From Rippkaea orientalis PCC 8801 (lineage in GTDB: Bacteria > Cyanobacteriota > Cyanobacteriia > Cyanobacteriales > Microcystaceae), in assembly GCF_000021805.1 (NCBI RefSeq), contig NC_011726.1:1-64000 (forward strand): a stretch of DNA of 64,000 bases, given 5' to 3'. The position numbers and the translations under genes were made by a program. Below the pieces are notes generated by a model. The model saw nothing but the letters and a program-made list of their open reading frames with translations. It was not told where the DNA came from and ran no database searches. Numbering within the stretch: position 1 is the first letter of the stretch; the number at the start of each line of letters is the position of its first letter. Below are positions 1-64,000 of the stretch, one piece after another.

Positions 1-41
1 TTATTCAAGAAAACGTTAAACGACAATTAAAGATATTATCA

Positions 42-266
42 TTGATGGCAGAGAGTAAAGTTATGGGAGTAAAAGTTGTTATCCATGAAGCAGAAGAAGG
101 TGGTTTTTGGGCAGAAGTTCCTGCCTTTCCTGGTTGTGCCACTCAAGGAGAAACATTTGAAGAGTTATTACAAAATTTATACGATGCAATAGAAGGTTAT
201 TTATCAGTGGATCTTGACGACATTGAAACAGATGAAAAAAACCGCATTCTGGAAATCGCTGTATAA
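42..266 (+). CDS. hicB: HicB family antitoxin
   Basis: This 74-residue protein resembles the short HicB antitoxin fold. It has the typical run of an acidic stretch, GGFWAEVPAFPGCATQG, and then a helix leading to an amphipathic C-terminus. HicB normally neutralises the HicA mRNA interferase and often autoregulates the operon, but no obvious DNA-binding domain is added here, so it is the minimal form. The stop is 3 bases before the start of a hicA-like gene, an arrangement where antitoxin precedes toxin. A second in-frame ATG at codon 2 (45) or at 63 (before GVKVVIHEAEE) could be the true start. The gene is near the left window edge, so upstream control cannot be judged. Confidence 0.8.
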   Translation: MMAESKVMGVKVVIHEAEEGGFWAEVPAFPGCATQGETFEELLQNLYDAIEGYLSVDLDDIETDEKNRILEIAV

Positions 267-269
267 TTT

Positions 270-451
270 ATGAAATCTATTTCTGGAAAAAATTTTCCAA
301 AATTCTAGAACAAAATGGTTGGATAAGAGTGAGATTCCAAAGCAGCCATCATATCTATGCAAAACCTGGAAATATTCACAAAAATTTTGTACCTATTCAT
401 GGTAATAAAGATCTAAAAATTGGCTTGTTAAGACATTTGAAGAAGATTTAA
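270..451 (+). pseudogene. hicA: HicA-like mRNA interferase, frameshifted
   Basis: The first reading frame from ATG 270 encodes MKSISGKNF and stops at 306. One base back, the frame continues as KILEQNGW, then SHHIYAKPG, VPIHGN and LLRHLKKI, ending at 449-451. These are the family's hallmark positions, including the catalytic histidine in GSHHIY (SSHHIY here). One missing base in the A run at 287-292 explains the break. The heptamer A AAA AAT at 287-293 also fits the shape of a minus-1 slippery site, so a programmed frameshift cannot be excluded. As it stands the toxin is probably inactive while the antitoxin is intact. Confidence 0.75.
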
Positions 452-521
452 AGTAATCTTTTAAGGTGAAGATGATACAATAGAACAGATATAAGTTATC
501 ACTAAAGAAGGTTTAATTACT

Positions 522-1109
522 ATGGTTATTGCCCCTCAACTGATGTCCCTAGAAGACTATTTTAACTATGACGATGATACGGAGACTCGCTATGAACTCG
601 AAGATGGAGAATTATTAATTATGCCTCCTGAAAGTGACTTAAGTCTGCGTATTGCTTCGTTTTTATTCGCTTATTTCATCCAGCTCGGAATCCCTTCTTA
701 TCGCTTAAGAATTGGCACAGAAATTGTCGTTACAGGCACTAAAGCAACAGTCCGTTTACCTGATTTAATGGTATTAACAGAAGACTTAGCGATCGCCCTA
801 CAGTCCGCAACTCGTTCAACTGTTACGATTGATATGCCACCGCCTCAATTAGTCCTAGAAGTGGTATCACCTGGAAAGCAAAATAAAGACAGAGATTATC
901 GTTACAAGCGATCGCAGTATCAAGCGCGGGGAATTAAAGAATATTGGATTGTTGACCCTCTAGAACAACAAATTACCCTCTTTCATTTAGTAGAAGGATT
1001 ATACGAGGAAAAGAGCTTTCAAGGACAAGACGCGATCGCGTCCCCTATCTTATCAGAATTAAGTTCAGAATCTCAGCTAACAGTAGCACAAGTTTTAAAA
1101 GCCCAATAA
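522..1109 (+). CDS. Uma2 family endonuclease-like protein (DUF820)
   Basis: This 195-residue protein has the Uma2/DUF820 layout: an N-terminal SLEDYF...YELEDGELLIMPP block, RLPDLMVL, and the LVLEVVSPGKQNKDRDYRYKRSQYQARGIKEYWIVDP core. The aspartate of PDLMV and the E-V-V of LVLEVVSP correspond to the PD-(D/E)XK-type nuclease core described for the family. Members are greatly expanded in cyanobacteria and their cellular role is not established. It stands alone between hicA and dnaA. Two more members occur in this window at 23089 and 60454. Confidence 0.85.
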   Translation: MVIAPQLMSLEDYFNYDDDTETRYELEDGELLIMPPESDLSLRIASFLFAYFIQLGIPSYRLRIGTEIVVTGTKATVRLPDLMVLTEDLAIALQSATRSTVTIDMPPPQLVLEVVSPGKQNKDRDYRYKRSQYQARGIKEYWIVDPLEQQITLFHLVEGLYEEKSFQGQDAIASPILSELSSESQLTVAQVLKAQ

Positions 1110-1181
1110 TAATCTTAGAACAAAAATATTATAATATCTTCGGCGGTACTTTAATATTAAAAAATTGCTTTTGACTTCATC

Positions 1182-1205
1182 AAGGTGGGCATTACTCACC
1201 CTACA
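1182..1205. repeat. Dispersed palindrome, GGTGGGCA family
   Basis: The segment AAGGTGGGCATTACTCACCC followed by TACA forms an imperfect hairpin, with GGTGGG pairing to the CTCACC side. It belongs to the same class as 16768-16792 and the inner arms of the element at 34185-34322. It lies in the leader of dnaA, 50 bases before the chosen start. Confidence 0.5.
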
Positions 1206-1253
1206 ATTAATTTGGCCTAGATATTGTTTATTAATAACTGTTTACGAACAAAG

Positions 1254-2615
1254 GTGAATATTTCCCCCCAATACCTCTGGAATCAAGTCTTAGAACGCCT
1301 ACAGATTCGTTTAACCCGTCCTGCGTTTGAAACGTGGATTCAAGATGCGACGGTACAAGAATGGAAGGATAATTGCTTAGTCATTCAAGTAGCTAATTCC
1401 TTTATTTTGAATCATTTACAGAAAACCTATCAACCTATTATTGCCCAAGAGGTGGCCTCGGTTGTCGGTTATCCCGTGGATATCCAATTAACGACAGCCG
1501 AAGGGGAAACAATGGCCATGACTGGAGAAGCACAGAGTTATCAAGAAAAATCCTTAACCCAGATTGCCCCAGAATCCCCGAAACTCAATCAATTAAACCC
1601 CCGTTATACCTTTTCGCGCTTTGTGGTCGGTCCAACTAACCGCATGGCCCATGCTGCGTCTCTGGCAGTCGCTGAGTCGCCTGGACGCGAATTTAATCCC
1701 CTTTTTCTCTGTGGGGGGGTAGGATTAGGCAAAACCCATTTAATGCAAGCGATCGCCCACTATCGTCTCGAACTCTATCCTAATGCTAAGGTTTTTTATG
1801 TCTCAACCGAACAATTTACCAACGATTTAATTGCAGCCATTCGTCAAGATAGCATGGAAAGGTTTCGGGAACATTATCGTCGGGCAGATTTTTTATTAAT
1901 CGATGATATTCAATTTATTGAAGGAAAAGAGTACACCCAAGAAGAATTATTTCATACCTTTAATACCCTACACGAAGCCGGAAAACAGGTAGTTTTAGCC
2001 TCAGATCGCGCCCCTAAACGCATTCCTACCCTACAAGATCGCTTAATTTCTCGCTTTTCTATGGGATTAATTGCAGATATTCAAGTTCCGGATCTCGAAA
2101 CGCGGATGGCGATTCTTCAGAAAAAAGCCCAATATGAAAATATGCGTCTCCCCCGTGATGTGGTTGAATATATTGCAACTAACTATACATCTAATATTCG
2201 AGAATTGGAGGGGGCGTTAATTCGGGCGATCGCCTATACGTCTATTTCTGGATTATCGATGACGGTGCAAAATATTGCCCCAGTATTAAATCCTCCCGTA
2301 GAACAGGTTCCTGCTTCTCCAGAGGTGATTTTACGGACAGTAGCCGAGAGTTTGAAGGTATCCATCGAAGATTTAAAAGGGAGTTCTCGACGACGGGAAA
2401 TTAGTTTTGCGCGACAGGTGGGAATGTATTTAATGCGTCAGCATACCGAGTTGAGTTTACCGAGAATTGGCGAAGAATTTGGCGGAAAAGACCATACAAC
2501 GGTGTTATATAGCTGTGATAAGATTTCTAAGTTACAGCAAAAAGATTGGGAATTAAGTCAAATGTTATCTGAATTGAGCGATCGCATTAATATGGCTAGT
2601 CGGACTCAATCTTAA
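1254..2615 (+). CDS. dnaA: Chromosomal replication initiator protein DnaA
   Basis: DnaA binds DnaA boxes at the origin and loads the helicase when bound to ATP. Domain I is at about residues 1-80 ([15 protein letters not shown]...FETWI). The AAA+ core has Walker A GGVGLGKT at about 154-161, Walker B LLIDDIQF and sensor-type residues. The C-terminal DNA-binding domain has the signature [12 protein letters not shown]. The upstream ATG at 1224 would add ten residues that do not look like the family; the GTG at 1254 gives the usual NISPQYLW beginning, so it is preferred, although its ribosome site is weak (AACAAAG). There is no dnaN next to it, and no cluster of TTATCCACA-like boxes was seen around it, as in several cyanobacteria where dnaA is not an origin marker. 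Confidence 0.95.
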
Positions 2616-3058
2616 AGAAAACCCTGGGAACAGTGGGAAAATTGGGACAAGATTTGATACCTTTTTCTGCTTTTTTGATGAAAAGTTGGTCAAGTTCTTC
2701 AAAAGATGGATCAATTTTTGAATTTATTGTTAGCCACTATAGCATTACCTGAAAAGTTTAAGTAGGGGTCAAAGTCCGTTGACCCCTATATGACAAGGTT
2801 TGAGGGATAACGAATATCCTAACCAAAATGCGTAGTGCTATAATTAGGATTGGTATGGATTCATCCAATTTTAAATCGCCAGTTTTGACAATTTGTCTAC
2901 TTATAGTGAACAACTAAATCAGATTATTGTTATTTAATTAAAATTTGAAGCAACCTGTGATGGAAATCACCGATCGATCAAGATATATATCAATACCATA
3001 GAGAACAATTGCAATTAGAATTAACAATATCAATTAGCTAAGAGTTTTAATTGTCAAC
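2616..3058. other. Intergenic region after dnaA
   Basis: This 443-base stretch has no convincing open frame in either strand. It contains one 28-base dispersed palindrome (2762-2789). The rest is A+T rich. I see no DnaA-box cluster, tRNA or well-spaced promoter. The last part presumably carries the promoter and leader of the FHA-GGDEF gene. Confidence 0.5.
2762..2789. repeat. 28-bp dispersed palindrome, copy 1
   Basis: The sequence runs GTAGGGGTCAA, AGTCC, then GTTGACCCCTAT. It folds into a near-perfect hairpin with about ten paired bases. It matches the copies at 6049-6076 and 23872-23899 over the full 28 bases with only a few differences, mostly compensating or in the centre. Confidence 0.75.
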
Positions 3059-4111
3059 ATGAATACTGATAATCATCCCTTGCATATTTTGGTCATTGAA
3101 GATAAAAAATATAGACAAACAATCTCTTTAGAGAAAAAAATCTATTCCCTTGGGAGACATCCCAATAATTCAATTCTTATTTGTGATCAAAAAGCTTCTC
3201 GATATCATGCTACTCTAATGCGTCGTCAAAAAGATTATAATGGTCATTATTCCTATTGGATTGTCGATGGAGATATGCAAGGCAATAAAAGTCTTAATGG
3301 GATCTATGTTAATGGAGAAAAATGTTTAGCAAAAGAACTCAAAAATGGAGACTTAATTAACTTTGGATGTCAAGTTAACGCTACCTATCATGCGCTTACT
3401 GATTGGTCAAATACAATTGTTGATATTGACAAAATAAAATTCGATCCTTTCTCCAAACAATCTCTTGATTTAGAAGCAGCGCATACCCCAACTTTAACAG
3501 CTATGTCGTCAATCCAAAATAATCACATTTCTGGAGGATTTTTGCCTAATCATCTCAATTCTTATCAATCTAATGCGAGTAATACTGAAGAAACTATCTT
3601 GCCAGATAATCGTCACGATCCTTTAACACAATTACCTAATCAGTTTCTGTTTAGTGAGCGTCTATCCTTAACTCTTAAAAATGCTCAACAAAATAATTCT
3701 TTAATGGCTGTTGGTCTATTAACTATTAATCACTTCGATCATATTTATGAAGATTTTGGGTGTCCAATAGCAGAACAATTATTACAAGAAATTGCTCAAA
3801 CATTAAATTCTAGCGTTCGTTATGATGATCTTGTTGCTCGCCTAGGAAAAAATGAGTTTGGCTTTATTTTTTCTAAAATTCGTTACGCCCAAGATCGAGA
3901 AATAATATGTGAAAAACTTCTTAACTCTGTAGCTCAATCTTTTACATTATCAGGCAATCAATTACAATTAAGTGCCAATATAGGCATCGCACTTTACCCC
4001 CACGATGGTCTTAATACAGAAACCCTTTTACAACAAGCAAAAGTAATTTTACTTAATGATTACAAGCAAGATCAAGATGTTCATAAAAATCCTGCTTTTT
4101 TAACTTGTTAA
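3059..4111 (+). CDS. FHA domain protein with degenerate GGDEF domain
   Basis: The N-terminal part (about residues 10-105) is an FHA phosphothreonine-binding domain: SLGRHPNNSI, ASRYHATL and SLNGIYVNG are the conserved blocks. After a low-complexity linker, residues about 185-345 form a GGDEF domain (DPLTQLPNQFLFSERL, then VARLGKNEFGFIFSK). The signature that should read GG(D/E)EF is GKNEF, so synthesis of cyclic di-GMP is unlikely; the domain may bind ligand or partner instead. No membrane segment is seen, so it should be cytoplasmic. It is a single gene followed by a terminator. It would fit a signal integrator downstream of Ser/Thr kinases, which is inference. Confidence 0.85.
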   Translation: MNTDNHPLHILVIEDKKYRQTISLEKKIYSLGRHPNNSILICDQKASRYHATLMRRQKDYNGHYSYWIVDGDMQGNKSLNGIYVNGEKCLAKELKNGDLINFGCQVNATYHALTDWSNTIVDIDKIKFDPFSKQSLDLEAAHTPTLTAMSSIQNNHISGGFLPNHLNSYQSNASNTEETILPDNRHDPLTQLPNQFLFSERLSLTLKNAQQNNSLMAVGLLTINHFDHIYEDFGCPIAEQLLQEIAQTLNSSVRYDDLVARLGKNEFGFIFSKIRYAQDREIICEKLLNSVAQSFTLSGNQLQLSANIGIALYPHDGLNTETLLQQAKVILLNDYKQDQDVHKNPAFLTC

Positions 4112-4116
4112 GTCAT

Positions 4117-4145
4117 ATCTCAATTAATTGAACTTGAGATTTTTT
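4117..4145 (+). terminator. Rho-independent terminator after FHA-GGDEF gene
   Basis: ATCTCAA at 4117-4123 pairs with TTGAGAT at 4134-4140 around a ten-base loop and is followed by a run of T to 4145. It begins five bases after the stop codon of the FHA gene and faces a gene on the other strand. Confidence 0.65.
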
Positions 4146-4215
4146 AGGTTTGAGTTTATAATCGTATGTCATCCTTATCATGCGCTTATCATAACACACT
4201 TAATAATACCAGAGA

Positions 4216-4989
4216 TTAAGTTTGTTGATTTTTTAAGAACGGAATGATCATTGGAACTTGGCGGCGATAGGTTTCGTAATCTTCGCCATGAATTGAAATT
4301 AAATCCCGTTCTTCTAGTTGAATAGCAATTAAAATATAAAGGGTTGTTACAATGGCAAAAACTAAATGAGCAATTGTCATGGTTGGGGTCATCCAAAAGG
4401 CAAAAAACCAGCCAACATAAAGGGGATGACGAACAATTTTGTATAAACCAGGAGTAGAAAATTTCAGAGGTATATAGGTTTCTCCGCGTAAATAGAGGTA
4501 AACTTGTCGCAGTCCAAACAAATCGAAATGATTGATTAAAAAGGTGCTAATTAGGACTAGCAACCAACCAAAACCAAATAGGGATAATAGGATAATCCGT
4601 CCGATAGAATTTTGAAGATTCCAAACAATCCCACCCATCGGTTGCCACTGCCAAAATAATAGGATTAAGGCTAGACTAGAAAATAAGACATAGGTGCTTC
4701 GTTCAATGGGTTGGGGAATAATTTTTGTCCACCAATTTTTAAAACTTTGTCTAGCCATGACACTATGTTGCAGGGCAAAAACCGTTAATAAAGCGAGGTT
4801 AATCATTAACGCTTGTGTTAGGGGGATTTGAGAGGGAGAATCAATGGATTTAGGCACAAGAATATTACCCAGAAAACCAATGGCATAGAGAAAGGTTATA
4901 AAAAAAATGATATAACTGACTAATCCATACAAAAAAGCCGTTATTCTTCCAAGTTTATTGGTTGTTATTGTTGGTTGTGTTTGCGTCAT
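4216..4989 (-). CDS. mddA: MddA-like methanethiol S-methyltransferase (NnrU/ICMT-type membrane protein)
   Basis: This 257-residue protein has about six hydrophobic membrane segments. Its C-terminal signature is that of isoprenylcysteine-methyltransferase-like enzymes: LYKIVRHPLYVGW, then EERDLISIHGEDYETYRRQVPMIIPF. The N-terminal half (LQHSVMARQSFK, then RSTYVL) matches the NnrU/MddA branch, whose studied members methylate methanethiol to dimethyl sulphide with S-adenosylmethionine. Length matches MddA. No sulphur-metabolism gene is adjacent, so the substrate is inferred from family resemblance only. It is read in the same direction as the DUF427 gene upstream but is 78 bases away. Confidence 0.7.
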   Translation of the reverse strand: MTQTQPTITTNKLGRITAFLYGLVSYIIFFITFLYAIGFLGNILVPKSIDSPSQIPLTQALMINLALLTVFALQHSVMARQSFKNWWTKIIPQPIERSTYVLFSSLALILLFWQWQPMGGIVWNLQNSIGRIILLSLFGFGWLLVLISTFLINHFDLFGLRQVYLYLRGETYIPLKFSTPGLYKIVRHPLYVGWFFAFWMTPTMTIAHLVFAIVTTLYILIAIQLEERDLISIHGEDYETYRRQVPMIIPFLKNQQT

Positions 4990-5027
4990 TTATTCCCTCT
5001 TGATGAAATCAATTAAAACAACTGTAG

Positions 5028-5054
5028 GGGCTTAATAATATTAAGCCCTTTTAT
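5028..5054. repeat. Perfect hairpin between mddA-like and DUF427 genes
   Basis: GGGCTTAAT (5028-5036) pairs perfectly with ATTAAGCCC (5040-5048) around a three-base loop. A TTTTATTT tract follows on the plus strand, whereas both flanking genes are on the minus strand, where the hairpin is followed by CTACAG instead. It could still end or stabilise transcripts of the DUF427 gene. Confidence 0.5.
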
Positions 5055-5067
5055 TTATCTAACACCG

Positions 5068-5352
5068 TTAAGGTTCAACTTTGACCCCTCGCCAAAAAGC
5101 AATATATCCTTCTATATTTTTGGCTTTTTCTTTGGTATGGGGGTAGTACCAAGCAGCATCTTTATTTTGCTGTCCATCAACTTCAATGGTATAATAACTT
5201 GCTTCTCCTTTCCAAGAGCAAGTTGTATGGGTGTTACTGTCTTTGAAATATTCTTTATTGATGGAATCAGGGGGAAAGTAGTAATTTCCTTCGACGGTTT
5301 CGCAGTGATCACTTTGAGCTAAAATAGCTCCATTCCAAGTTGCTGTCGGCAT
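5068..5352 (-). CDS. DUF427 domain-containing protein
   Basis: This 94-residue protein is a complete DUF427 domain. It has ATWNGAILAQSD at the start, EGNYYFPPDSI in the middle, CSWKGEASYYTIEVDG as the core and AWYYPHTKEKAKNIEGYIAFWRGV at the end. The family is small, soluble and widespread, and its biochemical role is unknown. The start ATG at 5352 agrees with the family start. No partner gene is evident. Confidence 0.85.
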   Translation of the reverse strand: MPTATWNGAILAQSDHCETVEGNYYFPPDSINKEYFKDSNTHTTCSWKGEASYYTIEVDGQQNKDAAWYYPHTKEKAKNIEGYIAFWRGVKVEP

Positions 5353-5417
5353 ATTATTGAGTGTTGTTAACGCTACAATTTTATATTATCGGATATTTTG
5401 GTCTTTTGGGATAATCA

Positions 5418-6032
5418 ATGGTTATGAAGATAGTTTATTGGGTGATACTCTGTAATGTTTTACTGTTATTAGGGCTGATTCTTTTAATTATCTATGCTAA
5501 ACAGTTTGAACCTTCTATTGCTGGATTATTTATGCCACCAGCAACCCCTCCTTACCCAACGGCTGGATTATTAACTCATACCTTTCAAATTTTTTGTTGT
5601 ATTGCTCCTGTTGTTTGTTTATTTAGTTTTTGTTTATTAAATCACCTGAATCCTCAGAATAAAAACAATAGGTTTATCTTAGGTTCTGCTTTAATAACAG
5701 GAGGATTTGCACTTAATGAAATCTATCGTATTCATATTATATCTCAGTATTTTTATCCTTCAAAATATCTGTTTATTAAAATTTATGCGGTTATTTTATT
5801 ACTTTATATATTAATCTTTTTTAATTATTTTAAGTCCACTCCCTACGGTATAATTATAGTGAGTATCGTCTTGTTAGGGTTTGCGATCGCAGTTGATTCA
5901 CTCCATTTAGGTTTAGGTGTTTTCAGTTCTTTATTAGAAGGCATTCCCAAGCTGTTTAGTGGACTAAATTTAGCCCTTTATTTTTGGCTTGTTTGTTATC
6001 AAGAATTACTCTCGATAATTGAATCAAAATAA
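5418..6032 (+). CDS. Hypothetical membrane protein
   Basis: This 204-residue protein is strongly hydrophobic, with about five or six predicted membrane segments: one at residues 5-25, another around 50-70, and further ones at 80-100, 110-130 and 140-160. I do not recognise a family. There are no charged catalytic motifs. It is transcribed away from the DUF427 gene with 65 bases between the starts, so the two share a promoter region. Two start codons are close (5418 and 5424). Confidence 0.6.
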   Translation: MVMKIVYWVILCNVLLLLGLILLIIYAKQFEPSIAGLFMPPATPPYPTAGLLTHTFQIFCCIAPVVCLFSFCLLNHLNPQNKNNRFILGSALITGGFALNEIYRIHIISQYFYPSKYLFIKIYAVILLLYILIFFNYFKSTPYGIIIVSIVLLGFAIAVDSLHLGLGVFSSLLEGIPKLFSGLNLALYFWLVCYQELLSIIESK

Positions 6033-6048
6033 TTATTATCCACTACAA

Positions 6049-6076
6049 GTAAGAATCAAAGGCTGTTGATTCCTAC
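6049..6076. repeat. 28-bp dispersed palindrome, copy 2
   Basis: GTAAGAATCAA, AGGCT, GTTGATTCCTAC. Relative to the other two copies, the arms differ at paired positions (GAATC/GATTC against GGGTC/GACCC), so the hairpin is conserved while the sequence changes. Confidence 0.7.
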
Positions 6077-6137
6077 CGGAACTTTGCTTAACTATACCAT
6101 TTCTCAGTCTGATATACTTAACACCTAGATGGTTTAC

Positions 6138-6156
6138 GGGTGTGGAAACCACGCCC
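6138..6156. repeat. Small hairpin GGGTGTGG-CCACGCCC
   Basis: GGGTGTGG at 6138-6145 pairs with CCACGCCC at 6149-6156 around an AAA loop, with one G-T wobble. It lies in the gap between the convergent membrane-protein and nuclease genes, together with the 28-bp palindrome, and may help end transcription on either strand. Confidence 0.5.
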
Positions 6157-6208
6157 CTACTTTGTACCTCACGAGCATGGGAATTGTGCATAAACATTTA
6201 CTAATTGT

Positions 6209-7447
6209 TTATTCCTCTAAAGATTCTTGATGTAATTGGTCTACAATTCGCATCAGTCGATTAGCACAAAGTTTAGCTTTTTGTTGGTTATCGCATTCGC
6301 TAACTTCAACATTTTCCAGATAAACTCCCTCATTGAGTAACCAATTATAGTCGGTTGGGGTTTCTTTTTGGAGTCCCGTATCTTTAATCTGGATTGCCAT
6401 CATTATCCCTTGTTTAATAATCAAGAAATCAGGTTCACTGCGCTCTGTTTTTTCACCTTCATCTGCTTTAATTAATACCGGTAAAGGAGCAAAACAGACC
6501 TTAAAGACTTTCAACGCTTCATAAAGAAATATAGTCGGTTGAGATCGAAAAAACAAGCCATCGTGGGCGATTAAATTATCCGCATTGATTAAACTTGGCT
6601 GCGTTGTTTTTTTCCCCGATAACCAACCTTTGGCTTTTTCTTGCCAATTAATCTTGGATTTCTCTTCCGATAACGCCAAAGCAACAATGACCTTATCCAC
6701 TTGTTTGCTTGATGTTCTTAAAAGAGGCTTGATTTTGTCTAGGATTCTCTGTTCTATTTCTTCAATATACTGCTTGACTTGATTATATAAATAACTCGGA
6801 ATGGGTAAATATAAAGTATAAGAACCGTGAGAGCTATCACCCTTGAGAGCAAACGGATCACTAATCTCTTTAATATAGGGTTTAGAATTAGCTAAAATAG
6901 CCACTTCAATCGCTGCTCCTTCTCTGGCAAATAGTCTTGCTAAAGTTCGCAAAATCGGTTCAGAATTTTCCCCTGATAATTGTGAAATATCCTGGTTATC
7001 TAATATATTTTGGAATCCGGTAGGAGCCACTTGTCGATAGGAAAAAATAGGGCGACCAGCCACTTGACTTTGCTCAAATAACTCATACCCTTCAGGAGCC
7101 AATAAAAGATTATATTGTTGTAATAAATATCTTGCTTCTTCTGGATTAGGCCTCACCGTAGGATGAATCGTTTCACACAGAAACCTTAATAATAACCCTT
7201 CATCTCCATTTTGAAAGCCAAAACGTTCGTCATAAAAAATCCAATCATCTTCCCAATCACGACTTAGAAGGCGATGTTTTCTAATATCTTCATCCGCATT
7301 AGGAAAACGGCGATCTGTTGAAGGAATGGTGGTTAGATCGTATAATCTAGTCAGGAAATCCATCTCCCCTAAATAGCCATGCCAAGGGATTTTTTGTTCC
7401 GTAAAAATCTCAAAAATAGTCCGCCTTGTGCTTTCTGATATAGTCAT
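6209..7447 (-). CDS. AbiJ-like N-terminal domain protein with PD-(D/E)XK-type nuclease domain
   Basis: This 412-residue protein starts with a module resembling the AbiJ N-terminal domains of abortive-infection proteins (residues about 5-120: IFEIFTEQKIPWHGYLGEMDF, FYDERFGFQNGDEGLLLRFL, ETIHPTVRP). The C-terminal part (about 298-395) looks like a restriction-type nuclease fold: RSQPTIFLYEAL with E310, SEPDFLII with D340, then AIQIKD with Q353 and K355, giving E-D-Q-x-K. The middle (about 180-260) has no recognised domain. Its start is 22 bases downstream of the clpB stop, so the two genes are probably one transcript. A defence or stress nuclease is inference from domains; no methylase or other defence gene is adjacent. 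Confidence 0.65.
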   Translation of the reverse strand: MTISESTRRTIFEIFTEQKIPWHGYLGEMDFLTRLYDLTTIPSTDRRFPNADEDIRKHRLLSRDWEDDWIFYDERFGFQNGDEGLLLRFLCETIHPTVRPNPEEARYLLQQYNLLLAPEGYELFEQSQVAGRPIFSYRQVAPTGFQNILDNQDISQLSGENSEPILRTLARLFAREGAAIEVAILANSKPYIKEISDPFALKGDSSHGSYTLYLPIPSYLYNQVKQYIEEIEQRILDKIKPLLRTSSKQVDKVIVALALSEEKSKINWQEKAKGWLSGKKTTQPSLINADNLIAHDGLFFRSQPTIFLYEALKVFKVCFAPLPVLIKADEGEKTERSEPDFLIIKQGIMMAIQIKDTGLQKETPTDYNWLLNEGVYLENVEVSECDNQQKAKLCANRLMRIVDQLHQESLEE

Positions 7448-7469
7448 AGTTAATGCGTGTCCTCAATAA

Positions 7470-10136
7470 TTAGGATGAAACAATTTCTGGTTCTACCGTC
7501 AGGATTATTTCTTCTGCTTTTTTCCTAAAAATTAAATGGTTTTCTTGACAATCAATTAAAATTTTATCCCCACTAACAAAGGTATTTTCTAATAATTTAG
7601 TTGCCATCGGGTTTTCCAACTCCCGTTGAATTGCCCGTTTAAGGGGACGTGCCCCGTAGGTTGGATCATACCCTGAGTTTACTAAATAATCCAAGGCAGC
7701 ATCGCTTAATTCCAGATTAATTTTCTGTTCGGCTAATAATTGTTCAATACGCTTAATTTGTAGACTGACGATCTGACGCAATTCGTTCCGTTTCAGGGTA
7801 TGGAAAATAATCAAATCATCAATGCGGTTGAGAAATTCCGGACGAAAATGCTTGCGTAAGGCTTGTAAAACCTGTTGGCGCATTTTTTCATAGTCCGTAT
7901 CATCTCCCGACAAGTTTAAAATATGGTCACTTCCGATATTACTGGTCATGACAATAATCGCATTACGGAAGTCTACGACACGCCCTTGGGAGTCGGTAAT
8001 ACGCCCATCGTCAAGGACTTGTAGGAGGATATTAAATACATCAATATGGGCTTTTTCCACCTCATCCAAGAGTACCACACAATAGGGACGACGACGTACT
8101 GCCTCAGACAGTTGACCCCCTTCCTCATACCCGACGTACCCGGGGGGAGCCCCGACCAAGCGCGAGACGGCGTGTTTTTCCATGTATTCAGACATATCGA
8201 TACGAACCATCGCCTCTTCTGAATCAAAGAGAAAGGCAGCTAACGCCCTAGCTAATTCCGTCTTTCCGACCCCTGTTGGTCCCATAAACAAGAAAGAACC
8301 GATAGGACGCGAAGGATCTTTCATTCCCGCGCGGGCGCGACGAATGGCTGCGGCAACAGCAGCAACAGCTTCACTCTGACCGATAACCCGTTCATGGAGA
8401 TGGCCTTCAAGTTGGAGCAATTTTTGCCGTTCAGTCGCTAACAGACGGTTGAGGGGAATACCCGTCCATCCCGCCACAATTTCGGCGATATCTGACTCGG
8501 TGACTTGTTCACGCAGGAGGGTTTTACCTTGGGACTGAATATCGAGGAGTTCGGTTTCTTTAGCCTCTAATTGCCGTTGGAGGACTTCTAATTTCCCGTA
8601 TTTGAGTTGGGCAGCCTTATTGAGATCGTAGTCCCGTTCTGCCTGTTCCACCTGCTTACGGAGGTGTTCTTCTTCTTCCTTGAGGGCATTGATCTCATCC
8701 AACATCTGCTTTTCGGCCTGCCATTGGGAGTTCAGTTGTTCATGGGTAGTTTCTAGGGCTTTAATTTGCTGTTGAATTGCCTCTAAACGCTCTTTGGAGG
8801 AGCGATCAATGACCAACATTCCCCGTTGTTCTTCGGCTTCTAGGGAGAGTTTCTCCATCTGCAACTGCATCAGACGGCGATCAACGTCTTCGAGTTCGAC
8901 GGGTTTGGAGGTGATCTCCATTTTCAGTTTAGCGGCTGCCTCGTCTACGAGGTCGATCGCTTTGTCGGGTAAAAAGCGATCGCTGATGTAACGATGGGAG
9001 AGGTTAGCCGCCGCAACTAGGGCTGAGTCGGTAATTTTGACCCCGTGGTGCAGTTCGTAGCGTTCTTTGAGTCCCCGTAGGATCGAGATAGTGTCCTCGA
9101 CGGTGGGTTGTTTGACGTAGACCTGCTGAAAACGCCGTTCTAGGGGGGGATCTTTCTCGATGTGCTTGCGGTACTCATCGAGGGTGGTTGCCCCGATACA
9201 GCGCAATTCTCCCCGCGCTAACATGGGTTTGAGGAGGTTTCCGGCATCCATTCCTCCCCCTTCACGGGACCCTGCCCCGACGACGGTGTGGAGTTCGTCG
9301 ATAAACAGGATAATGCGGCCGTCGGAGTGGGTGACTTCGCGCATGACGGTACGAAGTCGTTCTTCAAATTCCCCGCGATATTTGGCTCCGGCGATGAGGC
9401 TACCCATGTCTAGGGAGATTAATTGACGATTTTTCAAAGATTCGGGAACATCGCCGTTGATGATACGTTGTGCCAATCCTTCGGCGATCGCGGTTTTTCC
9501 GACTCCGGGTTCTCCAATGAGGACGGGGTTATTTTTCGACCGACGGGAGAGCACTTGGATGACGCGGCGGATTTCTTCATCTCGTCCGATAACGGGGTCT
9601 AATTTGCCTTCTTTTGCCTGTTCGGTGAGATCTCGCCCATATTTTTCCAGGGCTTCGTAGCGGTCTTCCTGGTTCTGTTCGGTGACTTTTTGCGATCCCC
9701 GAACGGCTTTAATTTCTCGTTCGAGGTCTTGGGGGTCTAGTTGAAAGCTGCGTAAACAACGTCTCCCAATGCGTTCGTCTTCTGCGAACCCCATTAGGAG
9801 ATGTTCGACGGAGATGTATTTGTCTTGCCAACTGGTGCGGGAAGCTTCGGCGCGATCGAGCATTAAATCTAACCCTTGGCCAAGGTAAAGTTGATCAACT
9901 GCCATTAATTTCGATTGACGGTTGGCAAAGGCTTCGATTTGTTGTTGCAAACGGGGAATATCTAGGTTAGCCCTTTCTAAAATCCGTATAGCGAGGCCTT
10001 TTTCTTGTTCTAAGAGGGCTAAGACAACGTGCTCGACTTCTAAGGTCTGATTTTTGAAGCGTCGGGCGATATCTTGAGACTTGACGATGGCATCCCAGGC
10101 TTGTTCTGTAAATTTACTCGAATCAGTTGGCTGCAT
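7470..10136 (-). CDS. clpB: ATP-dependent chaperone ClpB
   Basis: ClpB is a hexameric disaggregase that works with DnaK to rescue aggregated proteins. The 888 residues hold two Clp-N repeats (about 1-150), a first AAA+ module with Walker A GEPGVGKT at 208-215 and Walker B ILFIDELH, the long coiled-coil middle domain between the two ATPase modules (rich in E, Q and L, from about 410 to 530), and a second module with GPTGVGKT and [11 protein letters not shown]. It has no ClpP-binding tripeptide of the ClpA/C type, as expected. Cyanobacteria often have two ClpB proteins; which this is cannot be settled here. No CIRCE-type repeat was seen upstream, though a TATACT at about -50 of the start could be a -10 box. 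Confidence 0.97.
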
Positions 10137-10234
10137 TATGGGCTAAATCAAAGGGTAATCAGTTACCTTGTCCGTTCTAGTTTTTAGTATACATTGACCT
10201 GACTCTATTGTAAGGGTTTTGACTGATAATCTTT

Positions 10235-10660
10235 CTAGTCATTTTCAATTAATTCAATAGCTGTCTCAATGATCGCTTGTTGGTTGACCATCTTTTGCAA
10301 TTCCTTGTCTAGATACTTTCCTCCAAACGCTTCTAAGGCGGCATTTTTTAATGCTGATTCATAGGCATCTTCTAGGGTTTCTACTAATTCTTCTTGGGTT
10401 AAATAGTTGCCGTTTGCTTTGCGTCGTTTATTGGTTCTTTGAATTTGCTTAACTGAATTGTAAATTGACAGTTCCCAAGAACGAGTCGTTTTTTGTTCTG
10501 CTTGTTTTTTGATCAGATGAATTAACAAAATAACGCTTAAATTAAAAATTTTGTTGATTTTATCTGATTTACTTATTTCTTCGAGGTCTTCTACCAATAA
10601 CAAGGCTTCAGGAATATTGCCTTGTTGCAGGAGGGTTTTCAGGGTAAGCAGTTCTTCCAT
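10235..10660 (-). CDS. DUF29-like protein
   Basis: This 141-residue, helix-rich protein resembles the DUF29 family of cyanobacteria in the stretch VEDLEEISKSDKINKIFNLSV, LLIHLIKKQ and the RSWELSI block. The C-terminal helix with YESALKNAALEAFGG is less typical, so the assignment is moderate. The family has no known biochemical role. It is transcribed in the same direction as clpB, 98 bases upstream of it. Confidence 0.5.
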   Translation of the reverse strand: MEELLTLKTLLQQGNIPEALLLVEDLEEISKSDKINKIFNLSVILLIHLIKKQAEQKTTRSWELSIYNSVKQIQRTNKRRKANGNYLTQEELVETLEDAYESALKNAALEAFGGKYLDKELQKMVNQQAIIETAIELIEND

Positions 10661-10754
10661 GAGAAATACCTAATCATCAGCAAGATTGATGATATTTAGC
10701 TCTACTATAGCATTAAGCAATTCACAATTAACGAGTTAATCTCTGTTTTCCATT

Positions 10755-11570
10755 TCAGGTAGTTGCCCAAAATCGCACAATATACCAAAGGGCTTTTACG
10801 CCATCTATCCAGTTAATTTTTTTGCCTTCAGCATAGGAACGTCCATAATAGGAAACTCCGGCTTCATACAATCGCCAACGACGACGAGATTTAGCAACTT
10901 TGACGGTAAATTCTACTTCAAAACCAAAATCATTACAAGTTAATTTCATATCATCTAAAACTTCCCGTCGGAACATTTTAGAACAGACTTCAATATCGGT
11001 TAAAGTCGTATTACAAAGTAAGTTAATAAAGTTAGAAATGACTTGATTTCCTAACAGGTGGTGGAAGTATAAAACGCGATGGGGTTCTCCATAGAAACGG
11101 GAACCATAAACGACATCTGCCCATCCTTCTTCAATAAGTCGCCACATCCGTTTCCAGTCTTGGGGATCATATTCTAAATCAGCATCTTGAATGACGATAA
11201 CTTCCCCTGTAGCTGCTTTAAAACCCGTTCGCAAGGCAGCTCCTTTTCCTTGGTTACGTTTATGGAAAATGACTTGAATGGCTGTCTTAGCAGGGTCAGA
11301 AATGGCAATTTCTGTGTTATGATAATGATTTTCATAGGTTTCGCCGTGTTCAACGATTAGACGTTGATTGCGATCAAGTCTAACGCTGACTCCCTGACGG
11401 TTAATTTCACCAAAGGTTTGGACTAACCATTCTCTAGTACCATCGCTAGATCCATCATCAACAACAATAATTTCTTTGGCAACCCCTGGAAGGGCTTGTG
11501 CTACCTTTGTTAAAGCACTATCTATGGTATGAATTTCATTGTAAACGGGAATAACAACAGAGAGTTTCAT
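10755..11570 (-). CDS. Glycosyltransferase family 2, dolichol-phosphate-mannose-synthase-like
   Basis: The protein (271 residues) has the GT-A fold: VVIPVYNEIHTIDSAL, VDDGSSDGTREWL, then an insert of about 45 residues before KRNQGKGAALRTGF, QDADLEYDP with the metal-binding DxD-type aspartates, and VYGSRFYGEP. This is the DPM1/GtrB-like branch that transfers a sugar from a nucleotide donor to polyprenyl phosphate at the membrane. No C-terminal membrane segments are present, so it is a soluble or peripheral enzyme. The insert at about residues 57-95 is longer than in short homologues. It is divergent from the prenyltransferase gene. Confidence 0.85.
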   Translation of the reverse strand: MKLSVVIPVYNEIHTIDSALTKVAQALPGVAKEIIVVDDGSSDGTREWLVQTFGEINRQGVSVRLDRNQRLIVEHGETYENHYHNTEIAISDPAKTAIQVIFHKRNQGKGAALRTGFKAATGEVIVIQDADLEYDPQDWKRMWRLIEEGWADVVYGSRFYGEPHRVLYFHHLLGNQVISNFINLLCNTTLTDIEVCSKMFRREVLDDMKLTCNDFGFEVEFTVKVAKSRRRWRLYEAGVSYYGRSYAEGKKINWIDGVKALWYIVRFWATT

Positions 11571-11733
11571 AGCGTATTAATAAAGTTTAATGTCAGATGA
11601 TAGCGCAACTAATCGCTATTGTCATCACGAAATCTGAAAACGTTTAGACGCTAGATTGTTTCAGTTAGTTGCATCCTGTTGTTACTTGGAGAATAATTTA
11701 GTTTTATTAGATCTAATTGGGAACTGCTATATT

Positions 11734-12690
11734 ATGTCTAGACCGCCAATTTCTTTGAATAACCCCAAAAATCTGCTTCAAGATCCCCTGTCTTGGTTCT
11801 ATAGCTTCTGGAAGTTTTCCCGTCCTCATACCATTGTTGGCACTAGCTTAAGTGTTATTGCTTTATATTTTATTGCTTTAACCTCTACTCAAAGCTTGAT
11901 CAAATTAGACAATTTAGTCTATCTTCTTGGAGGGGTGATCGCTTGTTTGTGTGGCAATATTTATATTGTGGGTTTGAATCAATTAGAAGATATAGAAATT
12001 GATCAGATCAATAAACCCAATCTTCCTTTAGCAGCCCGAGAATTTTCGATAAAGCAAGGTCAAATTATTGTTAGTATAACAGGAATTTTAGCTTTAGGAT
12101 TAGCCACTCTTTTAGGACAGTGGTTAATCATTACGGTAGGGATTAGTTTAATTATTGGAACGCTGTATTCTTTGCCACCGATTCGCTTAAAACGGATTCC
12201 CTTGTTGGCGGCATTGTGTATCTTTACAGTACGAGGAGTTATTGTTAATTTAGGACTGTTTTTATACTTTACTCAAGCTTTAACCGCTACAGGATTTGTC
12301 TCTCCTTCAGTTTGGTTATTAACCCTATTTATTTTAGTTTTTACGGTTGCGATCGCTATCTTTAAGGATGTTCCTGATCTTGAAGGAGATAGGCAATATA
12401 ATATCAAAACCTTTACCCTCCTTTTAGGTAAATCTGCGATTTTTAAACTATCTTGTGCTATTATTATTTTCTGTTATTTAATCATGATAACAGCAGGTTT
12501 TATTCCAATTCTAGGTATTAATCCTTGGCTGACAATTGTTTCCCATTTGAGTTTATTGTTTTTATTGTTGTGGCGTAGTCAAGGAGTTAATTTAGAGGAT
12601 AAAAGTTCTATTGCTCAATTTTATCAATTCATTTGGAAATTATTTTTTCTGGAGTATTTGTTATTTCCAATCATTTGTTTTTTACAATGA
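11734..12690 (+). CDS. hpt: Homogentisate phytyltransferase
   Basis: This membrane prenyltransferase of the UbiA superfamily condenses homogentisate with phytyl diphosphate, the committed step to tocopherol (vitamin E). The first aspartate motif is NQLEDIEIDQINKP and the second is KDVPDLEGDRQYNI; both bind prenyl diphosphate and Mg. About eight membrane segments follow the pattern of the family. The sequence after the start, SWFYSFWKFSRPHTIVGTSLS, is typical of cyanobacterial HPT. The ATG at 11734 is chosen because the 26 residues from the upstream ATG at 11656 do not resemble the family. No other tocopherol gene is nearby. Confidence 0.9.
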   Translation: MSRPPISLNNPKNLLQDPLSWFYSFWKFSRPHTIVGTSLSVIALYFIALTSTQSLIKLDNLVYLLGGVIACLCGNIYIVGLNQLEDIEIDQINKPNLPLAAREFSIKQGQIIVSITGILALGLATLLGQWLIITVGISLIIGTLYSLPPIRLKRIPLLAALCIFTVRGVIVNLGLFLYFTQALTATGFVSPSVWLLTLFILVFTVAIAIFKDVPDLEGDRQYNIKTFTLLLGKSAIFKLSCAIIIFCYLIMITAGFIPILGINPWLTIVSHLSLLFLLLWRSQGVNLEDKSSIAQFYQFIWKLFFLEYLLFPIICFLQ

Positions 12691-12817
12691 GTAGGGTTTG
12701 CTGAATAAGAACAAAAACCTAATTAAATAAAGGTTACAGAGATATTTACCCTACAAAAAAGATCAGACACAGAGGCTAAAAACCGCTAAAATTGGGAACA
12801 AACCCTTGCACTCACTT

Positions 12818-13249
12818 ATGTCTAAAAAATGTCTAATTATTGGTTATGGAAATAGCTTAAGGAGTGATGACGGTGCAGGTCAAAAAGTAGCAAAAAGAGT
12901 CGCTCAATGGAACTTAAAAAATGTTAGTTGTATAGCGATTTATCAATTGACACCGGAACTTTCTGAAGCTATTTCTAAAGTTGATATGGTAATTTTTGTT
13001 GATGCTTTAGCAACATCAAAAAAACTAGAAATACAACAACTTAAAGTTAATTCTAAAATAACTAATCTAGGACATTATAGCAATCCTTCACAACTTTTGA
13101 GCCTAACTAAAGCTATTTATAATAAACTACCAATTGCCTATTGGATTTTAATTCCAGCGATCAATTTTGATTTTGGAGAAAGCTTATCCATTATCACTGA
13201 AAATGCTATTAAGTTAGCTTTAGAAAAAATCAGAAAAATGATTTTATAA
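12818..13249 (+). CDS. Hydrogenase maturation protease (HycI/HoxW-type)
   Basis: Proteases of this family clip the C-terminus of the [NiFe]-hydrogenase large subunit after nickel insertion. The 143-residue protein starts with the family signature IGYGNSLRSDDGAG, followed by MVIFVDA and GHYSNPSQLL. The aspartates in DDG and VDA and the histidine of GHYSNP are the expected nickel-sensing residues. The ATG at 12818 is preferred over an upstream TTG at 12806. No hydrogenase structural gene lies in the window, so the target (Hox or Hup) cannot be told. Confidence 0.8.
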   Translation: MSKKCLIIGYGNSLRSDDGAGQKVAKRVAQWNLKNVSCIAIYQLTPELSEAISKVDMVIFVDALATSKKLEIQQLKVNSKITNLGHYSNPSQLLSLTKAIYNKLPIAYWILIPAINFDFGESLSIITENAIKLALEKIRKMIL

Positions 13250-13254
13250 CAATG

Positions 13255-14115
13255 TTAATTACCTTGACTAGAAATATATTGATTAATCAAAGTTAAATCT
13301 AACTTTAATTCCTCAGCAATTTGTTCAGGGGTTAATCCCAATCTTAAAAAGCTAGAAATGGTTTCAAGCTTTCCTTCGAGTTTGCCTTCGAGTTTGCCTT
13401 CGAGTTTGCCTTCGAGTTTGCCTTCGAGTTTGCCTTCGAGTTTGCCTTCGAGTTTGCCTTCTTCTTTAGCTTCTTGGTAAAATCTGGTTTGTTTCCATTC
13501 AACTAAGTTAAACATAGCTTCAATTTCCTGACGAGTTTTTAGAGGGAATTTGTAAACGATGATTCTTTCAATTAATTCGATGACTTTTTCTTGAAAAAGA
13601 GGTTCTGTAATTTCCTCTTTTGCTTGGTTAATTAACAAGGGAACTTGTTGAGTCGCTTCTAATGGGGGAGCGTTAATGAACTGAATAATCCCAATTCCCA
13701 ATGATCTAGGGGTTTGTGGATCAATCTGATCTAAGTATATCTTTTGAAGCCGTTGATTGACCAGAAAATCTTGATAAGGTAGGGGTAAACCTTCATCTAA
13801 ATTATAACTTCCCCATAACACTACTGCATAGCAGGGACGCAACGGTTTATATTGGTTGAGATACAGAAAGATTTCGGTAATAAATCGCCAATAAAACTCT
13901 TCATCTTTTTGAAATTGAACCTCTACAAAATAAATGGGATCATCTGGACGGTTTTCATCAGGTAAAAATACGCCATCGAGACGAAAGGCTAATTCTTTGA
14001 TTTCAATCGAATTGAATTGATAATATTGCGCCAGTTCAGGAGATTGTCCTAAGAGTTGAAAGAGGAGTTCAGGAAAAACCTGAAATAGTGTATAAAAAAT
14101 TTTATCAGTTTTCAT
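13255..14115 (-). CDS. DUF2887 / Rpn-like PD-(D/E)XK nuclease family protein
   Basis: The N-terminal 150 residues match the DUF2887 branch of transposase-like PD-(D/E)XK proteins common in cyanobacteria: MKTDKIFYTLFQVFPELLF, then LDGVFLP and IYFVEVQFQKD. D47, E65 and Q67 form the expected D-ExQ core. The middle helix region carries eight GKLE units encoded by a perfect 12-base tandem repeat, and the end (SSFLRLGLTPEQIAEELKLDL) is the usual family tail. Relatives are thought to act in recombination or are of unknown role. It is convergent with the protease gene (5-base gap). Confidence 0.85.
   Translation of the reverse strand: MKTDKIFYTLFQVFPELLFQLLGQSPELAQYYQFNSIEIKELAFRLDGVFLPDENRPDDPIYFVEVQFQKDEEFYWRFITEIFLYLNQYKPLRPCYAVVLWGSYNLDEGLPLPYQDFLVNQRLQKIYLDQIDPQTPRSLGIGIIQFINAPPLEATQQVPLLINQAKEEITEPLFQEKVIELIERIIVYKFPLKTRQEIEAMFNLVEWKQTRFYQEAKEEGKLEGKLEGKLEGKLEGKLEGKLEGKLEGKLETISSFLRLGLTPEQIAEELKLDLTLINQYISSQGN
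13369..13464 (-). repeat. 12-bp in-frame tandem repeat encoding GKLE
   Basis: On the plus strand the unit is TTTGCCTTCGAG. Six perfect units occupy 13381-13452; a variant unit precedes them at 13369-13380 and a partial one follows at 13453-13464. Because the unit is a multiple of three, gain or loss changes only the number of GKLE tetrapeptides. Confidence 0.9.
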
Positions 14116-14164
14116 TAAATTTGAACATTAGTGAATAGATTGGTTTCTCTAAATAGACTTCAAG

Positions 14165-15571
14165 CTAGAAATCATTCCAAATACCATGAAAACCTGGAGG
14201 AATAACGGTTGGCAATTCTAAACGACATAAAGGTTCAAGATTTAAGTTGTTACTGTCATAAATCCTAACCTCACTACGATGAGCACTTCCATCATAAACA
14301 ACGGTTAATATCCATCCTTGTTGAGACTGAGGAGAATGGGGGACAAAAATCGGTTCAGATGGATAATGATTTTCTCCCATATCTGCTATTGTTAGTGTTC
14401 CTAATTCACGATCAAAACGAGCGATCGCACTCAAAATCTCTTGACTGAGATCAGCATTATCTCGATGCACTGACAGATAAGTATAACGCCAATTATTTCC
14501 TACTTTATCGGAAGAAATGACAGGAAATTCACACCCGCGATCTAATAATTCTTGGGTTTTAATCACTGTTCCAGTTTGAGGGCTAATCTCTATTTCCCAA
14601 AGGGTTCCTTTAGCTAGTGTTTGTAATTTTCCAGTAGAAACTTCTTTGAGATTTTGATTCGTTGTAAAGTCAGGATAACGCACAAATTCAACCACAATAT
14701 TTCTTTGATCATTGACATACCCATTGGTATAGTGCCATTGAAACCAAGGATCGGTTTCACTTTGACTAACTAAGGATAAATTATCCCGCTCAAAGATTAA
14801 AATTTGTGTTCCTAATTGGGGTTTCCATTGCATCCCATCGCTAAAACTGGCTATTCCTAACGCGGTTTTCCATAAATTAATACGAACAGGAGGAACAAAA
14901 AAAACTAAATATTGTCCAGCGATCACAAAATCATGAATTAATGGGATACCTTTGAGAAAATGAGATGATTTTTTGATGATTTTTCCGGTTGCATCGCTTT
15001 GATAAAGATTAAGGGTTGTTTTAACACCAGGAGTGACTCCAAAATTATAAATATTACCCGTATTAGGATCAATTTTAGGGTGGGCAGAAAAAGAGTCTCC
15101 TGGTTTTAATTGGGTTAAATTATCTAATCCTAATGTTTCTAATGTTTCTAAGTCTAATCCATGGGGAAATCCCCCTTCCCACAAGGCTAATAGTTTATTG
15201 GGTAATGCTAAAACTGAAGTATTAGCAGTATTTTTAACCACTTTTCCCCAGGTTTTCCAAAATCCACCAGGGACAGTCATGCCATAATTTGGATACAAAA
15301 AGTGATCGGCTTTAGCTTCTTTTTGATAGCCTTCTGTTTGGACATAGCGATAGGTAGCGGTTGCCCCTGTATCGCGGAAATGGACGGCTAAAATTGCCCC
15401 ATCTCCATCAAACCAATGGCCAACTTTTTGAGTTCCTCTTTCGAGTCTTCCCGGACCATTTCGATAAAGCGTTCCTCTGAGTCCTTCAGGAATTTTACCG
15501 GATAGAATCGATAAGGGTTTTAAGGGAAATTCTTGTCCCGGTTTAGCGATGGATTTTGACCAGTTTGCCAT
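14165..15571 (-). CDS. Carotenoid oxygenase (apocarotenoid-15,15'-oxygenase type)
   Basis: Members of this family cleave carotenoids or apocarotenoids at a double bond with a non-haem iron held by four histidines. Those are visible at H164 (FSAHPKID), H213 (LIHDFVI), H280 (FQWHYTNG) and H462 (GFHGIWND). The 468 residues match the retinal-forming apocarotenoid enzyme of Synechocystis in length and in the start (IPEGLRGTLYRNGPG, GHWFDGDGAI). It makes a seven-bladed propeller and is probably soluble or membrane-attached. The exact substrate is inference. It is followed downstream by the DUF2887 gene with 49 bases between. Confidence 0.9.
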   Translation of the reverse strand: MANWSKSIAKPGQEFPLKPLSILSGKIPEGLRGTLYRNGPGRLERGTQKVGHWFDGDGAILAVHFRDTGATATYRYVQTEGYQKEAKADHFLYPNYGMTVPGGFWKTWGKVVKNTANTSVLALPNKLLALWEGGFPHGLDLETLETLGLDNLTQLKPGDSFSAHPKIDPNTGNIYNFGVTPGVKTTLNLYQSDATGKIIKKSSHFLKGIPLIHDFVIAGQYLVFFVPPVRINLWKTALGIASFSDGMQWKPQLGTQILIFERDNLSLVSQSETDPWFQWHYTNGYVNDQRNIVVEFVRYPDFTTNQNLKEVSTGKLQTLAKGTLWEIEISPQTGTVIKTQELLDRGCEFPVISSDKVGNNWRYTYLSVHRDNADLSQEILSAIARFDRELGTLTIADMGENHYPSEPIFVPHSPQSQQGWILTVVYDGSAHRSEVRIYDSNNLNLEPLCRLELPTVIPPGFHGIWNDF

Positions 15572-15616
15572 GATTTTATTAATTGACTATTGCTTGTTTT
15601 AAAACAGGAATTGAAG

Positions 15617-16024
15617 TTACGTTAAAAACATAATAATCCAAAATTCAACAACAGCGATCGCTAAAATAATTAAAAAGGCTCTCTTTAGAGGTTGATAAGG
15701 ATCGAAATCATCATCAAGTATACTACTAGATTTTTTTCGATGATCACTAGGGTTTTTATGACGGTTTCTATATTTTTTGAGTTGTTGTTTGGTTTCCCTA
15801 GCTGCATATTTAATCAGGGTAATTTGATTTTTTGTCCAAGTTAAATACCTAACATAACTATCGGATGCTTCTAGGTTATTAAACGCTTTAACACTAATTT
15901 GGGATGATTCTAGCCTAGTGACTCGTTCCGGTAATTCGTCAAGATTTGACTCAACTTTCATTAATTTATCGTAAATTTCAATCAGTGCAAGTTGTTCTTC
16001 TTGTGATTCTGGCTGTAAATTCAT
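15617..16024 (-). CDS. Hypothetical protein with C-terminal membrane anchor
   Basis: This 135-residue protein is not recognised. The first 40 residues can form a coiled coil (LPERVTRLESSQISV), the centre is lysine and arginine rich (about residues 80-100), and the last 20 (AFLIILAIAVVEFWIIMFL) are one membrane segment, so it is likely tail-anchored with the bulk in the cytoplasm. It is read in the same direction as the carotenoid oxygenase, 45 bases upstream of it. Confidence 0.55.
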   Translation of the reverse strand: MNLQPESQEEQLALIEIYDKLMKVESNLDELPERVTRLESSQISVKAFNNLEASDSYVRYLTWTKNQITLIKYAARETKQQLKKYRNRHKNPSDHRKKSSSILDDDFDPYQPLKRAFLIILAIAVVEFWIIMFLT

Positions 16025-16344
16025 TTTTTTGCTCTAAACTAACTGAAGTTTTCTAGATGAACTATCAATACTGTAACATAGGTAACTTACTTATTACAGT
16101 CGAGAAGGTTATATGACAGCGAACTCTGATCAGATCAGTAATCCAGAAATTTTAACAATATATTCAGAAATTTAATGATTCGATTAATTGATTAAAATCT
16201 CTTTACAATTGAAAATCTTTGGTCATAATAATGCTTCGTAATTTTATCTTTATAGTCTCATCGATAAAATCACTCTACAGTAGAAGAAAGTGAATAATTG
16301 CGTTGACTTTCATGTAATTGAGTAACTTTTCCTAGTCAGAGGAA
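16025..16344. other. Divergent intergenic region
   Basis: These 320 bases separate two divergent genes of unknown function. They are A+T rich and must hold both promoters. I see no clear -35/-10 pair, RNA gene or repeat. A purine-rich AGAGGAA sits just before the plus-strand start at 16345. Confidence 0.4.
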
Positions 16345-16671
16345 ATGACAATGAAAATAATGTTTAAAGCGGTGATACCGATTATCGCTTTGGTTGGTTT
16401 TTGTCCAGTTACTCTGGCTCAAACTAAACCCCCTATTAGCCCTCTGCAAAGGGCGGCCAATAATAGTTTAAACTATGCTTCGCCCTATAAACCAGGGACA
16501 GTCACAGGAGTTGTTTCTGGACCTTATGGTAGTATTTTATTTGTTGAATTGGAGGATAAAACAAAATTACGATTTCATCATCCTAGTACCAGAGGAATTA
16601 GAGGCGATCGTGTCTTAGTTCTTCAAAAAAATGAGGAATATTTTCTCATTGAATCAGCTAACCCTAAATAA
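16345..16671 (+). CDS. Small secreted hypothetical protein
   Basis: This 108-residue protein begins with a signal peptide: a basic start, hydrophobic core IPIIALVGF and likely cleavage after LAQ, at about residue 26. The mature part is short and basic, with a small beta-rich domain (TVTGVVSGPYGSILFVELEDKTKLRF, then RVLVLQKNEEYFLIE). It is expected in the periplasm or outside. I do not recognise a family. An ATG at 16351 has better spacing from the AGAGGAA site, so the first two residues may not be translated. Confidence 0.6.
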   Translation: MTMKIMFKAVIPIIALVGFCPVTLAQTKPPISPLQRAANNSLNYASPYKPGTVTGVVSGPYGSILFVELEDKTKLRFHHPSTRGIRGDRVLVLQKNEEYFLIESANPK

Positions 16672-16767
16672 TCAATAATGGGTTTGCTTGTAATAACAAT
16701 TATGTTTTGACAGTTATTGTCACTGAATATTACCACAATTTCTCACAAAACTGGGTCTAGTTAACGT

Positions 16768-16792
16768 AAGGTGGGCAATGCCCACCTCACCC
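16768..16792. repeat. Perfect palindrome, GGTGGGCA family
   Basis: AGGTGGGCA and TGCCCACCT are perfect inverse complements around one base, followed by CACCC. It sits between two convergent genes of unknown function and belongs to the same family as 1182-1205. Confidence 0.65.
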
Positions 16793-16801
16793 CTAAATAC
16801 A

Positions 16802-17215
16802 TTAAGATAATAGTGAAACTTCAGAGATTTTATTGAACACAGTCTGAGTAATTTGAATCGCTACTTTGATAGGAAAATTGGTTGAACCAACTGAGTGTAA
16901 AATACAATTATTACTAACATTATTTCCATTGTCAGGTAATTGAAACGCGACTAATAGCTCTTGTTCTGGATTGTAGGATTTAAGCTTAGGATAAATCTTA
17001 TTTTCTAGCGTTTTGGAACTAAATAAATCAGATAAATCTGTTTTATAATCAATATTAAGTGATTCATTTTTATCATAGCTAATGACTAATAGTCCTTTGC
17101 CTTGTTCTTGGTAATAATGCCAAAAGCAACTCGCTAAAATTGAGTAATTACACTGTAAAAATTTCTGTCTAATTTCTTTATCCTGTAAATTAATCATCAT
17201 GGCTTTAGTTCTCAA
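16802..17215 (-). CDS. Hypothetical protein
   Basis: This 137-residue soluble protein is not recognised. It has no signal peptide or membrane segment. The Met at residue 7 (MINLQDKEIRQKFLQCNYSILASCFWHYY) may be the real start. Two cysteines lie near the start and one near residue 105. It faces away from the aldo/keto reductase gene (104 bases between starts) and converges with the secreted-protein gene. Confidence 0.5.
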   Translation of the reverse strand: MRTKAMMINLQDKEIRQKFLQCNYSILASCFWHYYQEQGKGLLVISYDKNESLNIDYKTDLSDLFSSKTLENKIYPKLKSYNPEQELLVAFQLPDNGNNVSNNCILHSVGSTNFPIKVAIQITQTVFNKISEVSLLS

Positions 17216-17319
17216 TATTTTAAAAAATAAGTAGTATTATCGCGTTTATCTAGTCACAACGCAGTGAGTTAGGATAAAGTAAAATGTGAGCTAAATCACT
17301 AAGTCAGAAAAAAATAGCG

Positions 17320-18351
17320 ATGGAAATCAACCCAGAACAACAGCCAATATCAACTCCAAAAGCCACTACAATACCGAGTAATTCTTCCCTTTCCCTTCCT
17401 CTGATGGGATGCGGTACTTGGGCTTGGGGAAATCGGTTACTGTGGGGATATAATCCAACGATGGACAACGATTTGCAAGCCGTTTTTAACCTGGCTGTTA
17501 GTCAAGGTGTTACCCTATTTGATACAGGGGACTCTTACGGAACTGGAAAGCTTAATGGACGTAGTGAATTGCTGTTAGGACGATTTTTTACAGCTTATCA
17601 AGGACTAAATAAAGATAAGATTTGTTTGGCGACTAAATTAGCCCCCTATCCCTGGAGATTAACCCGAAATTCCATGATCAATGCGGGTAAAGCCTCTGCT
17701 CAACGAGTGGGTAGAAACCTTGATTTAGTGCAAATGCACTGGTCTACAGCTAATTATGCACCTTGGCAAGAACACGCTTTATTGCAGGGGTTAGGAGACT
17801 TATATGAACAAGGTTTAGTCAAAGCGATCGGATTATCTAATTATGGACCCAAACGACTCAAAAAAGTGCATCAACAATTAGCCTCACGGGGAATTTCTAT
17901 TGCCACTTTACAGGTTCAATATTCCCTCTTATCTACCTATCCTGTAACGGAATTAGGAGTAAAAGACGTTTGTGATGAATTAGGTATTCAATTAATTGCC
18001 TATAGTCCTTTAGCTTTAGGATTATTAACGGGTAAATTTTCAGAAAAAGGATCGTTTCCTAAAGGGTTAAGAGGTATACTTTGTCGTCAATTATTACCCA
18101 AAATTAAAGCCTTACTGGATTGTTTACAAGAAATCGCTTCTTTAAGGAATAAAACGATGTCTCAAGTTGCCCTTAATTGGTGTATTTGTAAAGGAACAAT
18201 TCCCATACCTGGCGCAAAAAATATTCAACAGATGCAAGATAATCTTGGTGCGATAGGTTGGCAACTCAATGATGAGGAAATCACCGAACTCGATCGCATT
18301 GCTGAAAAGTTAGAAAAGAAAATGGTACAAAATATTTTTCAAACTAAGTAA
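17320..18351 (+). CDS. Aldo/keto reductase family oxidoreductase
   Basis: The 343-residue protein has the (beta/alpha)8 aldo/keto reductase fold and catalytic tetrad: D and Y in LFDTGDSYGTG, K in CLATKLAPYPW and H in LVQMHWS. The NADPH site is indicated by IGLSNYGP, QVQYSLL, AYSPLALGLLTGK and the final IPIPGAKNIQQMQDN. The order is typical of the YajO/AKR subfamilies acting on small aldehydes or ketones; the substrate is unknown. It is a single gene converging with ruvA. Confidence 0.9.
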   Translation: MEINPEQQPISTPKATTIPSNSSLSLPLMGCGTWAWGNRLLWGYNPTMDNDLQAVFNLAVSQGVTLFDTGDSYGTGKLNGRSELLLGRFFTAYQGLNKDKICLATKLAPYPWRLTRNSMINAGKASAQRVGRNLDLVQMHWSTANYAPWQEHALLQGLGDLYEQGLVKAIGLSNYGPKRLKKVHQQLASRGISIATLQVQYSLLSTYPVTELGVKDVCDELGIQLIAYSPLALGLLTGKFSEKGSFPKGLRGILCRQLLPKIKALLDCLQEIASLRNKTMSQVALNWCICKGTIPIPGAKNIQQMQDNLGAIGWQLNDEEITELDRIAEKLEKKMVQNIFQTK

Positions 18352-18370
18352 CTATTAACTATTAACTAGC

Positions 18371-19003
18371 TTATTGACTTAGCCATGCGATTGCTTCTCT
18401 AATCCATTCTTCTGAGTTGGTATTTTTGAGCATTTGATTATCTTGACTGAGGGTAGAAATAGCTTTATTAATTTCCTCATTAGTATAGCCTAATGCTAAG
18501 AGCGTCATTTCGACATCTTCTAAGACTTCTAAGGAAGGAATAGCAGACGTTGATGGTAAAGTTATCCCCACTAATTTCCGCCATTGAGATAACTTTGTTT
18601 TTAATTCTAGGGCAATTCTTTCAGCCGTTTTTTGTCCCACTCCGGGGGTTTGAGAAAGAGTGCGAATATTGCCATTAACAATCGCTTGAACTAATTCTTC
18701 TAATCCCAAAGTATCAATTAAGGCGATGGCTAGTTGCGCACCAATTCCACTAACACTAACTAACTGGCGGAATAATTCTCGTTCAGCAGCCGTGGCAAAT
18801 CCATAAAGAATCGGCTGTTCATCTTTAACCTGTAAATGGGTAAAAACTTGAAGAGTTTCTCTTGGATTTTGAGATAATTCTCGGGCAAATCTGGACGGAA
18901 TTTGCATTTCATAACCCACTTGATTGACTTCTAAAATTAAGAGAATCCGGTTCTGGGTATTTTTAAGAGTTTCGATAGGGTTTCCTTTAAGATAACTAAT
19001 CAC
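18371..19003 (-). CDS. ruvA: Holliday junction branch migration protein RuvA
   Basis: RuvA tetramers bind Holliday junctions and recruit the RuvB motor. The 210 residues follow the family: OB-fold domain I (MISYLKGNPIE, then QPILYGFATAAERELFRQL), domain II with two helix-hairpin-helix motifs (VSGIGAQLAIALI and TPGVGQKTAERIALELK), and a C-terminal RuvB-contacting domain III (LEDVEMTLLALGYTNEEI). There is no ruvB or ruvC beside it, as is usual in cyanobacteria. Confidence 0.95.
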   Translation of the reverse strand: MISYLKGNPIETLKNTQNRILLILEVNQVGYEMQIPSRFARELSQNPRETLQVFTHLQVKDEQPILYGFATAAERELFRQLVSVSGIGAQLAIALIDTLGLEELVQAIVNGNIRTLSQTPGVGQKTAERIALELKTKLSQWRKLVGITLPSTSAIPSLEVLEDVEMTLLALGYTNEEINKAISTLSQDNQMLKNTNSEEWIREAIAWLSQ

Positions 19004-19300
19004 AATTTATCAGTTATTAAAACAATCCAAAATGGGTTAATAGCAATTTTTTAGACAAGTTAGCGATATCGATTACTATCAACTATTATATATTCTACCT
19101 CCTTACATAAAATGCTTAGGGTACTGTTTTTATAAATAAGTGTTTTTACGGTTGACATTCACTATTTTTTGTGATAAAAGATGGCTTTAAATTAATATAA
19201 TAAAATATACCAAAAAATCTCTAAAAATTACTTAAATTTTAAATTACTATAAAGATAGTTTCTAAATGAACACAATTTAACTATTCATCAACTAAGGCAG

Positions 19301-21307
19301 ATGTGGAACATTATTAGACAATTGTTTTTTCCTAACAGCTATATTCCCCATGGACATTGTTATCTATGGCAAACTCCTTTAGTTTGGCTTCATTTAGTCT
19401 CTGATGCTTTAATTACCTTAGCTTATTATTCTATTCCACTGATTTTACTGTATTTTGTTCGGAAAAGAGAAGATATACCTTTTAGAGATATTTTTATTTT
19501 ATTTAGTGCTTTTATTCTCTCTTGTGGAACCACCCATATTATGAATATATGGACGCTGTGGAATCCTGCTTATTGGCTATCTGGAGGAATTAAGGCGTTT
19601 ACTGCTTTTATTTCTATCTTCACAGCAATACAACTCTTTACCCTCATTCCTAAAGCGTTATCTTTACCTTCTCCTTCACAATTAGAAGCCCTCAATCATC
19701 AATTACAAAATCAAATCAAAGAAAGAGAAGCGGCTGAACAAATTGTTCGTCAACTCAATGAAGAATTAGAGCATAGAGTACAACAAAGAACAACGGAACT
19801 GAAAACCGCTAACCAAAAGCTACAAAAAGAAATTTTAGAGCGTCAACAAGTAGAACTAGCGTTACGAGAAAGTCAACGATTTACAAAACGTATTGCTGAT
19901 TTAACTCCCAATCTCTTATATGTTTATGATATAGTTGATCAAAAAAATATTTATTGTAATCGTTTTATTAAAGACCTTTTAGGATATACTCCAGAAGAAA
20001 TTCAACAGAAAAATATTGATATTATTGTTTCCCTTATTCATCCCGATGATCAACAAAAACTGAATCGATGTCGAACCCGTTTATTCAATCTCAGAGATGA
20101 AGATTACCTCCAGATAGAAGGCCGATTAAAAGATAGTGAAGACAACTGGCATTGGATACAGATACGAAAAACAATTTTTGAACGAACAATAGATGGAGAA
20201 CCTAAACAAATTCTGAGTGTTGCATCAGATATTACCCCAAGTAAAGAAGCAGAAATCACCTTACAACAGGTTAATCTTCAATTAGCTGAAAGAGTACAAG
20301 AATTAGAAATTCGTACCCAAGAACTGATTTGTTTAGGAGAAATAACTGATTTATTACAAGCTTGTTTATCGGTATCAGAAGCAGAAAAAATTCTTGCCGA
20401 TTTAGTCAAACCCTTATTTCCTAATTACTCTGGTGCAATATTCACTATCAAAGATTTATCTGATACTTTTGAATTAGTTGCCCATTGGGGTAACTCCCTC
20501 AATACAGCTAAGTCCCTACTGGCTAGTCAATGTTGGGGATTAAGACGAGGAAATACCCATGGAAATAATCCTGATTTTCCGGGGTTGTACTGTCAACATA
20601 TTTACGTTAATGAAGGGATAGGAAGAACCCTATGTATTCCCATGATTGCCCACGGAGAAACCTTAGGATTACTCTACTTAAATTTATCGAATGTTGAATT
20701 ATTTAATCCGTCTCAACAACACTTAGCCGAAGCAGTATCCAAGCAAATTGCCATTGCTTTTGCTAATTTAAAATTACGAGAAACCCTTGAGGAACAAAGT
20801 TTACGAGATCCCTTAACAGGTTTATTTAATCGTCGTTATCTAGAAATATCTATCAATCGTGAATTAAATACGATTATACAGGATCAAGACTACAGTTTAG
20901 GGCTAATCATGCTAGATATTGACCACTTTAAACAATTCAACGATAATTTTGGTCATGAAGCTGGAGACTTAGTATTACAAACGGTAGCCAATTGTCTGCA
21001 AAATCATATTCGACAATCGGACATTGCTTGTCGTTTTGGAGGAGAAGAATTTATGATTATTTTACCGAGAGCTTCCTTAAATAAAACCCTAGAACGCGCT
21101 GAAAAAATTCGTGAGAGTATTAAACAACTAAAGATAGAATATAAATCTCAGCCATTAGATTCTATTACAGCTTCCTTTGGAGTAGCAGCATTTCCTCAAA
21201 ATGGAACCACCCTTCATGAACTTTTTATTGATGCAGATAAAGCCTTATATCAAGCCAAAAAACAAGGGCGCGATCGCGTGGTTTGTGCTTTTTCTCCTAA
21301 TACTTAA
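19301..21307 (+). CDS. Diguanylate cyclase with ethylene-receptor-like membrane domain, PAS and GAF
   Basis: The 668-residue protein begins with a three-helix membrane domain resembling the plant ethylene receptor: LVSDALITLAYYSIPLILLYFV with D35, and FILSCGTTHIMNIW with C75 and H79. The spacing D-40-C-4-H equals that of ETR1 D25, C65, H69, the copper-holding residues. A coiled coil (about 130-195) leads to a PAS domain (about 200-320), a GAF domain (about 350-500) and GGDEF (510-665). The active signature is RFGGEEF and an RxxD product-inhibition site (RQSD) lies five residues before it. It should make cyclic di-GMP; ethylene sensing is inference. A TTGACA lies at 19152 without a clear partner box. 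Confidence 0.9.
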   Translation: MWNIIRQLFFPNSYIPHGHCYLWQTPLVWLHLVSDALITLAYYSIPLILLYFVRKREDIPFRDIFILFSAFILSCGTTHIMNIWTLWNPAYWLSGGIKAFTAFISIFTAIQLFTLIPKALSLPSPSQLEALNHQLQNQIKEREAAEQIVRQLNEELEHRVQQRTTELKTANQKLQKEILERQQVELALRESQRFTKRIADLTPNLLYVYDIVDQKNIYCNRFIKDLLGYTPEEIQQKNIDIIVSLIHPDDQQKLNRCRTRLFNLRDEDYLQIEGRLKDSEDNWHWIQIRKTIFERTIDGEPKQILSVASDITPSKEAEITLQQVNLQLAERVQELEIRTQELICLGEITDLLQACLSVSEAEKILADLVKPLFPNYSGAIFTIKDLSDTFELVAHWGNSLNTAKSLLASQCWGLRRGNTHGNNPDFPGLYCQHIYVNEGIGRTLCIPMIAHGETLGLLYLNLSNVELFNPSQQHLAEAVSKQIAIAFANLKLRETLEEQSLRDPLTGLFNRRYLEISINRELNTIIQDQDYSLGLIMLDIDHFKQFNDNFGHEAGDLVLQTVANCLQNHIRQSDIACRFGGEEFMIILPRASLNKTLERAEKIRESIKQLKIEYKSQPLDSITASFGVAAFPQNGTTLHELFIDADKALYQAKKQGRDRVVCAFSPNT

Positions 21308-21321
21308 CCCTTATTGATTTC

Positions 21322-22197
21322 CTATAATCTATAATTTATTCTGCTTCCTATAGACATCCATTGACGAGTGCCAAAATATTGACAAGCAACGGAAGCAACT
21401 TGAGACGATTTTGCTAAAGAATCGATAAAATTATGGTGTAAAATAAAGTGGCAAAAAGCCCCATGAAAGATATCTCCTGCCCCTAGGGTATCGACTGGAT
21501 CAATTCTTGGTATGTCAATTTTTCCGCTTATACCCTCCGTCCAATATTCAATCGGATTTTCTCCTTTAGTAATGGCAATATGAGGAATACCCATTTGTTG
21601 TAAATAGCTAAAAACCTCTTGAGAATTAGAACAATTAGGAGGATAAAAATTCTCAGAACAGATCAGATAATCAACATAGGGCAAAACCTTTTCTAATCCA
21701 AGCTTCCAACTTCCCCCATCCACAACAATAGGAATCTTGAATTTTTTAGCTTCTTGAGCAATAATTTCACTGGTAATCATTTGATGTCCATCAATTAAAA
21801 TAATATCACTATCCTGTACAAGTTCTAAATCCAGTTTATTACTTTTGGCTTGAGATTTAGTGGCATTGATAGAAATAACAGCCCGTTCTCCGCTATTTTT
21901 TTTAACAATAATCGAAGACGTTGGAAGAGGATCAGTGCGATAGGGATCAAGATCAAAAACATTAATTGAATATTCATCTAATTCCGCGCAAATTAGTTGA
22001 CTAATCGGATGATTGCCAATCACACTTAATAGGGTAGCTTGATGACCAAAATACTTAAAGGTAATCGCCGCATTAGTCGCTGGACCACCTGCTGTAATCG
22101 TTTCATTGAGGGCGACAATTTTCTCATTACTGTGGGGAAAATAATCGGTAAGATAAATTAAATCTAGGGTCGTTAAACCGACAAATAATCCATTCAT
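21322..22197 (-). CDS. PfkB family carbohydrate kinase
   Basis: This 291-residue sugar kinase of the ribokinase family has the substrate-binding start NGLFVGLTTLDLIYL and TAGGPATNAA, and the catalytic C-terminal DTLGAGDIFHGAF with the general-base aspartate. It transfers phosphate from ATP to a sugar or nucleoside; the substrate cannot be told. It is divergent from rsmI, with only 11 bases between start codons. It converges with the diguanylate cyclase gene (14 bases). Confidence 0.9.
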   Translation of the reverse strand: MNGLFVGLTTLDLIYLTDYFPHSNEKIVALNETITAGGPATNAAITFKYFGHQATLLSVIGNHPISQLICAELDEYSINVFDLDPYRTDPLPTSSIIVKKNSGERAVISINATKSQAKSNKLDLELVQDSDIILIDGHQMITSEIIAQEAKKFKIPIVVDGGSWKLGLEKVLPYVDYLICSENFYPPNCSNSQEVFSYLQQMGIPHIAITKGENPIEYWTEGISGKIDIPRIDPVDTLGAGDIFHGAFCHFILHHNFIDSLAKSSQVASVACQYFGTRQWMSIGSRINYRL

Positions 22198-22208
22198 ACG
22201 TCAAAAAA

Positions 22209-23078
22209 ATGAGCAATAAAAGTTTACAAAAAGGAACCCTTTATGTTGTCGGAACTCCCATCGGTAATTTAGAAGATATCACCTTACGAGCAATCCGCAT
22301 TCTTCAATCAGTGGATGTGATCGCTGCAGAAGATACCCGTCACACAGGAAAACTACTCCACCATTTCCAAATTAACACCCCTCAGCTTAGTTATCATCAA
22401 CATAGTGAGTTAACCCGTCAAGAACGGTTAATTAGTCAGCTTCAAGAGGGACAGACAATTGCTTTAGTCACTGACGCAGGAATGCCTGGGATTTCCGATC
22501 CTGGTTATGAATTAATTAAAGCTTGTATTGAGCAAAATATCCCCGTTGTTCCCATTCCTGGGGTAACTGCTGCTATTACGGCCTTATCGGTTTCGGGTTT
22601 ACCCACTGATCACTTTGTTTTTGAGGGATTTCTCCCCACTAAAGGAAAGTTAAGACGCGATCGCCTAACACATCTTAGCACGGAAACCCGTACGTTAATT
22701 TTCTATGAATCTCCCCATCGGTTATTACAAACTTTAACCGATTTAGTGGAAGTTTTGGGACAAAATCGGTTAATTACAGTGGGTAGAGAATTAACAAAAT
22801 TCTATGAAGAATTGTGGCGAGGAACATTGCAAGAAGCCATGATATACTATCAAGATTCACGACAACTTAAAGGGGAATTTACATTAATTGTAGCGGGATG
22901 TTCACAAATGTCTGATCTCGATTTAACAGAGGATCAACTCAAGAAAGAATTACAACAATTATTATCCCAAGGAATGACGCGATCGCAAGCGAGTAAACAG
23001 TTATCACAATTAACCTCTCTTAACCGTCGCCAAATTTATGAGTTATCTTTAGACATTAATGATCTTCTTAAAGACTAA
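22209..23078 (+). CDS. rsmI: 16S rRNA (cytidine(1402)-2'-O)-methyltransferase
   Basis: RsmI methylates the ribose of C1402 in 16S rRNA at the P site. The 289 residues contain the tetrapyrrole-methylase-type fold: TLYVVGTPIGNLEDIT, AAEDTRHTGKLL, VTDAGMPGISDPG, then the family blocks FEGFLPTKGKLRRDRL, FYESPHRLLQTL and GRELTKFYEELWRG. The C-terminal helices include SQGMTRSQASKQLS. The start agrees with the family. Confidence 0.95.
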   Translation: MSNKSLQKGTLYVVGTPIGNLEDITLRAIRILQSVDVIAAEDTRHTGKLLHHFQINTPQLSYHQHSELTRQERLISQLQEGQTIALVTDAGMPGISDPGYELIKACIEQNIPVVPIPGVTAAITALSVSGLPTDHFVFEGFLPTKGKLRRDRLTHLSTETRTLIFYESPHRLLQTLTDLVEVLGQNRLITVGRELTKFYEELWRGTLQEAMIYYQDSRQLKGEFTLIVAGCSQMSDLDLTEDQLKKELQQLLSQGMTRSQASKQLSQLTSLNRRQIYELSLDINDLLKD

Positions 23079-23088
23079 ATTGCTCAAT

Positions 23089-23778
23089 TTATTCGGGATT
23101 TATCCCCAATTTCCGTAATTGTTCGGCTAATTTTTCAGCCCGTTGGTGTTCTTGTTCAGCCCGTTGGTGTTCTTGTTCAGCCCGTTGACGTTCTTGTTCA
23201 GCTTTTTCTTTTTCCTCAGTATAGCTTGAAAAAGGCTGTCCATTGGGATGATAAATTATCAATTCAGGTTCAGCTAATTGAAAACGAATCCCTAAACGGG
23301 GACTTACCCAATTATCTATTTCTTCAATGACTTCTAATTTTTCCTCATTTCTTAATAACCCACTTAACTCATTTTTCTCAGGATCATAAATATAATATTC
23401 TTCTACTCCATGATGCTCATAAAATAGCAATTTTCTATTCATTTCTGTTTGAGTATTTCCTGGGGAAAGAATTTCAAAGACGACTTGAGGGGCAATATTC
23501 TCTTCTTTCCATTGTTGATAGGAACCTCTCTCACCTTTGGGACGACCAAAGACGACCATAATATCAGGAGCTTGTCTTTTTTTGTTATTATTTTCTATTG
23601 GATACCAGAGTAAATCTCCTGCGACAAACACCTGTTCATCTTTAGCAAATAACCAGTCTAAATTCGCTTTAATAGTCATAATCCAACGAAATTGAACCGT
23701 ATTATCTGCCATAGGATTTCCATCTCTTTCGGGATAGATAATTTCTGCTTTAGGGGGGCTGTCTAATTGAGAAATCAT
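23089..23778 (-). CDS. Uma2 family endonuclease-like protein with coiled-coil tail
   Basis: This 229-residue protein has the Uma2/DUF820 core: NTVQFRWI, QAPDIMVVFG with the catalytic-type aspartate, VVFEILSPGNTQTEMNRKL and VEEYYIYDPEKNELSG. The last 45 residues are a charged coiled coil made of RAEQEHQ heptads, a tail common to this branch. The role is unknown. It converges with rsmI, 10 bases apart. Confidence 0.85.
   Translation of the reverse strand: MISQLDSPPKAEIIYPERDGNPMADNTVQFRWIMTIKANLDWLFAKDEQVFVAGDLLWYPIENNNKKRQAPDIMVVFGRPKGERGSYQQWKEENIAPQVVFEILSPGNTQTEMNRKLLFYEHHGVEEYYIYDPEKNELSGLLRNEEKLEVIEEIDNWVSPRLGIRFQLAEPELIIYHPNGQPFSSYTEEKEKAEQERQRAEQEHQRAEQEHQRAEKLAEQLRKLGINPE
23135..23197 (-). 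repeat. Three 21-bp tandem repeats encoding EQEHQRA heptads
   Basis: On the plus strand, TCAGCCCGTTGGTGTTCTTG plus T occurs at 23135-23155 and exactly again at 23156-23176; a third unit with two changes spans 23177-23197. The unit is seven codons, matching one coiled-coil heptad. Confidence 0.85.
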
Positions 23779-23871
23779 AGAATTAATGTGAAGTATTTAA
23801 CCAGCTTGATTCGATTGTAACATCAACACTAAAATTCTCGTATCAATTCTTCAAAATCTGATCACAATGTT

Positions 23872-23899
23872 GTAGGAGTCAACGGCCGTTGACCCCTAC
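23872..23899. repeat. 28-bp dispersed palindrome, copy 3
   Basis: GTAGGAGTCAA, CGGCC, GTTGACCCCTAC. It is the most symmetric of the three copies, with CGGCCG at the centre. It lies between the divergently placed Uma2 promoter side and the clpC stop codon, so it could also end the clpC-like transcript. Confidence 0.75.
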
Positions 23900-23936
23900 T
23901 AAGATGTGTATCTTCAATTTAGAGAATAGGTATAAC

Positions 23937-26306
23937 TTAAATGGCAGAAACTAACACAGGCTCTTCTAAAATATGAACAATTACCTCATGTTGTTGATTT
24001 AAGCCAACTTTGATAGTGTCTCCATCATGAACTTTTCCTGATAAAATAGCCTCAGCTAAACTATCTTCTAAAAGTCTCATAATAGCACGGCGTAACGGTC
24101 TTGCACCATAGCTAGGATCATAACCTTCACTAACAACCCGTTCCTTGAATCCATCGGTAACAGTTAACGTGATTTGGCGTTGTTCTTGTAACTGTTTAGA
24201 CACTTGCTGGAGCAAAAGATCAGCAATTTCTGTTACTTCGGGTTTGGTTAATTGACGGAAGACGATAATATCATCAAGACGGTTTAAAAATTCAGGGCGG
24301 AAATATTGTTTAAGTTCATTATTAACTAAGTCCCGCAGTCTTTGATATTGTGCTTCAAAATGATCGCTACTGCTTTCAAACCCAAACCCACTACCACCTT
24401 TTTCTATCACTTTAGACCCAATATTAGAGGTCATAATCACCAAAGTGTTATTAAAGTTGACGGTGCGACCTTTAGCGTCTGTTAAGCGGCCATCTTCTAA
24501 CAATTGCAACAGCAAATTAAAGATATCGGGATGGGCTTTTTCAATCTCATCAAAGAGAATCACACTGTAGGGTTTACGGCGCACAGCTTCGGTTAATTGT
24601 CCCCCTTCTTCGTACCCAATAAATCCAGGGGGGGAACCAATTAATTTAGACACCGTATGGGGTTCCATAAACTCAGACATATCTAAGCGAATCATCGCCT
24701 CTTCAGAGCCAAATAAATACCGCGCTAAGGCTTTGGTTAATTCGGTTTTACCGACCCCAGTGGGACCCGCAAAAATGAAACTAGCTACGGGACGATGGGG
24801 ATTTTTTAAGCCCACTCTGGCGCGACGGACAGCACGAGAAACCGCTTTAACGGCTTCTTCTTGACCGATAATGGATTCGTGTAACTGAGCTTCTAAATGT
24901 AACAACGATTCCGACTCAGTTTCGCTGAGTTTATTAATAGGAATACCTGTCCAAGCAGTGACAATTTGGGCGATATCTTCGGCATCGACGACAGGAACTA
25001 ATGAGTCAGGATTAATGACTAGAGATTGGCTATTATTGTCGCCACTGGTAGTTACTTTTGTTTGTAAAGAATGCCGTAAATGAATGCGAGATCCCGCTTC
25101 ATCAATGAGGTCAATGGCCTTATCAGGAAGGAAGCGATCGCTAATATAACGGTCTGCTAAAGTGGCTGCTGCTTCTAGGGCGCAATCTTCAAACTTGACT
25201 TTATGATAGGCTTCGTATTCTTTGCGTAACCCGTAAAGAATTTCGATGGTTTCTGTCACAGAAGGTTCTCCTACCATGACGGGTTGAAAACGCCGTTCTA
25301 AGGCTGCATCTCGTTCAATATACTGACGATATTCATCGAGGGTTGTCGTCCCTAAACATTGTAATTCCCCCCTGGCTAAAGCGGGTTTAAGGAGGTTGGC
25401 AGCATCCAACACCCCACCTAGGGCTCCCGCACCGACAAGGGTATGAATTTCATCGATGACGAGGATGATATTTCCTGCTTGACGCACCTCTTCGACGATC
25501 GCTTTGAGTCTTTCTTCAAATTCTCCCCGAAAACGGGTTCCAGCGACCAATAAGGTCATATCTAGGGCGATAACTTGTTTATCTTGCAGGGTTTCTGGGA
25601 GATCTTTGTTGACGATGCGTTGGGCAAGTCCTTCTGCGATCGCGGTTTTCCCGACTCCAGGTTCTCCGATCAACACAGGGTTATTTTTGGTACGACGGCC
25701 GAGAATTTGGATGACTCGTTCGAGTTCTTGGTTCCGTCCCACCATAGGGTCGAGTTTTCCTTCTTTTGCTCGTTGAGTTAGGTTAATCCCGAAATCTTGT
25801 AAACGAGTTTGCGTTCGTGGTGGAGAGTCAAAAATGGACTCATTCCCTCTAGCAGCTACGGTTACGGGTTCTTGTTCGGCTATCTTTTTCAGTAGACTGA
25901 TGCGAAGTTGAGAGGGCTCGACTCCCTGTAAATTGAGGACTTTGGCTGCGACGGTGTTGGAGTCTGAGATCAACGCTAAGAGGATGTGTTCGGGGTTGAC
26001 GTAGCGATCGCCTTCTTGACGCGAGTTATTAAAAGCTTGTTCGAGTATTCGTTTAACAATGGGGGTAAAGGGAATGTTCGCGGGACTAAATCCCCCTCCT
26101 TTGCCTCTAATTTGGTCGATGGTGTATCTTGTTTGTGCTAGGGTCAGGCCAAACTCTTCTAAAACCATTGATGTGATTGAGGTTCCTTCCCCTATTAACC
26201 CCAAGAGGAGGTGTTCGGTTCCTACCAAGTTTTGTCCCGTGCGGCGGGCTTCCTCTTGGGATAACATGATAGCTTTGATGGCTTTGTCGGTGAAGTATTC
26301 AAACAT
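23937..26306 (-). CDS. ClpC-type ATP-dependent Clp protease ATPase subunit lacking the UVR linker
   Basis: This HSP100 protein (789 residues from the ATG at 26306) has the Clp-N repeats ([28 protein letters not shown]) and two AAA+ modules with Walker A GEPGVGKT at about 214-221 and GPTGVGKT at about 514-521. It is close to cyanobacterial ClpC, but the helical UVR/middle region expected between IDEAGSR and [11 protein letters not shown] is replaced by about 25 residues of S, T, N and D. The loop [10 protein letters not shown] near residue 605 resembles the ClpP-contacting IGF/LGF loop. An ATG at 26342 would add 12 unrelated residues. Cyanobacteria normally have one essential ClpC; this may be a second, distinct paralogue. 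Confidence 0.9.
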
Positions 26307-26492
26307 GATCGGCAGGGGGTTGGGCTTGTTACATTTCTTCATCTACCCATACTGTACCCCTTTTCACAACTGTTGGCAGTGAGGAAAGCCGTAATCTAAA
26401 CATTACGGATAATCAAGATACTTTAGGAAGTCTTCTGATTGGCATTAGCCAGACTTTGCTAGAGTGAAATTTAGTTAGTTTTAGGAAGCTCA

Positions 26493-27233
26493 ATGACGCT
26501 AGACAATCAATGTAAATGCCATCAATCTTTAAAATTTTCTATTAGGATGGCCTTTCAGCCGATCATCGATGTTCAAGATAAGGTAATTTTCTCCTATGAA
26601 GCACTGGTAAGAGGAGAAGAAGGACAAGAAGCTAACTATGTTTTATCTAAAGTAACGAACGATAACAAATATAGTTTCGATCAACAGTGTCGAATTACCG
26701 CCATAGAAGCTATTGCCAAGCTTAATCGTTCAGCGACTGTTAATATTAATTTTTTGCCCAATGCTATCTATGAACCAGAAACTTGTTTAGCGCGGGTACT
26801 AGAGGTAGCAAAAACCGTGAGTTTTCCCCATGATCAAATTATCTTTGAAGTCACTGAACACGAAAAAATCACGAATCATTCCCTATTAAAAAACATATTC
26901 ACAACTTATCGTCGTATGGGTTTTCGTACAGCAATCGATGATTTTGGCGAAGGTTTTGCGGGTTTGAATCTGCTAGCTGATTTTCAACCTGATTTCTTAA
27001 AATTAGATATGAAATTGATCCAAGGCATTAGTCAAAACTCTGTCAAACAGGCGATTTTATCGGGTATTCAAATTACGTCAGAAAAATTGGGTATTAAACT
27101 TATTGCTGAAGGAATTGAAACCCGTGATGATTATTTGTTTTTGATGGATAACGGTATTCGTTATATGCAGGGATATTACTTTGCTAAACCTGCCTTAGAA
27201 ATGCTTCCAGAGATAGCAGAATACATCCTATAA
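26493..27233 (+). CDS. EAL domain cyclic-di-GMP phosphodiesterase
   Basis: The protein is almost only an EAL domain (246 residues). The signature is YEALVRG with E36, followed by NINFLP, IIFEVTEHE, AIDDFGEGFAGL, DFLKLDMKLI, LIAEGIET and QGYYFAKP. All metal-binding and catalytic residues expected in active enzymes (E, N, E, DD, K, E, Q) appear present, so it should hydrolyse cyclic di-GMP to pGpG. The form DDFGEGFAGL is that of the BLUF-associated and stand-alone branch. There is no sensor domain, so its control is likely by expression or partner. It is divergent from the clpC-like gene. Confidence 0.9.
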   Translation: MTLDNQCKCHQSLKFSIRMAFQPIIDVQDKVIFSYEALVRGEEGQEANYVLSKVTNDNKYSFDQQCRITAIEAIAKLNRSATVNINFLPNAIYEPETCLARVLEVAKTVSFPHDQIIFEVTEHEKITNHSLLKNIFTTYRRMGFRTAIDDFGEGFAGLNLLADFQPDFLKLDMKLIQGISQNSVKQAILSGIQITSEKLGIKLIAEGIETRDDYLFLMDNGIRYMQGYYFAKPALEMLPEIAEYIL

Positions 27234-27260
27234 TTTAGATTTAGCTGACGGTTTTTTGAC

Positions 27261-28628
27261 TCATAATCGAGAAATCATCTCTTCTAAAACCGTCTGTAAT
27301 TCTTGGGTTAAATTAGCTACTGCTTGACGACGACTAGCTTTATAATCCGTCAACCGATCAGAGACAGAAAGCGGGTTTCCGATAGTCATTGTTACCGTTT
27401 GTTTGCCAATTTGAGGACGAAAGAAAGGATTATTTCCTTGGATTCTTGCGACTAAATCCCATAGTAATAAGGTTGTTTCAGCAAACCTTTCTGCACTGGG
27501 TTTCTCTTTGACATAATAACCCGTAACCGCGACAAAAGATTCAACAATTCTCATGTGCCACATTCTCAGAGTCGCTTCTTCTGCAATGCGATCACCTAAT
27601 GTTTTTTCTACCAATGACACCTGATTTCCTTCTTTAAAATCTTCTCGATAAATACAATCCCATCCAGCCTGTTCTAAACGACGACAACGATTAATAAAAT
27701 TGCCTTTTGGTTGCAAATTAAAATAAGATTCAGCTACTTCTAAAGCTACATTCATTAAATTTGGTAGTCTTTCTGATAAGTCTTTATTTGAATCATCTGG
27801 TAAGGGTTTATGATAAAATTTCTGATAGAAATCTTCCATTAATCCTAACAGTTTTTCTCCTAATTGATAAAGTCTCTGATAGAGAACTTTTTCGTCAGTA
27901 ATTAACTGTTGATTATTGTCTTTTTCTGTGATGACTCCGGTATCAATTTCTAATTGAGTTAATAACTTAGATATCTCTTCCCACGGAGGTGTAACATAGT
28001 GATATTGAATGCCAATCGGAACAATAAAAACCGTTTCATTGCGATTCGCTTTTTGTAAATCTTCTACACACCAAAACCCTAATTGAGCAATACCCGGTTC
28101 TAAGGGACTAACAATCTCATTATGACCGTTTGTTGCCCCTTCTGGAGCAGCCGCTAAAGGAAATTGACTATTCACTAATAAATCTCTCGCAGACCGTAAA
28201 CCAGCTATGTCTAATTTTCCCCGTTGAATCGGGGTTCCTCCTAATTTAGCGTATAGCCAACCTACCGTAGAACCTGCCCAAAGGGGGATTCCTCGATCAT
28301 ACATAAAATGAGCATGAATTAGACCATTGAGAGGAATATTTTTTTGTTTTGCTACTTGGGGAAGGAGTTTCCAGATTAAATATCCCATACAATAGGGATC
28401 ATTGACACTTGGATGACGAAAAGCCAATAAAATACGGACTTTTTTTTGTTGAAATTGTTGGTAAAGATCCGCTAAAATCTCGACATTCTTAGCTTGGATT
28501 TCAGTGATATTAGTTTGCCATTGTAGCCAAAACGGCAAGATTTGTTGACATCCCCGTAATATCCAAGGATTCAAGGCAGGAGGAATAAATTCGAGAGGGG
28601 GTTGGGCAGACATTAATGATTCACTCAT
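27261..28628 (-). CDS. PlsC-type 1-acyl-sn-glycerol-3-phosphate acyltransferase family protein
   Basis: This 455-residue protein has the acyltransferase HX4D motif (FRHPSVNDP) near residue 73, TPIQRGK for glycerol-phosphate binding and AAAPEGATNGH in place of the third motif, so it can transfer acyl groups in lipid synthesis. It is much longer than usual PlsC (about 200-250 residues): the C-terminal 200 residues are an added helical region of unknown role, seen in a cyanobacterial branch. It is divergent from the acyl-CoA dehydrogenase gene 328 bases away, suggesting a related lipid task, which is inference. Confidence 0.75.
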   Translation of the reverse strand: MSESLMSAQPPLEFIPPALNPWILRGCQQILPFWLQWQTNITEIQAKNVEILADLYQQFQQKKVRILLAFRHPSVNDPYCMGYLIWKLLPQVAKQKNIPLNGLIHAHFMYDRGIPLWAGSTVGWLYAKLGGTPIQRGKLDIAGLRSARDLLVNSQFPLAAAPEGATNGHNEIVSPLEPGIAQLGFWCVEDLQKANRNETVFIVPIGIQYHYVTPPWEEISKLLTQLEIDTGVITEKDNNQQLITDEKVLYQRLYQLGEKLLGLMEDFYQKFYHKPLPDDSNKDLSERLPNLMNVALEVAESYFNLQPKGNFINRCRRLEQAGWDCIYREDFKEGNQVSLVEKTLGDRIAEEATLRMWHMRIVESFVAVTGYYVKEKPSAERFAETTLLLWDLVARIQGNNPFFRPQIGKQTVTMTIGNPLSVSDRLTDYKASRRQAVANLTQELQTVLEEMISRL

Positions 28629-28777
28629 GACTAAAATTATTCTTGAAAATAGTCTACTTTAACTAATAACATAAAAATCCTAAACTTCCTAATACAATGA
28701 TTGTAGGATACGTTCCCAAGACATCTCATTCATCCCTAAAATCTATGATTTTTTTCCACTGAAATCTTCAAGAACCC

Positions 28778-28816
28778 TTGACAAATGCAAAAAAATCGTT
28801 AAGATAGCCCTATCTT
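28778..28816 (+). promoter_or_regulatory. Candidate sigma-70-type promoter with palindrome for the acyl-CoA dehydrogenase operon
   Basis: TTGACA at 28778-28783 is followed after 16 bases by TAAGAT at 28800-28805, a four of six match to TATAAT. AAGATA-GCCC-TATCTT at 28801-28816 is a six-base inverted repeat overlapping the -10 box and expected start, a suitable place for a repressor. The gap from 28629 to 28956 holds nothing else that I recognise. Confidence 0.45.
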
Positions 28817-28956
28817 GATTAATTCTCTACTTGCCTATTGGCCACAAAGCGGTTAAAATAGCCATTAATTTTTGTAAATAATCACACCTTCAGTCCTAGC
28901 TCCTGGGACATAGAAGGTTATCACTAAAAAAGCAGTTCAATGAGGGAAACCTAATC

Positions 28957-30768
28957 ATGCACCAACTCAAACAATATTGGGTTGCTGAGGCACTCGAAAA
29001 GGACTTGGGAAACCCATTTAACCCAGATAGTACCATGTCTTTCAAACGAGTCGTTGAAATCGATGAGAGCGAGGAATTTCCTCATCAAGAGATCGAATGG
29101 CTCTACAATTGGAAACTGCAACATTACTATGTTCCGGCGGAGTGTGGTGGGGAATTTACCTCATTTGAGGAATTTGTATCTTTTGTTCGTGTCCTATGTC
29201 GTCGAGATCAAACCATAGGAATTGCCTTTACAACGCTATTTTGGTCGTTTATTACCTGGATGACAGGAACCCCAGAACAAAAGCAAAAATTAGCCCATTA
29301 CATTAAAAATGAAAATGGGACGATGTGTTTGGGCTATTCCGAAAAAGAGCACGGTAGTGATCTGATTGGGGGAGAATTAACGGCAACAAAAGTCCCTGGG
29401 GGTTATCTTCTCAATGGAGAAAAATGGCCAATTAATCGGGCAACTCTTTCAGGAATGCCTTATATTTTAGCTAAAACCGATCCCAACGGGGGACCAAAAT
29501 GTTTAACCCTATTTACGGTCGATAAACGAGAATTAAATCCCGATAATTATTACAATTTACCCAAAATTTTAACCCACGGTATTCGCGCTTCTGATATGAG
29601 TGGTATCGGGTTCAAAGATTGTTTCGTGCCTGATTCCATGAGACTAAAAGAAGAAGGCGACGGCTTAGAAATCGCCTTAAAGGGCTTTCAAATTACCCGA
29701 ACCCTTTGCGCGTCGTTTTCATTAGGAGCAGCCGATACAGCCTTAAGAACTACCTTAAATTTTGCGTTAAATCGTATTGTTTATGGTAAAACTGTTTTTG
29801 ATCTTCCTCAACCGCGTAAAACCCTAGTCGATGCCTTTTTAGACATACTTATCTGTGACTGTGAAACCATCAGTTCTGCGCGGGGTTTTCATGTCATTCC
29901 TGAACAATTTAGTGTTTGGGCTTCTGTGGTTAAATACTTTGTGACAACTCAGCTAGAAACCATGATAAACAATGTTTATGTGGTACTAGGTTCTCGGTTT
30001 TATATGCGCGAAGAACACGACTCCGGTATTTTTCAAAAAGTACTACGCGATAACTCGATTATTAGTATGTTTGATGGCAGTACCGTTGTTAATTTACACG
30101 CATTAATTTTACAACTGCGTCAACTCACAAAAGTCCGTTCTCGTCGCACTCAAAAAACCATCACAGAAACTCAAGAACGACTAGAAATTATCTTTTCGTT
30201 AGAAAAATCCGTCCCTACTTTTGATCCAACTAAGCTAGAATTATTTGGACGGGGAATGGATGATCCTTTACAAGGCCTGGAAATTTCTCTACATCACTTA
30301 GAAACGTTACAAGAAACGGGTGAAGTTAAACAAGAGGTGTTAGAAAAACTTTTGTTTTTGGGCAGTCTTATCTTAGAGGAATTAGACGCTCACGATGACC
30401 TGATTGCTAATTCTAAATTTGAATACGGTCATGAACAATCACCAGAGTTGTTTGAAATTGCCCGAAAATACTGTACACTCCATGCAGCAGCTTGTTGTCT
30501 CCATACCTGGGTTTATAATCGAAATACCCTAGGGGAATTTTTCGCTCAAGGGGAATGGTTAGTGCTAAGTTTACACCGACTATTGCGGACATTGCGTCCC
30601 ATGCCCTATTTTATTTCTGAGGCATATATCGAACATACTGCTGAAGAATTGCTGAAACTTTATCAAGAAGATAAACTGTTTTCTATCGTCCCTTTTCAAC
30701 TTGCTCAATCACCCTTAAAAAAAGAGGATATCTCCTATGCAACTTCAGGACTCCAGCTTCAAGCTTGA
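28957..30768 (+). CDS. Acyl-CoA dehydrogenase family protein
   Basis: The 603-residue flavoprotein matches the acyl-CoA dehydrogenase fold: an N-terminal helical domain, MCLGYSEKEHGSDLIGGEL for FAD and substrate binding, GEKWPINRATLSG, and the C-terminal helical domain with IVYGKTVFDLPQPR and FDGSTVVNL. It oxidises an acyl thioester at the alpha-beta carbons. The last 160 residues extend beyond the usual 380-residue core. Its end overlaps the start of an acyl carrier protein gene by 32 bases, so the substrate may be acyl-ACP rather than acyl-CoA (inference). Confidence 0.85.
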   Translation: MHQLKQYWVAEALEKDLGNPFNPDSTMSFKRVVEIDESEEFPHQEIEWLYNWKLQHYYVPAECGGEFTSFEEFVSFVRVLCRRDQTIGIAFTTLFWSFITWMTGTPEQKQKLAHYIKNENGTMCLGYSEKEHGSDLIGGELTATKVPGGYLLNGEKWPINRATLSGMPYILAKTDPNGGPKCLTLFTVDKRELNPDNYYNLPKILTHGIRASDMSGIGFKDCFVPDSMRLKEEGDGLEIALKGFQITRTLCASFSLGAADTALRTTLNFALNRIVYGKTVFDLPQPRKTLVDAFLDILICDCETISSARGFHVIPEQFSVWASVVKYFVTTQLETMINNVYVVLGSRFYMREEHDSGIFQKVLRDNSIISMFDGSTVVNLHALILQLRQLTKVRSRRTQKTITETQERLEIIFSLEKSVPTFDPTKLELFGRGMDDPLQGLEISLHHLETLQETGEVKQEVLEKLLFLGSLILEELDAHDDLIANSKFEYGHEQSPELFEIARKYCTLHAAACCLHTWVYNRNTLGEFFAQGEWLVLSLHRLLRTLRPMPYFISEAYIEHTAEELLKLYQEDKLFSIVPFQLAQSPLKKEDISYATSGLQLQA

Positions 30769-31162
30769 TGAGCCAAAAGCCTCTCTAAACCCCATAGAAA
30801 CTGTTCAAACTTGGCTAATTACTCAATTATCTAAGCAATTGTCCCTTGACCCCAATACGATTAAAATTACTGAACCCTTAACCCGCTATGGACTTGACTC
30901 CATCGATGCTGTAACCTTAGTCGGAGATCTCGAAGATTGGCTAGATATGGAACTTCCTGATACTCTATTTTGGGATCATGCTACTATCGAAAAAGCGGCT
31001 CAATATTTAGGGGAAAACTACGATTTAGCCGAAGCTTTAAATAACATAAACAGTGATGAAATAACCCCTTCAATGGCTAATAATAAAACCTCTGAGTCGA
31101 TTGATAATAACGGTAAAGATCAGAAAAAAGGCTGGGGAAATTTGTTAAGTCGGTTTAAATAA
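30737..31162 (+). CDS. Acyl carrier protein
   Basis: This 141-residue protein is an acyl carrier domain (about residues 20-95) with the phosphopantetheine-serine motif YGLDSIDAVTL, followed by an acidic, asparagine-rich tail of 40 residues. The start codon lies inside the upstream dehydrogenase gene in another frame. It is not the housekeeping AcpP: it is longer and carries the DSIDAV form typical of polyketide or specialised lipid ACPs. It should tether an acyl chain for the neighbouring dehydrogenase. Confidence 0.85.
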   Translation: MQLQDSSFKLDEPKASLNPIETVQTWLITQLSKQLSLDPNTIKITEPLTRYGLDSIDAVTLVGDLEDWLDMELPDTLFWDHATIEKAAQYLGENYDLAEALNNINSDEITPSMANNKTSESIDNNGKDQKKGWGNLLSRFK

Positions 31163-31164
31163 AT

Positions 31165-31204
31165 ACAAACCTATTAGTCAATGATGATTTAGGTTGGTAG
31201 TCAC
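31165..31204 (+). repeat. 40-bp direct repeat, copy A
   Basis: The unit begins ACAAACCTATTAGTCAATGA and matches 31244-31283 at about four of five positions. The repeat starts three bases after the ACP stop codon. Confidence 0.7.
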
Positions 31205-31243
31205 TTCTTTAGATCTTAATATTATAGAGCTAAAGCCCTAACT

Positions 31244-31283
31244 ACTAACCTATCAGTCAATTATAGTTTGGGTTAGTAGTAAG
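31244..31283 (+). repeat. 40-bp direct repeat, copy B
   Basis: The unit begins ACTAACCTATCAGTCAATTA and ends GGGTTAGTAGTAAG. It is 79 bases after copy A, in the leader of the MBOAT gene. The arms AACC and GGTT also make each unit partly palindromic. Confidence 0.7.
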
Positions 31284-31366
31284 CTATTTGAGAGTTTATT
31301 ATAAGATCTAAAAGCATTGCTACGAACCTGTAACTATTTGGGATTTCTTCATGGATTGCTCATGTT

Positions 31367-32824
31367 ATGAATTTTTCTGATTTTTCTTTTTGGTGGGTAC
31401 TCTTAATCGTTGGCATTCCTTTTTTTTCTATTCGATTTATTGCAAAATCGCTCAATCTATGGCGAGATTTTTTTGATAGTTTAGGACTTTTAGGACTATC
31501 TCTTATATTATTTGTTAACGCGAGTCGCTCTAGTTTTATTATTTTTATCTGCGAATTAATTTTTAACTACTTGATGGTGTCGTGGATGTTGCGTCGTCAA
31601 GGATGGCAAGCTAAATTAATCGCTACGGTTCTTATTGTTATTAATATTGCCATTCTCGCCTATTTTAAATATTTTGTTTTCTTTGTAGAAGATGTTATCG
31701 GATTGTTGATTAATATCCCTCCCAATTGGCAAGAAAGTTCGATTGTTCCAGTTAAAACTCGTATTCCTCCAGGCCTATCTTTTTATACCTTTCAGATGGT
31801 AGCTTTTGTGGTAGATTCTCTGAATGCTAGGAAAAAGAAACCCATTGCTTTCATCGATTACATGAATTTTGTTTCTTTCTTCCCGCAAATTGTCGCAGGT
31901 CCGATTGAACGTCGTCAAGATTTATTTCCCCAAATAGAAGCCTTTAAGTTTAAGTTTACGGTTGACAATTTTGAGAAGGGATTACGCTGGTTATCCCTTG
32001 GCTTTTTTATGAAGTTTGTTTTAGGCGATAATTTAGCACCCTATATTGACTTAACTATTGCGACTAATGCTTGGCAAGTTTGGTTTTTTGCCCTTTTATT
32101 TACGCTCAGAATTTATTTTGACTTTGCTGGTTATAGCTTCATAGCAATGGGTTTAGGGTATTTTTTAGGTGTTAAATTAACCGTCAATTTTTTAGCACCC
32201 TATACTTCTCAAAGTATCAACGAATTTTGGCGCAGATGGCATATTACCCTGAGTACCTGGTTTCGGGATTATGTCTTTTTACCCTTAATGGGGTCTAATA
32301 AACAATGGGCAGCTTTTTATCTATTTTTAACTTTTACTTTATCAGGATTTTGGCACGGTGCAGCCTGGAATTTTATTATCTGGGGAGCCTATCACGGGGC
32401 ATTATTATTAATACTACGCTATCTCGGCAGACCCTTCTATGGATTTGTCGGTCAATATATTCCCCGTCCTCAAATTATTTCCTGGGGGTTAACCTTTGGT
32501 TCAGTCATTTTTGGCTGTCTTTTCTTTATGGAAACTAATAGTCATCGACTTTTCACTAAACTACAAACCTTATTAACCCCTAGTGCCTATTCTTTAAGTA
32601 ATTTACAAGGGATTTTTGGTTCCTATAGCAACAATGAAACAGTAGCTTTGATTTTAATTCTTGGTTTATCAACTTTTATTTTGTTCATGGAACACCTTGC
32701 CGTTTGGCAAAACAAATTTGAATACGAATTATTGTTATCTCGTTGGCTATCTCCAATTCTTTTAGCACTGACGATTATTTTAGCAGCCAATACGCCTTCT
32801 GAGTTCATTTACTTCGAGTTCTAA
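31367..32824 (+). CDS. MBOAT family O-acyltransferase (AlgI-like)
   Basis: This 485-residue protein has about ten membrane segments and the MBOAT core: ISFYTF-like segment RIPPGLSFYTFQMVAFVVDSL, VSFFPQIVAGPIERR, INEFWRRWHITLSTWFRDYVFLPL and the invariant histidine in LSGFWHGAAWNFIIWGAYHG. Relatives O-acylate exported polysaccharides or lipids from the cytoplasmic membrane. The stop overlaps the next gene by one base (TAATG), so it is translationally coupled to the NADH dehydrogenase gene. The partner that would present acyl groups may be the ACP upstream; this is inference. Confidence 0.85.
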   Translation: MNFSDFSFWWVLLIVGIPFFSIRFIAKSLNLWRDFFDSLGLLGLSLILFVNASRSSFIIFICELIFNYLMVSWMLRRQGWQAKLIATVLIVINIAILAYFKYFVFFVEDVIGLLINIPPNWQESSIVPVKTRIPPGLSFYTFQMVAFVVDSLNARKKKPIAFIDYMNFVSFFPQIVAGPIERRQDLFPQIEAFKFKFTVDNFEKGLRWLSLGFFMKFVLGDNLAPYIDLTIATNAWQVWFFALLFTLRIYFDFAGYSFIAMGLGYFLGVKLTVNFLAPYTSQSINEFWRRWHITLSTWFRDYVFLPLMGSNKQWAAFYLFLTFTLSGFWHGAAWNFIIWGAYHGALLLILRYLGRPFYGFVGQYIPRPQIISWGLTFGSVIFGCLFFMETNSHRLFTKLQTLLTPSAYSLSNLQGIFGSYSNNETVALILILGLSTFILFMEHLAVWQNKFEYELLLSRWLSPILLALTIILAANTPSEFIYFEF

Positions 32825-34065
32825 TGATTAACAAAACTCCGATTAAAATCTGTATTCTTGGTGGTGGTTTTGGTGGTTTATATACTGCCTTATACTTAAC
32901 CCGTAGTGGGTGGGTAAAATCAGGAAACTGTCAAATTACCTTGGTAGAACGTAATGATAACTTTTTGTTTACTCCCTTACTTTATGAGTTGATTACAGGG
33001 GAGTTACAACGTTGGGAAATTGCACCCACTTATCAAAAATTATTAGCTAAAACCCCGATTAAATTGTGTCAAAATACCGTTAAAGATGTTAATTTTAAGG
33101 AGCGTCAAGTCAGTTTAGGGAATGGCGATCGCTTGTGGTATGATTATTTAGTCTTAGCGGTAGGAAGGCAAAACCGTTGGGTTGATATTCCTGGGTTAAA
33201 AACCCATGCTTTAACTTTTCGGACTTTAGCTGATGTGGAACGTCTGCAAGCACAATTACACCTCCTAGAAACCTCTCCCAAAGAATCTTTTCGACTCGCT
33301 GTCATTGGTGGAGGTCCCAATGGGGTAGAATTAGCGTGTAAACTGGCTGATAGAGTGGGAAAACGAGGAGAAATTGTTTTAATAGAACGGGGAAACCAAC
33401 TTTTAAAAGGCTTTTCTGAAGGGGTAAAAATCGCTGCGGCTAAAGCCTTAAGCCATCGCCAAATACAAGTCTATTTAAACAGTAATGTTAAGGCTATTCA
33501 AGCTGATTCTATAGTTTTAATTCACCAGGACAAAGAGATTATTTTATCAGTTAATCAAGTTATTTGGGTTGCAGGAACGGCATCACGAAACTGGGTTAAA
33601 TCTTTACCAATTCAACAAAATGAACAGGGGAAAATTTTAACCCTTCCCAGTTTACAATTAGTCGATTATCCCGAAGTATTTGCTCTAGGGGACATAGCAG
33701 ACATTGATAAGAGTCAGCAATGGATTCCAGCAACAGCACAAGCAGCTTATCAACAGGCGAGTTGTACGGCTAAAAATATAGTGGCAGCCCTCGAAGGTAA
33801 AAAATTATCGGCTTTCCGTTATTTCCATTTAGGGGATATGTTAACCCTAGGCCAAGGTGCTGCTATTGTTTCTAGCTTTTGCTTCAATATAGAAGGCTAT
33901 TTAGCTTCTATTATCCGACGCTTAGCTTATATTTTTCGCTTGCCTACTTTACGCCATAGACTTCAAGTGTTAAGGAATTTATTACAGAAAGCTTTACTAA
34001 AAATTAGACGCTTTTTCCGATGGAAGCTAATCAAAATCCTCTCCCAAAATTCAGTCAATAATTAG
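32824..34065 (+). CDS. Type II NADH dehydrogenase-like NAD(P)/FAD oxidoreductase
   Basis: The 413-residue protein is a two-dinucleotide-binding-domain flavoprotein: FAD site ILGGGFGGLYTALYL at the start, a TPLLYELITGEL block, the second nucleotide site VIGGGPNGVELACKLA and FALGDIAD near the end. The C-terminal 60 residues are basic and hydrophobic (LAYIFRLPTLRHRLQVL), suiting a membrane-bound NDH-2, which passes electrons from NAD(P)H to quinone without pumping. It overlaps the MBOAT gene by one base. Cyanobacteria usually hold several NDH-2 paralogues with regulatory roles. Confidence 0.85.
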   Translation: MINKTPIKICILGGGFGGLYTALYLTRSGWVKSGNCQITLVERNDNFLFTPLLYELITGELQRWEIAPTYQKLLAKTPIKLCQNTVKDVNFKERQVSLGNGDRLWYDYLVLAVGRQNRWVDIPGLKTHALTFRTLADVERLQAQLHLLETSPKESFRLAVIGGGPNGVELACKLADRVGKRGEIVLIERGNQLLKGFSEGVKIAAAKALSHRQIQVYLNSNVKAIQADSIVLIHQDKEIILSVNQVIWVAGTASRNWVKSLPIQQNEQGKILTLPSLQLVDYPEVFALGDIADIDKSQQWIPATAQAAYQQASCTAKNIVAALEGKKLSAFRYFHLGDMLTLGQGAAIVSSFCFNIEGYLASIIRRLAYIFRLPTLRHRLQVLRNLLQKALLKIRRFFRWKLIKILSQNSVNN

Positions 34066-34184
34066 GGTTTGGTTAAAAAGTCCCCGAGTCAGAAAAGGGA
34101 GATTGTGATGACTAAACAGCGAACAAGTGCGTAGAACAGGTTTGTAACCTATAGCGGACAAGACACTATACCCGTACTACACTT

Positions 34185-34322
34185 AGAGACTGTTTGTTTG
34201 TTAAAGGAACATTAAAAACCAGTTTTGTAGGGTGGGCAAAGTTTTCTACTTTACAGGTAGTCCAGATTAATCTGTGATTTTCCCACCCTACCGTCTTAAG
34301 ATTTTGTTGATAAACAGTCTCT
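34185..34322. mobile_element. MITE-like 138-bp element with 11-bp terminal inverted repeats
   Basis: AGAGACTGTTT at 34185-34195 is the perfect inverse complement of AAACAGTCTCT at 34312-34322. Inside lies a nested pair, GTAGGGTGGG and CCCACCCTAC, starting near 34229 and ending near 34292. There is no coding capacity and no clear target duplication. It fills the gap between the NADH dehydrogenase and thioredoxin genes. Confidence 0.65.
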
Positions 34323-34355
34323 TATTCAATTGATTTAGACTTACTATATTATGGG

Positions 34356-34694
34356 TTAGGCTGAACGAGCTAACTGATTTAATTGCAAAGAATGTAAACT
34401 TTTTAAAATATCATCTCGTCCCTGAAAATCCTCAAAACGATGGATAATTTGACCCTGATTAAAAAGAATCAGAGTAGGCAAATTTTTGATACGATAGGTA
34501 TTAGCTAATTGAAAATTTTCATCAGCGTTGACACCAACCAGTTTTAAGGGTTGATCCCATTCTGATTGTACTGTTGAGACTAAAGGGGGAATCAAATGAC
34601 ACAAACCGCACCAAGGAGCCCAAAAATGGACGAGGATGGGTTGGGGAGATGCTAAAACGACGTGAGAAAAAGTTTTATCACTAACTGAAATCAT
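34356..34694 (-). CDS. Thioredoxin-like protein with CGLC active site
   Basis: The 112 residues form a complete thioredoxin fold: ILVHFWAPWCGLCHLIPPL with active-site C29 and C32, then VGVNADENFQLANTYRIKNLPTLILF with the cis-proline. The usual CGPC is CGLC, a change that normally shifts redox potential and stability. The C-terminus is typical of trxA/trxM-like proteins. It is a single gene. Confidence 0.9.
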   Translation of the reverse strand: MISVSDKTFSHVVLASPQPILVHFWAPWCGLCHLIPPLVSTVQSEWDQPLKLVGVNADENFQLANTYRIKNLPTLILFNQGQIIHRFEDFQGRDDILKSLHSLQLNQLARSA

Positions 34695-34899
34695 GATGAA
34701 TCAGGCAGAGTTTATCTAATTTTATTTTAATACTTTGAATAATGCTACATCCAATTGGGATCAACTGACAAAGGAAATTTGATCAATCGGTGATCTTTGA
34801 TCCCCAACTGTATTTTACCCACAAAATCCCCAAACTTCACTGTGATCCCACCCTAGACAAGTTATGATCAAAACAAGCTAGATATCGTAAAAGACTACT

Positions 34900-35415
34900 A
34901 TGTCCCGTTTAATTGTTTGGCAACAAGACAGTCATGATCCCGACAATGGCTATCATTTAGGATTAATCAGTCAATGGTGGGAGTCTTTGGACAACCAAGA
35001 AATTAACTGGAAACAGCGATTAATTCCTGAAAATAATAATATCGATGACCTTAATTGGGAAAACCAGCGATTTGATGAAAAATTGCCTTTAAAACATACT
35101 GAAATTCGGGGGATCACGCTATATTGGCAAAAAGCGGGAGAAGAAAACCAACGGAATATTACCCCCAGTAGACTCGAACTTGATCCTACTGAGGAATATT
35201 TAGATATTTATCCCCAATCTCAGCCTAAATTAGTGATTCGTGTTGTTAAACCTCCTCAATACAAAACCTTAGAACTTGAAGATCCCTTAATTGTTGGTAG
35301 ATTGATCGGGGATCGGTATTTAATCTTGGTACGGGATCAACAACAAAAACTCGAAATTAGACTAAATTTAAGTTCTGATAATCTTCAGCAATTCATGAAC
35401 AATTTACCAAAGTAA
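34900..35415 (+). CDS. Hypothetical protein
   Basis: This 171-residue soluble protein is not recognised. It is tryptophan and acid rich, begins MSRLIVWQQDSHDPDNGYHLGL and shows no signal peptide, membrane segment or catalytic motif. Its stop is one base before the stop of the TIGR04376-type gene on the opposite strand. Confidence 0.6.
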   Translation: MSRLIVWQQDSHDPDNGYHLGLISQWWESLDNQEINWKQRLIPENNNIDDLNWENQRFDEKLPLKHTEIRGITLYWQKAGEENQRNITPSRLELDPTEEYLDIYPQSQPKLVIRVVKPPQYKTLELEDPLIVGRLIGDRYLILVRDQQQKLEIRLNLSSDNLQQFMNNLPK

Positions 35416-35416
35416 C

Positions 35417-35980
35417 CTAAAGTTCTTGTTTTAATCGATTCAATTCATCATCCAATTCCCAACGTTGAAATTCAGCTTCTAAGGGGTCAGTAGCCTTACT
35501 ATAGGTACTATAATTAATCCCTTGATTCCACCCTGTTGTATTCTCATTTGGCACGGACTGAGAGGATTTTACCTGTGCTGCTTGGGTTTCTACTTCCTGT
35601 TGACGTTTTCGGATTTGAGTTAATAATTCTTGAGCTTGAATAATTTGTTGTTTTGCCCCTTGCATTTGTCCCCAAAGTTGATTACCTTGGCGTAATAAAG
35701 CTGCTTCTCGTTCTTCGGCTGGTTGTACTAAATCAAAGCGTTTAGCTGCCTTTGCTTTAGCAATTCTTTGATGCCAAGTTTGAATCTCTTGAGCGAGGGT
35801 AAGAATATCATTTTCTAAGCGATTTTTTTGCCCTTCTAATTCAATAATTAATTTTAAGGTTTCTTTTTCCTGTTCTCGAAGTTGTTCTAAAAGAGCTTGT
35901 AATTCCAGATGGGGATTATTCTTGAGAAACTCTTCAAGTCGCGTTTCAAGAAATCGACTAAAATCATCAAATATACTCAT
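35417..35980 (-). CDS. Coiled-coil protein of the cyanobacterial TIGR04376 type
   Basis: The 187-residue protein begins MSIFDDFSRFLETRLEEFLK and is mostly one long coiled coil (about 20-145), ending in SEF-type residues FQRWELDDELNRLKQEL. This resembles TIGR04376, a protein of unknown role specific to cyanobacteria and distantly like PspA/IM30. It follows the GspC-like gene by 16 bases on the same strand, so they are likely cotranscribed. Confidence 0.75.
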   Translation of the reverse strand: MSIFDDFSRFLETRLEEFLKNNPHLELQALLEQLREQEKETLKLIIELEGQKNRLENDILTLAQEIQTWHQRIAKAKAAKRFDLVQPAEEREAALLRQGNQLWGQMQGAKQQIIQAQELLTQIRKRQQEVETQAAQVKSSQSVPNENTTGWNQGINYSTYSKATDPLEAEFQRWELDDELNRLKQEL

Positions 35981-35996
35981 CTAATTAGCAACTTAT

Positions 35997-36719
35997 TTAA
36001 AAGGTTTGTCCAACTTCGACATAGCGTGTTTGACCATTGCGAGAAATAACGGCTTTTTGATTTTGTACTCCGATTAAAGTCCAGCCACTACTGGCAATAG
36101 ATTCTCCCAGAGAAAAGCGTCGGCTAAGACCATTGTAAGTAAAAATGGCGGAAGATTGACCCCCTGATTCAAGAACCCCCACTAATTCATGGCCAGAATG
36201 ACTACTAGGAAGGGATTTTGCGGCGGTTTGTATGGGTAAAGGGGGAATGGACTGAGTTGGGGGGGCAACAGGGACTCTCGGAGGAGCAACAGACGGTAGA
36301 GGGGGAGGAGCAGGAATGCGAGACACAGGGACGGGAGAAAGGGGAACAGAGGGTAACGTCGTCCTAGGGGGAGCAACGGGGGGTTCTTGGGGAGGAGAGG
36401 GGGGAATATTGACCCGTTCAACGACTTTAGGAGGAACGGGAACGGTTGCGCTAGAGGAGTTAACAGGGGGGGTGGGGTTAGTGGGGGTTTGGGAGTCTGA
36501 TTTTTTCTCAATGACATTGAGGGACTGTTGCAAATAGGCAATAAATTGAGCATCCTCGGTTGAGAGGGTTCGCTTGGGGGTTTTCTGGGCTTGAGACGAA
36601 AATAGCTGATTTTGGCTGACTAACCAGAGCACCACTAGGATGAGATAGCTACAAGCGACTCCGAAGAGAATTTTGTCTAAATGCTCGAGAAAAGAGCGAT
36701 CGCTTTTCGGGGTATCCAT
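35997..36719 (-). CDS. Membrane protein with proline-rich linker and GspC/PilP-like C-terminal domain
   Basis: The 240-residue protein has a short cytoplasmic start, one membrane segment (about 14-34: FGVACSYLILVVLWLV), a proline, valine and serine-rich periplasmic linker (about 75-170) and a C-terminal domain of about 60 residues starting LVGVLESGGQSSAIF. The pattern LVGVL, ...FSLGESI, ...WTLIGV, ...VEVGQTF resembles the HR domain of type II secretion GspC or PilP. Cyanobacteria lack a standard type II system, so a link to pili is possible but inferred. Confidence 0.6.
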   Translation of the reverse strand: MDTPKSDRSFLEHLDKILFGVACSYLILVVLWLVSQNQLFSSQAQKTPKRTLSTEDAQFIAYLQQSLNVIEKKSDSQTPTNPTPPVNSSSATVPVPPKVVERVNIPPSPPQEPPVAPPRTTLPSVPLSPVPVSRIPAPPPLPSVAPPRVPVAPPTQSIPPLPIQTAAKSLPSSHSGHELVGVLESGGQSSAIFTYNGLSRRFSLGESIASSGWTLIGVQNQKAVISRNGQTRYVEVGQTF

Positions 36720-36849
36720 CAGATTTCCTCACACTTTGACTCGTTGATTCGACATCAATTGTAAGGTAAATATTAGGACACGACAATTAGCATTTTACTA
36801 TTAACCCAATTCTATTAAGAAATATTTCGGAGCCAACCTATAGCAGTTC

Positions 36850-37509
36850 TTAGTGATGAACTGGACAACCCGAGGTTAATTTCTGGAGAAAAGTACTATT
36901 ATCAAAATAGTGTTCTACTTCGAGAATTTTTAGGTCATCGGTCACTCTAGCAATACTCAATCCCACAATTTCGATGGTTTCTCCTGTGGGTTCATGATCT
37001 TTATAGGGACCTTGAAAGGTTCCCCAATGTCTCCATTTAAAGGTAACATTCGGCGGTCCACAAAGGACTTCTGTTAATTCCCAAAGAAAGCCATTAGGAA
37101 AAGCATTGTGAAATAATTCAAAGGAAGACTCAAAGGTTTCTTCGCTGGCACGATAATCTGGATTATCATTAATAAAGAGATTATAGGTTCCTTGATCGGA
37201 TACATCTTGCGCGGTATAAAACTGTCCTCCGTTGCTACTCATGCGAAATTTATCAGCTACAATTGAGAGCCATTGTTGAGGGTTGGTTTTATGGGAAGCT
37301 TCCATCTCAAAGGTTCTGACTAAGTTCTCTACGATCGCTTCTAATGAGCCTTCTAGGTGAGTAAATTGGCTTTCTGCTTTGAGATATTGATTGGTATGGG
37401 AATAATCAGGACGTTGGCCATTACGCCATTCTACTCCTTCATCATTGACAATGACAGTGTCACGATCCTGTACCCAAAGGGGTAAGTTAGCTGAGGTATC
37501 GCTACTCAT
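36850..37509 (-). CDS. SnoaL-like / NTF2-fold protein
   Basis: The 219-residue soluble protein has the order of the SnoaL-like or NTF2 fold, with LVRTFEMEASHKTNP, SFELFHNAFPNGFLWELTEVLCGPPNVTFKWRHWGTFQGPYKDHEPTGETIEIVGL in pieces and a final EVEHYFDN strand. It resembles polyketide-cyclase-like ester cyclases, but the length is larger. No catalytic residue can be assigned with confidence. It is a single gene, 130 bases from its neighbour. Confidence 0.5.
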   Translation of the reverse strand: MSSDTSANLPLWVQDRDTVIVNDEGVEWRNGQRPDYSHTNQYLKAESQFTHLEGSLEAIVENLVRTFEMEASHKTNPQQWLSIVADKFRMSSNGGQFYTAQDVSDQGTYNLFINDNPDYRASEETFESSFELFHNAFPNGFLWELTEVLCGPPNVTFKWRHWGTFQGPYKDHEPTGETIEIVGLSIARVTDDLKILEVEHYFDNSTFLQKLTSGCPVHH

Positions 37510-37709
37510 TCAATTCTCCTTAAGCAACACAATTTTTAGTCTAAGGAGTTCATTATAAAAAAATTGAGTGAAAAAAATCTAGAGTAACTCTAAAATTTAG
37601 ATTAAAATTATTATTAATTAATGTTTCTCTTTTTTGAGAAATACTACTGTTTATTTTTAATTTTGCTGAACCACCAAATGTCCTTACTGAAATATCCTGG
37701 CTATCTCGC

Positions 37710-38753
37710 TTAAACTAATAGGAGTTGTTTTTGATTTTCTGGTCTTTTGAGTTTGTCTTGTAATAAGCGACTTAAAGCAGGTAAAGCAGTAGGATCAGAT
37801 AAAGTTAAAGCTTCAATTCCCGTTAGTTTTTTAACCAATTCTACCCCCGATGATGTACTTGTAGCAATCCCAGTGATTAAATCAGGAATTAAGCCAAAAC
37901 TTTGACTTACTCCTGTCACTGAATAGGGATCAGAGGCACACAAAACGGTACAACAAATTTTGTCTTTTAATTCCTCTAAAACTACTGAACCGTTGTAAGG
38001 TTCAAGGGGAGAAGCCCCCGCTTCTATAACAGCAACATCGGGATTTTCTGAAGCAATCATGGTTAATAATTGACGGACTAAAATCCGAAATTCTTCAGGA
38101 GGAACAACCGAGGAAGGGAGCCCCACATCAACAAAATCAAAAATGTGATCAGCCCCCGCATCCTTCATGGCTAAAATATCCCGATAACGTCCAGCACCCG
38201 TAAATTTTGCCCCAATCACGGTTAATCCCCATTGCTTCAATAAATGAATAATGACCCGTGCTGCGGTGGTTTTTCCAGCAGACATCGATGTGCCAATAAT
38301 CATAATGGTGGGACATTGATAGGAAATTTCAGGTAAACAATGGACAAAATCGCTCATACAGACTTTTTGATTATTCCGTACAACATGACCCCGATAGATA
38401 AGGGAAGTCAAGGGAGGCAATAAATAGGATTGAGAGGTAACTTTGCCAAATAACCCGGCATAGGTCATATTTTGCATAATTCCGTTATCTTCAATGGACT
38501 GCCAGTCCCCCACCGCTTCTAAGGTTGCCCGTCGTACCCCAAACGCCCCGATAATATAGTCTCCGGGGAGTAAATTGGCTAACCGTCCATCAGGGAGTTC
38601 AACTTGAGCACTTAAGGAGACAGGACTAAGGACTTCACCCGCTACATAATCCCCCATTGCCCATTGTTCCCGTGGCAAAGGTGATAGGATAAAATTGTCA
38701 GATTTTAAGTCAGAAATACGGGTTAAAGAGCTAAAAAAATAATGAGGTTTCAT
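37710..38753 (-). CDS. DUF1611 family protein (DgcN-like P-loop enzyme)
   Basis: The 347 residues match DUF1611, with an N-terminal domain (about 1-140) and a C-terminal P-loop domain with Walker A GTSMSAGKTT at about 154-163 and AVIEAGASPLEPYNGS. One studied branch, DgcN, N-acetylates D-glutamate; here the substrate is unproven. It is 42 bases downstream of an M20 peptidase gene on the same strand. Confidence 0.75.
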   Translation of the reverse strand: MKPHYFFSSLTRISDLKSDNFILSPLPREQWAMGDYVAGEVLSPVSLSAQVELPDGRLANLLPGDYIIGAFGVRRATLEAVGDWQSIEDNGIMQNMTYAGLFGKVTSQSYLLPPLTSLIYRGHVVRNNQKVCMSDFVHCLPEISYQCPTIMIIGTSMSAGKTTAARVIIHLLKQWGLTVIGAKFTGAGRYRDILAMKDAGADHIFDFVDVGLPSSVVPPEEFRILVRQLLTMIASENPDVAVIEAGASPLEPYNGSVVLEELKDKICCTVLCASDPYSVTGVSQSFGLIPDLITGIATSTSSGVELVKKLTGIEALTLSDPTALPALSRLLQDKLKRPENQKQLLLV

Positions 38754-38795
38754 AGTTAATCGTTAATGTTTTCTTTGCTAATAACTGTTTACTGA

Positions 38796-39962
38796 TTAAG
38801 GTTCAATCAATAAGCGAGCCAGTAAAGCTGATCGCTCAACCAAACTGTCAAGATAGATAAATTCCCCTGGAGAATGGGCAGCATCGCCGATCGCCCCTAA
38901 CCCGTCTAAAGTGGGCGTATAGAGGTTGGTCGTATTACCATCCGATCCCCCCCCTGCCGTTGCTTCTTCAAGCTCTATGCCCAATTCTGCCCCAATCTGA
39001 CGGGCTTTTTGCCACAGTTGTTCACTCGCGGGGGTTTTTTCCATCGGGGTTCGTCCGATTCGTCCTTCAATCCTCAGTTCAGTACCAGGGGTAGTCGGTT
39101 TCAAGGCAAAAATCGCTGTTTCAATGGCCTGAACATCTTCTTGATGCAACACCCGCACATCAACAACAGCCTCGCTTTCAGGAGCAACTACGTTAGATCG
39201 AATCCCCCCGTCAATCATCCCGACGTTGACAGTAATCCCCCGTTCTGGGTTATTTAAAGCAAATAGCTGTTGAATAACAAAGGAGAGTTCAAGAATAGCA
39301 CTAGCTCCTTTTTCGGGGTCTAACCCCGCATGGGCAGCTTTTCCTACAACCCGAATGGTAAAACGTCCCACCCCCTTGCGTTGCGTTTTCAGTCGTCCGG
39401 TTGCTCCCAAAGAAGGCTCCAAAACAAAGACGCGATCGCATTGTTGAGCCAGTGCTTGAATATGAGGAGTAGATTCCTGACTACCAATTTCTTCGTCAGA
39501 GTTGATCAAAAAAATGGGGGTGATACTGGAGGTTAAATCCTGCGCTTGTAAGGCTTCTAGGGCAAAAATTCCCTGCACCAGTCCCCCTTTCATGTCATAA
39601 ACTCCTGGTCCATAGAGTTTGTCCTGATGACGAACAAGGGGCATGGTTTCGAGAGTCCCTACAGGCCATACAGTGTCACAATGTCCTAACAGAAGTTGTT
39701 GAGGTTGGGTTGTGGGGCGATCGCGGGGAATGGCTAATAAATGCCCTCCCGTTTGATTTCCCTTCACATACCGTACCTGATAGTTACGCTCTTCTAGGGA
39801 CTGTTTCAGGAGGGATAAGACGTTTTTTTGTGATTCTGGAACTGTAGAGGGAGATTCCGCTTGAACTAATTGTCCTAATAGTTCTATCATCTCCCCCTGA
39901 CGACTGTGGAGATAGTCCCGTAGTCGTTGCGCTAATTGAGGAGTTAGGGTTGGGGAGGACAT
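38796..39962 (-). CDS. M20 family metallopeptidase (carboxypeptidase G2-like)
   Basis: The 388 residues have the di-zinc amidohydrolase pattern: LLLGHCDTVWPVGT (H-x-D), YGPGVYDMKGGLV with the bridging aspartate, NSDEEIGSQES with the catalytic glutamate pair, and ATAGGGSDGNT and AAHSPGEF near the end. The dimerisation domain is at about 190-300. It removes an amino-terminal or N-acyl glutamate-type group; the exact substrate is unknown. It begins an apparent two-gene unit with the DUF1611 gene. Confidence 0.88.
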   Translation of the reverse strand: MSSPTLTPQLAQRLRDYLHSRQGEMIELLGQLVQAESPSTVPESQKNVLSLLKQSLEERNYQVRYVKGNQTGGHLLAIPRDRPTTQPQQLLLGHCDTVWPVGTLETMPLVRHQDKLYGPGVYDMKGGLVQGIFALEALQAQDLTSSITPIFLINSDEEIGSQESTPHIQALAQQCDRVFVLEPSLGATGRLKTQRKGVGRFTIRVVGKAAHAGLDPEKGASAILELSFVIQQLFALNNPERGITVNVGMIDGGIRSNVVAPESEAVVDVRVLHQEDVQAIETAIFALKPTTPGTELRIEGRIGRTPMEKTPASEQLWQKARQIGAELGIELEEATAGGGSDGNTTNLYTPTLDGLGAIGDAAHSPGEFIYLDSLVERSALLARLLIEP

Positions 39963-40023
39963 GAGGGGAGTGTAGGGAAGTAATTTTAACTATTACCTAT
40001 TGCCTATTGCCTATTGCTTACTG

Positions 40024-40632
40024 TTATCGTTTAAATCCGGTGTGGAAAGGAAAGGAGAAACTCTGCTTAACAGTGGTGTAGCGTCCTGGGGGAAGATATA
40101 CCAGTAGGGGGACTTCTAGGAGAATATCTTGATCGTCGCGATCGCTCCGTCGTAGGGCAGATTCAAGCACTTGAGCCGCGATAATTTTACCAACAATTAG
40201 ACTATTTTCGCTAAATCCATCGATAATACGCTCTAATTCGCATTCTAGGAATAGATAGCCCTGTTTTAATAAGACTCCCTCCATAGCAGATGCTAAAAAG
40301 GTAGGTAAGGCTGTTAAAGAGGGTTTAGTGTCCTTGTCACAACGAGGAGCAGCACTTAAACTGGTTAGCATCACCTGATCGGGTTGGGGAAAACTGACGG
40401 TAAATGACCTTTCTCGCTTAATATTTTGATAGGTATGATGGCGAGGCGTACAGATAAACCCAAAATAATTGTCCCATCCGAAGGGCATCGCTAAATGTTT
40501 GGGAGCCAGATCGTAGCTACCATCGGCTTCTTTTGTCCCAATCACGACTAGAGGAGCTACGCTAAAGAAACGATCCCAGATGGGTTGTTTTAGGTCAAGA
40601 TTGATCAGGCGATCGCTGCTAGTTAAGTTCAT
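40024..40632 (-). CDS. Flavin reductase family protein
   Basis: This 202-residue protein has the FMN-binding split-barrel of the flavin reductase family: VAPLVVIGTKEADGSYDLAPKHL, FGFICTPRHHTYQNIKRERSF and AAPRCDKDTKPSLTALPT. Such proteins reduce flavin for other oxygenases or act on metals and quinones. It lies upstream of the M20 gene on the same strand, 61 bases away, separated by a run of near-repeats of TATTGCC. No oxygenase partner is close. Confidence 0.8.
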   Translation of the reverse strand: MNLTSSDRLINLDLKQPIWDRFFSVAPLVVIGTKEADGSYDLAPKHLAMPFGWDNYFGFICTPRHHTYQNIKRERSFTVSFPQPDQVMLTSLSAAPRCDKDTKPSLTALPTFLASAMEGVLLKQGYLFLECELERIIDGFSENSLIVGKIIAAQVLESALRRSDRDDQDILLEVPLLVYLPPGRYTTVKQSFSFPFHTGFKR

Positions 40633-40958
40633 TCCCTCCTCCTGAAAACGTCTAAAATACTACGATTTTTTCCGTTCCTCCTTTATGATAGGCAAGACTT
40701 TCCGACATTTTCAGAATTTGATGATTAAATCAACAAGTTTTAATCAAAAGTTTATAGTTTGTAACATAATAGGGTTGGATGTTACTGTGATATGATGATT
40801 TGTCATTGATTTTTAGATCAAATTGCTAAATGTCAGCTACAGAGCAGACGTAGAGAGGTTTCATCAAGCCTGTCTATACCGACTTTTATAAGTAGCACTA
40901 TTGTCTCATTTTATCTTAGAAAAAAGACTCTAAAATCTAAGATTTATTAGTACTTATT
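40633..40958. other. Divergent intergenic region with an inverted repeat
   Basis: These 326 bases separate the flavin reductase and SLC13 genes and carry both promoters. GTAACAT (40761-40767) and ATGTTAC (40779-40785) form a perfect seven-base inverted repeat with 11 bases between, possibly an operator. Nothing else is visible. Confidence 0.4.
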
Positions 40959-42767
40959 ATGCAAATTTTTCTCACGTTAGGCGTTGTTGTTATTGCGTTA
41001 ATTTTGTTTATCACTGAGGTTTTTCCTGCTGATACAACAGCTATTATTGTTGCTATTACTTTGATGTTACTAGGGTTAGTTACCCCCGATGAAGGAATAG
41101 CAGGATTTGGTAATTCTGCCACAATTACCGTCATGGCAATGTTTATTCTCAGTGCAGGAATTACTCGCTCAGGAGCTCTTCAGATGGTGCGAGATTGGTT
41201 AGTTAAGTGGGGAGGAAAAAACGCTAGTCAGCAAATTTTAGTCATGGGATTAATCGTCGGTCCTATCACCGCTTTTATTAATAATACTGCCGTCGTTGCC
41301 ATGTTCTTACCGATGGTTGAAGAATGGAGTAAAAAACGCAATATCTCCCCATCCAAATTATTAATGCCTCTGTCTTTTGTTACGGTTTTAGGAGGAATGA
41401 TAACCGTTGTCGGGACTTCAACAAATATCTTGGCTAGTGGAATGTCTAAAAAGTTAGGCTATGGAGAATTTAGCTTATTTCAATTTAGCGCATTAGGGAT
41501 ACTAACCTTTATTCTAGGGTTAGCCTACTTAGTGATTGTTGCTCCCCGTCTTCTCCCTAATCGCAAACCACCTGCAAGTAGCTTAATTAATGAAGATTAT
41601 GAACTGGAAGATTATGTTAGCGAAGTCATTATTACTCCCCGTTCTAGTTTAGTTGGGAAAACCCTGAGAGAAAGTAAAATTCAACGTAAATTTGATTTAG
41701 ATGTTCTAGAAATTATCCACAATGACACCCATTTTCCCCAACCGTTAGCCGACAAAATTCTCTCAGTAGGTGATATATTATTAGTCAGAGGAAAACGACA
41801 AGATTTACTCAATATCAAAGACGAACAAGGGATAGAAATTTTACCTGATGTTAAATTTGGCAATAAAGCTCTTGAAACCGAAATGAGTAGCGGAGAAGAA
41901 AAAGCAGCAGAAATTTTAATCATGTCTAATTCTCGGTTAATTGGTTCAACCTTGAAAGAGTTACGCTTTCGTCAGCGTTATAATGCAACGGTTTTAGCCA
42001 TACGTCGAGGTGAGGAATTAGTCAGAGAAAGACTCGGAAAAGTCCCCTTAAAATTTGGAGATGTCTTATTAATACAAGGTCCCAAACAAAGCTTTATTGG
42101 GTTACAAACCACACGAGAAATGCTAGTTTTAGAAGAGCGAGATATAGAAACCCTCAGACAAGACAAAGCTTGGATATCCTTAGTCATTATTATCGGCGTT
42201 ATTCTCTTAGCTGCTTTTGATGTACTCGACATTTTAGTGAGTAGTTTAGCAGGAGTCGTTGCCATGATTCTAACCCGTTGTTTAAAACCCGGAGAAATCT
42301 ATGGTTCAGTGCGTTGGGATGTCATCTTTCTCTTAGCAGGATTAATTCCTTTAGGGACTGCTATGGATAAGTCCGGTGCTACCCAATGGTTAGCCAATAA
42401 TTTGATACAATTAGGAGGAAATTTATCAGGATATTGGATATTAACTTTTTTTGTGTTAATCACCTCATTACTAACAGAAATTCTGTCTAATAATGCCACT
42501 GTTGTTCTCATGATTCCCATCGCGGTTAAAGTCGCAGAGACTCTTAATTATAATCCCTACGCTTTTATGTTTGCCGTTACGTTTGCAGCTTCTAATAGCT
42601 TTATGACTCCTATTGGCTATCAAACTAATACTATGGTGTATACCCCAGGGGGTTATCGCTTTTTAGATTTTACAAGGGTTGGTGCTCCTTTAAACCTTTT
42701 GATGTATATTTTTGTACCCCTTATAATTCAATGGTTATATGGTATTCAGTTAGCCAGTCATCCCTAA
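40959..42767 (+). CDS. SLC13 family permease with two TrkA-C domains
   Basis: The 602-residue inner-membrane protein has about 11 membrane segments split by a cytoplasmic insert (about 205-400) made of two RCK/TrkA-C domains (DYVSEVIITPRSSLVGKTL, and AEILIMSNSRLIGSTLKELRF). The SLC13/DASS core is seen in AFINNTAVVAMFLPM, VGTSTNILASG, EILSNNATVVLMIPIAV and PIGYQTNTMVY. Relatives move sulphate, tellurite or C4-dicarboxylate with Na; the substrate here is not certain. TrkA-C domains bind ligands that gate the transporter. Confidence 0.85.
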   Translation: MQIFLTLGVVVIALILFITEVFPADTTAIIVAITLMLLGLVTPDEGIAGFGNSATITVMAMFILSAGITRSGALQMVRDWLVKWGGKNASQQILVMGLIVGPITAFINNTAVVAMFLPMVEEWSKKRNISPSKLLMPLSFVTVLGGMITVVGTSTNILASGMSKKLGYGEFSLFQFSALGILTFILGLAYLVIVAPRLLPNRKPPASSLINEDYELEDYVSEVIITPRSSLVGKTLRESKIQRKFDLDVLEIIHNDTHFPQPLADKILSVGDILLVRGKRQDLLNIKDEQGIEILPDVKFGNKALETEMSSGEEKAAEILIMSNSRLIGSTLKELRFRQRYNATVLAIRRGEELVRERLGKVPLKFGDVLLIQGPKQSFIGLQTTREMLVLEERDIETLRQDKAWISLVIIIGVILLAAFDVLDILVSSLAGVVAMILTRCLKPGEIYGSVRWDVIFLLAGLIPLGTAMDKSGATQWLANNLIQLGGNLSGYWILTFFVLITSLLTEILSNNATVVLMIPIAVKVAETLNYNPYAFMFAVTFAASNSFMTPIGYQTNTMVYTPGGYRFLDFTRVGAPLNLLMYIFVPLIIQWLYGIQLASHP

Positions 42768-42798
42768 ATGGAATAAAAAATAGAGCAATATTCTAGGA

Positions 42799-44268
42799 TT
42801 AAACTTCGATTAAAAGTTTTAAGAGATTTTCATCAAAGTTAATCTTTTTATTATCTTTATAATAGAGTTGACTGAGTTCTAAAATAGCCTTTCTCCTTTC
42901 TAAATATAGCGTTTGTGAAGACAGTATGGTGATAATATCTTCTAATATTACTTCTTCAGAAAGGGCAAAGGGGTCAAAACAACTTAAATCACGGGTATAA
43001 TAACCATTAGGTGTTTTTAGCCAATAAGTCGGTAAACCGCTAGCTGCTGCGATCGCTAAAGCTCCGCTAAACAAACCGATAGCAACCGAACTTCTTTTGA
43101 TATCCATGTCTAACTTAAATTTAGGATGGGAAAGCTCAAATTTGTCGGGATAGCTATGTTTACAAGAAACCCAAAAATCAGAAATATTTGCTTCAGGGTG
43201 AGGACGGATAATAACTTTGTTAATTTCTTCTTGCATTAGTAATTTTTCCAGCAAGATTTCAAGAACTTTAATCTGAGACTCTGTCCCATAAAAACTCATC
43301 GATCTCTGAACAGATTGATCAACAATTAAAACCGTTTTTTTGTTAAAATTATTAACCTGAATTTCGATATCATCAATCATAGCACCACAAGCTTGAAAAT
43401 CAGTGCAAAGATTGGTTTGTCCGGTTGTTTTAGCAAACTCTTGATTTAACTCTTGTAAAAATTGAGCCGATTGTTTACCAAAGGTTAAAAATCGATTGAC
43501 AGTAACCGGAATATCTAACGTATGACTAATGACACCGTGTTGAAAAGCAATGGTTTTTTTGCCTCTTTTTCTCGCAGTTTCTTTAATCAGAAAAGAATAG
43601 GGTTCCCACTCAACTCGTAAAATAGCTGTCTCAAATTCAATTTGATTGGCTACCCAAAACCAAGCTAACATTGTTTCAATTTTAGTTTGGAGAGTGCGAG
43701 AAGAAAATTTGACTCTTATATTCTGTTCTCGGAGTAAATGAACAATATATTGATAGTCTAATTTAGCAATAATTAAAGACAAATTTTGGATAATTTCTCT
43801 AGGATAGTTTTCAAGCTTTTGGTGTGGATTAATAAAAGAAAGATTTTGACTATTTTTATGATTGATAAAATTTTTCTTGGTGATTTTGAGCATTTGCTGT
43901 TCAAGACAAATTAGACCAATTTTAAAATTATTGTCTAACAACATCTCTAGGATATTATACAATAATTTTTTCTCTGCATTACGGACTAAAGTTGCCCCAA
44001 AGGGATTGACGAGAAAATCAAACTTATTTTTCTTATTTTGCGGCTGTTGTTTGTCAATAACACTGATAATTGCTTTTAGTAATAAGTTGCCGTTGAGGGA
44101 ATTTAGAAAGTTATGTTCAGGTTGTGCTAACTTAGAAAACTCAACCTGAAAAATCAAGTTTTGAAAGTAATAGTTAAACCTCGTATCAATTTGACCGAGA
44201 AGTTCTTGGGATAAGACAAAAGCTTCTTGTTCTCCTTGTTTAGGAAAATGAAATGGTTTAATCGTCAT
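42799..44268 (-). CDS. Polysaccharide-synthesis GT-B-like protein
   Basis: This 489-residue cytoplasmic protein is not firmly recognised. The C-terminal half looks like a GT-B nucleotide-sugar domain: KKTIAFQHGVISH, KVIIRPHPEANISD and AIGLFSGALAIAAASGLPTYWL. Related short blocks occur in polysialyl- and CDP-glycerol-type transferases and capsule enzymes. The N-terminal 200 residues are variable. It sits at the left end of the polysaccharide locus and faces away from galE. Confidence 0.5.
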   Translation of the reverse strand: MTIKPFHFPKQGEQEAFVLSQELLGQIDTRFNYYFQNLIFQVEFSKLAQPEHNFLNSLNGNLLLKAIISVIDKQQPQNKKNKFDFLVNPFGATLVRNAEKKLLYNILEMLLDNNFKIGLICLEQQMLKITKKNFINHKNSQNLSFINPHQKLENYPREIIQNLSLIIAKLDYQYIVHLLREQNIRVKFSSRTLQTKIETMLAWFWVANQIEFETAILRVEWEPYSFLIKETARKRGKKTIAFQHGVISHTLDIPVTVNRFLTFGKQSAQFLQELNQEFAKTTGQTNLCTDFQACGAMIDDIEIQVNNFNKKTVLIVDQSVQRSMSFYGTESQIKVLEILLEKLLMQEEINKVIIRPHPEANISDFWVSCKHSYPDKFELSHPKFKLDMDIKRSSVAIGLFSGALAIAAASGLPTYWLKTPNGYYTRDLSCFDPFALSEEVILEDIITILSSQTLYLERRKAILELSQLYYKDNKKINFDENLLKLLIEV

Positions 44269-44333
44269 TTTTATGCTCTAAAAACTGTATTGGTATTCTA
44301 TGAATCGAGACTTTTTAGTTAGAAATAACTGTG

Positions 44334-45485
44334 CTACGAAAATTGTTTAATGGCTCGTTGGGTTGCTTCTAAATAACTCCTTCCCCACCGTTGACAGGGT
44401 TCTAAATGATTTCCCTCAGCCCATTCATTCCAAGCGTTGATAAAAATGATAGGAGGAAGTTCCGGTTTGGAGATTGTTTTTTCAATAACTGCTTTGAGCC
44501 AATATTCGTAAATTTCAGGGGTAGAATCTTTCAAAATAGTTGCAGCAACTTGACGACGTGCTGTATTATCCCAAGATGGAGTAACACCAGGAAATCGTGG
44601 ATAATTAACAATAGGTTTGGAAAGCATTCGGGTAACCATCGTTTGATAGTCAAAGATATTATGAATCCCATACGATTGATGAGCTAACCCATATTTTCTA
44701 GCAATTTCCCAACGCTTTCGTGATTGCAATTTTTTGCCGAGTTTTCCCCAATCTGGTTGAAATTCAACGGCTGCATCAAATCCGATTTTTCGAGGATCAT
44801 TGTGTTCATCTAAAAAGCTTTCAACCCTAGCCAAAAAGATTTCTCCTACGCCTAACTTTTGGGCTTCTTCTCGCCAAATTTCAGTAGTTTTCAAGGGGTT
44901 AGGTAGTTGATTAGCACGATAAACTAAAAATAAGGGTTTTCCCTTAACCCGAATGTATCTTGGGTCTTGAAAAGCTTCAGCTAAATAACGAATATGTTGT
45001 TGATCATCTTGCTCTGTGTAAACCTGTTTCATCAAAATTTCTTGCTCTTGTCCATCCCATCTTCTTGTCCAACTTTCATTAGCCCAACACAAACAAAAGG
45101 GGAAATTTGGCTCTCCTGATTGCAACACTTCATTAAAGGGACGTTCTAAAATTCGTTGACCATTAAACCAATAATGATAATAACAAAAGCCGTAAATTCC
45201 ATATTCCCTAGCTAAGTCTGCTTGTGCTTGTCGAGCTTCTCGAAGGCGTAAATCATAAAAGCCTAAATCGGCTGGTAAATGGGGCTGATAATGCCCTGGA
45301 AACTGTGGTTTAGCTTTAGTAACATTCGTCCATTCAGTAAATCCTTTGCCCCACCATTGATCGTTTTCAGGAATAGGATGAAATTGAGGTAAATAGAAAG
45401 CAATTAAACGAATATTATCAACAAAAGATTCGGAATAAACAGATGGGGATTCTGAAGAATTAATAGGTTCTGAGTTTAAGGTCAT
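44334..45485 (-). CDS. WbsX-like glycosyltransferase / glycoside hydrolase family 99-type protein
   Basis: The 383 residues match WbsX, a protein of O-antigen and capsule loci with a GH99-like (beta/alpha)8 barrel: LIAFYLPQFHPIPENDQWWGKGFTEWTNV, YGIYGFCYYHYWFNGQRIL, CWANESWTRRWDG and NAWNEWAEGNHLEP. It likely adds or trims sugars in polysaccharide synthesis; precise activity is not established. It is upstream of the GT-B-like gene and divergent from galE. Confidence 0.85.
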   Translation of the reverse strand: MTLNSEPINSSESPSVYSESFVDNIRLIAFYLPQFHPIPENDQWWGKGFTEWTNVTKAKPQFPGHYQPHLPADLGFYDLRLREARQAQADLAREYGIYGFCYYHYWFNGQRILERPFNEVLQSGEPNFPFCLCWANESWTRRWDGQEQEILMKQVYTEQDDQQHIRYLAEAFQDPRYIRVKGKPLFLVYRANQLPNPLKTTEIWREEAQKLGVGEIFLARVESFLDEHNDPRKIGFDAAVEFQPDWGKLGKKLQSRKRWEIARKYGLAHQSYGIHNIFDYQTMVTRMLSKPIVNYPRFPGVTPSWDNTARRQVAATILKDSTPEIYEYWLKAVIEKTISKPELPPIIFINAWNEWAEGNHLEPCQRWGRSYLEATQRAIKQFS

Positions 45486-45597
45486 ATTTACTGATATATT
45501 TTCAATTATGAATCATGTTAATTATACAAGATTGATGCTAACATTGGGTTTTATTGGATAAAACTGAACCATTTAAGTCAAGGTTAAAGGAGATGGG

Positions 45598-46611
45598 ATG
45601 TCAGATAGACAGAGAGTAATCTTAGTTACAGGGGGAGCAGGATATATTGGATCTCATGTGGTACGGGTTCTCTTAGAAGCTGGTTATCAAGTGATTATTC
45701 TTGATAACTTAATCTATGGACATCGAGATCTGGTGGAAACCATTTTAAAAGTAGAGTTAATTATAGGGGATATTGGCGATCTCGCCCTACTAGATCACCT
45801 ATTTTCTAGCCATTCCATTGAGGCAGTCATGCACTTTGCGGGGTTTGGTTATGTGGGTGAATCCATTCAACATCCTCAAAAATACTACCGTAATAACGTT
45901 GCCAATACTCTAACCTTATTAGAAGCGATGAACCAAGCTTCTGTCAATAAATTGGTCTTTTCTTCAACCTGTGCTACCTATGGAATCGCTCAAACGTTTC
46001 CCATTACCGAAAAACACCCACAGCAACCAATTAATACCTATGGCAAGAGTAAATTAATGGTAGAACGGATGCTGAAGGATTTTTCCCAAGCTTATCCCCT
46101 CAAATATGTCTGTTTTCGCTATTTTAATGCAGCCGGAGCTCATCCAGACGGATTGCTTGGAGAAGATCATAACCCAGAATCCCATCTCATTCCCTTAGTA
46201 CTGTTAACAGCATTGGGAAAACGGGAGTCCATCTCCATTTTTGGGACAGACTATCCCACCCCTGATGGGACTTGTATTCGAGATTATCTTCATGTGATGG
46301 ATATTGCCCAAGCCCACCTTTTAGGGTTAGAGTATTTATTAGCCAATGAAACCTCTAATGTGTTTAATTTAGGTAATGGTAATGGTTTTTCCATTCAACA
46401 AGTGATTGATACGTCCATGGACATAACTCAAAGACCGATTTCAGTCAACCTAGTTAATCGCCGTCCTGGTGATCCCCCGATTTTAGTGAGTAGTAATGAA
46501 AAAGCACGCCAAATTCTCGGATGGAAACCCCAATATCCTAATTTAGAAGAAATTCTTGCTCATGCTTGGCAATGGCATCAAAAACGTCATCAAATTACTG
46601 ATTTAACTTAA
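45598..46611 (+). CDS. galE: UDP-glucose 4-epimerase
   Basis: GalE interconverts UDP-glucose and UDP-galactose with bound NAD. The 337 residues contain the NAD site TGGAGYIGSHV, the catalytic S/T and Y-x-x-x-K (NTYGKSK at about 148), HFAGFGYVGESI, RYFNAAGAHPDG and RDYLHVMDIAQAHL. It begins the plus-strand run of polysaccharide genes; seven bases separate it from the next. Confidence 0.93.
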   Translation: MSDRQRVILVTGGAGYIGSHVVRVLLEAGYQVIILDNLIYGHRDLVETILKVELIIGDIGDLALLDHLFSSHSIEAVMHFAGFGYVGESIQHPQKYYRNNVANTLTLLEAMNQASVNKLVFSSTCATYGIAQTFPITEKHPQQPINTYGKSKLMVERMLKDFSQAYPLKYVCFRYFNAAGAHPDGLLGEDHNPESHLIPLVLLTALGKRESISIFGTDYPTPDGTCIRDYLHVMDIAQAHLLGLEYLLANETSNVFNLGNGNGFSIQQVIDTSMDITQRPISVNLVNRRPGDPPILVSSNEKARQILGWKPQYPNLEEILAHAWQWHQKRHQITDLT

Positions 46612-46617
46612 GTAGAA

Positions 46618-47598
46618 ATGGTTAAAACTATTAACATTCCTAAAATTAATCCCTTAAAGGATTCAGATAACAGACCTTTTTGGTCAGTTATGATTACAAC
46701 TTATAATCGAACAGATTATTTGGAAAAATGTATTAAAAGTGTTATTTCTCAAAACTTTAGTCCAGAAGAAATGCAAATTGAGGTAGTAGATGATCACTCA
46801 CAAAAAGATATAAAAGAAATTGTTGATATTATTGGAAATAATCGCGTTTCTTTTTATCGTCAACCTCAAAATGTAGGAATTTATGCTAATTGGAATACCT
46901 GTATTGAAAGAGCCAAAGGCCGCTGGATTCATATTTTAAGCGATGATGATTTGGTTGCACCTGAATTTTATCAAGCTTATGGTCGTATGATTGAGAAATA
47001 TCATCCGTCTGTTGTTATAGGACAGTCAAAGTTCATTGATGAAAACGACAAAGAAACAGGGATTTCCCCTGCCTTACAAGAGTCTGAAGGGATTTTAAAT
47101 AATGCGCTTCAAGTCTTAGCTGTCCGAAATTTAATTAGAACCCCTGGAATCGTAATTTCCCGTGAAGCTTATGAAAAGGTGGGAGGATTTACCAGCGATT
47201 TAGTGTTTACGCCTGATTGGGAAATGTGGACAAGACTGGCTGAATCTGTGAAAATAGCTTATATTAACCTACCCTACAGTTTCTTTCGCTTACATTCTGC
47301 CTCAGAAACCAGTCGATTAGTATTAACAGGGGAGTATGTTACCGATAATTTAGATGCCGCTAAAATTATCCACGCTAGAATTAATAATCTTAAAGAACGG
47401 AAAAAAACTAAATTAGAATTTAACCAGTGGTTAAGTTCAACAACCTATTACTATGCTCAAAAGATACTGAGCAAGAATTTATATTTACCTGGGTTAAAGA
47501 TGGCATTTATTTCTTTAAAATTGTCTCCTTCTATTGCCCACTTTAAAAAAATTACTAAACTGCTTCTTCGTTCAACTTTAAACTTGATTCATCCCTGA
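46618..47598 (+). CDS. Glycosyltransferase family 2
   Basis: The 326-residue protein is a GT-A enzyme with VMITTYNRTDYLEKCIKSVISQNF, a donor site EVVDDHSQ, and the metal-binding HILSDDDLV, then GFTSDLVFTPDWEMWTRLAE. It lacks membrane segments and should act at the cytoplasmic face of the membrane. It follows galE by six bases and precedes a GT4 gene by 11, so it is part of the same transcript. The acceptor is unknown. Confidence 0.88.
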   Translation: MVKTINIPKINPLKDSDNRPFWSVMITTYNRTDYLEKCIKSVISQNFSPEEMQIEVVDDHSQKDIKEIVDIIGNNRVSFYRQPQNVGIYANWNTCIERAKGRWIHILSDDDLVAPEFYQAYGRMIEKYHPSVVIGQSKFIDENDKETGISPALQESEGILNNALQVLAVRNLIRTPGIVISREAYEKVGGFTSDLVFTPDWEMWTRLAESVKIAYINLPYSFFRLHSASETSRLVLTGEYVTDNLDAAKIIHARINNLKERKKTKLEFNQWLSSTTYYYAQKILSKNLYLPGLKMAFISLKLSPSIAHFKKITKLLLRSTLNLIHP

Positions 47599-47609
47599 AA
47601 TTAACCATA

Positions 47610-48923
47610 ATGAAAATTGTAATTATTTCTGAATTGTCCTACGGAACTGGGGCGTCCATCGCTGCCTTTAGATTAGCGAAAGCTCTAAGTGATCTCAAAC
47701 ATGATGTTTACTATATAGTGGGACAAAATAGCAGTAAAATTGAAAAGGACTCCTCTTCTATTACAACCTATCTACTTACTCAACAACATCAAAAAACTTT
47801 GCGTGAAATTATCTTTGACAAAATTCAACACCTAACCGAACAGATTATCATATCCTTAACTCAAAAAAATAGCAAAAGCCGAGAAATTTTATATCAGTTT
47901 AAAAACTATAAACAAAAGACTAGATTTAAATTCAAGCTTGAAAATAATGAAAATGAATTAAGACAGATACTTGAAACGATTCAGCCTGATATTATTAACC
48001 TTCATAATATTTCTACTATTATCAGCTATAGAGGAGTATTATCTTTAGGAACTAAGTTTCCTTTGGTTTGGACCCTTCATGATTGTTTTCCTGTAACTGG
48101 CTATCATTACAAATTTATTAATCCTAATCAACAAGAAATTATAACTCTTGGTATTGCACCGCAACTCATAAATATAAAGAAGTCAATAAATTCCCTGATT
48201 AACGCTTCTTGTAATCTGATTTTCGTTGCTCCTTCTGAATGGCTCGCTAGTTTAGCATCAAATCAATTACAAGGCAAAAAATTAGTCCAGGTTATTCCTA
48301 ATGGCTTATCCTCAATAGACTTCTTTCCGGAAGATCAAAAACAATCTCGGTTGAATTTAGGATTAAATCCAGAAAAATTTTATTTATTAGTGTTTGCTTC
48401 TAATTTAAAATATGAACGCAAAAATAATCAACTGATCTTAGAAAATCTCAAGAGAATCAATGAATTATCTATTGAAGTCATTGCTTGTGGCCAAGTCGAT
48501 CAAGATTTTTCAGAACAATATCCTTCAATCCATTTATTTGAACCGATTTTTAATTTACAAAAAATTCGTCAACTTTATGCTGCCGCTGATATCTTTTTAA
48601 TTCCTTCTTTAATAGATAACTTGCCAAATACTGTCTTAGAAAGCTTATTTTGTGGAACTCCTGTTCTTGGTGCTAATGTAGGAGGCATTCCTGAAATGGT
48701 GATCGAAGGGCAAACAGGATGGTTGTTTGATCCTTACAGTGGGGATAATTTGATTACTATCTTAAATCATATTTATCAGCAACGACAGCAGTTACCACAA
48801 ATACGCCAACAATGTTTTAATTGGGTGCAAGAACACTATAGCATTGAGCAACAGGTACAAGCTTATTTACAGCTTTTTCAAACAATGATTACATCATCAG
48901 TAAAGTCTATACAATCCAAGTGA
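47610..48923 (+). CDS. Glycosyltransferase family 4
   Basis: This 437-residue GT-B enzyme has the acceptor site IISELSYGTGASIAAFRLA, INLHNISTII and the donor signature of family 4: RIPNGL-type VIPNGLSSIDF, then FLIPSLIDNLPNTVLESLFCGTPVLGANVGGIPE with the conserved E-x7-E. It adds a hexose or similar sugar to a lipid-linked oligosaccharide. It precedes an FkbM gene by 65 bases. Confidence 0.88.
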   Translation: MKIVIISELSYGTGASIAAFRLAKALSDLKHDVYYIVGQNSSKIEKDSSSITTYLLTQQHQKTLREIIFDKIQHLTEQIIISLTQKNSKSREILYQFKNYKQKTRFKFKLENNENELRQILETIQPDIINLHNISTIISYRGVLSLGTKFPLVWTLHDCFPVTGYHYKFINPNQQEIITLGIAPQLINIKKSINSLINASCNLIFVAPSEWLASLASNQLQGKKLVQVIPNGLSSIDFFPEDQKQSRLNLGLNPEKFYLLVFASNLKYERKNNQLILENLKRINELSIEVIACGQVDQDFSEQYPSIHLFEPIFNLQKIRQLYAAADIFLIPSLIDNLPNTVLESLFCGTPVLGANVGGIPEMVIEGQTGWLFDPYSGDNLITILNHIYQQRQQLPQIRQQCFNWVQEHYSIEQQVQAYLQLFQTMITSSVKSIQSK

Positions 48924-48988
48924 ACATCAGCAAATTAGCTAGATAACTGATAAAATATGAGGAACCGTGTTTTACCGGAGGTTAAATA

Positions 48989-49825
48989 ATGTTTTCTGAA
49001 GAAAAACTATTGGCGGCTTATCCTTTTGTGGCTACCAAAGCTTTTTTAGTTGATGTCGGAGCTCATCAGGGAACTGTATCTGCTATTTTTGCTCAAAAAG
49101 GTTGGCAGGTCTTAGCATTTGAACCAGAAGCCAAAAACCGTGAAGTGTTTCAACAGAAGTTAGCACAATTTAAGCAAGTTGATTGTATTGCTAAAGCCGT
49201 CTCAGACGTAACAGGCAATAAAGTACCTTTTTATGTTAGTAATGAACACTATGGCATACACGCTCTCAAACCTTGGCATGATACCCATCAATTAGCTTAT
49301 GAAGTAGAAACCATCCGACTAGATGATGTTTTAACAGAAAAAGCAATTCCATCAGTAACTCTCCTAAAAATTGATATAGAAGGAGCTGATTTTCTTGCTT
49401 TAAAAGGATTTGATTTCAAAAAGTATCGCCCAGAATTAGTGATGATTGAGTTTATGGATGAACGCACTCAACCTAACTTTAATTATACTCATCATGATGT
49501 AGTTACTTATATGAAAGAACGGGGTTATATTACTTTTGTATCAGAATGGGAACCCATTAAGGAATATGGTAGAGAAGGGATAAAAACTCCTCCCCATACA
49601 TGGAAACAATGTATTCCTTATAATGTTGGTCATCAACCTGCTTGGGGAAATTTAATTTTTGTTCCTGAGCAAGATCATCAAAAGTTTCAAGCTACCTTAG
49701 ACTCTTATTTAAAGGAACTAAAAAAAATACAAAAAGCTCAACAAATATCTAGATTGCGTCAAAATCTAAAACAAATCCCAGGGATTAAAATTTTGTATAA
49801 TTTAATTAAAAGCAAGCAGTCTTAA
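48989..49825 (+). CDS. FkbM family SAM-dependent methyltransferase
   Basis: The 278-residue protein has the Rossmann-type SAM site of the FkbM family: FLVDVGAHQGTVSAIFAQKGW, VLAFEPEAKN, and VTLLKIDIEGADFLALKGFDF. In polysaccharide loci such enzymes methylate sugar hydroxyls. The C-terminal 60 residues are helical. A GGAGG ribosome site (CCGGAGG) lies nine bases before the start. It is followed by a GT2 gene after 43 bases. Confidence 0.9.
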   Translation: MFSEEKLLAAYPFVATKAFLVDVGAHQGTVSAIFAQKGWQVLAFEPEAKNREVFQQKLAQFKQVDCIAKAVSDVTGNKVPFYVSNEHYGIHALKPWHDTHQLAYEVETIRLDDVLTEKAIPSVTLLKIDIEGADFLALKGFDFKKYRPELVMIEFMDERTQPNFNYTHHDVVTYMKERGYITFVSEWEPIKEYGREGIKTPPHTWKQCIPYNVGHQPAWGNLIFVPEQDHQKFQATLDSYLKELKKIQKAQQISRLRQNLKQIPGIKILYNLIKSKQS

Positions 49826-49868
49826 TCAATGGAAAATGTCAAGATTATATGCATGAGGAATTAAGCAA

Positions 49869-50852
49869 ATGTCTAAAGTATCTATTGTCATTCGCTGTTA
49901 CAATGAAGAACAACATATTGGCCGTCTGCTCAGTGGTTTGATGCAGCAAACTGTTAAAGATCTTGAAATTATTCTGGTAGACTCTGGTTCAACGGATAGT
50001 ACGGTTGCTATTGCTTCTAATTATCCCATTAAACTGCTATCGATCAAGCCGGAAAACTTTTCCTTTGGACGTTCCCTAAATTTGGGTTGTCAGGCAGCAG
50101 CAGGGGACTGTATTGTGATTGCCAGTGCCCACGTTTACCCAGAATATCAAGACTGGATCGAAAAATTAATCGCTCCCTTTGATGATCCTGATGTTGCCTT
50201 AACCTATGGAAAACAACGGGGCAATAGTACCACTAAATATTCTGAGCAACAAATCTTTATTACCTGGTTTCCCGATCATCAAACCATCATCGATCAAAAC
50301 CATCCTTTTTGTAATAATGCCAATGCTGCCATTCGCCGTTCATTATGGAAACAAATTCCCTATGATGAAACCCTAACAGGATTGGAAGATTTGCACTGGG
50401 CCAAACAAGCCATTGCTTTAGGATATCGTATTGCTTATGTTCCTGAAGCCGAAATTATTCATGTTCATGATGAAACCCCCAAACGCATTTATAATCGTTA
50501 TCGCCGCGAAGCGATCGCCCTTAAAAACATTTATCCGCAAGAACATTTTTATTTCTGGGATTTTCTCCGTTTATTTATTACTAATTTGATTAGTGATTAT
50601 TTTCATGCCTGGCATGATGGTGTATTATCTCAAAACATCGCTTCAATTCCTATTTTTCGGTTGATGCAATTTTGGGGAACCTATCAAGGGTTTAGCCAAC
50701 AAGGAACCATTGATACTCAACTCAAACAAACCTTTTATTATCCTCGAAGGTTATCAAGAATCAGTAACCTTTCCCAAGCTGATATTAATCGACCGACAAT
50801 TGACTATTCAACTCAGTCAACAATTGTAGAGAAAACCACCTCATCAAAATAA
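49869..50852 (+). CDS. Glycosyltransferase family 2 (rhamnosyltransferase-like)
   Basis: The 327 residues start with VSIVIRCYNEEQHIGRLLSGL and have LVDSGSTDSTVAIA, a donor DxD-like site at IASAHVYPE, and TGLEDLHWAKQAIALGYRIAYVPEAEIIHVHDETP, the family's catalytic block. The form DSGSTDSTV is frequent in rhamnosyl and similar transferases; the sugar is not certain. It ends the gene run before a 199-base gap. Confidence 0.88.
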   Translation: MSKVSIVIRCYNEEQHIGRLLSGLMQQTVKDLEIILVDSGSTDSTVAIASNYPIKLLSIKPENFSFGRSLNLGCQAAAGDCIVIASAHVYPEYQDWIEKLIAPFDDPDVALTYGKQRGNSTTKYSEQQIFITWFPDHQTIIDQNHPFCNNANAAIRRSLWKQIPYDETLTGLEDLHWAKQAIALGYRIAYVPEAEIIHVHDETPKRIYNRYRREAIALKNIYPQEHFYFWDFLRLFITNLISDYFHAWHDGVLSQNIASIPIFRLMQFWGTYQGFSQQGTIDTQLKQTFYYPRRLSRISNLSQADINRPTIDYSTQSTIVEKTTSSK

Positions 50853-51051
50853 AGCTATATCATACTAACTTTAGCCAAAGCTAAAATAGATTAGAGTCTT
50901 AAATTTGTGCAGTGGAATTTAAACTAACACCTCTAAAAATCAGACTGTACAGTCTAGTCCAATTGCAACCCATGCTTTGGAGAGTGACAATAAGCAAATA
51001 ATGAGGTAGAGTGTTATTTTGATACCGTTATCCTTAAACTTCATCTAAGAT

Positions 51052-51912
51052 ATGATTAAGAAAATACTCAAGTATCCCTTTCATTTTATTAAAGATACCT
51101 ACTATTATTATCAATTAGTTTCTCGTCTTTCCCATGAGGTGAGGCAGCCAGAGTTGATTTTAGTTCATCAAATGGGGAAGGTTGGCTCTAGTTCTATCTA
51201 CAAAGGACTTAAAAAGCTAAATTTAGGGATTCCTATTTATCATACTCATGTTCTAAATCCTAAACAACTGGAAGATTTACGACAGAAAATCAAGTCTTAT
51301 AATTATCGTAGATATGGAGAGCGAGTCATAACTGAGCTATATCTTCATAAACAAATTCAGCAAGGTTTAAACGGAAAAACCTGGAAAATAATTACCCTAG
51401 TTAGGGAACCTATTGGTAAAAATATATCTGATTTTTTTGAGAATCTAGATAATGATGTCTGGTATCGTAACGAGTATATAGGACATAAAAATGTAGACGA
51501 ATTGATGGAGCATTTTCTCAATGAGTTTCCTCATGAAGCGGTATTAACTTGGTTAGATAGACATATCACAAATGTCTTCGGTATTGATATTTTGGGAAAA
51601 GATTTTCCCAAAAACAAAGGGTATCAAATTTTTAAAACTGATAACATCGAAATTCTTTTAATACGAATGGAAGATATCAACCTCAAAATTGTTGAAGCTA
51701 TGAGAGAATTTATGAACATAGAAAATTTTACTTTGAGCAAGGTAAATATAGGAGATGAAAAAAAATATGCCAATAAATATCAACAATTTAAACAATCTAT
51801 AAATCTTCCTGAGTCTTACCTAAACAAAATGTATAATTCGAAGTACACAAAGCATTTTTATAGTGAAAACGAAATTGAAAATTTTCAAGTGAAATGGATC
51901 AGAAAAGTGTAA
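51052..51912 (+). CDS. Putative capsular polysaccharide synthesis protein, sulfotransferase-like P-loop
   Basis: The 286-residue protein matches the capsular polysaccharide synthesis family (PF10364-type). LVHQMGKVGSSSIYKGL at about residues 37-53 resembles the 5'-phosphosulphate loop of sulfotransferases, and ITLVREPIGKNISDFF looks like the 3'-phosphate loop. If active, it would transfer sulphate from PAPS to a polysaccharide, which is inference. It has no signal peptide. Confidence 0.75.
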   Translation: MIKKILKYPFHFIKDTYYYYQLVSRLSHEVRQPELILVHQMGKVGSSSIYKGLKKLNLGIPIYHTHVLNPKQLEDLRQKIKSYNYRRYGERVITELYLHKQIQQGLNGKTWKIITLVREPIGKNISDFFENLDNDVWYRNEYIGHKNVDELMEHFLNEFPHEAVLTWLDRHITNVFGIDILGKDFPKNKGYQIFKTDNIEILLIRMEDINLKIVEAMREFMNIENFTLSKVNIGDEKKYANKYQQFKQSINLPESYLNKMYNSKYTKHFYSENEIENFQVKWIRKV

Positions 51913-51952
51913 AATCTAATCTTGTTAACCTGAGTTCGATAAAACTAGATTT

Positions 51953-51957
51953 AGGAG
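51953..51957 (+). promoter_or_regulatory. Ribosome binding site supporting TTG start
   Basis: AGGAG at 51953-51957 is seven bases before the TTG at 51965. No ATG or GTG in this frame occurs near the start of the cyclase homology, so this site decides the start. Confidence 0.6.
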
Positions 51958-51964
51958 TCATATT

Positions 51965-52606
51965 TTGAGTCGATATATTGATATCTCCGTTTCTGTTTCT
52001 GCTAATCTTCCCTGTTGGCCAGGTAGTCCTCCTGTCAAATTTACAAGAGACTTAGATTTAGATAAAGGCGATATTGCTAACGACACTAGCATTAATTTTA
52101 GTGTTCATACCGGCACTCATATTGATGCACCTTTACATTTTATTCAAGGGGGAAATAGTGTCGATCAAGTGTCTTTAGATATTTTAATTGGAAAAGCTTA
52201 TGTAGCTGATTTATCAACGGTAGATGTTATTACAACAGATATCCTTAAACAGCTATCTTTACCAACAGAAACTACCCGTTTATTGCTAAAAACCAAAAAC
52301 TCCCAATTATGGGAAGCCAAGGGTAGTGAGTTTAATCCTGATTTTGTGGCTATTACGGCTGATGCGGCTCAATGGTTAGTGGGTCAAGGAATTAAGTTAG
52401 TAGGGATTGATTATTTATCGATTCAACGTTTTTATGATGGACCAGAAACCCATCAAATTTTATTAGGAGCGGAGGTGGTTATTATTGAAGGGTTAAACTT
52501 AACCCAGGTGTCCTCTGGAGAGTACCAATTAATCTGTTTACCCATTAAACTACAAGGAATTGAGGGAGCACCGGCTAGGGTGATTTTACAGGATTACAGA
52601 TGTTAA
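51965..52606 (+). CDS. Cyclase family protein (kynurenine formamidase-like)
   Basis: The 213-residue protein has the zinc motif of the cyclase/KynB family, HTGTHIDAPLHF, followed by VSLDILIGKAYVADL, VGIDYLSIQRF and VIIEGLNLTQV. Relatives are metal-dependent amidases; some are arylformamidases, others are of unknown substrate. The start is TTG, supported by a good ribosome site. Its place in the polysaccharide locus is unusual and may mean a role in sugar N-acyl processing (inference). Confidence 0.85.
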   Translation: MSRYIDISVSVSANLPCWPGSPPVKFTRDLDLDKGDIANDTSINFSVHTGTHIDAPLHFIQGGNSVDQVSLDILIGKAYVADLSTVDVITTDILKQLSLPTETTRLLLKTKNSQLWEAKGSEFNPDFVAITADAAQWLVGQGIKLVGIDYLSIQRFYDGPETHQILLGAEVVIIEGLNLTQVSSGEYQLICLPIKLQGIEGAPARVILQDYRC

Positions 52607-52662
52607 AGTAAAGAATCTTGAGTTACTATACTTCTATAGAGTTAAAGGAAGCAGTCACAGCT

Positions 52663-53871
52663 ATGAAACAATGGGTTAAACAGCAGGTTTCACAAGAATT
52701 ATGGAAAAAAGGACAAAAAGTAACAGGTTCCGTTAAAAAATTTGCTTTTCAAAGTCTTCGGAAACTTATCTATCCTTTCTCTAAAAACACAATAGATCGG
52801 GTCTATATTGCCATGCCGGAGTCAGCAACACAACAGGCAAAAGAAATTAAAGAGCGTTGTGGTTTTTATATTCCCAACCTTGCTGTTGAAACGGTAAAAA
52901 TAAGCCACAATAAAACTCTATCTCCTAAAATTGCTTTTGCCCATGAACCAATATTAGTGATTGGAGAAGAACAACTTCAACCTTCATGGGTTTATGACTA
53001 TCGAAAAGGAATTTTTAACGTTGATTATCTTCATAACCCTTATGAGGGTTATGCGTGGCACGAGCTTATTAATTTTGTTTCAGATACCATCCATAATGAT
53101 ATAATTCAGTCCCAAAAAAATTTTGTTAAACGAGTTAAAGCCTTAGAAAAAGAATCGTTTGATAAGTGCTATGTATTTGGAACTGGACCCTCTTTAGAAA
53201 AGGCGATCAACAGAGATTGGTCAGATGGGTATCGTATTGTTTGTAACACAATTGTGCGGGATCAAGAACTCTGGCATCATATTAGTCCTCATTTTATTGT
53301 TGCTGGAGATATGATTTACCATTTTGGGTTTACACAGTTTGCCAAAGCATTTAGACAAGATTTGGCCAAGAGATTACATGAATCTCAAACAATGTTTATT
53401 TATCCTGCTGTTTTTCATAATTTAGTCAAACGAGAGTTTACGGATTTTTCAGATCGATTAATTCCTGTCCCTATTCATTTGTCTAAAACGAGGATTCATA
53501 CTAATCTTGTTGGGCATTTTTATTTGCCAAATTTAGGTAATATCTTACCTTTAGCTTTGCTACCTGTTGCTTGTACTTTATCGAAAAATATTTATTTGTT
53601 TGGCTTTGATGGAAGAGCACCAGATGATCAACTATTTTGGCGCAATTCAAATAAGCATACCTATTTGGAGTATATGGAAGACTTGCAAAAAGCTCATCCT
53701 AGCTTTTTCAACTATCATCTTTCTGAAAATGACAAAAACAAGTATGTTAAAAGTGTTCATGGAGATGTTTTAGATGAGAAATTAATGGATGCAGAAAGAG
53801 AAGGATGGCAATTCATTATGCTACATAAAAGCTGGACTCCTATCTTTCAAAAAAGATATATTTCACAATAG
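52663..53871 (+). CDS. DUF115-like / MptE-like protein
   Basis: This protein (402 residues from ATG 52663) has a Rossmann-like core, CYVFGTGPSLEKAI, IVCNTIVRDQELW, HFIVAGDMIYHFG and NIYLFGFDGRAPDD, as in DUF115 (MptE-like or motility-associated Maf glycosyltransferases). In surface-sugar loci these act as glycosyltransferases or transfer acidic sugars. An upstream TTG at 52618 would extend it by 15 residues; the ribosome sites of both are weak, so the start is uncertain. It precedes a GT4 gene by 19 bases. Confidence 0.6.
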   Translation: MKQWVKQQVSQELWKKGQKVTGSVKKFAFQSLRKLIYPFSKNTIDRVYIAMPESATQQAKEIKERCGFYIPNLAVETVKISHNKTLSPKIAFAHEPILVIGEEQLQPSWVYDYRKGIFNVDYLHNPYEGYAWHELINFVSDTIHNDIIQSQKNFVKRVKALEKESFDKCYVFGTGPSLEKAINRDWSDGYRIVCNTIVRDQELWHHISPHFIVAGDMIYHFGFTQFAKAFRQDLAKRLHESQTMFIYPAVFHNLVKREFTDFSDRLIPVPIHLSKTRIHTNLVGHFYLPNLGNILPLALLPVACTLSKNIYLFGFDGRAPDDQLFWRNSNKHTYLEYMEDLQKAHPSFFNYHLSENDKNKYVKSVHGDVLDEKLMDAEREGWQFIMLHKSWTPIFQKRYISQ

Positions 53872-53890
53872 TTTTAACTTGAGAAAAGAC

Positions 53891-54991
53891 ATGAAAATTT
53901 TATACGACGGTGAAATCTACTCTAATCAAGTTGCAGGCGGAATTAATCGTTATTTTGCCAATATTATTAGTCGGCTTCCCTCTGATTTTACTCCCTCATT
54001 AATAGTAGAAAGCTCCCCTGAACTAAACTATCCTGTTCATCCTAATTTAAAAAGTTTGTGGTGGTATAAAAGATTTCGTCCAGAACGCCTTCGTATTTTG
54101 ACTGATAAATTATATTCTAATGCTATCAATAAGTTTAATCATTTTGACCTTGCTCATCCCACTTATTATTCATTAGTGACTCGTCAACCTCTAGATAATT
54201 ATAAGTGTCCTATTGTGATAACGGTTTATGATATGATTCATGAACTTTTACCTCAACAGGTTCCCTATAGTAGTCATGGAATTTCAATTAAAAGTAAAGC
54301 AATTAAATCAGCACAAGCTATCATTTGTATTTCAGAAAATACTAAAAAAGATTTAGTAAATTTGTATTCCATTCCAGAACATAAAATATCCGTAACCTAT
54401 TTAGCAGCAGAAATTGATGTTAGTCTATCTTATGGGTCTGAAGTGGTGCCAAAAGATCCTTATTATCTGTATATTGGTAGTCGAGCTAAATATAAGAATT
54501 TTGACCGTTTATTACTAGCTTTTGCAAAAACTATTTCAGCGCAATCTGATCTGAAATTGTGTGTTATAGGTTCACCTTTTAATGAGAAAGAAGCAAAAAG
54601 AATTGCTGAACTAAAGTTAGGTGATCATCTAGAAAATTATGGATATGTCAGTGACTCTCATCTTGCTAAACTTTATCGTAATAGTATGGCTCTTGTTTAT
54701 CCTTCCCTATACGAAGGTTTTGGTATTCCTCCTCTTGAAGCAATGTCCTGTCAAACGGCTGTAATTGCTGCCAACTCATCGAGTCTTCCTGAAGTTGTAG
54801 ATGATGCTGGTTTGCTATTTAATCCTGAGTCTACTGATGAATTAGCAGAACAATTAATCTTTTTGCTTAATCATCCTATAGAACGGGAAAATTTAATTAC
54901 AAAAGGTTATGCAAGAAGCAAGTTATTTACTTGGGAAAAAACTGTAGCTGAAACCATTGATGTTTATCGTTCCCTCACTGAATCAAGGTAG
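53891..54991 (+). CDS. Glycosyltransferase family 4
   Basis: This 366-residue GT-B enzyme starts KILYDGEIYSNQVAGGINRYF, typical of family 4 mannosyl/rhamnosyl transferases, with VYDMIHELLP, IICISENTKKDL, YLYIGSRAKYKN and the donor site YPSLYEGFGIPPLEAMSCQTAVIAANSSSLPEV. The ATG at 53891 is chosen: the frame remains open upstream into the previous gene, but this start matches the family. It is the last plus-strand gene of the locus. Confidence 0.88.
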   Translation: MKILYDGEIYSNQVAGGINRYFANIISRLPSDFTPSLIVESSPELNYPVHPNLKSLWWYKRFRPERLRILTDKLYSNAINKFNHFDLAHPTYYSLVTRQPLDNYKCPIVITVYDMIHELLPQQVPYSSHGISIKSKAIKSAQAIICISENTKKDLVNLYSIPEHKISVTYLAAEIDVSLSYGSEVVPKDPYYLYIGSRAKYKNFDRLLLAFAKTISAQSDLKLCVIGSPFNEKEAKRIAELKLGDHLENYGYVSDSHLAKLYRNSMALVYPSLYEGFGIPPLEAMSCQTAVIAANSSSLPEVVDDAGLLFNPESTDELAEQLIFLLNHPIERENLITKGYARSKLFTWEKTVAETIDVYRSLTESR

Positions 54992-55041
54992 GGTAAAATA
55001 TAAAAAATTTCACCCTAAGTCCTTAATTTTAATATTCATAG

Positions 55042-55779
55042 TTATTCTGTGCTTAATCTAATGGTTGCCCCTCCATCTATAACCAAGGTTTGACCGGTTA
55101 TAAATGACGACAATTCTTTGTTGGCTAAAAAGAAAATTCCTTTAGCTATTTCATCTGGTTTTCCCACCCTCCCAATGACGGTTTTTGCGGCTAATTGATT
55201 CATCAACTCATTGACATTATTGCCCGAAAGATGGCCCCTGGTTAAGCCCGCGTGCAACATCGGTGTGTCCACCGCCCCTGGTAAAATAGCATTGACACGG
55301 ATTTGATCGTTAGCCCATTCAATGGCTAAAGCGCGACTAAATGCTGCTAAACCCCCCTTACTAGCTGCATAAGCAGCAATATTCCCAGAAGTGGCGATCG
55401 CATGAACAGAACTCACATTCACCACACTTCCTTGACTGACTTTTAACAAAGGATAGGCAGCTTTAGACAACAAGAAAGCTGAACGTAAATTGACTGCCAT
55501 CACTTGGTCCCATTCAGTCACATCCATCTCGATGATCGGTTTACAAATTTGTACGGCTGCATTATTAACCAACCCATCAAGTCTATCAAGTTTCTCAGTG
55601 ATAGCGTCAATTTGATCAGCATCGCAGAGATCCGCTTTAACGTAATGATCAATATCCATCAATTGGGTTATTTCTTGACAATCAACCCCAATGACTGACC
55701 AGCCTTGACTGGCAAAATATTGCGCCGTTGCATAGCCAATTCCTCCTGCTACTCCCGTAATGATAACAACAGGTTTCAT
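55042..55779 (-). CDS. Short-chain dehydrogenase/reductase
   Basis: The 245 residues show the SDR pattern TGVAGGIGYATAQ for NAD(P), NNAA, catalytic serine in NVSSVHAIATSG and YAASKGG (Y-x-x-x-K). It oxidises or reduces a hydroxyl on a sugar or related compound. Its start overlaps the stop of the upstream dehydrogenase gene by four bases, so the two are translationally coupled and likely act in one pathway. Confidence 0.88.
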   Translation of the reverse strand: MKPVVIITGVAGGIGYATAQYFASQGWSVIGVDCQEITQLMDIDHYVKADLCDADQIDAITEKLDRLDGLVNNAAVQICKPIIEMDVTEWDQVMAVNLRSAFLLSKAAYPLLKVSQGSVVNVSSVHAIATSGNIAAYAASKGGLAAFSRALAIEWANDQIRVNAILPGAVDTPMLHAGLTRGHLSGNNVNELMNQLAAKTVIGRVGKPDEIAKGIFFLANKELSSFITGQTLVIDGGATIRLSTE

Positions 55780-56735
55780 TGATTTTCTCCACTCGCACGT
55801 TTTAAATCTCGTACCAAATTATCAATAGCAATTTGATTAACTCTTAAGACAGCTTCTCTGGTATTAGAACTATTATGACTCCCCATAATTACCTGTTCAT
55901 ACTTGACTAACGGATTTTCTGTTGTTATCGGTTCGGACTCAAAAACATCGAGGGCAGCCCCTGCTATTCTACCACTATCTAAGGCATTAATAAGGGCTTT
56001 TTCATCAATAATAGGTCCGCGAGCAACATTAACTATCCATGTACCATTTTTCATCTGATTAAAAGCTTTTTCATCTAATAAATGATAATTTTCTGGAGTT
56101 AAATTACAGGCTAAAACAATACAGTCTGACGCTTGAAATAATTGGTGTAATTCAACCTGTTTTAATTGGGTTTCCTGGCATAATTTGGGATCGATAGTAC
56201 GAACATCATAGCCTAACAAATTCATCCCCATAACCTTAAAACGGCGAGCGATCGCAGCCCCAATACTGCCAACGCCAATAATACCAGCTACCTTATTTCG
56301 TAAAGAAGTTCCTTGAATTTTTAACCAATTTCCTTGACGGATAGCCGAATCTATTTTGTGTAATTGTCTTGCCAGAAGTAGAGTATAACCCAAGGCGACA
56401 TCAGCCACCTCATCACCGAAGACATTAGGGGTATTTGAGGTATAAATTCCTAAATTTTTAGCGGCTTCTAAATCAATAGCATCAACCCCAATCCCCCACT
56501 TTGCTAAAACTTTTAACTGGCCTTTTTGACCGATTTCTAATACTTTAGCGGTAAAGGGATCATCCCCTGCAATTACCCCGTCAAATTCAGCAATAATTTG
56601 ACAAAGTTCGTCTTCACTCAATTGTTGAACAATTTCGGGAGTTACTACCTCAAGATTTTCTGTTTTAAACCGTTCTTGACAACTCTCAATCGAGGCTAAC
56701 ATGGGAGGACAAGTAATTAAAATTCGCCAAGTCAT
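55776..56735 (-). CDS. D-2-hydroxyacid dehydrogenase (phosphoglycerate dehydrogenase-like)
   Basis: The 319 residues contain KVLAKWGIGVDAIDLEAA, the NAD site GIIGVGSIGAAIARRF, the catalytic Arg in VNVARGPIIDEKALINAL, Glu in LDVFESEP and His in MGSHNSSNTREA. This is the SerA/2-hydroxyacid family but without an ACT domain. Beside a cytidylyltransferase and an SDR it probably makes a keto acid or sugar acid precursor, rather than serine. Confidence 0.85.
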   Translation of the reverse strand: MTWRILITCPPMLASIESCQERFKTENLEVVTPEIVQQLSEDELCQIIAEFDGVIAGDDPFTAKVLEIGQKGQLKVLAKWGIGVDAIDLEAAKNLGIYTSNTPNVFGDEVADVALGYTLLLARQLHKIDSAIRQGNWLKIQGTSLRNKVAGIIGVGSIGAAIARRFKVMGMNLLGYDVRTIDPKLCQETQLKQVELHQLFQASDCIVLACNLTPENYHLLDEKAFNQMKNGTWIVNVARGPIIDEKALINALDSGRIAGAALDVFESEPITTENPLVKYEQVIMGSHNSSNTREAVLRVNQIAIDNLVRDLKRASGENQ

Positions 56736-56766
56736 TAGGGTTTTCCGATAGTCATTATTATGATTG

Positions 56767-57462
56767 TTAACTATTTAGGGACTCTTGTCTAGTCTTATAA
56801 AGTAATTCTGCGATACGAAAATCTACCTCTTCATCAATATCCCATGCTTCATCTCGTCCAATTTCAAACATTAGAGGTTGATATCCAATGCGGTTTTTCC
56901 TTTCTTCTAATATTGTTTTAGTAAAAATATAAATATTAGAATTTTCTTCATACACGGGAGGTAAATCCTGTGTCCGTAGTAAAATATTTGGGTCGTGATT
57001 AATAGCTTTGCCTTCACTATCATAAAGGCGTGTTTGTAAACGAGTTACTCCAAATAAACTATCATAGTCAGGACTTTTCACAAACAAATCAATTGCTTGA
57101 GAAATCGTTGCTGATTTTAATAATGGGTTTGTGCTATGGGTTTGTAAGTAATAGTCGGCTTCAACTTGAGAGACTGAATTGAGTAAAACATCGTTCATTG
57201 GAGTCATTCCAGACCGTAAATGTTCAGGACGTAAAAGAACTTTTACATTAGGAAAATTTTGTTGAGCATCTTCAATAATATTAGGACTATCTGTATCAAT
57301 ACAAACTTGAGTAATTTGAGGACAATTTAGTAAACTTTCAACAATATAATGGTAAAGGGGTTTTCCTGCAAAAAGACGGTAATTTTTACCAATAACTCGC
57401 TCGCTAGAGTGACGCATTGGTACAAAAGCAGCAATGGTTGGTTGAGATAGATTAGACATCAT
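56767..57462 (-). CDS. Acylneuraminate cytidylyltransferase family protein
   Basis: The 231-residue nucleotidyltransferase starts AAFVPMRHSSERVIGKNYRLFAGKPL, the CTP-binding site of CMP-sialic-acid/KDO synthetases, and has THSTNPLL and DEAWDIDEEVDF, the metal-binding and substrate blocks. It activates an acidic keto-sugar as a CMP derivative for a transferase. The ATG at 57459 is also possible. It is the first of three minus-strand genes. Confidence 0.85.
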   Translation of the reverse strand: MMSNLSQPTIAAFVPMRHSSERVIGKNYRLFAGKPLYHYIVESLLNCPQITQVCIDTDSPNIIEDAQQNFPNVKVLLRPEHLRSGMTPMNDVLLNSVSQVEADYYLQTHSTNPLLKSATISQAIDLFVKSPDYDSLFGVTRLQTRLYDSEGKAINHDPNILLRTQDLPPVYEENSNIYIFTKTILEERKNRIGYQPLMFEIGRDEAWDIDEEVDFRIAELLYKTRQESLNS

Positions 57463-57526
57463 AATTTAGCCATTAATATTCTCAATGATTTCTTTTAGGA
57501 TACACTGTTTTGCTCTGCTTCTCATG

Positions 57527-57556
57527 AAAAAACTCCTACTTTTTAGTAGGAGTTTT
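57527..57556 (-). terminator. Rho-independent terminator of psbDC
   Basis: AAAACTCCTACT-like arm 57529-57540 pairs perfectly with 57545-57556 around a four-base loop, 12 pairs in all. On the minus strand the arm is followed by TTTTTT. It lies 22 bases beyond the psbC stop. Confidence 0.85.
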
Positions 57557-57577
57557 GAAATTAGTTTGACCTAAATA

Positions 57578-58960
57578 TTAGTCAAGGTCAGGCATAGACA
57601 GTACGGGTTCAGTCTCACGATCAATCCCTTTCTCAAATCCAGCCGCAGCCGCCCGTGCACGTCCAGCGTGCCACAGATGACCAATCAGGAAGAAGAAAGC
57701 TAAAGTAAAGTGAGAAGTCGCCAACCACGCACGGGGAGAAACGTAGTTAAAGGAGTTAACATCGGTGATAACCCCACCCACAGAGTTCAAAGAACCTAAA
57801 GGCGCGTGGGTCATATATTCAGCAGCGCGACGAATTTGCCAAGGCTGAACGTCATTTTTTAACTTGTCTAAGTCTAGACCGTTAGGACCGCGCAGGGGTT
57901 CTAACCAAGGACCACGGAAGTCCCAGAAACGCATGGTTTCACCACCGAAGATGATTTCACCGGTAGGAGAACGCATTAAATATTTACCTAACCCAGTCGG
58001 ACCTTGAGCAGAACCAATATTAGCCCCTAAGCGTTGGTCACGAACCAAGAAGGTGAAAGCTTGAGATTGAGATGCTTCCATCCCGGTGGGTCCATAGAAC
58101 TCACTGGGGTAAGCGGTGTTGTTAAACCAAACAAAAACCGCCGCGATGAAACCCATCATGGATAAAGCTCCTAAACTGTAAGATAGGTAAGCTTCACCAG
58201 ACCAGATAAAGGCGCGACGAGCCCAACCAAAGGGCTTGGTTAAAATGTGCCAAATACCACCGAAGATACAAATTAGGCCGATCCAAATGTGACCGCCAAT
58301 AATATCTTCCATGTTGTTGACACTAATAATCCAACCTTCGCCACCAAAGGGAGCCTTGGTCAGATAACCAAAGATCACGGCAGGATTTAAGGTAGGATTG
58401 GTGATTACCCGGACATCACCACCACCAGGAGCCCAGGTGTCATAAACGCCACCAAAGAACATGGCTTTGAATACCAACAACAGCGCACCACAACCCAAAA
58501 GAATTAGGTGATAACCGATGATGTTGGTCATCTGGTTTTTGTCCTTCCAGTCGTAACCGAAGAAGCTGGAATACTCTTCTAAGGTTTCAGGACCACGCAG
58601 AGCGTGATAAATACCACCAAAACCGAGAACAGCAGAAGAAATCAGGTGTAATACCCCTGCAACGAAGAAGGGGAAGGTATCAATTACTTCACCACCAGGT
58701 CCTACACCCCAACCGAGGGTAGCAATGTGGGGCAGGAGAATTAAGCCCTGTTCGTACATGGGCTTTTCGGGAATAAAGTGGGCGGTTTCAAACAGGGTCA
58801 TTGCCCCGGCCCAGAAAACAATCAAACCAGCGTGAGCGACGTGAGCACCGAGAAGCTTACCGGAGAGGTTGATCAGACGAGCATTGCCTGACCACCATGC
58901 AAAACCAGTTGATTCTAGGTCACGTCCACTGGTAACGGAAACATTAGAGAGCGTTACCAC
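57578..58960 (-). CDS. psbC: Photosystem II CP43 chlorophyll-binding protein
   Basis: CP43 is an inner antenna of photosystem II with six membrane helices and one ligand arm to the Mn cluster. The 460 residues match the family throughout, including [19 protein letters not shown], the lumenal [23 protein letters not shown] with the Mn-ligand Glu, and [21 protein letters not shown]. The GTG at 58960 is chosen, with GAGGAGG placed nine bases upstream; an ATG at 58987 would add nine non-family residues. It overlaps psbD by 17 bases in another frame, as in other cyanobacteria. Confidence 0.97.
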
Positions 58961-60002
58961 GGGGGAGTACCTCCTCAGGGAATACAAAATTCTGGTGGGG
59001 TTGGTCTTGGGGAGCCATCCAAGCGCGTAAACCTTCGTTTAACAAGATATTCTTGGTGTAGAAGGTTTCAAATTCAGGGTCTTCAGCAGCGCGTAATTCT
59101 TGCGATACGAAGTCGTAAGCGCGGAGGTTGAGGGCTAAACCCACAATACCGATCGCACTCATCCACAGTCCAGTCACAGGGACGAACAGCATAAAGAAGT
59201 GTAACCAACGTTTGTTGGAAAAAGCAATCCCGAAGATCTGTGACCAGAAACGGTTCGCCGTTACCATGGAGTAGGTTTCTTCAGCTTGGGTAGGTTCAAA
59301 AGCGCGGAAGGTGTTAGCTTGATCGCTATCTTCAAACAGGGTGTTTTCTACGGTTGCCCCGTGGATAGCACAGAGTAACGCACCACCGAGAACACCCGCT
59401 ACTCCCATCATGTGGAAGGGGTTAAGTGTCCAGTTGTGGAACCCTTGTAAGAACAGGATAAAGCGGAAAATTCCCGCCACTCCAAAGCTAGGTCCGAAGA
59501 ACCAGCCAGACTGTCCCAAGGGGTACATCAGGAAAACACTGACGAACACGGCGATGGGAGCAGAGAAGGCGATGGCGTTGTAGGGACGGATACCAACAAG
59601 GCGAGCAATTTCAAACTGACGCAGCATGAAGCCGATCAGTCCAAAAGCACCGTGAAGGGCGGTAAAAGTCCAAAGTCCGCCAATTTGACACCAACGGGTG
59701 AAGTCGCCTTGCGCTTCGGGTCCCCACAGGAAGAGAAGGGAGTGACCGAAGGCGTTAGCGGGGGAAGAGACGGCAACGGTGAGGAAGTTACAGCCTTCGA
59801 GGTAGGAACTAGCCAAACCGTGGGTGTACCAGGAGGTAACAAAGGTGGTTCCGGTTAACCATCCCCCTAAAGCCAAGTAGGCACAGGGGAAGAGTAATAA
59901 ACCTGACCAACCAACGAATACAAAGCGATCGCGTTTTAACCAGTCATCGAGGACATCAAACCATCCTCTTTGTGCCGGGGCACGTCCAACTGCAATGGTC
60001 AT
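58944..60002 (-). CDS. psbD: Photosystem II D2 protein
   Basis: D2 pairs with D1 to form the photosystem II reaction centre and holds the quinone QA. The 352 residues start [21 protein letters not shown] and contain [60 protein letters not shown] with the chlorophyll histidine and the iron ligand His, and end [14 protein letters not shown]. The ATG at 60002 is the family start; a second at 60014 is four codons upstream. The final codons carry the ribosome site of psbC. Confidence 0.97.
58970..58976 (-). promoter_or_regulatory. psbC ribosome binding site inside psbD
   Basis: On the minus strand GAGGAGG lies nine bases before the GTG at 58960, inside the last psbD codons. It is a near-perfect match to the anti-Shine-Dalgarno and supports the GTG start. 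Confidence 0.85.
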
Positions 60003-60014
60003 AGTCTGTTTCAA

Positions 60015-60453
60015 TCCTCTTGCTTAAACTGAAATCAATGGCAAGATTTCTTAACGTTAGTGTTTTCTAGTTTAGGTCATTTAACCCCATTGTCTTATAG
60101 GATGAGACCAGAGAAAAGCTTTTCCCCTAAACTGGGGTAACTTTTCTGTGATGGGCTGGTTTTGCCCCTTCCTGCCACTAGAGGATGAATCAGTGGAGGA
60201 TTAACATTGCTTAAAATAGCACAAGCATCAGGGTAATTGTCCTACTGTTCAGGACATTAGCCTGGGCTTGTCTCTTGCCATCTGTAATTATTATTAGCAA
60301 AAAATTTACAATCTGACATATCCTGTCTCATAATTTCCTGACCAACTGCCTCATCTTTTAGTACAAAAGTCTTATTTTTGGTGAAGCAGTACGAAAAAAA
60401 GAGAACAACTATTAGCTTTGGTTAAAATTAATGTAAATTATCGACTATAAATT
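60015..60453 (-). promoter_or_regulatory. psbD leader and divergent promoter region
   Basis: These 439 bases hold the long upstream region of psbD and the promoter of the Uma2 gene on the other strand. TGTCCT and AGGACA form a six-base inverted repeat around 60237-60255. The palindrome GAAAAGCTTTTC lies around 60114. No clean -35/-10 pair or coding frame was identified. Confidence 0.5.
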
Positions 60454-61065
60454 ATGATTTCAGCATTACTAAGCGATTGTGTCCCTCTTCAATTACAAAA
60501 AGGCGATCGCGAAGAGAAATTCATTACCTCTGGTGTAACGTGGCAAGCTTATGAATCATTTCTCGCATCGTTAGGCAATCATTCTGGTTATCGCATCGCT
60601 TATTTATTAGAAACGTTAGAAATTATGTCCCCCAGTCGGAATCACGAATTAGATAAAGAAAATATAGGCAGATTATTGGAAGCTTATTTAGAAGAAAACC
60701 GCATTCGTTTTTGGGGGTTGGGTTCAACGACGCTTAAGCGTGAAGACAAACAAGCGGGTAAAGAACCCGATAAGTGTTATTGTATCGGTACAGACAAAGA
60801 GATTCCTGACTTAGCTATTGAAGTTGTCTATACTAGCGGTGGTATAGATATCTTAGAGATTTATCGCCGTTTAGGTGTCCAAGAAGTCTGGTTTTGGCAA
60901 GATCGAAAATTTACCATTTACTCCTTACAAAATGATAGTTACCAGCTAAAATCTACCAGTCAATTATTACCTAATCTCGATCTAAATTTCATGGCACAAT
61001 ATGTAACTATTGATGATCCTTTAGAAGCTATTACCCAATGGCGCAATCAAATTAAAGTTAATTGA
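60454..61065 (+). CDS. Uma2 family endonuclease-like protein
   Basis: The 203 residues show the Uma2 core: YRIAYLLETLEIMSPSRNHELDKENIGRLL, KEPDKCYCIGTDKEIPDLAIEVVYTSGG with the catalytic-type D and E-V-V, and LEIYRRLGVQEVWFWQDRKFTIY. It is the third member in the window and belongs to a branch with an EPDxCYYIG segment. It is divergent from psbD, and converges with the Coq4-like gene (6 bases). The role is unknown. Confidence 0.85.
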   Translation: MISALLSDCVPLQLQKGDREEKFITSGVTWQAYESFLASLGNHSGYRIAYLLETLEIMSPSRNHELDKENIGRLLEAYLEENRIRFWGLGSTTLKREDKQAGKEPDKCYCIGTDKEIPDLAIEVVYTSGGIDILEIYRRLGVQEVWFWQDRKFTIYSLQNDSYQLKSTSQLLPNLDLNFMAQYVTIDDPLEAITQWRNQIKVN

Positions 61066-61071
61066 TGTTTG

Positions 61072-61833
61072 TTACAAGACTGCTGCTTGGAGTTGAGGAT
61101 GACTATACCAACTAAAAGGACCATCAAGAAAAGGTTTAATATTCAGTTCTTCTCGCCATTCATCTAAAGGGCGTTCAAAACCTTCTTCCCACTTAACCGG
61201 AAATAAAGGTTTAGCTTCTTGTCCCATTTTAATCCCGGCTGAAAGTAGCTCAAATTTAAACCCTAGGGTTTGTCCTTTTTCCGTTGCAGAAAGTTCCTCA
61301 CTATATAGCTTATCACTGGTAAAAAATGTCATTAATAATCCTAAGAGATCTAATAATAAAAATGTGGGATAACGAGTTTGAGCAACGGTTACAGAAATGA
61401 CCCCTAATTCTCCCAAATTATCTAAACTAAAACCAGTGATAATATGATGAATATCATGGGTTTTGCGAATACGAGAAGCGATATAGTCGATATCTTCTTC
61501 GATACTAGGACGTAAGCGGTAAAATTGGGGATCATAGCCCAATGTACTCATGACTTTAGCATAAGTCCAGCCTAAAGAACTTTTAGGCATTTTTAGCATG
61601 GCTTCAATGTCATAAGATGGTCCAATATACTTTTCTTCAAGCATTTTAGCTGAAGCTGGATCTTGTTGAATGGCTTGAAGGCATAACTGCATCTGAGGAC
61701 TATTTCGTAGCTTATCTCCTATGTCCCAAACATTATTAACATTTTGACCTGCACCTGCTGCTAAGTCTACAAATTCGAGAAACTTTTGTAAATTTTCGGG
61801 TGATGCTATTTCATTAATATATTTGTAACTCAT
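61072..61833 (-). CDS. Coq4 family protein
   Basis: The 253 residues carry the Coq4 zinc motif HDxxHx11E exactly: H126, D127, H130 and E142 in RIRKTHDIHHIITGFSLDNLGELG split in two blocks. Coq4 acts in ubiquinone synthesis in eukaryotes; cyanobacteria make plastoquinone, so a role in quinone modification is inference. It stands alone between Uma2 and the ABC genes. Confidence 0.75.
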   Translation of the reverse strand: MSYKYINEIASPENLQKFLEFVDLAAGAGQNVNNVWDIGDKLRNSPQMQLCLQAIQQDPASAKMLEEKYIGPSYDIEAMLKMPKSSLGWTYAKVMSTLGYDPQFYRLRPSIEEDIDYIASRIRKTHDIHHIITGFSLDNLGELGVISVTVAQTRYPTFLLLDLLGLLMTFFTSDKLYSEELSATEKGQTLGFKFELLSAGIKMGQEAKPLFPVKWEEGFERPLDEWREELNIKPFLDGPFSWYSHPQLQAAVL

Positions 61834-61985
61834 TTGACTCGCCCTAGGGAAAATATATAAGGGCTATGATATCTACTTTGAAGGAGATTCTTAATCATTT
61901 TAAGTTAGTCTTTATTATTTGCTTAAGTTCTTGAAAATCTAAGGATTTTTTGGACTTTAATTAATAACATTGACTTAAACTAGGA

Positions 61986-62762
61986 TCAAAAGGGTTTATC
62001 GTTTAAGTTACAGTAGGGACGACTGTAGCTTAAAGGCGGTTCTAGGGCGTGTTTTTCTAAAAATTCACGATCGCTCATAATGCGATCAGTCTCCCCATCA
62101 TAAACAATCTCTCCTTGACTTAAAATAATAGTGCGATCGCATAATTCCCAAGCTAAGTCGAGATCATGGGTAGCGATGAGTTGGGTTAGAGACAGAGTAT
62201 CCAGTAATTTAATTAAACCACGACGGGATCTCGGATCAAGTTGGGCTGAGGGCTCATCTAAAACTAACACTTGGGGTTGCATAGCTAAAACCCCTGCGAT
62301 CGCCACTCGTTTCTTTTCCCCTCCTGATAAATTGTCAGGATTTCTTGATCCGTAGGTTTTAGGGTCAATATTCACCGCTTCCATTGCTTCTAATACTCTT
62401 AACTCTAGTTCTTTGCCTTTCACTCCTCGATTCATCGGACCAAAAGCCACATCTTCCCATACACTAGGCATAAATAGTTGATTATCGGGATTTTGAAAGA
62501 CTAACCCGACAAAATTGCGGATAGCGGTTAAATTTTCTGGGTTAACTAGCCACTGTCCTATCTTAATTTGCCCTGACTGGGGCAAAAAAATTCCGTTAAG
62601 ATGAAGTTGTAAGGTGGATTTTCCTGAACCATTAGACCCAATTAATGCGACTCTTTGGTTGGCTTCAATTAATAGATTAATTCCTTTAAGAGAAGGGGTT
62701 CCATCGGGATAGGTATGGCTAAGATTTTCAATTAAAATTGGGTTATGGTGCATATTAAACAA
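61986..62762 (-). CDS. Energy-coupling factor / CbiO-type ABC transporter ATPase
   Basis: The 258-residue ATPase has Walker A LIGSNGSGKST, Q-loop VFQNPDNQLF, signature LSGGEKKR, Walker B VLVLDEPSAQLDPRSRR and switch His in ATHDLDLAWELC. The form FQNPDNQLFMPSVWEDVAFGP is that of CbiO/EcfA, which power vitamin and metal uptake. Its usual EcfT and S partners are absent; downstream of an ABC-2 permease by 33 bases, it is either an orphan or works with that permease. Confidence 0.88.
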   Translation of the reverse strand: MFNMHHNPILIENLSHTYPDGTPSLKGINLLIEANQRVALIGSNGSGKSTLQLHLNGIFLPQSGQIKIGQWLVNPENLTAIRNFVGLVFQNPDNQLFMPSVWEDVAFGPMNRGVKGKELELRVLEAMEAVNIDPKTYGSRNPDNLSGGEKKRVAIAGVLAMQPQVLVLDEPSAQLDPRSRRGLIKLLDTLSLTQLIATHDLDLAWELCDRTIILSQGEIVYDGETDRIMSDREFLEKHALEPPLSYSRPYCNLNDKPF

Positions 62763-62795
62763 AGAAACATATTTTTAGTTAAATCATCATCTGAA

Positions 62796-63596
62796 TTAAC
62801 TGGACGCACTCGTATAAAAGCGTAGGGCAAATTGCCAAAAATAATGAGAGACTATTAATAGACAAAAACAAATCATTGCTGCTCCTAAAATCCACACAAC
62901 TTGACTTTTGCCTAATAATGATTCTGCGGGAATAGTGGTCAAAAAAGCAACAGGAATCACAAAGGTAAAGAAAAATCGATAAACGGGTGGGTAGGCCACA
63001 ATGGGATATCGTCCTGCTTCTAAAAGTCCCCGAAGAACTTCAGTGACATTATAGATTTTAACAAACCAAATACTGGTAGCACCTAGTATAAACCAAAGAC
63101 TATATAAAATTATCATACCAAAGCTTAGAGTTAACAGACTTAATAAATACTTATCTAAAGATAAATTTAATTGAAAACCAGAATAGAAAATAATAACTAA
63201 TCCAAAAATTAAATCGGGAAATCCCCAAGGAGATAGGCTTCTACAAGATAGCCAAAATTGACTACTAATCGGTTTTAATAAAACAAAATCTAGAGTTCCT
63301 TGTTCAACTTGTTCGACAATTCGATTAAGATTAGGGACTAAAAACGTCGATGAAAATCCTTGCAATAAGGTAAACATTCCTACAACTATCATCGCTTCTT
63401 GCCAACTCCATCCATCAAAAGTATAACCAGTTCGGTAAAATAAAGATAGGCTAAATAAACTGCCAGCTAAATTCGCTAAACTGCTCAACAGGGCAATCAC
63501 AAAGTTTAAGCGATATTCTAATTCTGCCGCGATCGCCGTTGTCCAAAATAATTGTAATACTTGAAAATATCTCTTGTCGATCATTAGGGCATCCAT
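62796..63596 (-). CDS. ABC-2 family transporter permease (DUF990-like)
   Basis: This 266-residue membrane protein has six membrane segments and an ABC-2/DUF990 pattern: RYFQVLQLFWTTAIAAELEYRLNF, the coupling-helix-like EQGTLDFVLLKPISSQFW, and YPPVYRFFFTFVIPVAFLTTIPAESLLG at the end. DUF990-type permeases usually act in pairs with their own ATPase; here only one is in view. Start overlaps the upstream gene by 13 bases; Met at residue 5 (MIDKRYF) is a likely alternative. Confidence 0.8.
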   Translation of the reverse strand: MDALMIDKRYFQVLQLFWTTAIAAELEYRLNFVIALLSSLANLAGSLFSLSLFYRTGYTFDGWSWQEAMIVVGMFTLLQGFSSTFLVPNLNRIVEQVEQGTLDFVLLKPISSQFWLSCRSLSPWGFPDLIFGLVIIFYSGFQLNLSLDKYLLSLLTLSFGMIILYSLWFILGATSIWFVKIYNVTEVLRGLLEAGRYPIVAYPPVYRFFFTFVIPVAFLTTIPAESLLGKSQVVWILGAAMICFCLLIVSHYFWQFALRFYTSASS

Positions 63597-64000
63597 TCCA
63601 ACATAATACTAACTTGACTATCTTTTTTGACCCGGGAATTTTGTTTTTCTATCTCCGTTGATAAGCGAATTTGTTTGGTAAGAGCATAACCAAAAGAAAC
63701 ATTAGTAATACCCACTTCATCTTGATTTCCTGGCGAGATAAACCGTTGAGAAAATGAGATATCAGAAGCCCCTGTACGAGATAAAGGAAGGATAACTTTT
63801 CCTCCTATATTAATGCCATCTTCAGAATAATTATTAGTACTAATAGCACGATATCCCAAGCTAGGAGCAACATTAATATAACTTCCCAAAGGTAATAAAT
63901 AATATTGAAGATCCACTCCCCCCGCATCTCGATCACCAAAAGAAGTTTGATAATCTCCACTAATGGTTAAACCGGTTTTACCAATAAAAATATCTTTGAC
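63584..64000 (-). CDS. Outer-membrane beta-barrel-like protein, 5' end outside the window
   Basis: The frame is open from the right window edge at 64000 to the stop at 63584, so only the last 138 codons are seen. It has alternating polar/hydrophobic strands typical of a barrel: KDIFIGKTGLTISGDYQTS, VDLQYYLLPLGSYINVAPSL, GVTNVSFGYAL-like segments and final VSIMLEWMP. A GTG at 63916 is only an internal Val. It overlaps the permease gene by 13 bases. I cannot name the family. Confidence 0.6.
   Translation of the reverse strand, partial: VKDIFIGKTGLTISGDYQTSFGDRDAGGVDLQYYLLPLGSYINVAPSLGYRAISTNNYSEDGINIGGKVILPLSRTGASDISFSQRFISPGNQDEVGITNVSFGYALTKQIRLSTEIEKQNSRVKKDSQVSIMLEWMP

What the first reader, a model, noticed from the sequence alone, without database searches (positions are those of the whole stretch)
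19301..21307. Ethylene-receptor-like diguanylate cyclase
The membrane domain has D35, C75, H79 at the spacing found in the plant receptor ETR1 (D25, C65, H69). The output is GGEEF with an intact RxxD inhibition site, not a histidine kinase. It would link ethylene or a related gas to cyclic di-GMP. The known cyanobacterial ethylene receptor works through a kinase-type protein; this fusion would be a different route.
Basis: partly seen in the sequence, partly recalled or inferred. Interest (0 to 1): 0.7.

Follow-up and report, generated by a model that had tools for sequence, protein, structure and literature searches.

The report
Ethylene-receptor domain fused to c-di-GMP enzyme
A cyanobacterial gene joins the gas-binding membrane part of the plant ethylene receptor directly to an enzyme that makes the bacterial signal molecule cyclic di-GMP, which suggests a short and testable route from ethylene to bacterial behaviour.

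Summary
Window 19301-21307 (+) encodes 668 aa: an ETR1-type ethylene-binding domain (Pfam ETR1_N, E=5e-42), PAS, GAF and a GGDEF domain (E=9.5e-52) with RQSD inhibition site and GGEEF. All seven residues needed for ethylene binding in ETR1 are present. The sensor is common: 148 of 195 genomes sampled from the order, 89 of 386 from the phylum, mostly on histidine kinases (174 of 204 fetched ORFs); fusion to GGDEF is a minority form, 15 of 204. Five full-length relatives of the same architecture were found in the family; three further copies are interrupted or decayed. The genome has c-di-GMP receptors and a second, partly degenerate ethylene-domain kinase beside a REC-PAS-GGDEF gene. Most likely: a one-component receptor in which Cu(I)-bound ethylene resets a helical linker and alters cyclase activity. 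Ethylene binding and cyclase control are inferred, not shown. Eight searches of the held papers showed no description of such a fusion, but the main surveys were not readable. New variant of a known kind.

The parts
19301..21307 (+). whole gene: ETR1_N - helix - PAS - helix - GAF - GGDEF protein, 668 aa
19379..19666 (+). ethylene-binding domain (ETR1_N, aa 27-122); predicted helices aa 25-55, 62-84, 89-113; D35 Y42 I45 P46 I72 C75 H79
19673..19876 (+). long predicted helix (aa 125-192), probable signalling helix between membrane domain and PAS
   Evidence: model of mean pLDDT 71; residues 181-204 under 50
19949..20221 (+). PAS_3 domain (aa 217-307)
20393..20767 (+). GAF domain (about aa 365-489) with C411 W412 G417 C431 H433, invariant in eight aligned relatives and present in two paralogues without the ethylene domain
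20801..21277 (+). GGDEF diguanylate cyclase domain (aa 501-659)
21011..21052 (+). RQSD inhibition site (aa 571-574) and GGEEF active site (aa 580-584)
18371..19003 (-). ruvA, neighbour of the gene in four other genomes of the family; not part of the signalling system
   Evidence: name by my reading of the sequence

Best explanation
A one-component, dimeric membrane receptor for ethylene whose output is c-di-GMP. Two copies of the three-helix membrane domain hold Cu(I) through C75 and H79, with D35, Y42, I45, P46 and I72 shaping the site; ethylene binding shifts the helices, the shift travels along the long helix (aa 125-192) and through PAS and GAF, and changes how the two GGDEF domains face each other, so that c-di-GMP synthesis changes. 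The RxxD site caps the product level. I commit, with little weight, to ethylene LOWERING cyclase activity, because ethylene reduced transcripts downstream of SynEtr1 and reduced c-di-GMP in Azospirillum. SHOWN here: domains, intact residues, relatives, c-di-GMP receptor domains in the genome. INFERRED: copper and ethylene binding, dimerisation, coupling, sign of the effect, and PAS and GAF as further inputs.
For: Domain matches far above cut-off. All seven binding residues present; 186 of 199 distinct fetched cyanobacterial domains keep all seven; the domain of SynEtr1 expressed in yeast binds ethylene (PMC6682694 abstract). Intact catalytic and I-site motifs. Five relatives in the family keep the order sensor-PAS-GAF-GGDEF at 49-60% identity. 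The genome has 23 GGDEF, 12 EAL, 6 PilZ and 2 ComFB matches, so the product can be used. Two paralogues that lack the ethylene domain match the soluble part at 44% (GAF-GGDEF stretch) and 33% (most of PAS-GAF-GGDEF), as expected if the membrane domain was put on a working cyclase chassis. Ethylene lowered c-di-GMP in Azospirillum (PMC11819568 passages).
Against: No binding, copper or enzyme data for this protein. PAS and GAF could be the dominant sensors. The relative L119 keeps the fusion but has lost two of the seven residues (I45T, I72T), and copies in three relatives are interrupted or decayed, so the function is dispensable in places. The membrane part of the model is of low confidence (43-65 mean pLDDT per ten residues over aa 1-130, pTM 0.41). 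The sign is borrowed from kinase-type receptors.
Confidence: 0.6

Rival explanations
1. The membrane domain is an anchor or binds copper only, and the real regulator of the cyclase is the GAF (or PAS) domain, for instance through its conserved cysteines and histidine.
For: GAF residues C411, W412, G417, C431 and H433 are invariant in the eight-sequence alignment and present in two paralogues whose match begins after the PAS domain (L216, L232), so this GAF works in cyclases without the ethylene domain. L119 has a weakened ethylene site but intact cyclase motifs.
Against: If the membrane part were only an anchor, keeping the whole seven-residue site in 14 of 15 GGDEF-bearing proteins would be unexpected (13 of the 14 rows; the fifteenth, L125, shows all seven in the alignment).
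Confidence: 0.22
2. A receptor of the ethylene-receptor class tuned to something other than ethylene (another alkene, carbon monoxide, copper status or redox state) that controls c-di-GMP.
For: A Cu(I) site could bind other pi-ligands (general chemistry, not tested here); whether the organism meets or makes ethylene was not searched.
Against: The site is identical, at the positions known to matter, to those of domains with measured ethylene binding.
Confidence: 0.12
3. A gene in decline: still open in this strain, but no longer of selective value.
For: Interrupted or decayed copies in G129, G211 and G228 and no match in four small same-genus genomes.
Against: The window copy keeps every catalytic and binding residue tested, and full-length copies persist in G202, G205, G206, G213 and L093 (the G200 contig by length) at 49-60% identity, though with GGEEL in L115 and no RxxD in L093.
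Confidence: 0.06

Closest known systems
SynEtr1 / UirS / Slr1212 of Synechocystis PCC 6803
   Same: N-terminal cyanobacterial ethylene-binding domain, soluble sensor module behind it
   Different: SynEtr1 has a cyanobacteriochrome and a histidine kinase acting through response regulators (PMC6682694 introduction); this protein has PAS, another kind of GAF, and a GGDEF output without phosphotransfer
GeiEtr1 and GeiEtr2 of Geitlerinema PCC 7105
   Same: all seven binding residues; GeiEtr2 has PAS and GAF behind the ethylene domain and a gene with a diguanylate cyclase domain grouped with it (PMC6682694 section 11; in L058 a REC-GGDEF gene lies next door)
   Different: outputs are kinases; the cyclase is a separate gene
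AzoEtr1 of Azospirillum brasilense
   Same: bacterial ethylene receptor; ethylene reduced c-di-GMP (PMC11819568 passages)
   Different: PAS-histidine kinase; the pathway from receptor to responses is stated there to be unknown
Plant ETR1
   Same: membrane domain with the seven residues
   Different: kinase-type cytosolic part (recalled); no cyclase
Other sensor-regulated c-di-GMP enzymes (bacteriophytochrome cyclase 5llx, DosP, DosC, MASE-type cyclases)
   Same: sensor domain coupled to GGDEF; c-di-GMP enzymes are the nearest solved folds by Foldseek
   Different: phytochrome, haem or other membrane sensors (roles recalled), not an ethylene-receptor domain

Membership tests
ETR1-type ethylene-binding domain (PF25487) | profile match over the curated cut-off | tested here: met
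   142.5 bits against 27, aa 27-122
ETR1-type ethylene-binding domain (PF25487) | seven residues required for ethylene binding in ETR1 | tested here: met
   D35 Y42 I45 P46 I72 C75 H79 (ETR1 numbers recalled)
ETR1-type ethylene-binding domain (PF25487) | three transmembrane helices | tested here: inconclusive
   three helices predicted at 25-55, 62-84, 89-113 with low confidence; 19-residue Kyte-Doolittle windows over 1.6 start only at 32-36 and 97-102
ETR1-type ethylene receptor | saturable, copper-dependent ethylene binding | not testable with these tools
   needs a binding assay
ETR1-type ethylene receptor | histidine-kinase-type transmitter | tested here: not met
   no HisKA or HATPase match at E up to 0.001; GGDEF instead. 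It is filed as a protein with that sensor domain, not as a kinase-type receptor
GGDEF diguanylate cyclase (PF00990) | profile match, GG(D/E)EF and metal-binding aspartates | tested here: met
   175.4 bits against 23.8; GGEEF and DIDHFK..ND..GHEAGD
GGDEF diguanylate cyclase (PF00990) | RxxD product-inhibition site five residues upstream | tested here: met
   RQSD at 571
GGDEF diguanylate cyclase (PF00990) | c-di-GMP synthesis from GTP | not testable with these tools
   needs an enzyme assay

The most novel reading that the evidence does not exclude
A phosphotransfer-free ethylene receptor: a hydrocarbon gas bound to Cu(I) in the membrane directly gates c-di-GMP synthesis in one polypeptide, and cyanobacteria have wired the ethylene sensor to c-di-GMP more than once, by fusion to GGDEF or GGDEF-EAL and by pairing ethylene-domain kinases with neighbouring REC-GGDEF regulators.
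Probability: 0.45. Interest if true: 0.65.

Novelty: new variant of a known kind. Interest (0 to 1): 0.42.

Why it matters
The bacterial ethylene receptors described in the papers I could read (SynEtr1, GeiEtr1 and 2, AzoEtr1) are kinases; Azospirillum shows an ethylene effect on c-di-GMP with no known link (PMC11819568 passages). A fused receptor-cyclase would make that link testable with one protein, and would add ethylene to the stimuli of c-di-GMP: a 2022 review whose abstract announces a comprehensive census of those stimuli does not contain the word ethylene (PMC8846402, abstract, word search of the main text). It could also serve as a simple genetically encoded ethylene sensor.

Tried and rejected
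Architecture unique to this genome: rejected (15 of 204 fetched ORFs carry GGDEF; same order in five relatives). Ethylene-domain kinases specifically accompanied by GGDEF genes: in the named loci 9 of the 15 GGDEF genes found within 9 kb lie within 1.5 kb (binomial p=0.0014), and 7 of 74 non-GGDEF ethylene-domain ORFs have one that near; but against other kinases in the same loci the difference is not significant (5 of 58 against 1 of 24, both with full 1.5-kb flanks, Fisher p=0.67), so specificity is not claimed. Number of origins of the fusion: the first tree count (11 changes, at least 4 forced) mislabelled one row (L014 is a cut copy of the gene in L125) and counted unclassified rows as kinases; corrected: 10 changes on the best tree, at least 2 forced by starred branches, 13 rows unclassified; too few columns to say more. 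The five same-family rows as one clade are not rejected (p-AU 0.248). PDB sequence search with the membrane domain: no match at E up to 1. Promoter scan: 11 sites against 10.3 expected by chance; no terminator-like site. PADLOC matches (LeoBC, AbiZ, E about 1e-5 to 1e-3, mostly over the long helix) were disregarded. Plasmid search with the membrane domain: 19 records, of Azospirillum, Novosphingobium, Rhizobium, Deinococcus and others as well as cyanobacteria; where a feature was annotated under the match it was a PAS, ATP-binding or kinase name, but 13 of 19 rows had no annotation there, so GGDEF fusions outside cyanobacteria were not tested. Papers not held: PMC1785413, PMC4972284, PMC7261785, so the older surveys of bacterial ethylene domains, known to me only by citation, could not be checked.

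Full report
OBSERVATION. The ORF at 19301-21307 (+) is 668 aa, starts with ATG and is bounded upstream by an in-frame stop at 19256. Pfam finds ETR1_N at aa 27-122 (E=5e-42), PAS_3 at 217-307, GAF (PF01590 over cut-off, best stretch 422-486; GAF_2 slightly under its cut-off, 365-487) and GGDEF at 501-659 (E=9.5e-52). GGEEF, RQSD and the DIDHFK..ND..GHEAGD motif are intact. The finding is real and not chance.

HOW COMMON. The sensor domain is widespread in cyanobacteria: at least one match in 148 of 195 genomes sampled from the order, 23 of 50 in the family and 89 of 386 sampled from the phylum; 0 of 14 control genomes. I examined 212 loci: the own genome's, 30 among the best-scoring of the order, the 80 named ones nearest to the window's domain out of 578 relatives, the family, and a part of the listed phylum matches (100 stretches). 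211 of the 212 loci gave a domain-bearing ORF, 212 ORFs in all, 204 distinct. Home-made profiles assign GGDEF to 15, kinase to 174 and neither to 15 of the 204; 8 of these last 15 run off the fetched stretch. By group: 3 of 30 in the order set, 6 of 80 named, 5 of 21 in the family set, 0 of 70 in the phylum set, and the window. So the fusion is a minority form, found in this family and scattered elsewhere; one scattered case is GGDEF-EAL (L036). The sampling is biased to high-scoring domains, and some genes occur in more than one set (for example L014 and L125 are the same gene, and L002 and L113).

RELATIVES. All 15 GGDEF-bearing proteins keep the DxDxFK..ND motif; the GG(D/E)EF box is GGEEL in L115 and GGEEM in L125; 14 of 15 keep RxxD, L093 does not. 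L119 lacks two of the seven ethylene residues. Of ten stretches from relatives, ruvA lies beside the gene in four (L224, L225, L126, L129), and L126 also has the pfkB-like and rsmI neighbours; it was not found in the 16-17-kb stretches L226 and L227, where the gene sits elsewhere. In G129 (L126) the gene has lost its middle and the two remaining parts lie in different frames; in G211 (L129) the match is full length but the ORF ends after GAF; in G228, same genus and 87% complete, only two fragments were found, one with a stop. A tree of 199 domains needs 10 changes between kinase and GGDEF outputs, at least 2 forced by starred branches; it cannot tell gains from losses.

THE GENOME. The genome has one other ethylene-domain protein, a PAS-rich HisKA_2 kinase that keeps D, Y, C and H but has V, A and L for I45, P46 and I72. 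A REC-PAS-GGDEF gene follows it on the same strand after 218 bases (L223 4900-8187 and 3293-4681). So both ethylene-type sensors of the genome sit on, or beside, a diguanylate cyclase; a control shows that such neighbours are not clearly specific to ethylene-domain kinases. The genome has 23 GGDEF, 12 EAL, 6 PilZ and 2 ComFB matches; that the cyanobacterial c-di-GMP receptor CdgR belongs to the ComFB family is recalled. The nearest paralogues of the soluble part lack the ethylene domain.

MECHANISM. A model from eight sequences (mean pLDDT 71, pTM 0.41) has three helices in the membrane domain, a helix from 125 to 192, PAS, a helix 312-354, GAF, a helix 470-500 and the cyclase; Foldseek's best matches are c-di-GMP enzymes such as DosP and a bacteriophytochrome cyclase, with low overall TM-scores, so only the domain folds are meaningful. 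The anatomy fits sensor-driven repacking of a helical stalk between two GGDEF domains (general knowledge of such cyclases; not tested here). Ethylene in the membrane domain would be the input, PAS and GAF possible co-inputs. Sign: in Synechocystis ethylene lowers transcripts downstream of the receptor (PMC6682694 introduction) and in Azospirillum it lowers c-di-GMP (PMC11819568 passages), though in Synechocystis it raises biofilm formation (PMC6682694 passages); I lean to inhibition, with little weight.

KNOWN OR NEW. Eight searches of the paper library (the last two listed 20 of 27 and 20 of 45 papers, one search listed 27 of 28) gave listings in which I saw no paper on an ethylene-domain/GGDEF fusion. 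I saw sections 3 and 11 and passages of PMC6682694, passages of PMC11819568, PMC4686702, PMC5812497, PMC12288463, PMC13075795 and PMC7063779, and word searches of PMC8846402 and PMC1183210 (no occurrence of ethylene in either; also none in PMC13075795 and PMC7063779). The nearest printed statement is that a gene with a diguanylate cyclase domain is grouped with GeiEtr2 (PMC6682694). The main surveys of bacterial ethylene domains were not readable here, so an earlier mention is possible. Both halves are known; the combination is a variant.

VERDICT. Observation confirmed; interpretation plausible and partly supported; ethylene control of c-di-GMP remains an inference. Interest moderate.

Noticed in passing
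L223:3293-4681 and 4900-8187 (G000:C3 about 430.8-435.7 kb): Second ethylene-domain gene of the genome: a PAS-rich HisKA_2 kinase whose domain lacks three of the seven residues, followed on the same strand by a REC-PAS-GGDEF gene.
   Followed up: partly
G169, G182, G229, G230 (same genus, 2.5-3.1 Mb, one contig each): No match to any part of the protein at E up to 0.001, so neither an ethylene domain nor a GGDEF relative was found; c-di-GMP synthesis may be lost in these reduced genomes. They may be diatom spheroid-body endosymbionts, by recall of genome sizes only.
   Followed up: no
window 20531-20599, also L216 and L232: GAF with C411, W412, G417, C431 and H433 invariant in eight relatives (CWxLRRG in most, CWGLNSG in L093) and present in GAF-GGDEF paralogues without the ethylene domain; ligand unknown.
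   Followed up: partly
window 26493-27233: EAL-domain gene of 246 aa about 5 kb downstream; EAL match over cut-off.
   Followed up: no
window 3059-4111: Protein with an FHA-like start (by eye) and a GGDEF match over cut-off whose active-site box reads GKNEF.
   Followed up: no
G000:C3:3852134-3870441: Pairs of PilZ matches with identical scores in two very long open frames (2665 and 2398 aa) about 14.6 kb apart, a likely duplication.
   Followed up: no
whole window: Contig of 4,679,413 bases in a genome of 4,787,694 bases in 4 contigs fits, by recall only, Rippkaea orientalis (Cyanothece) PCC 8801; not verified.
   Followed up: no
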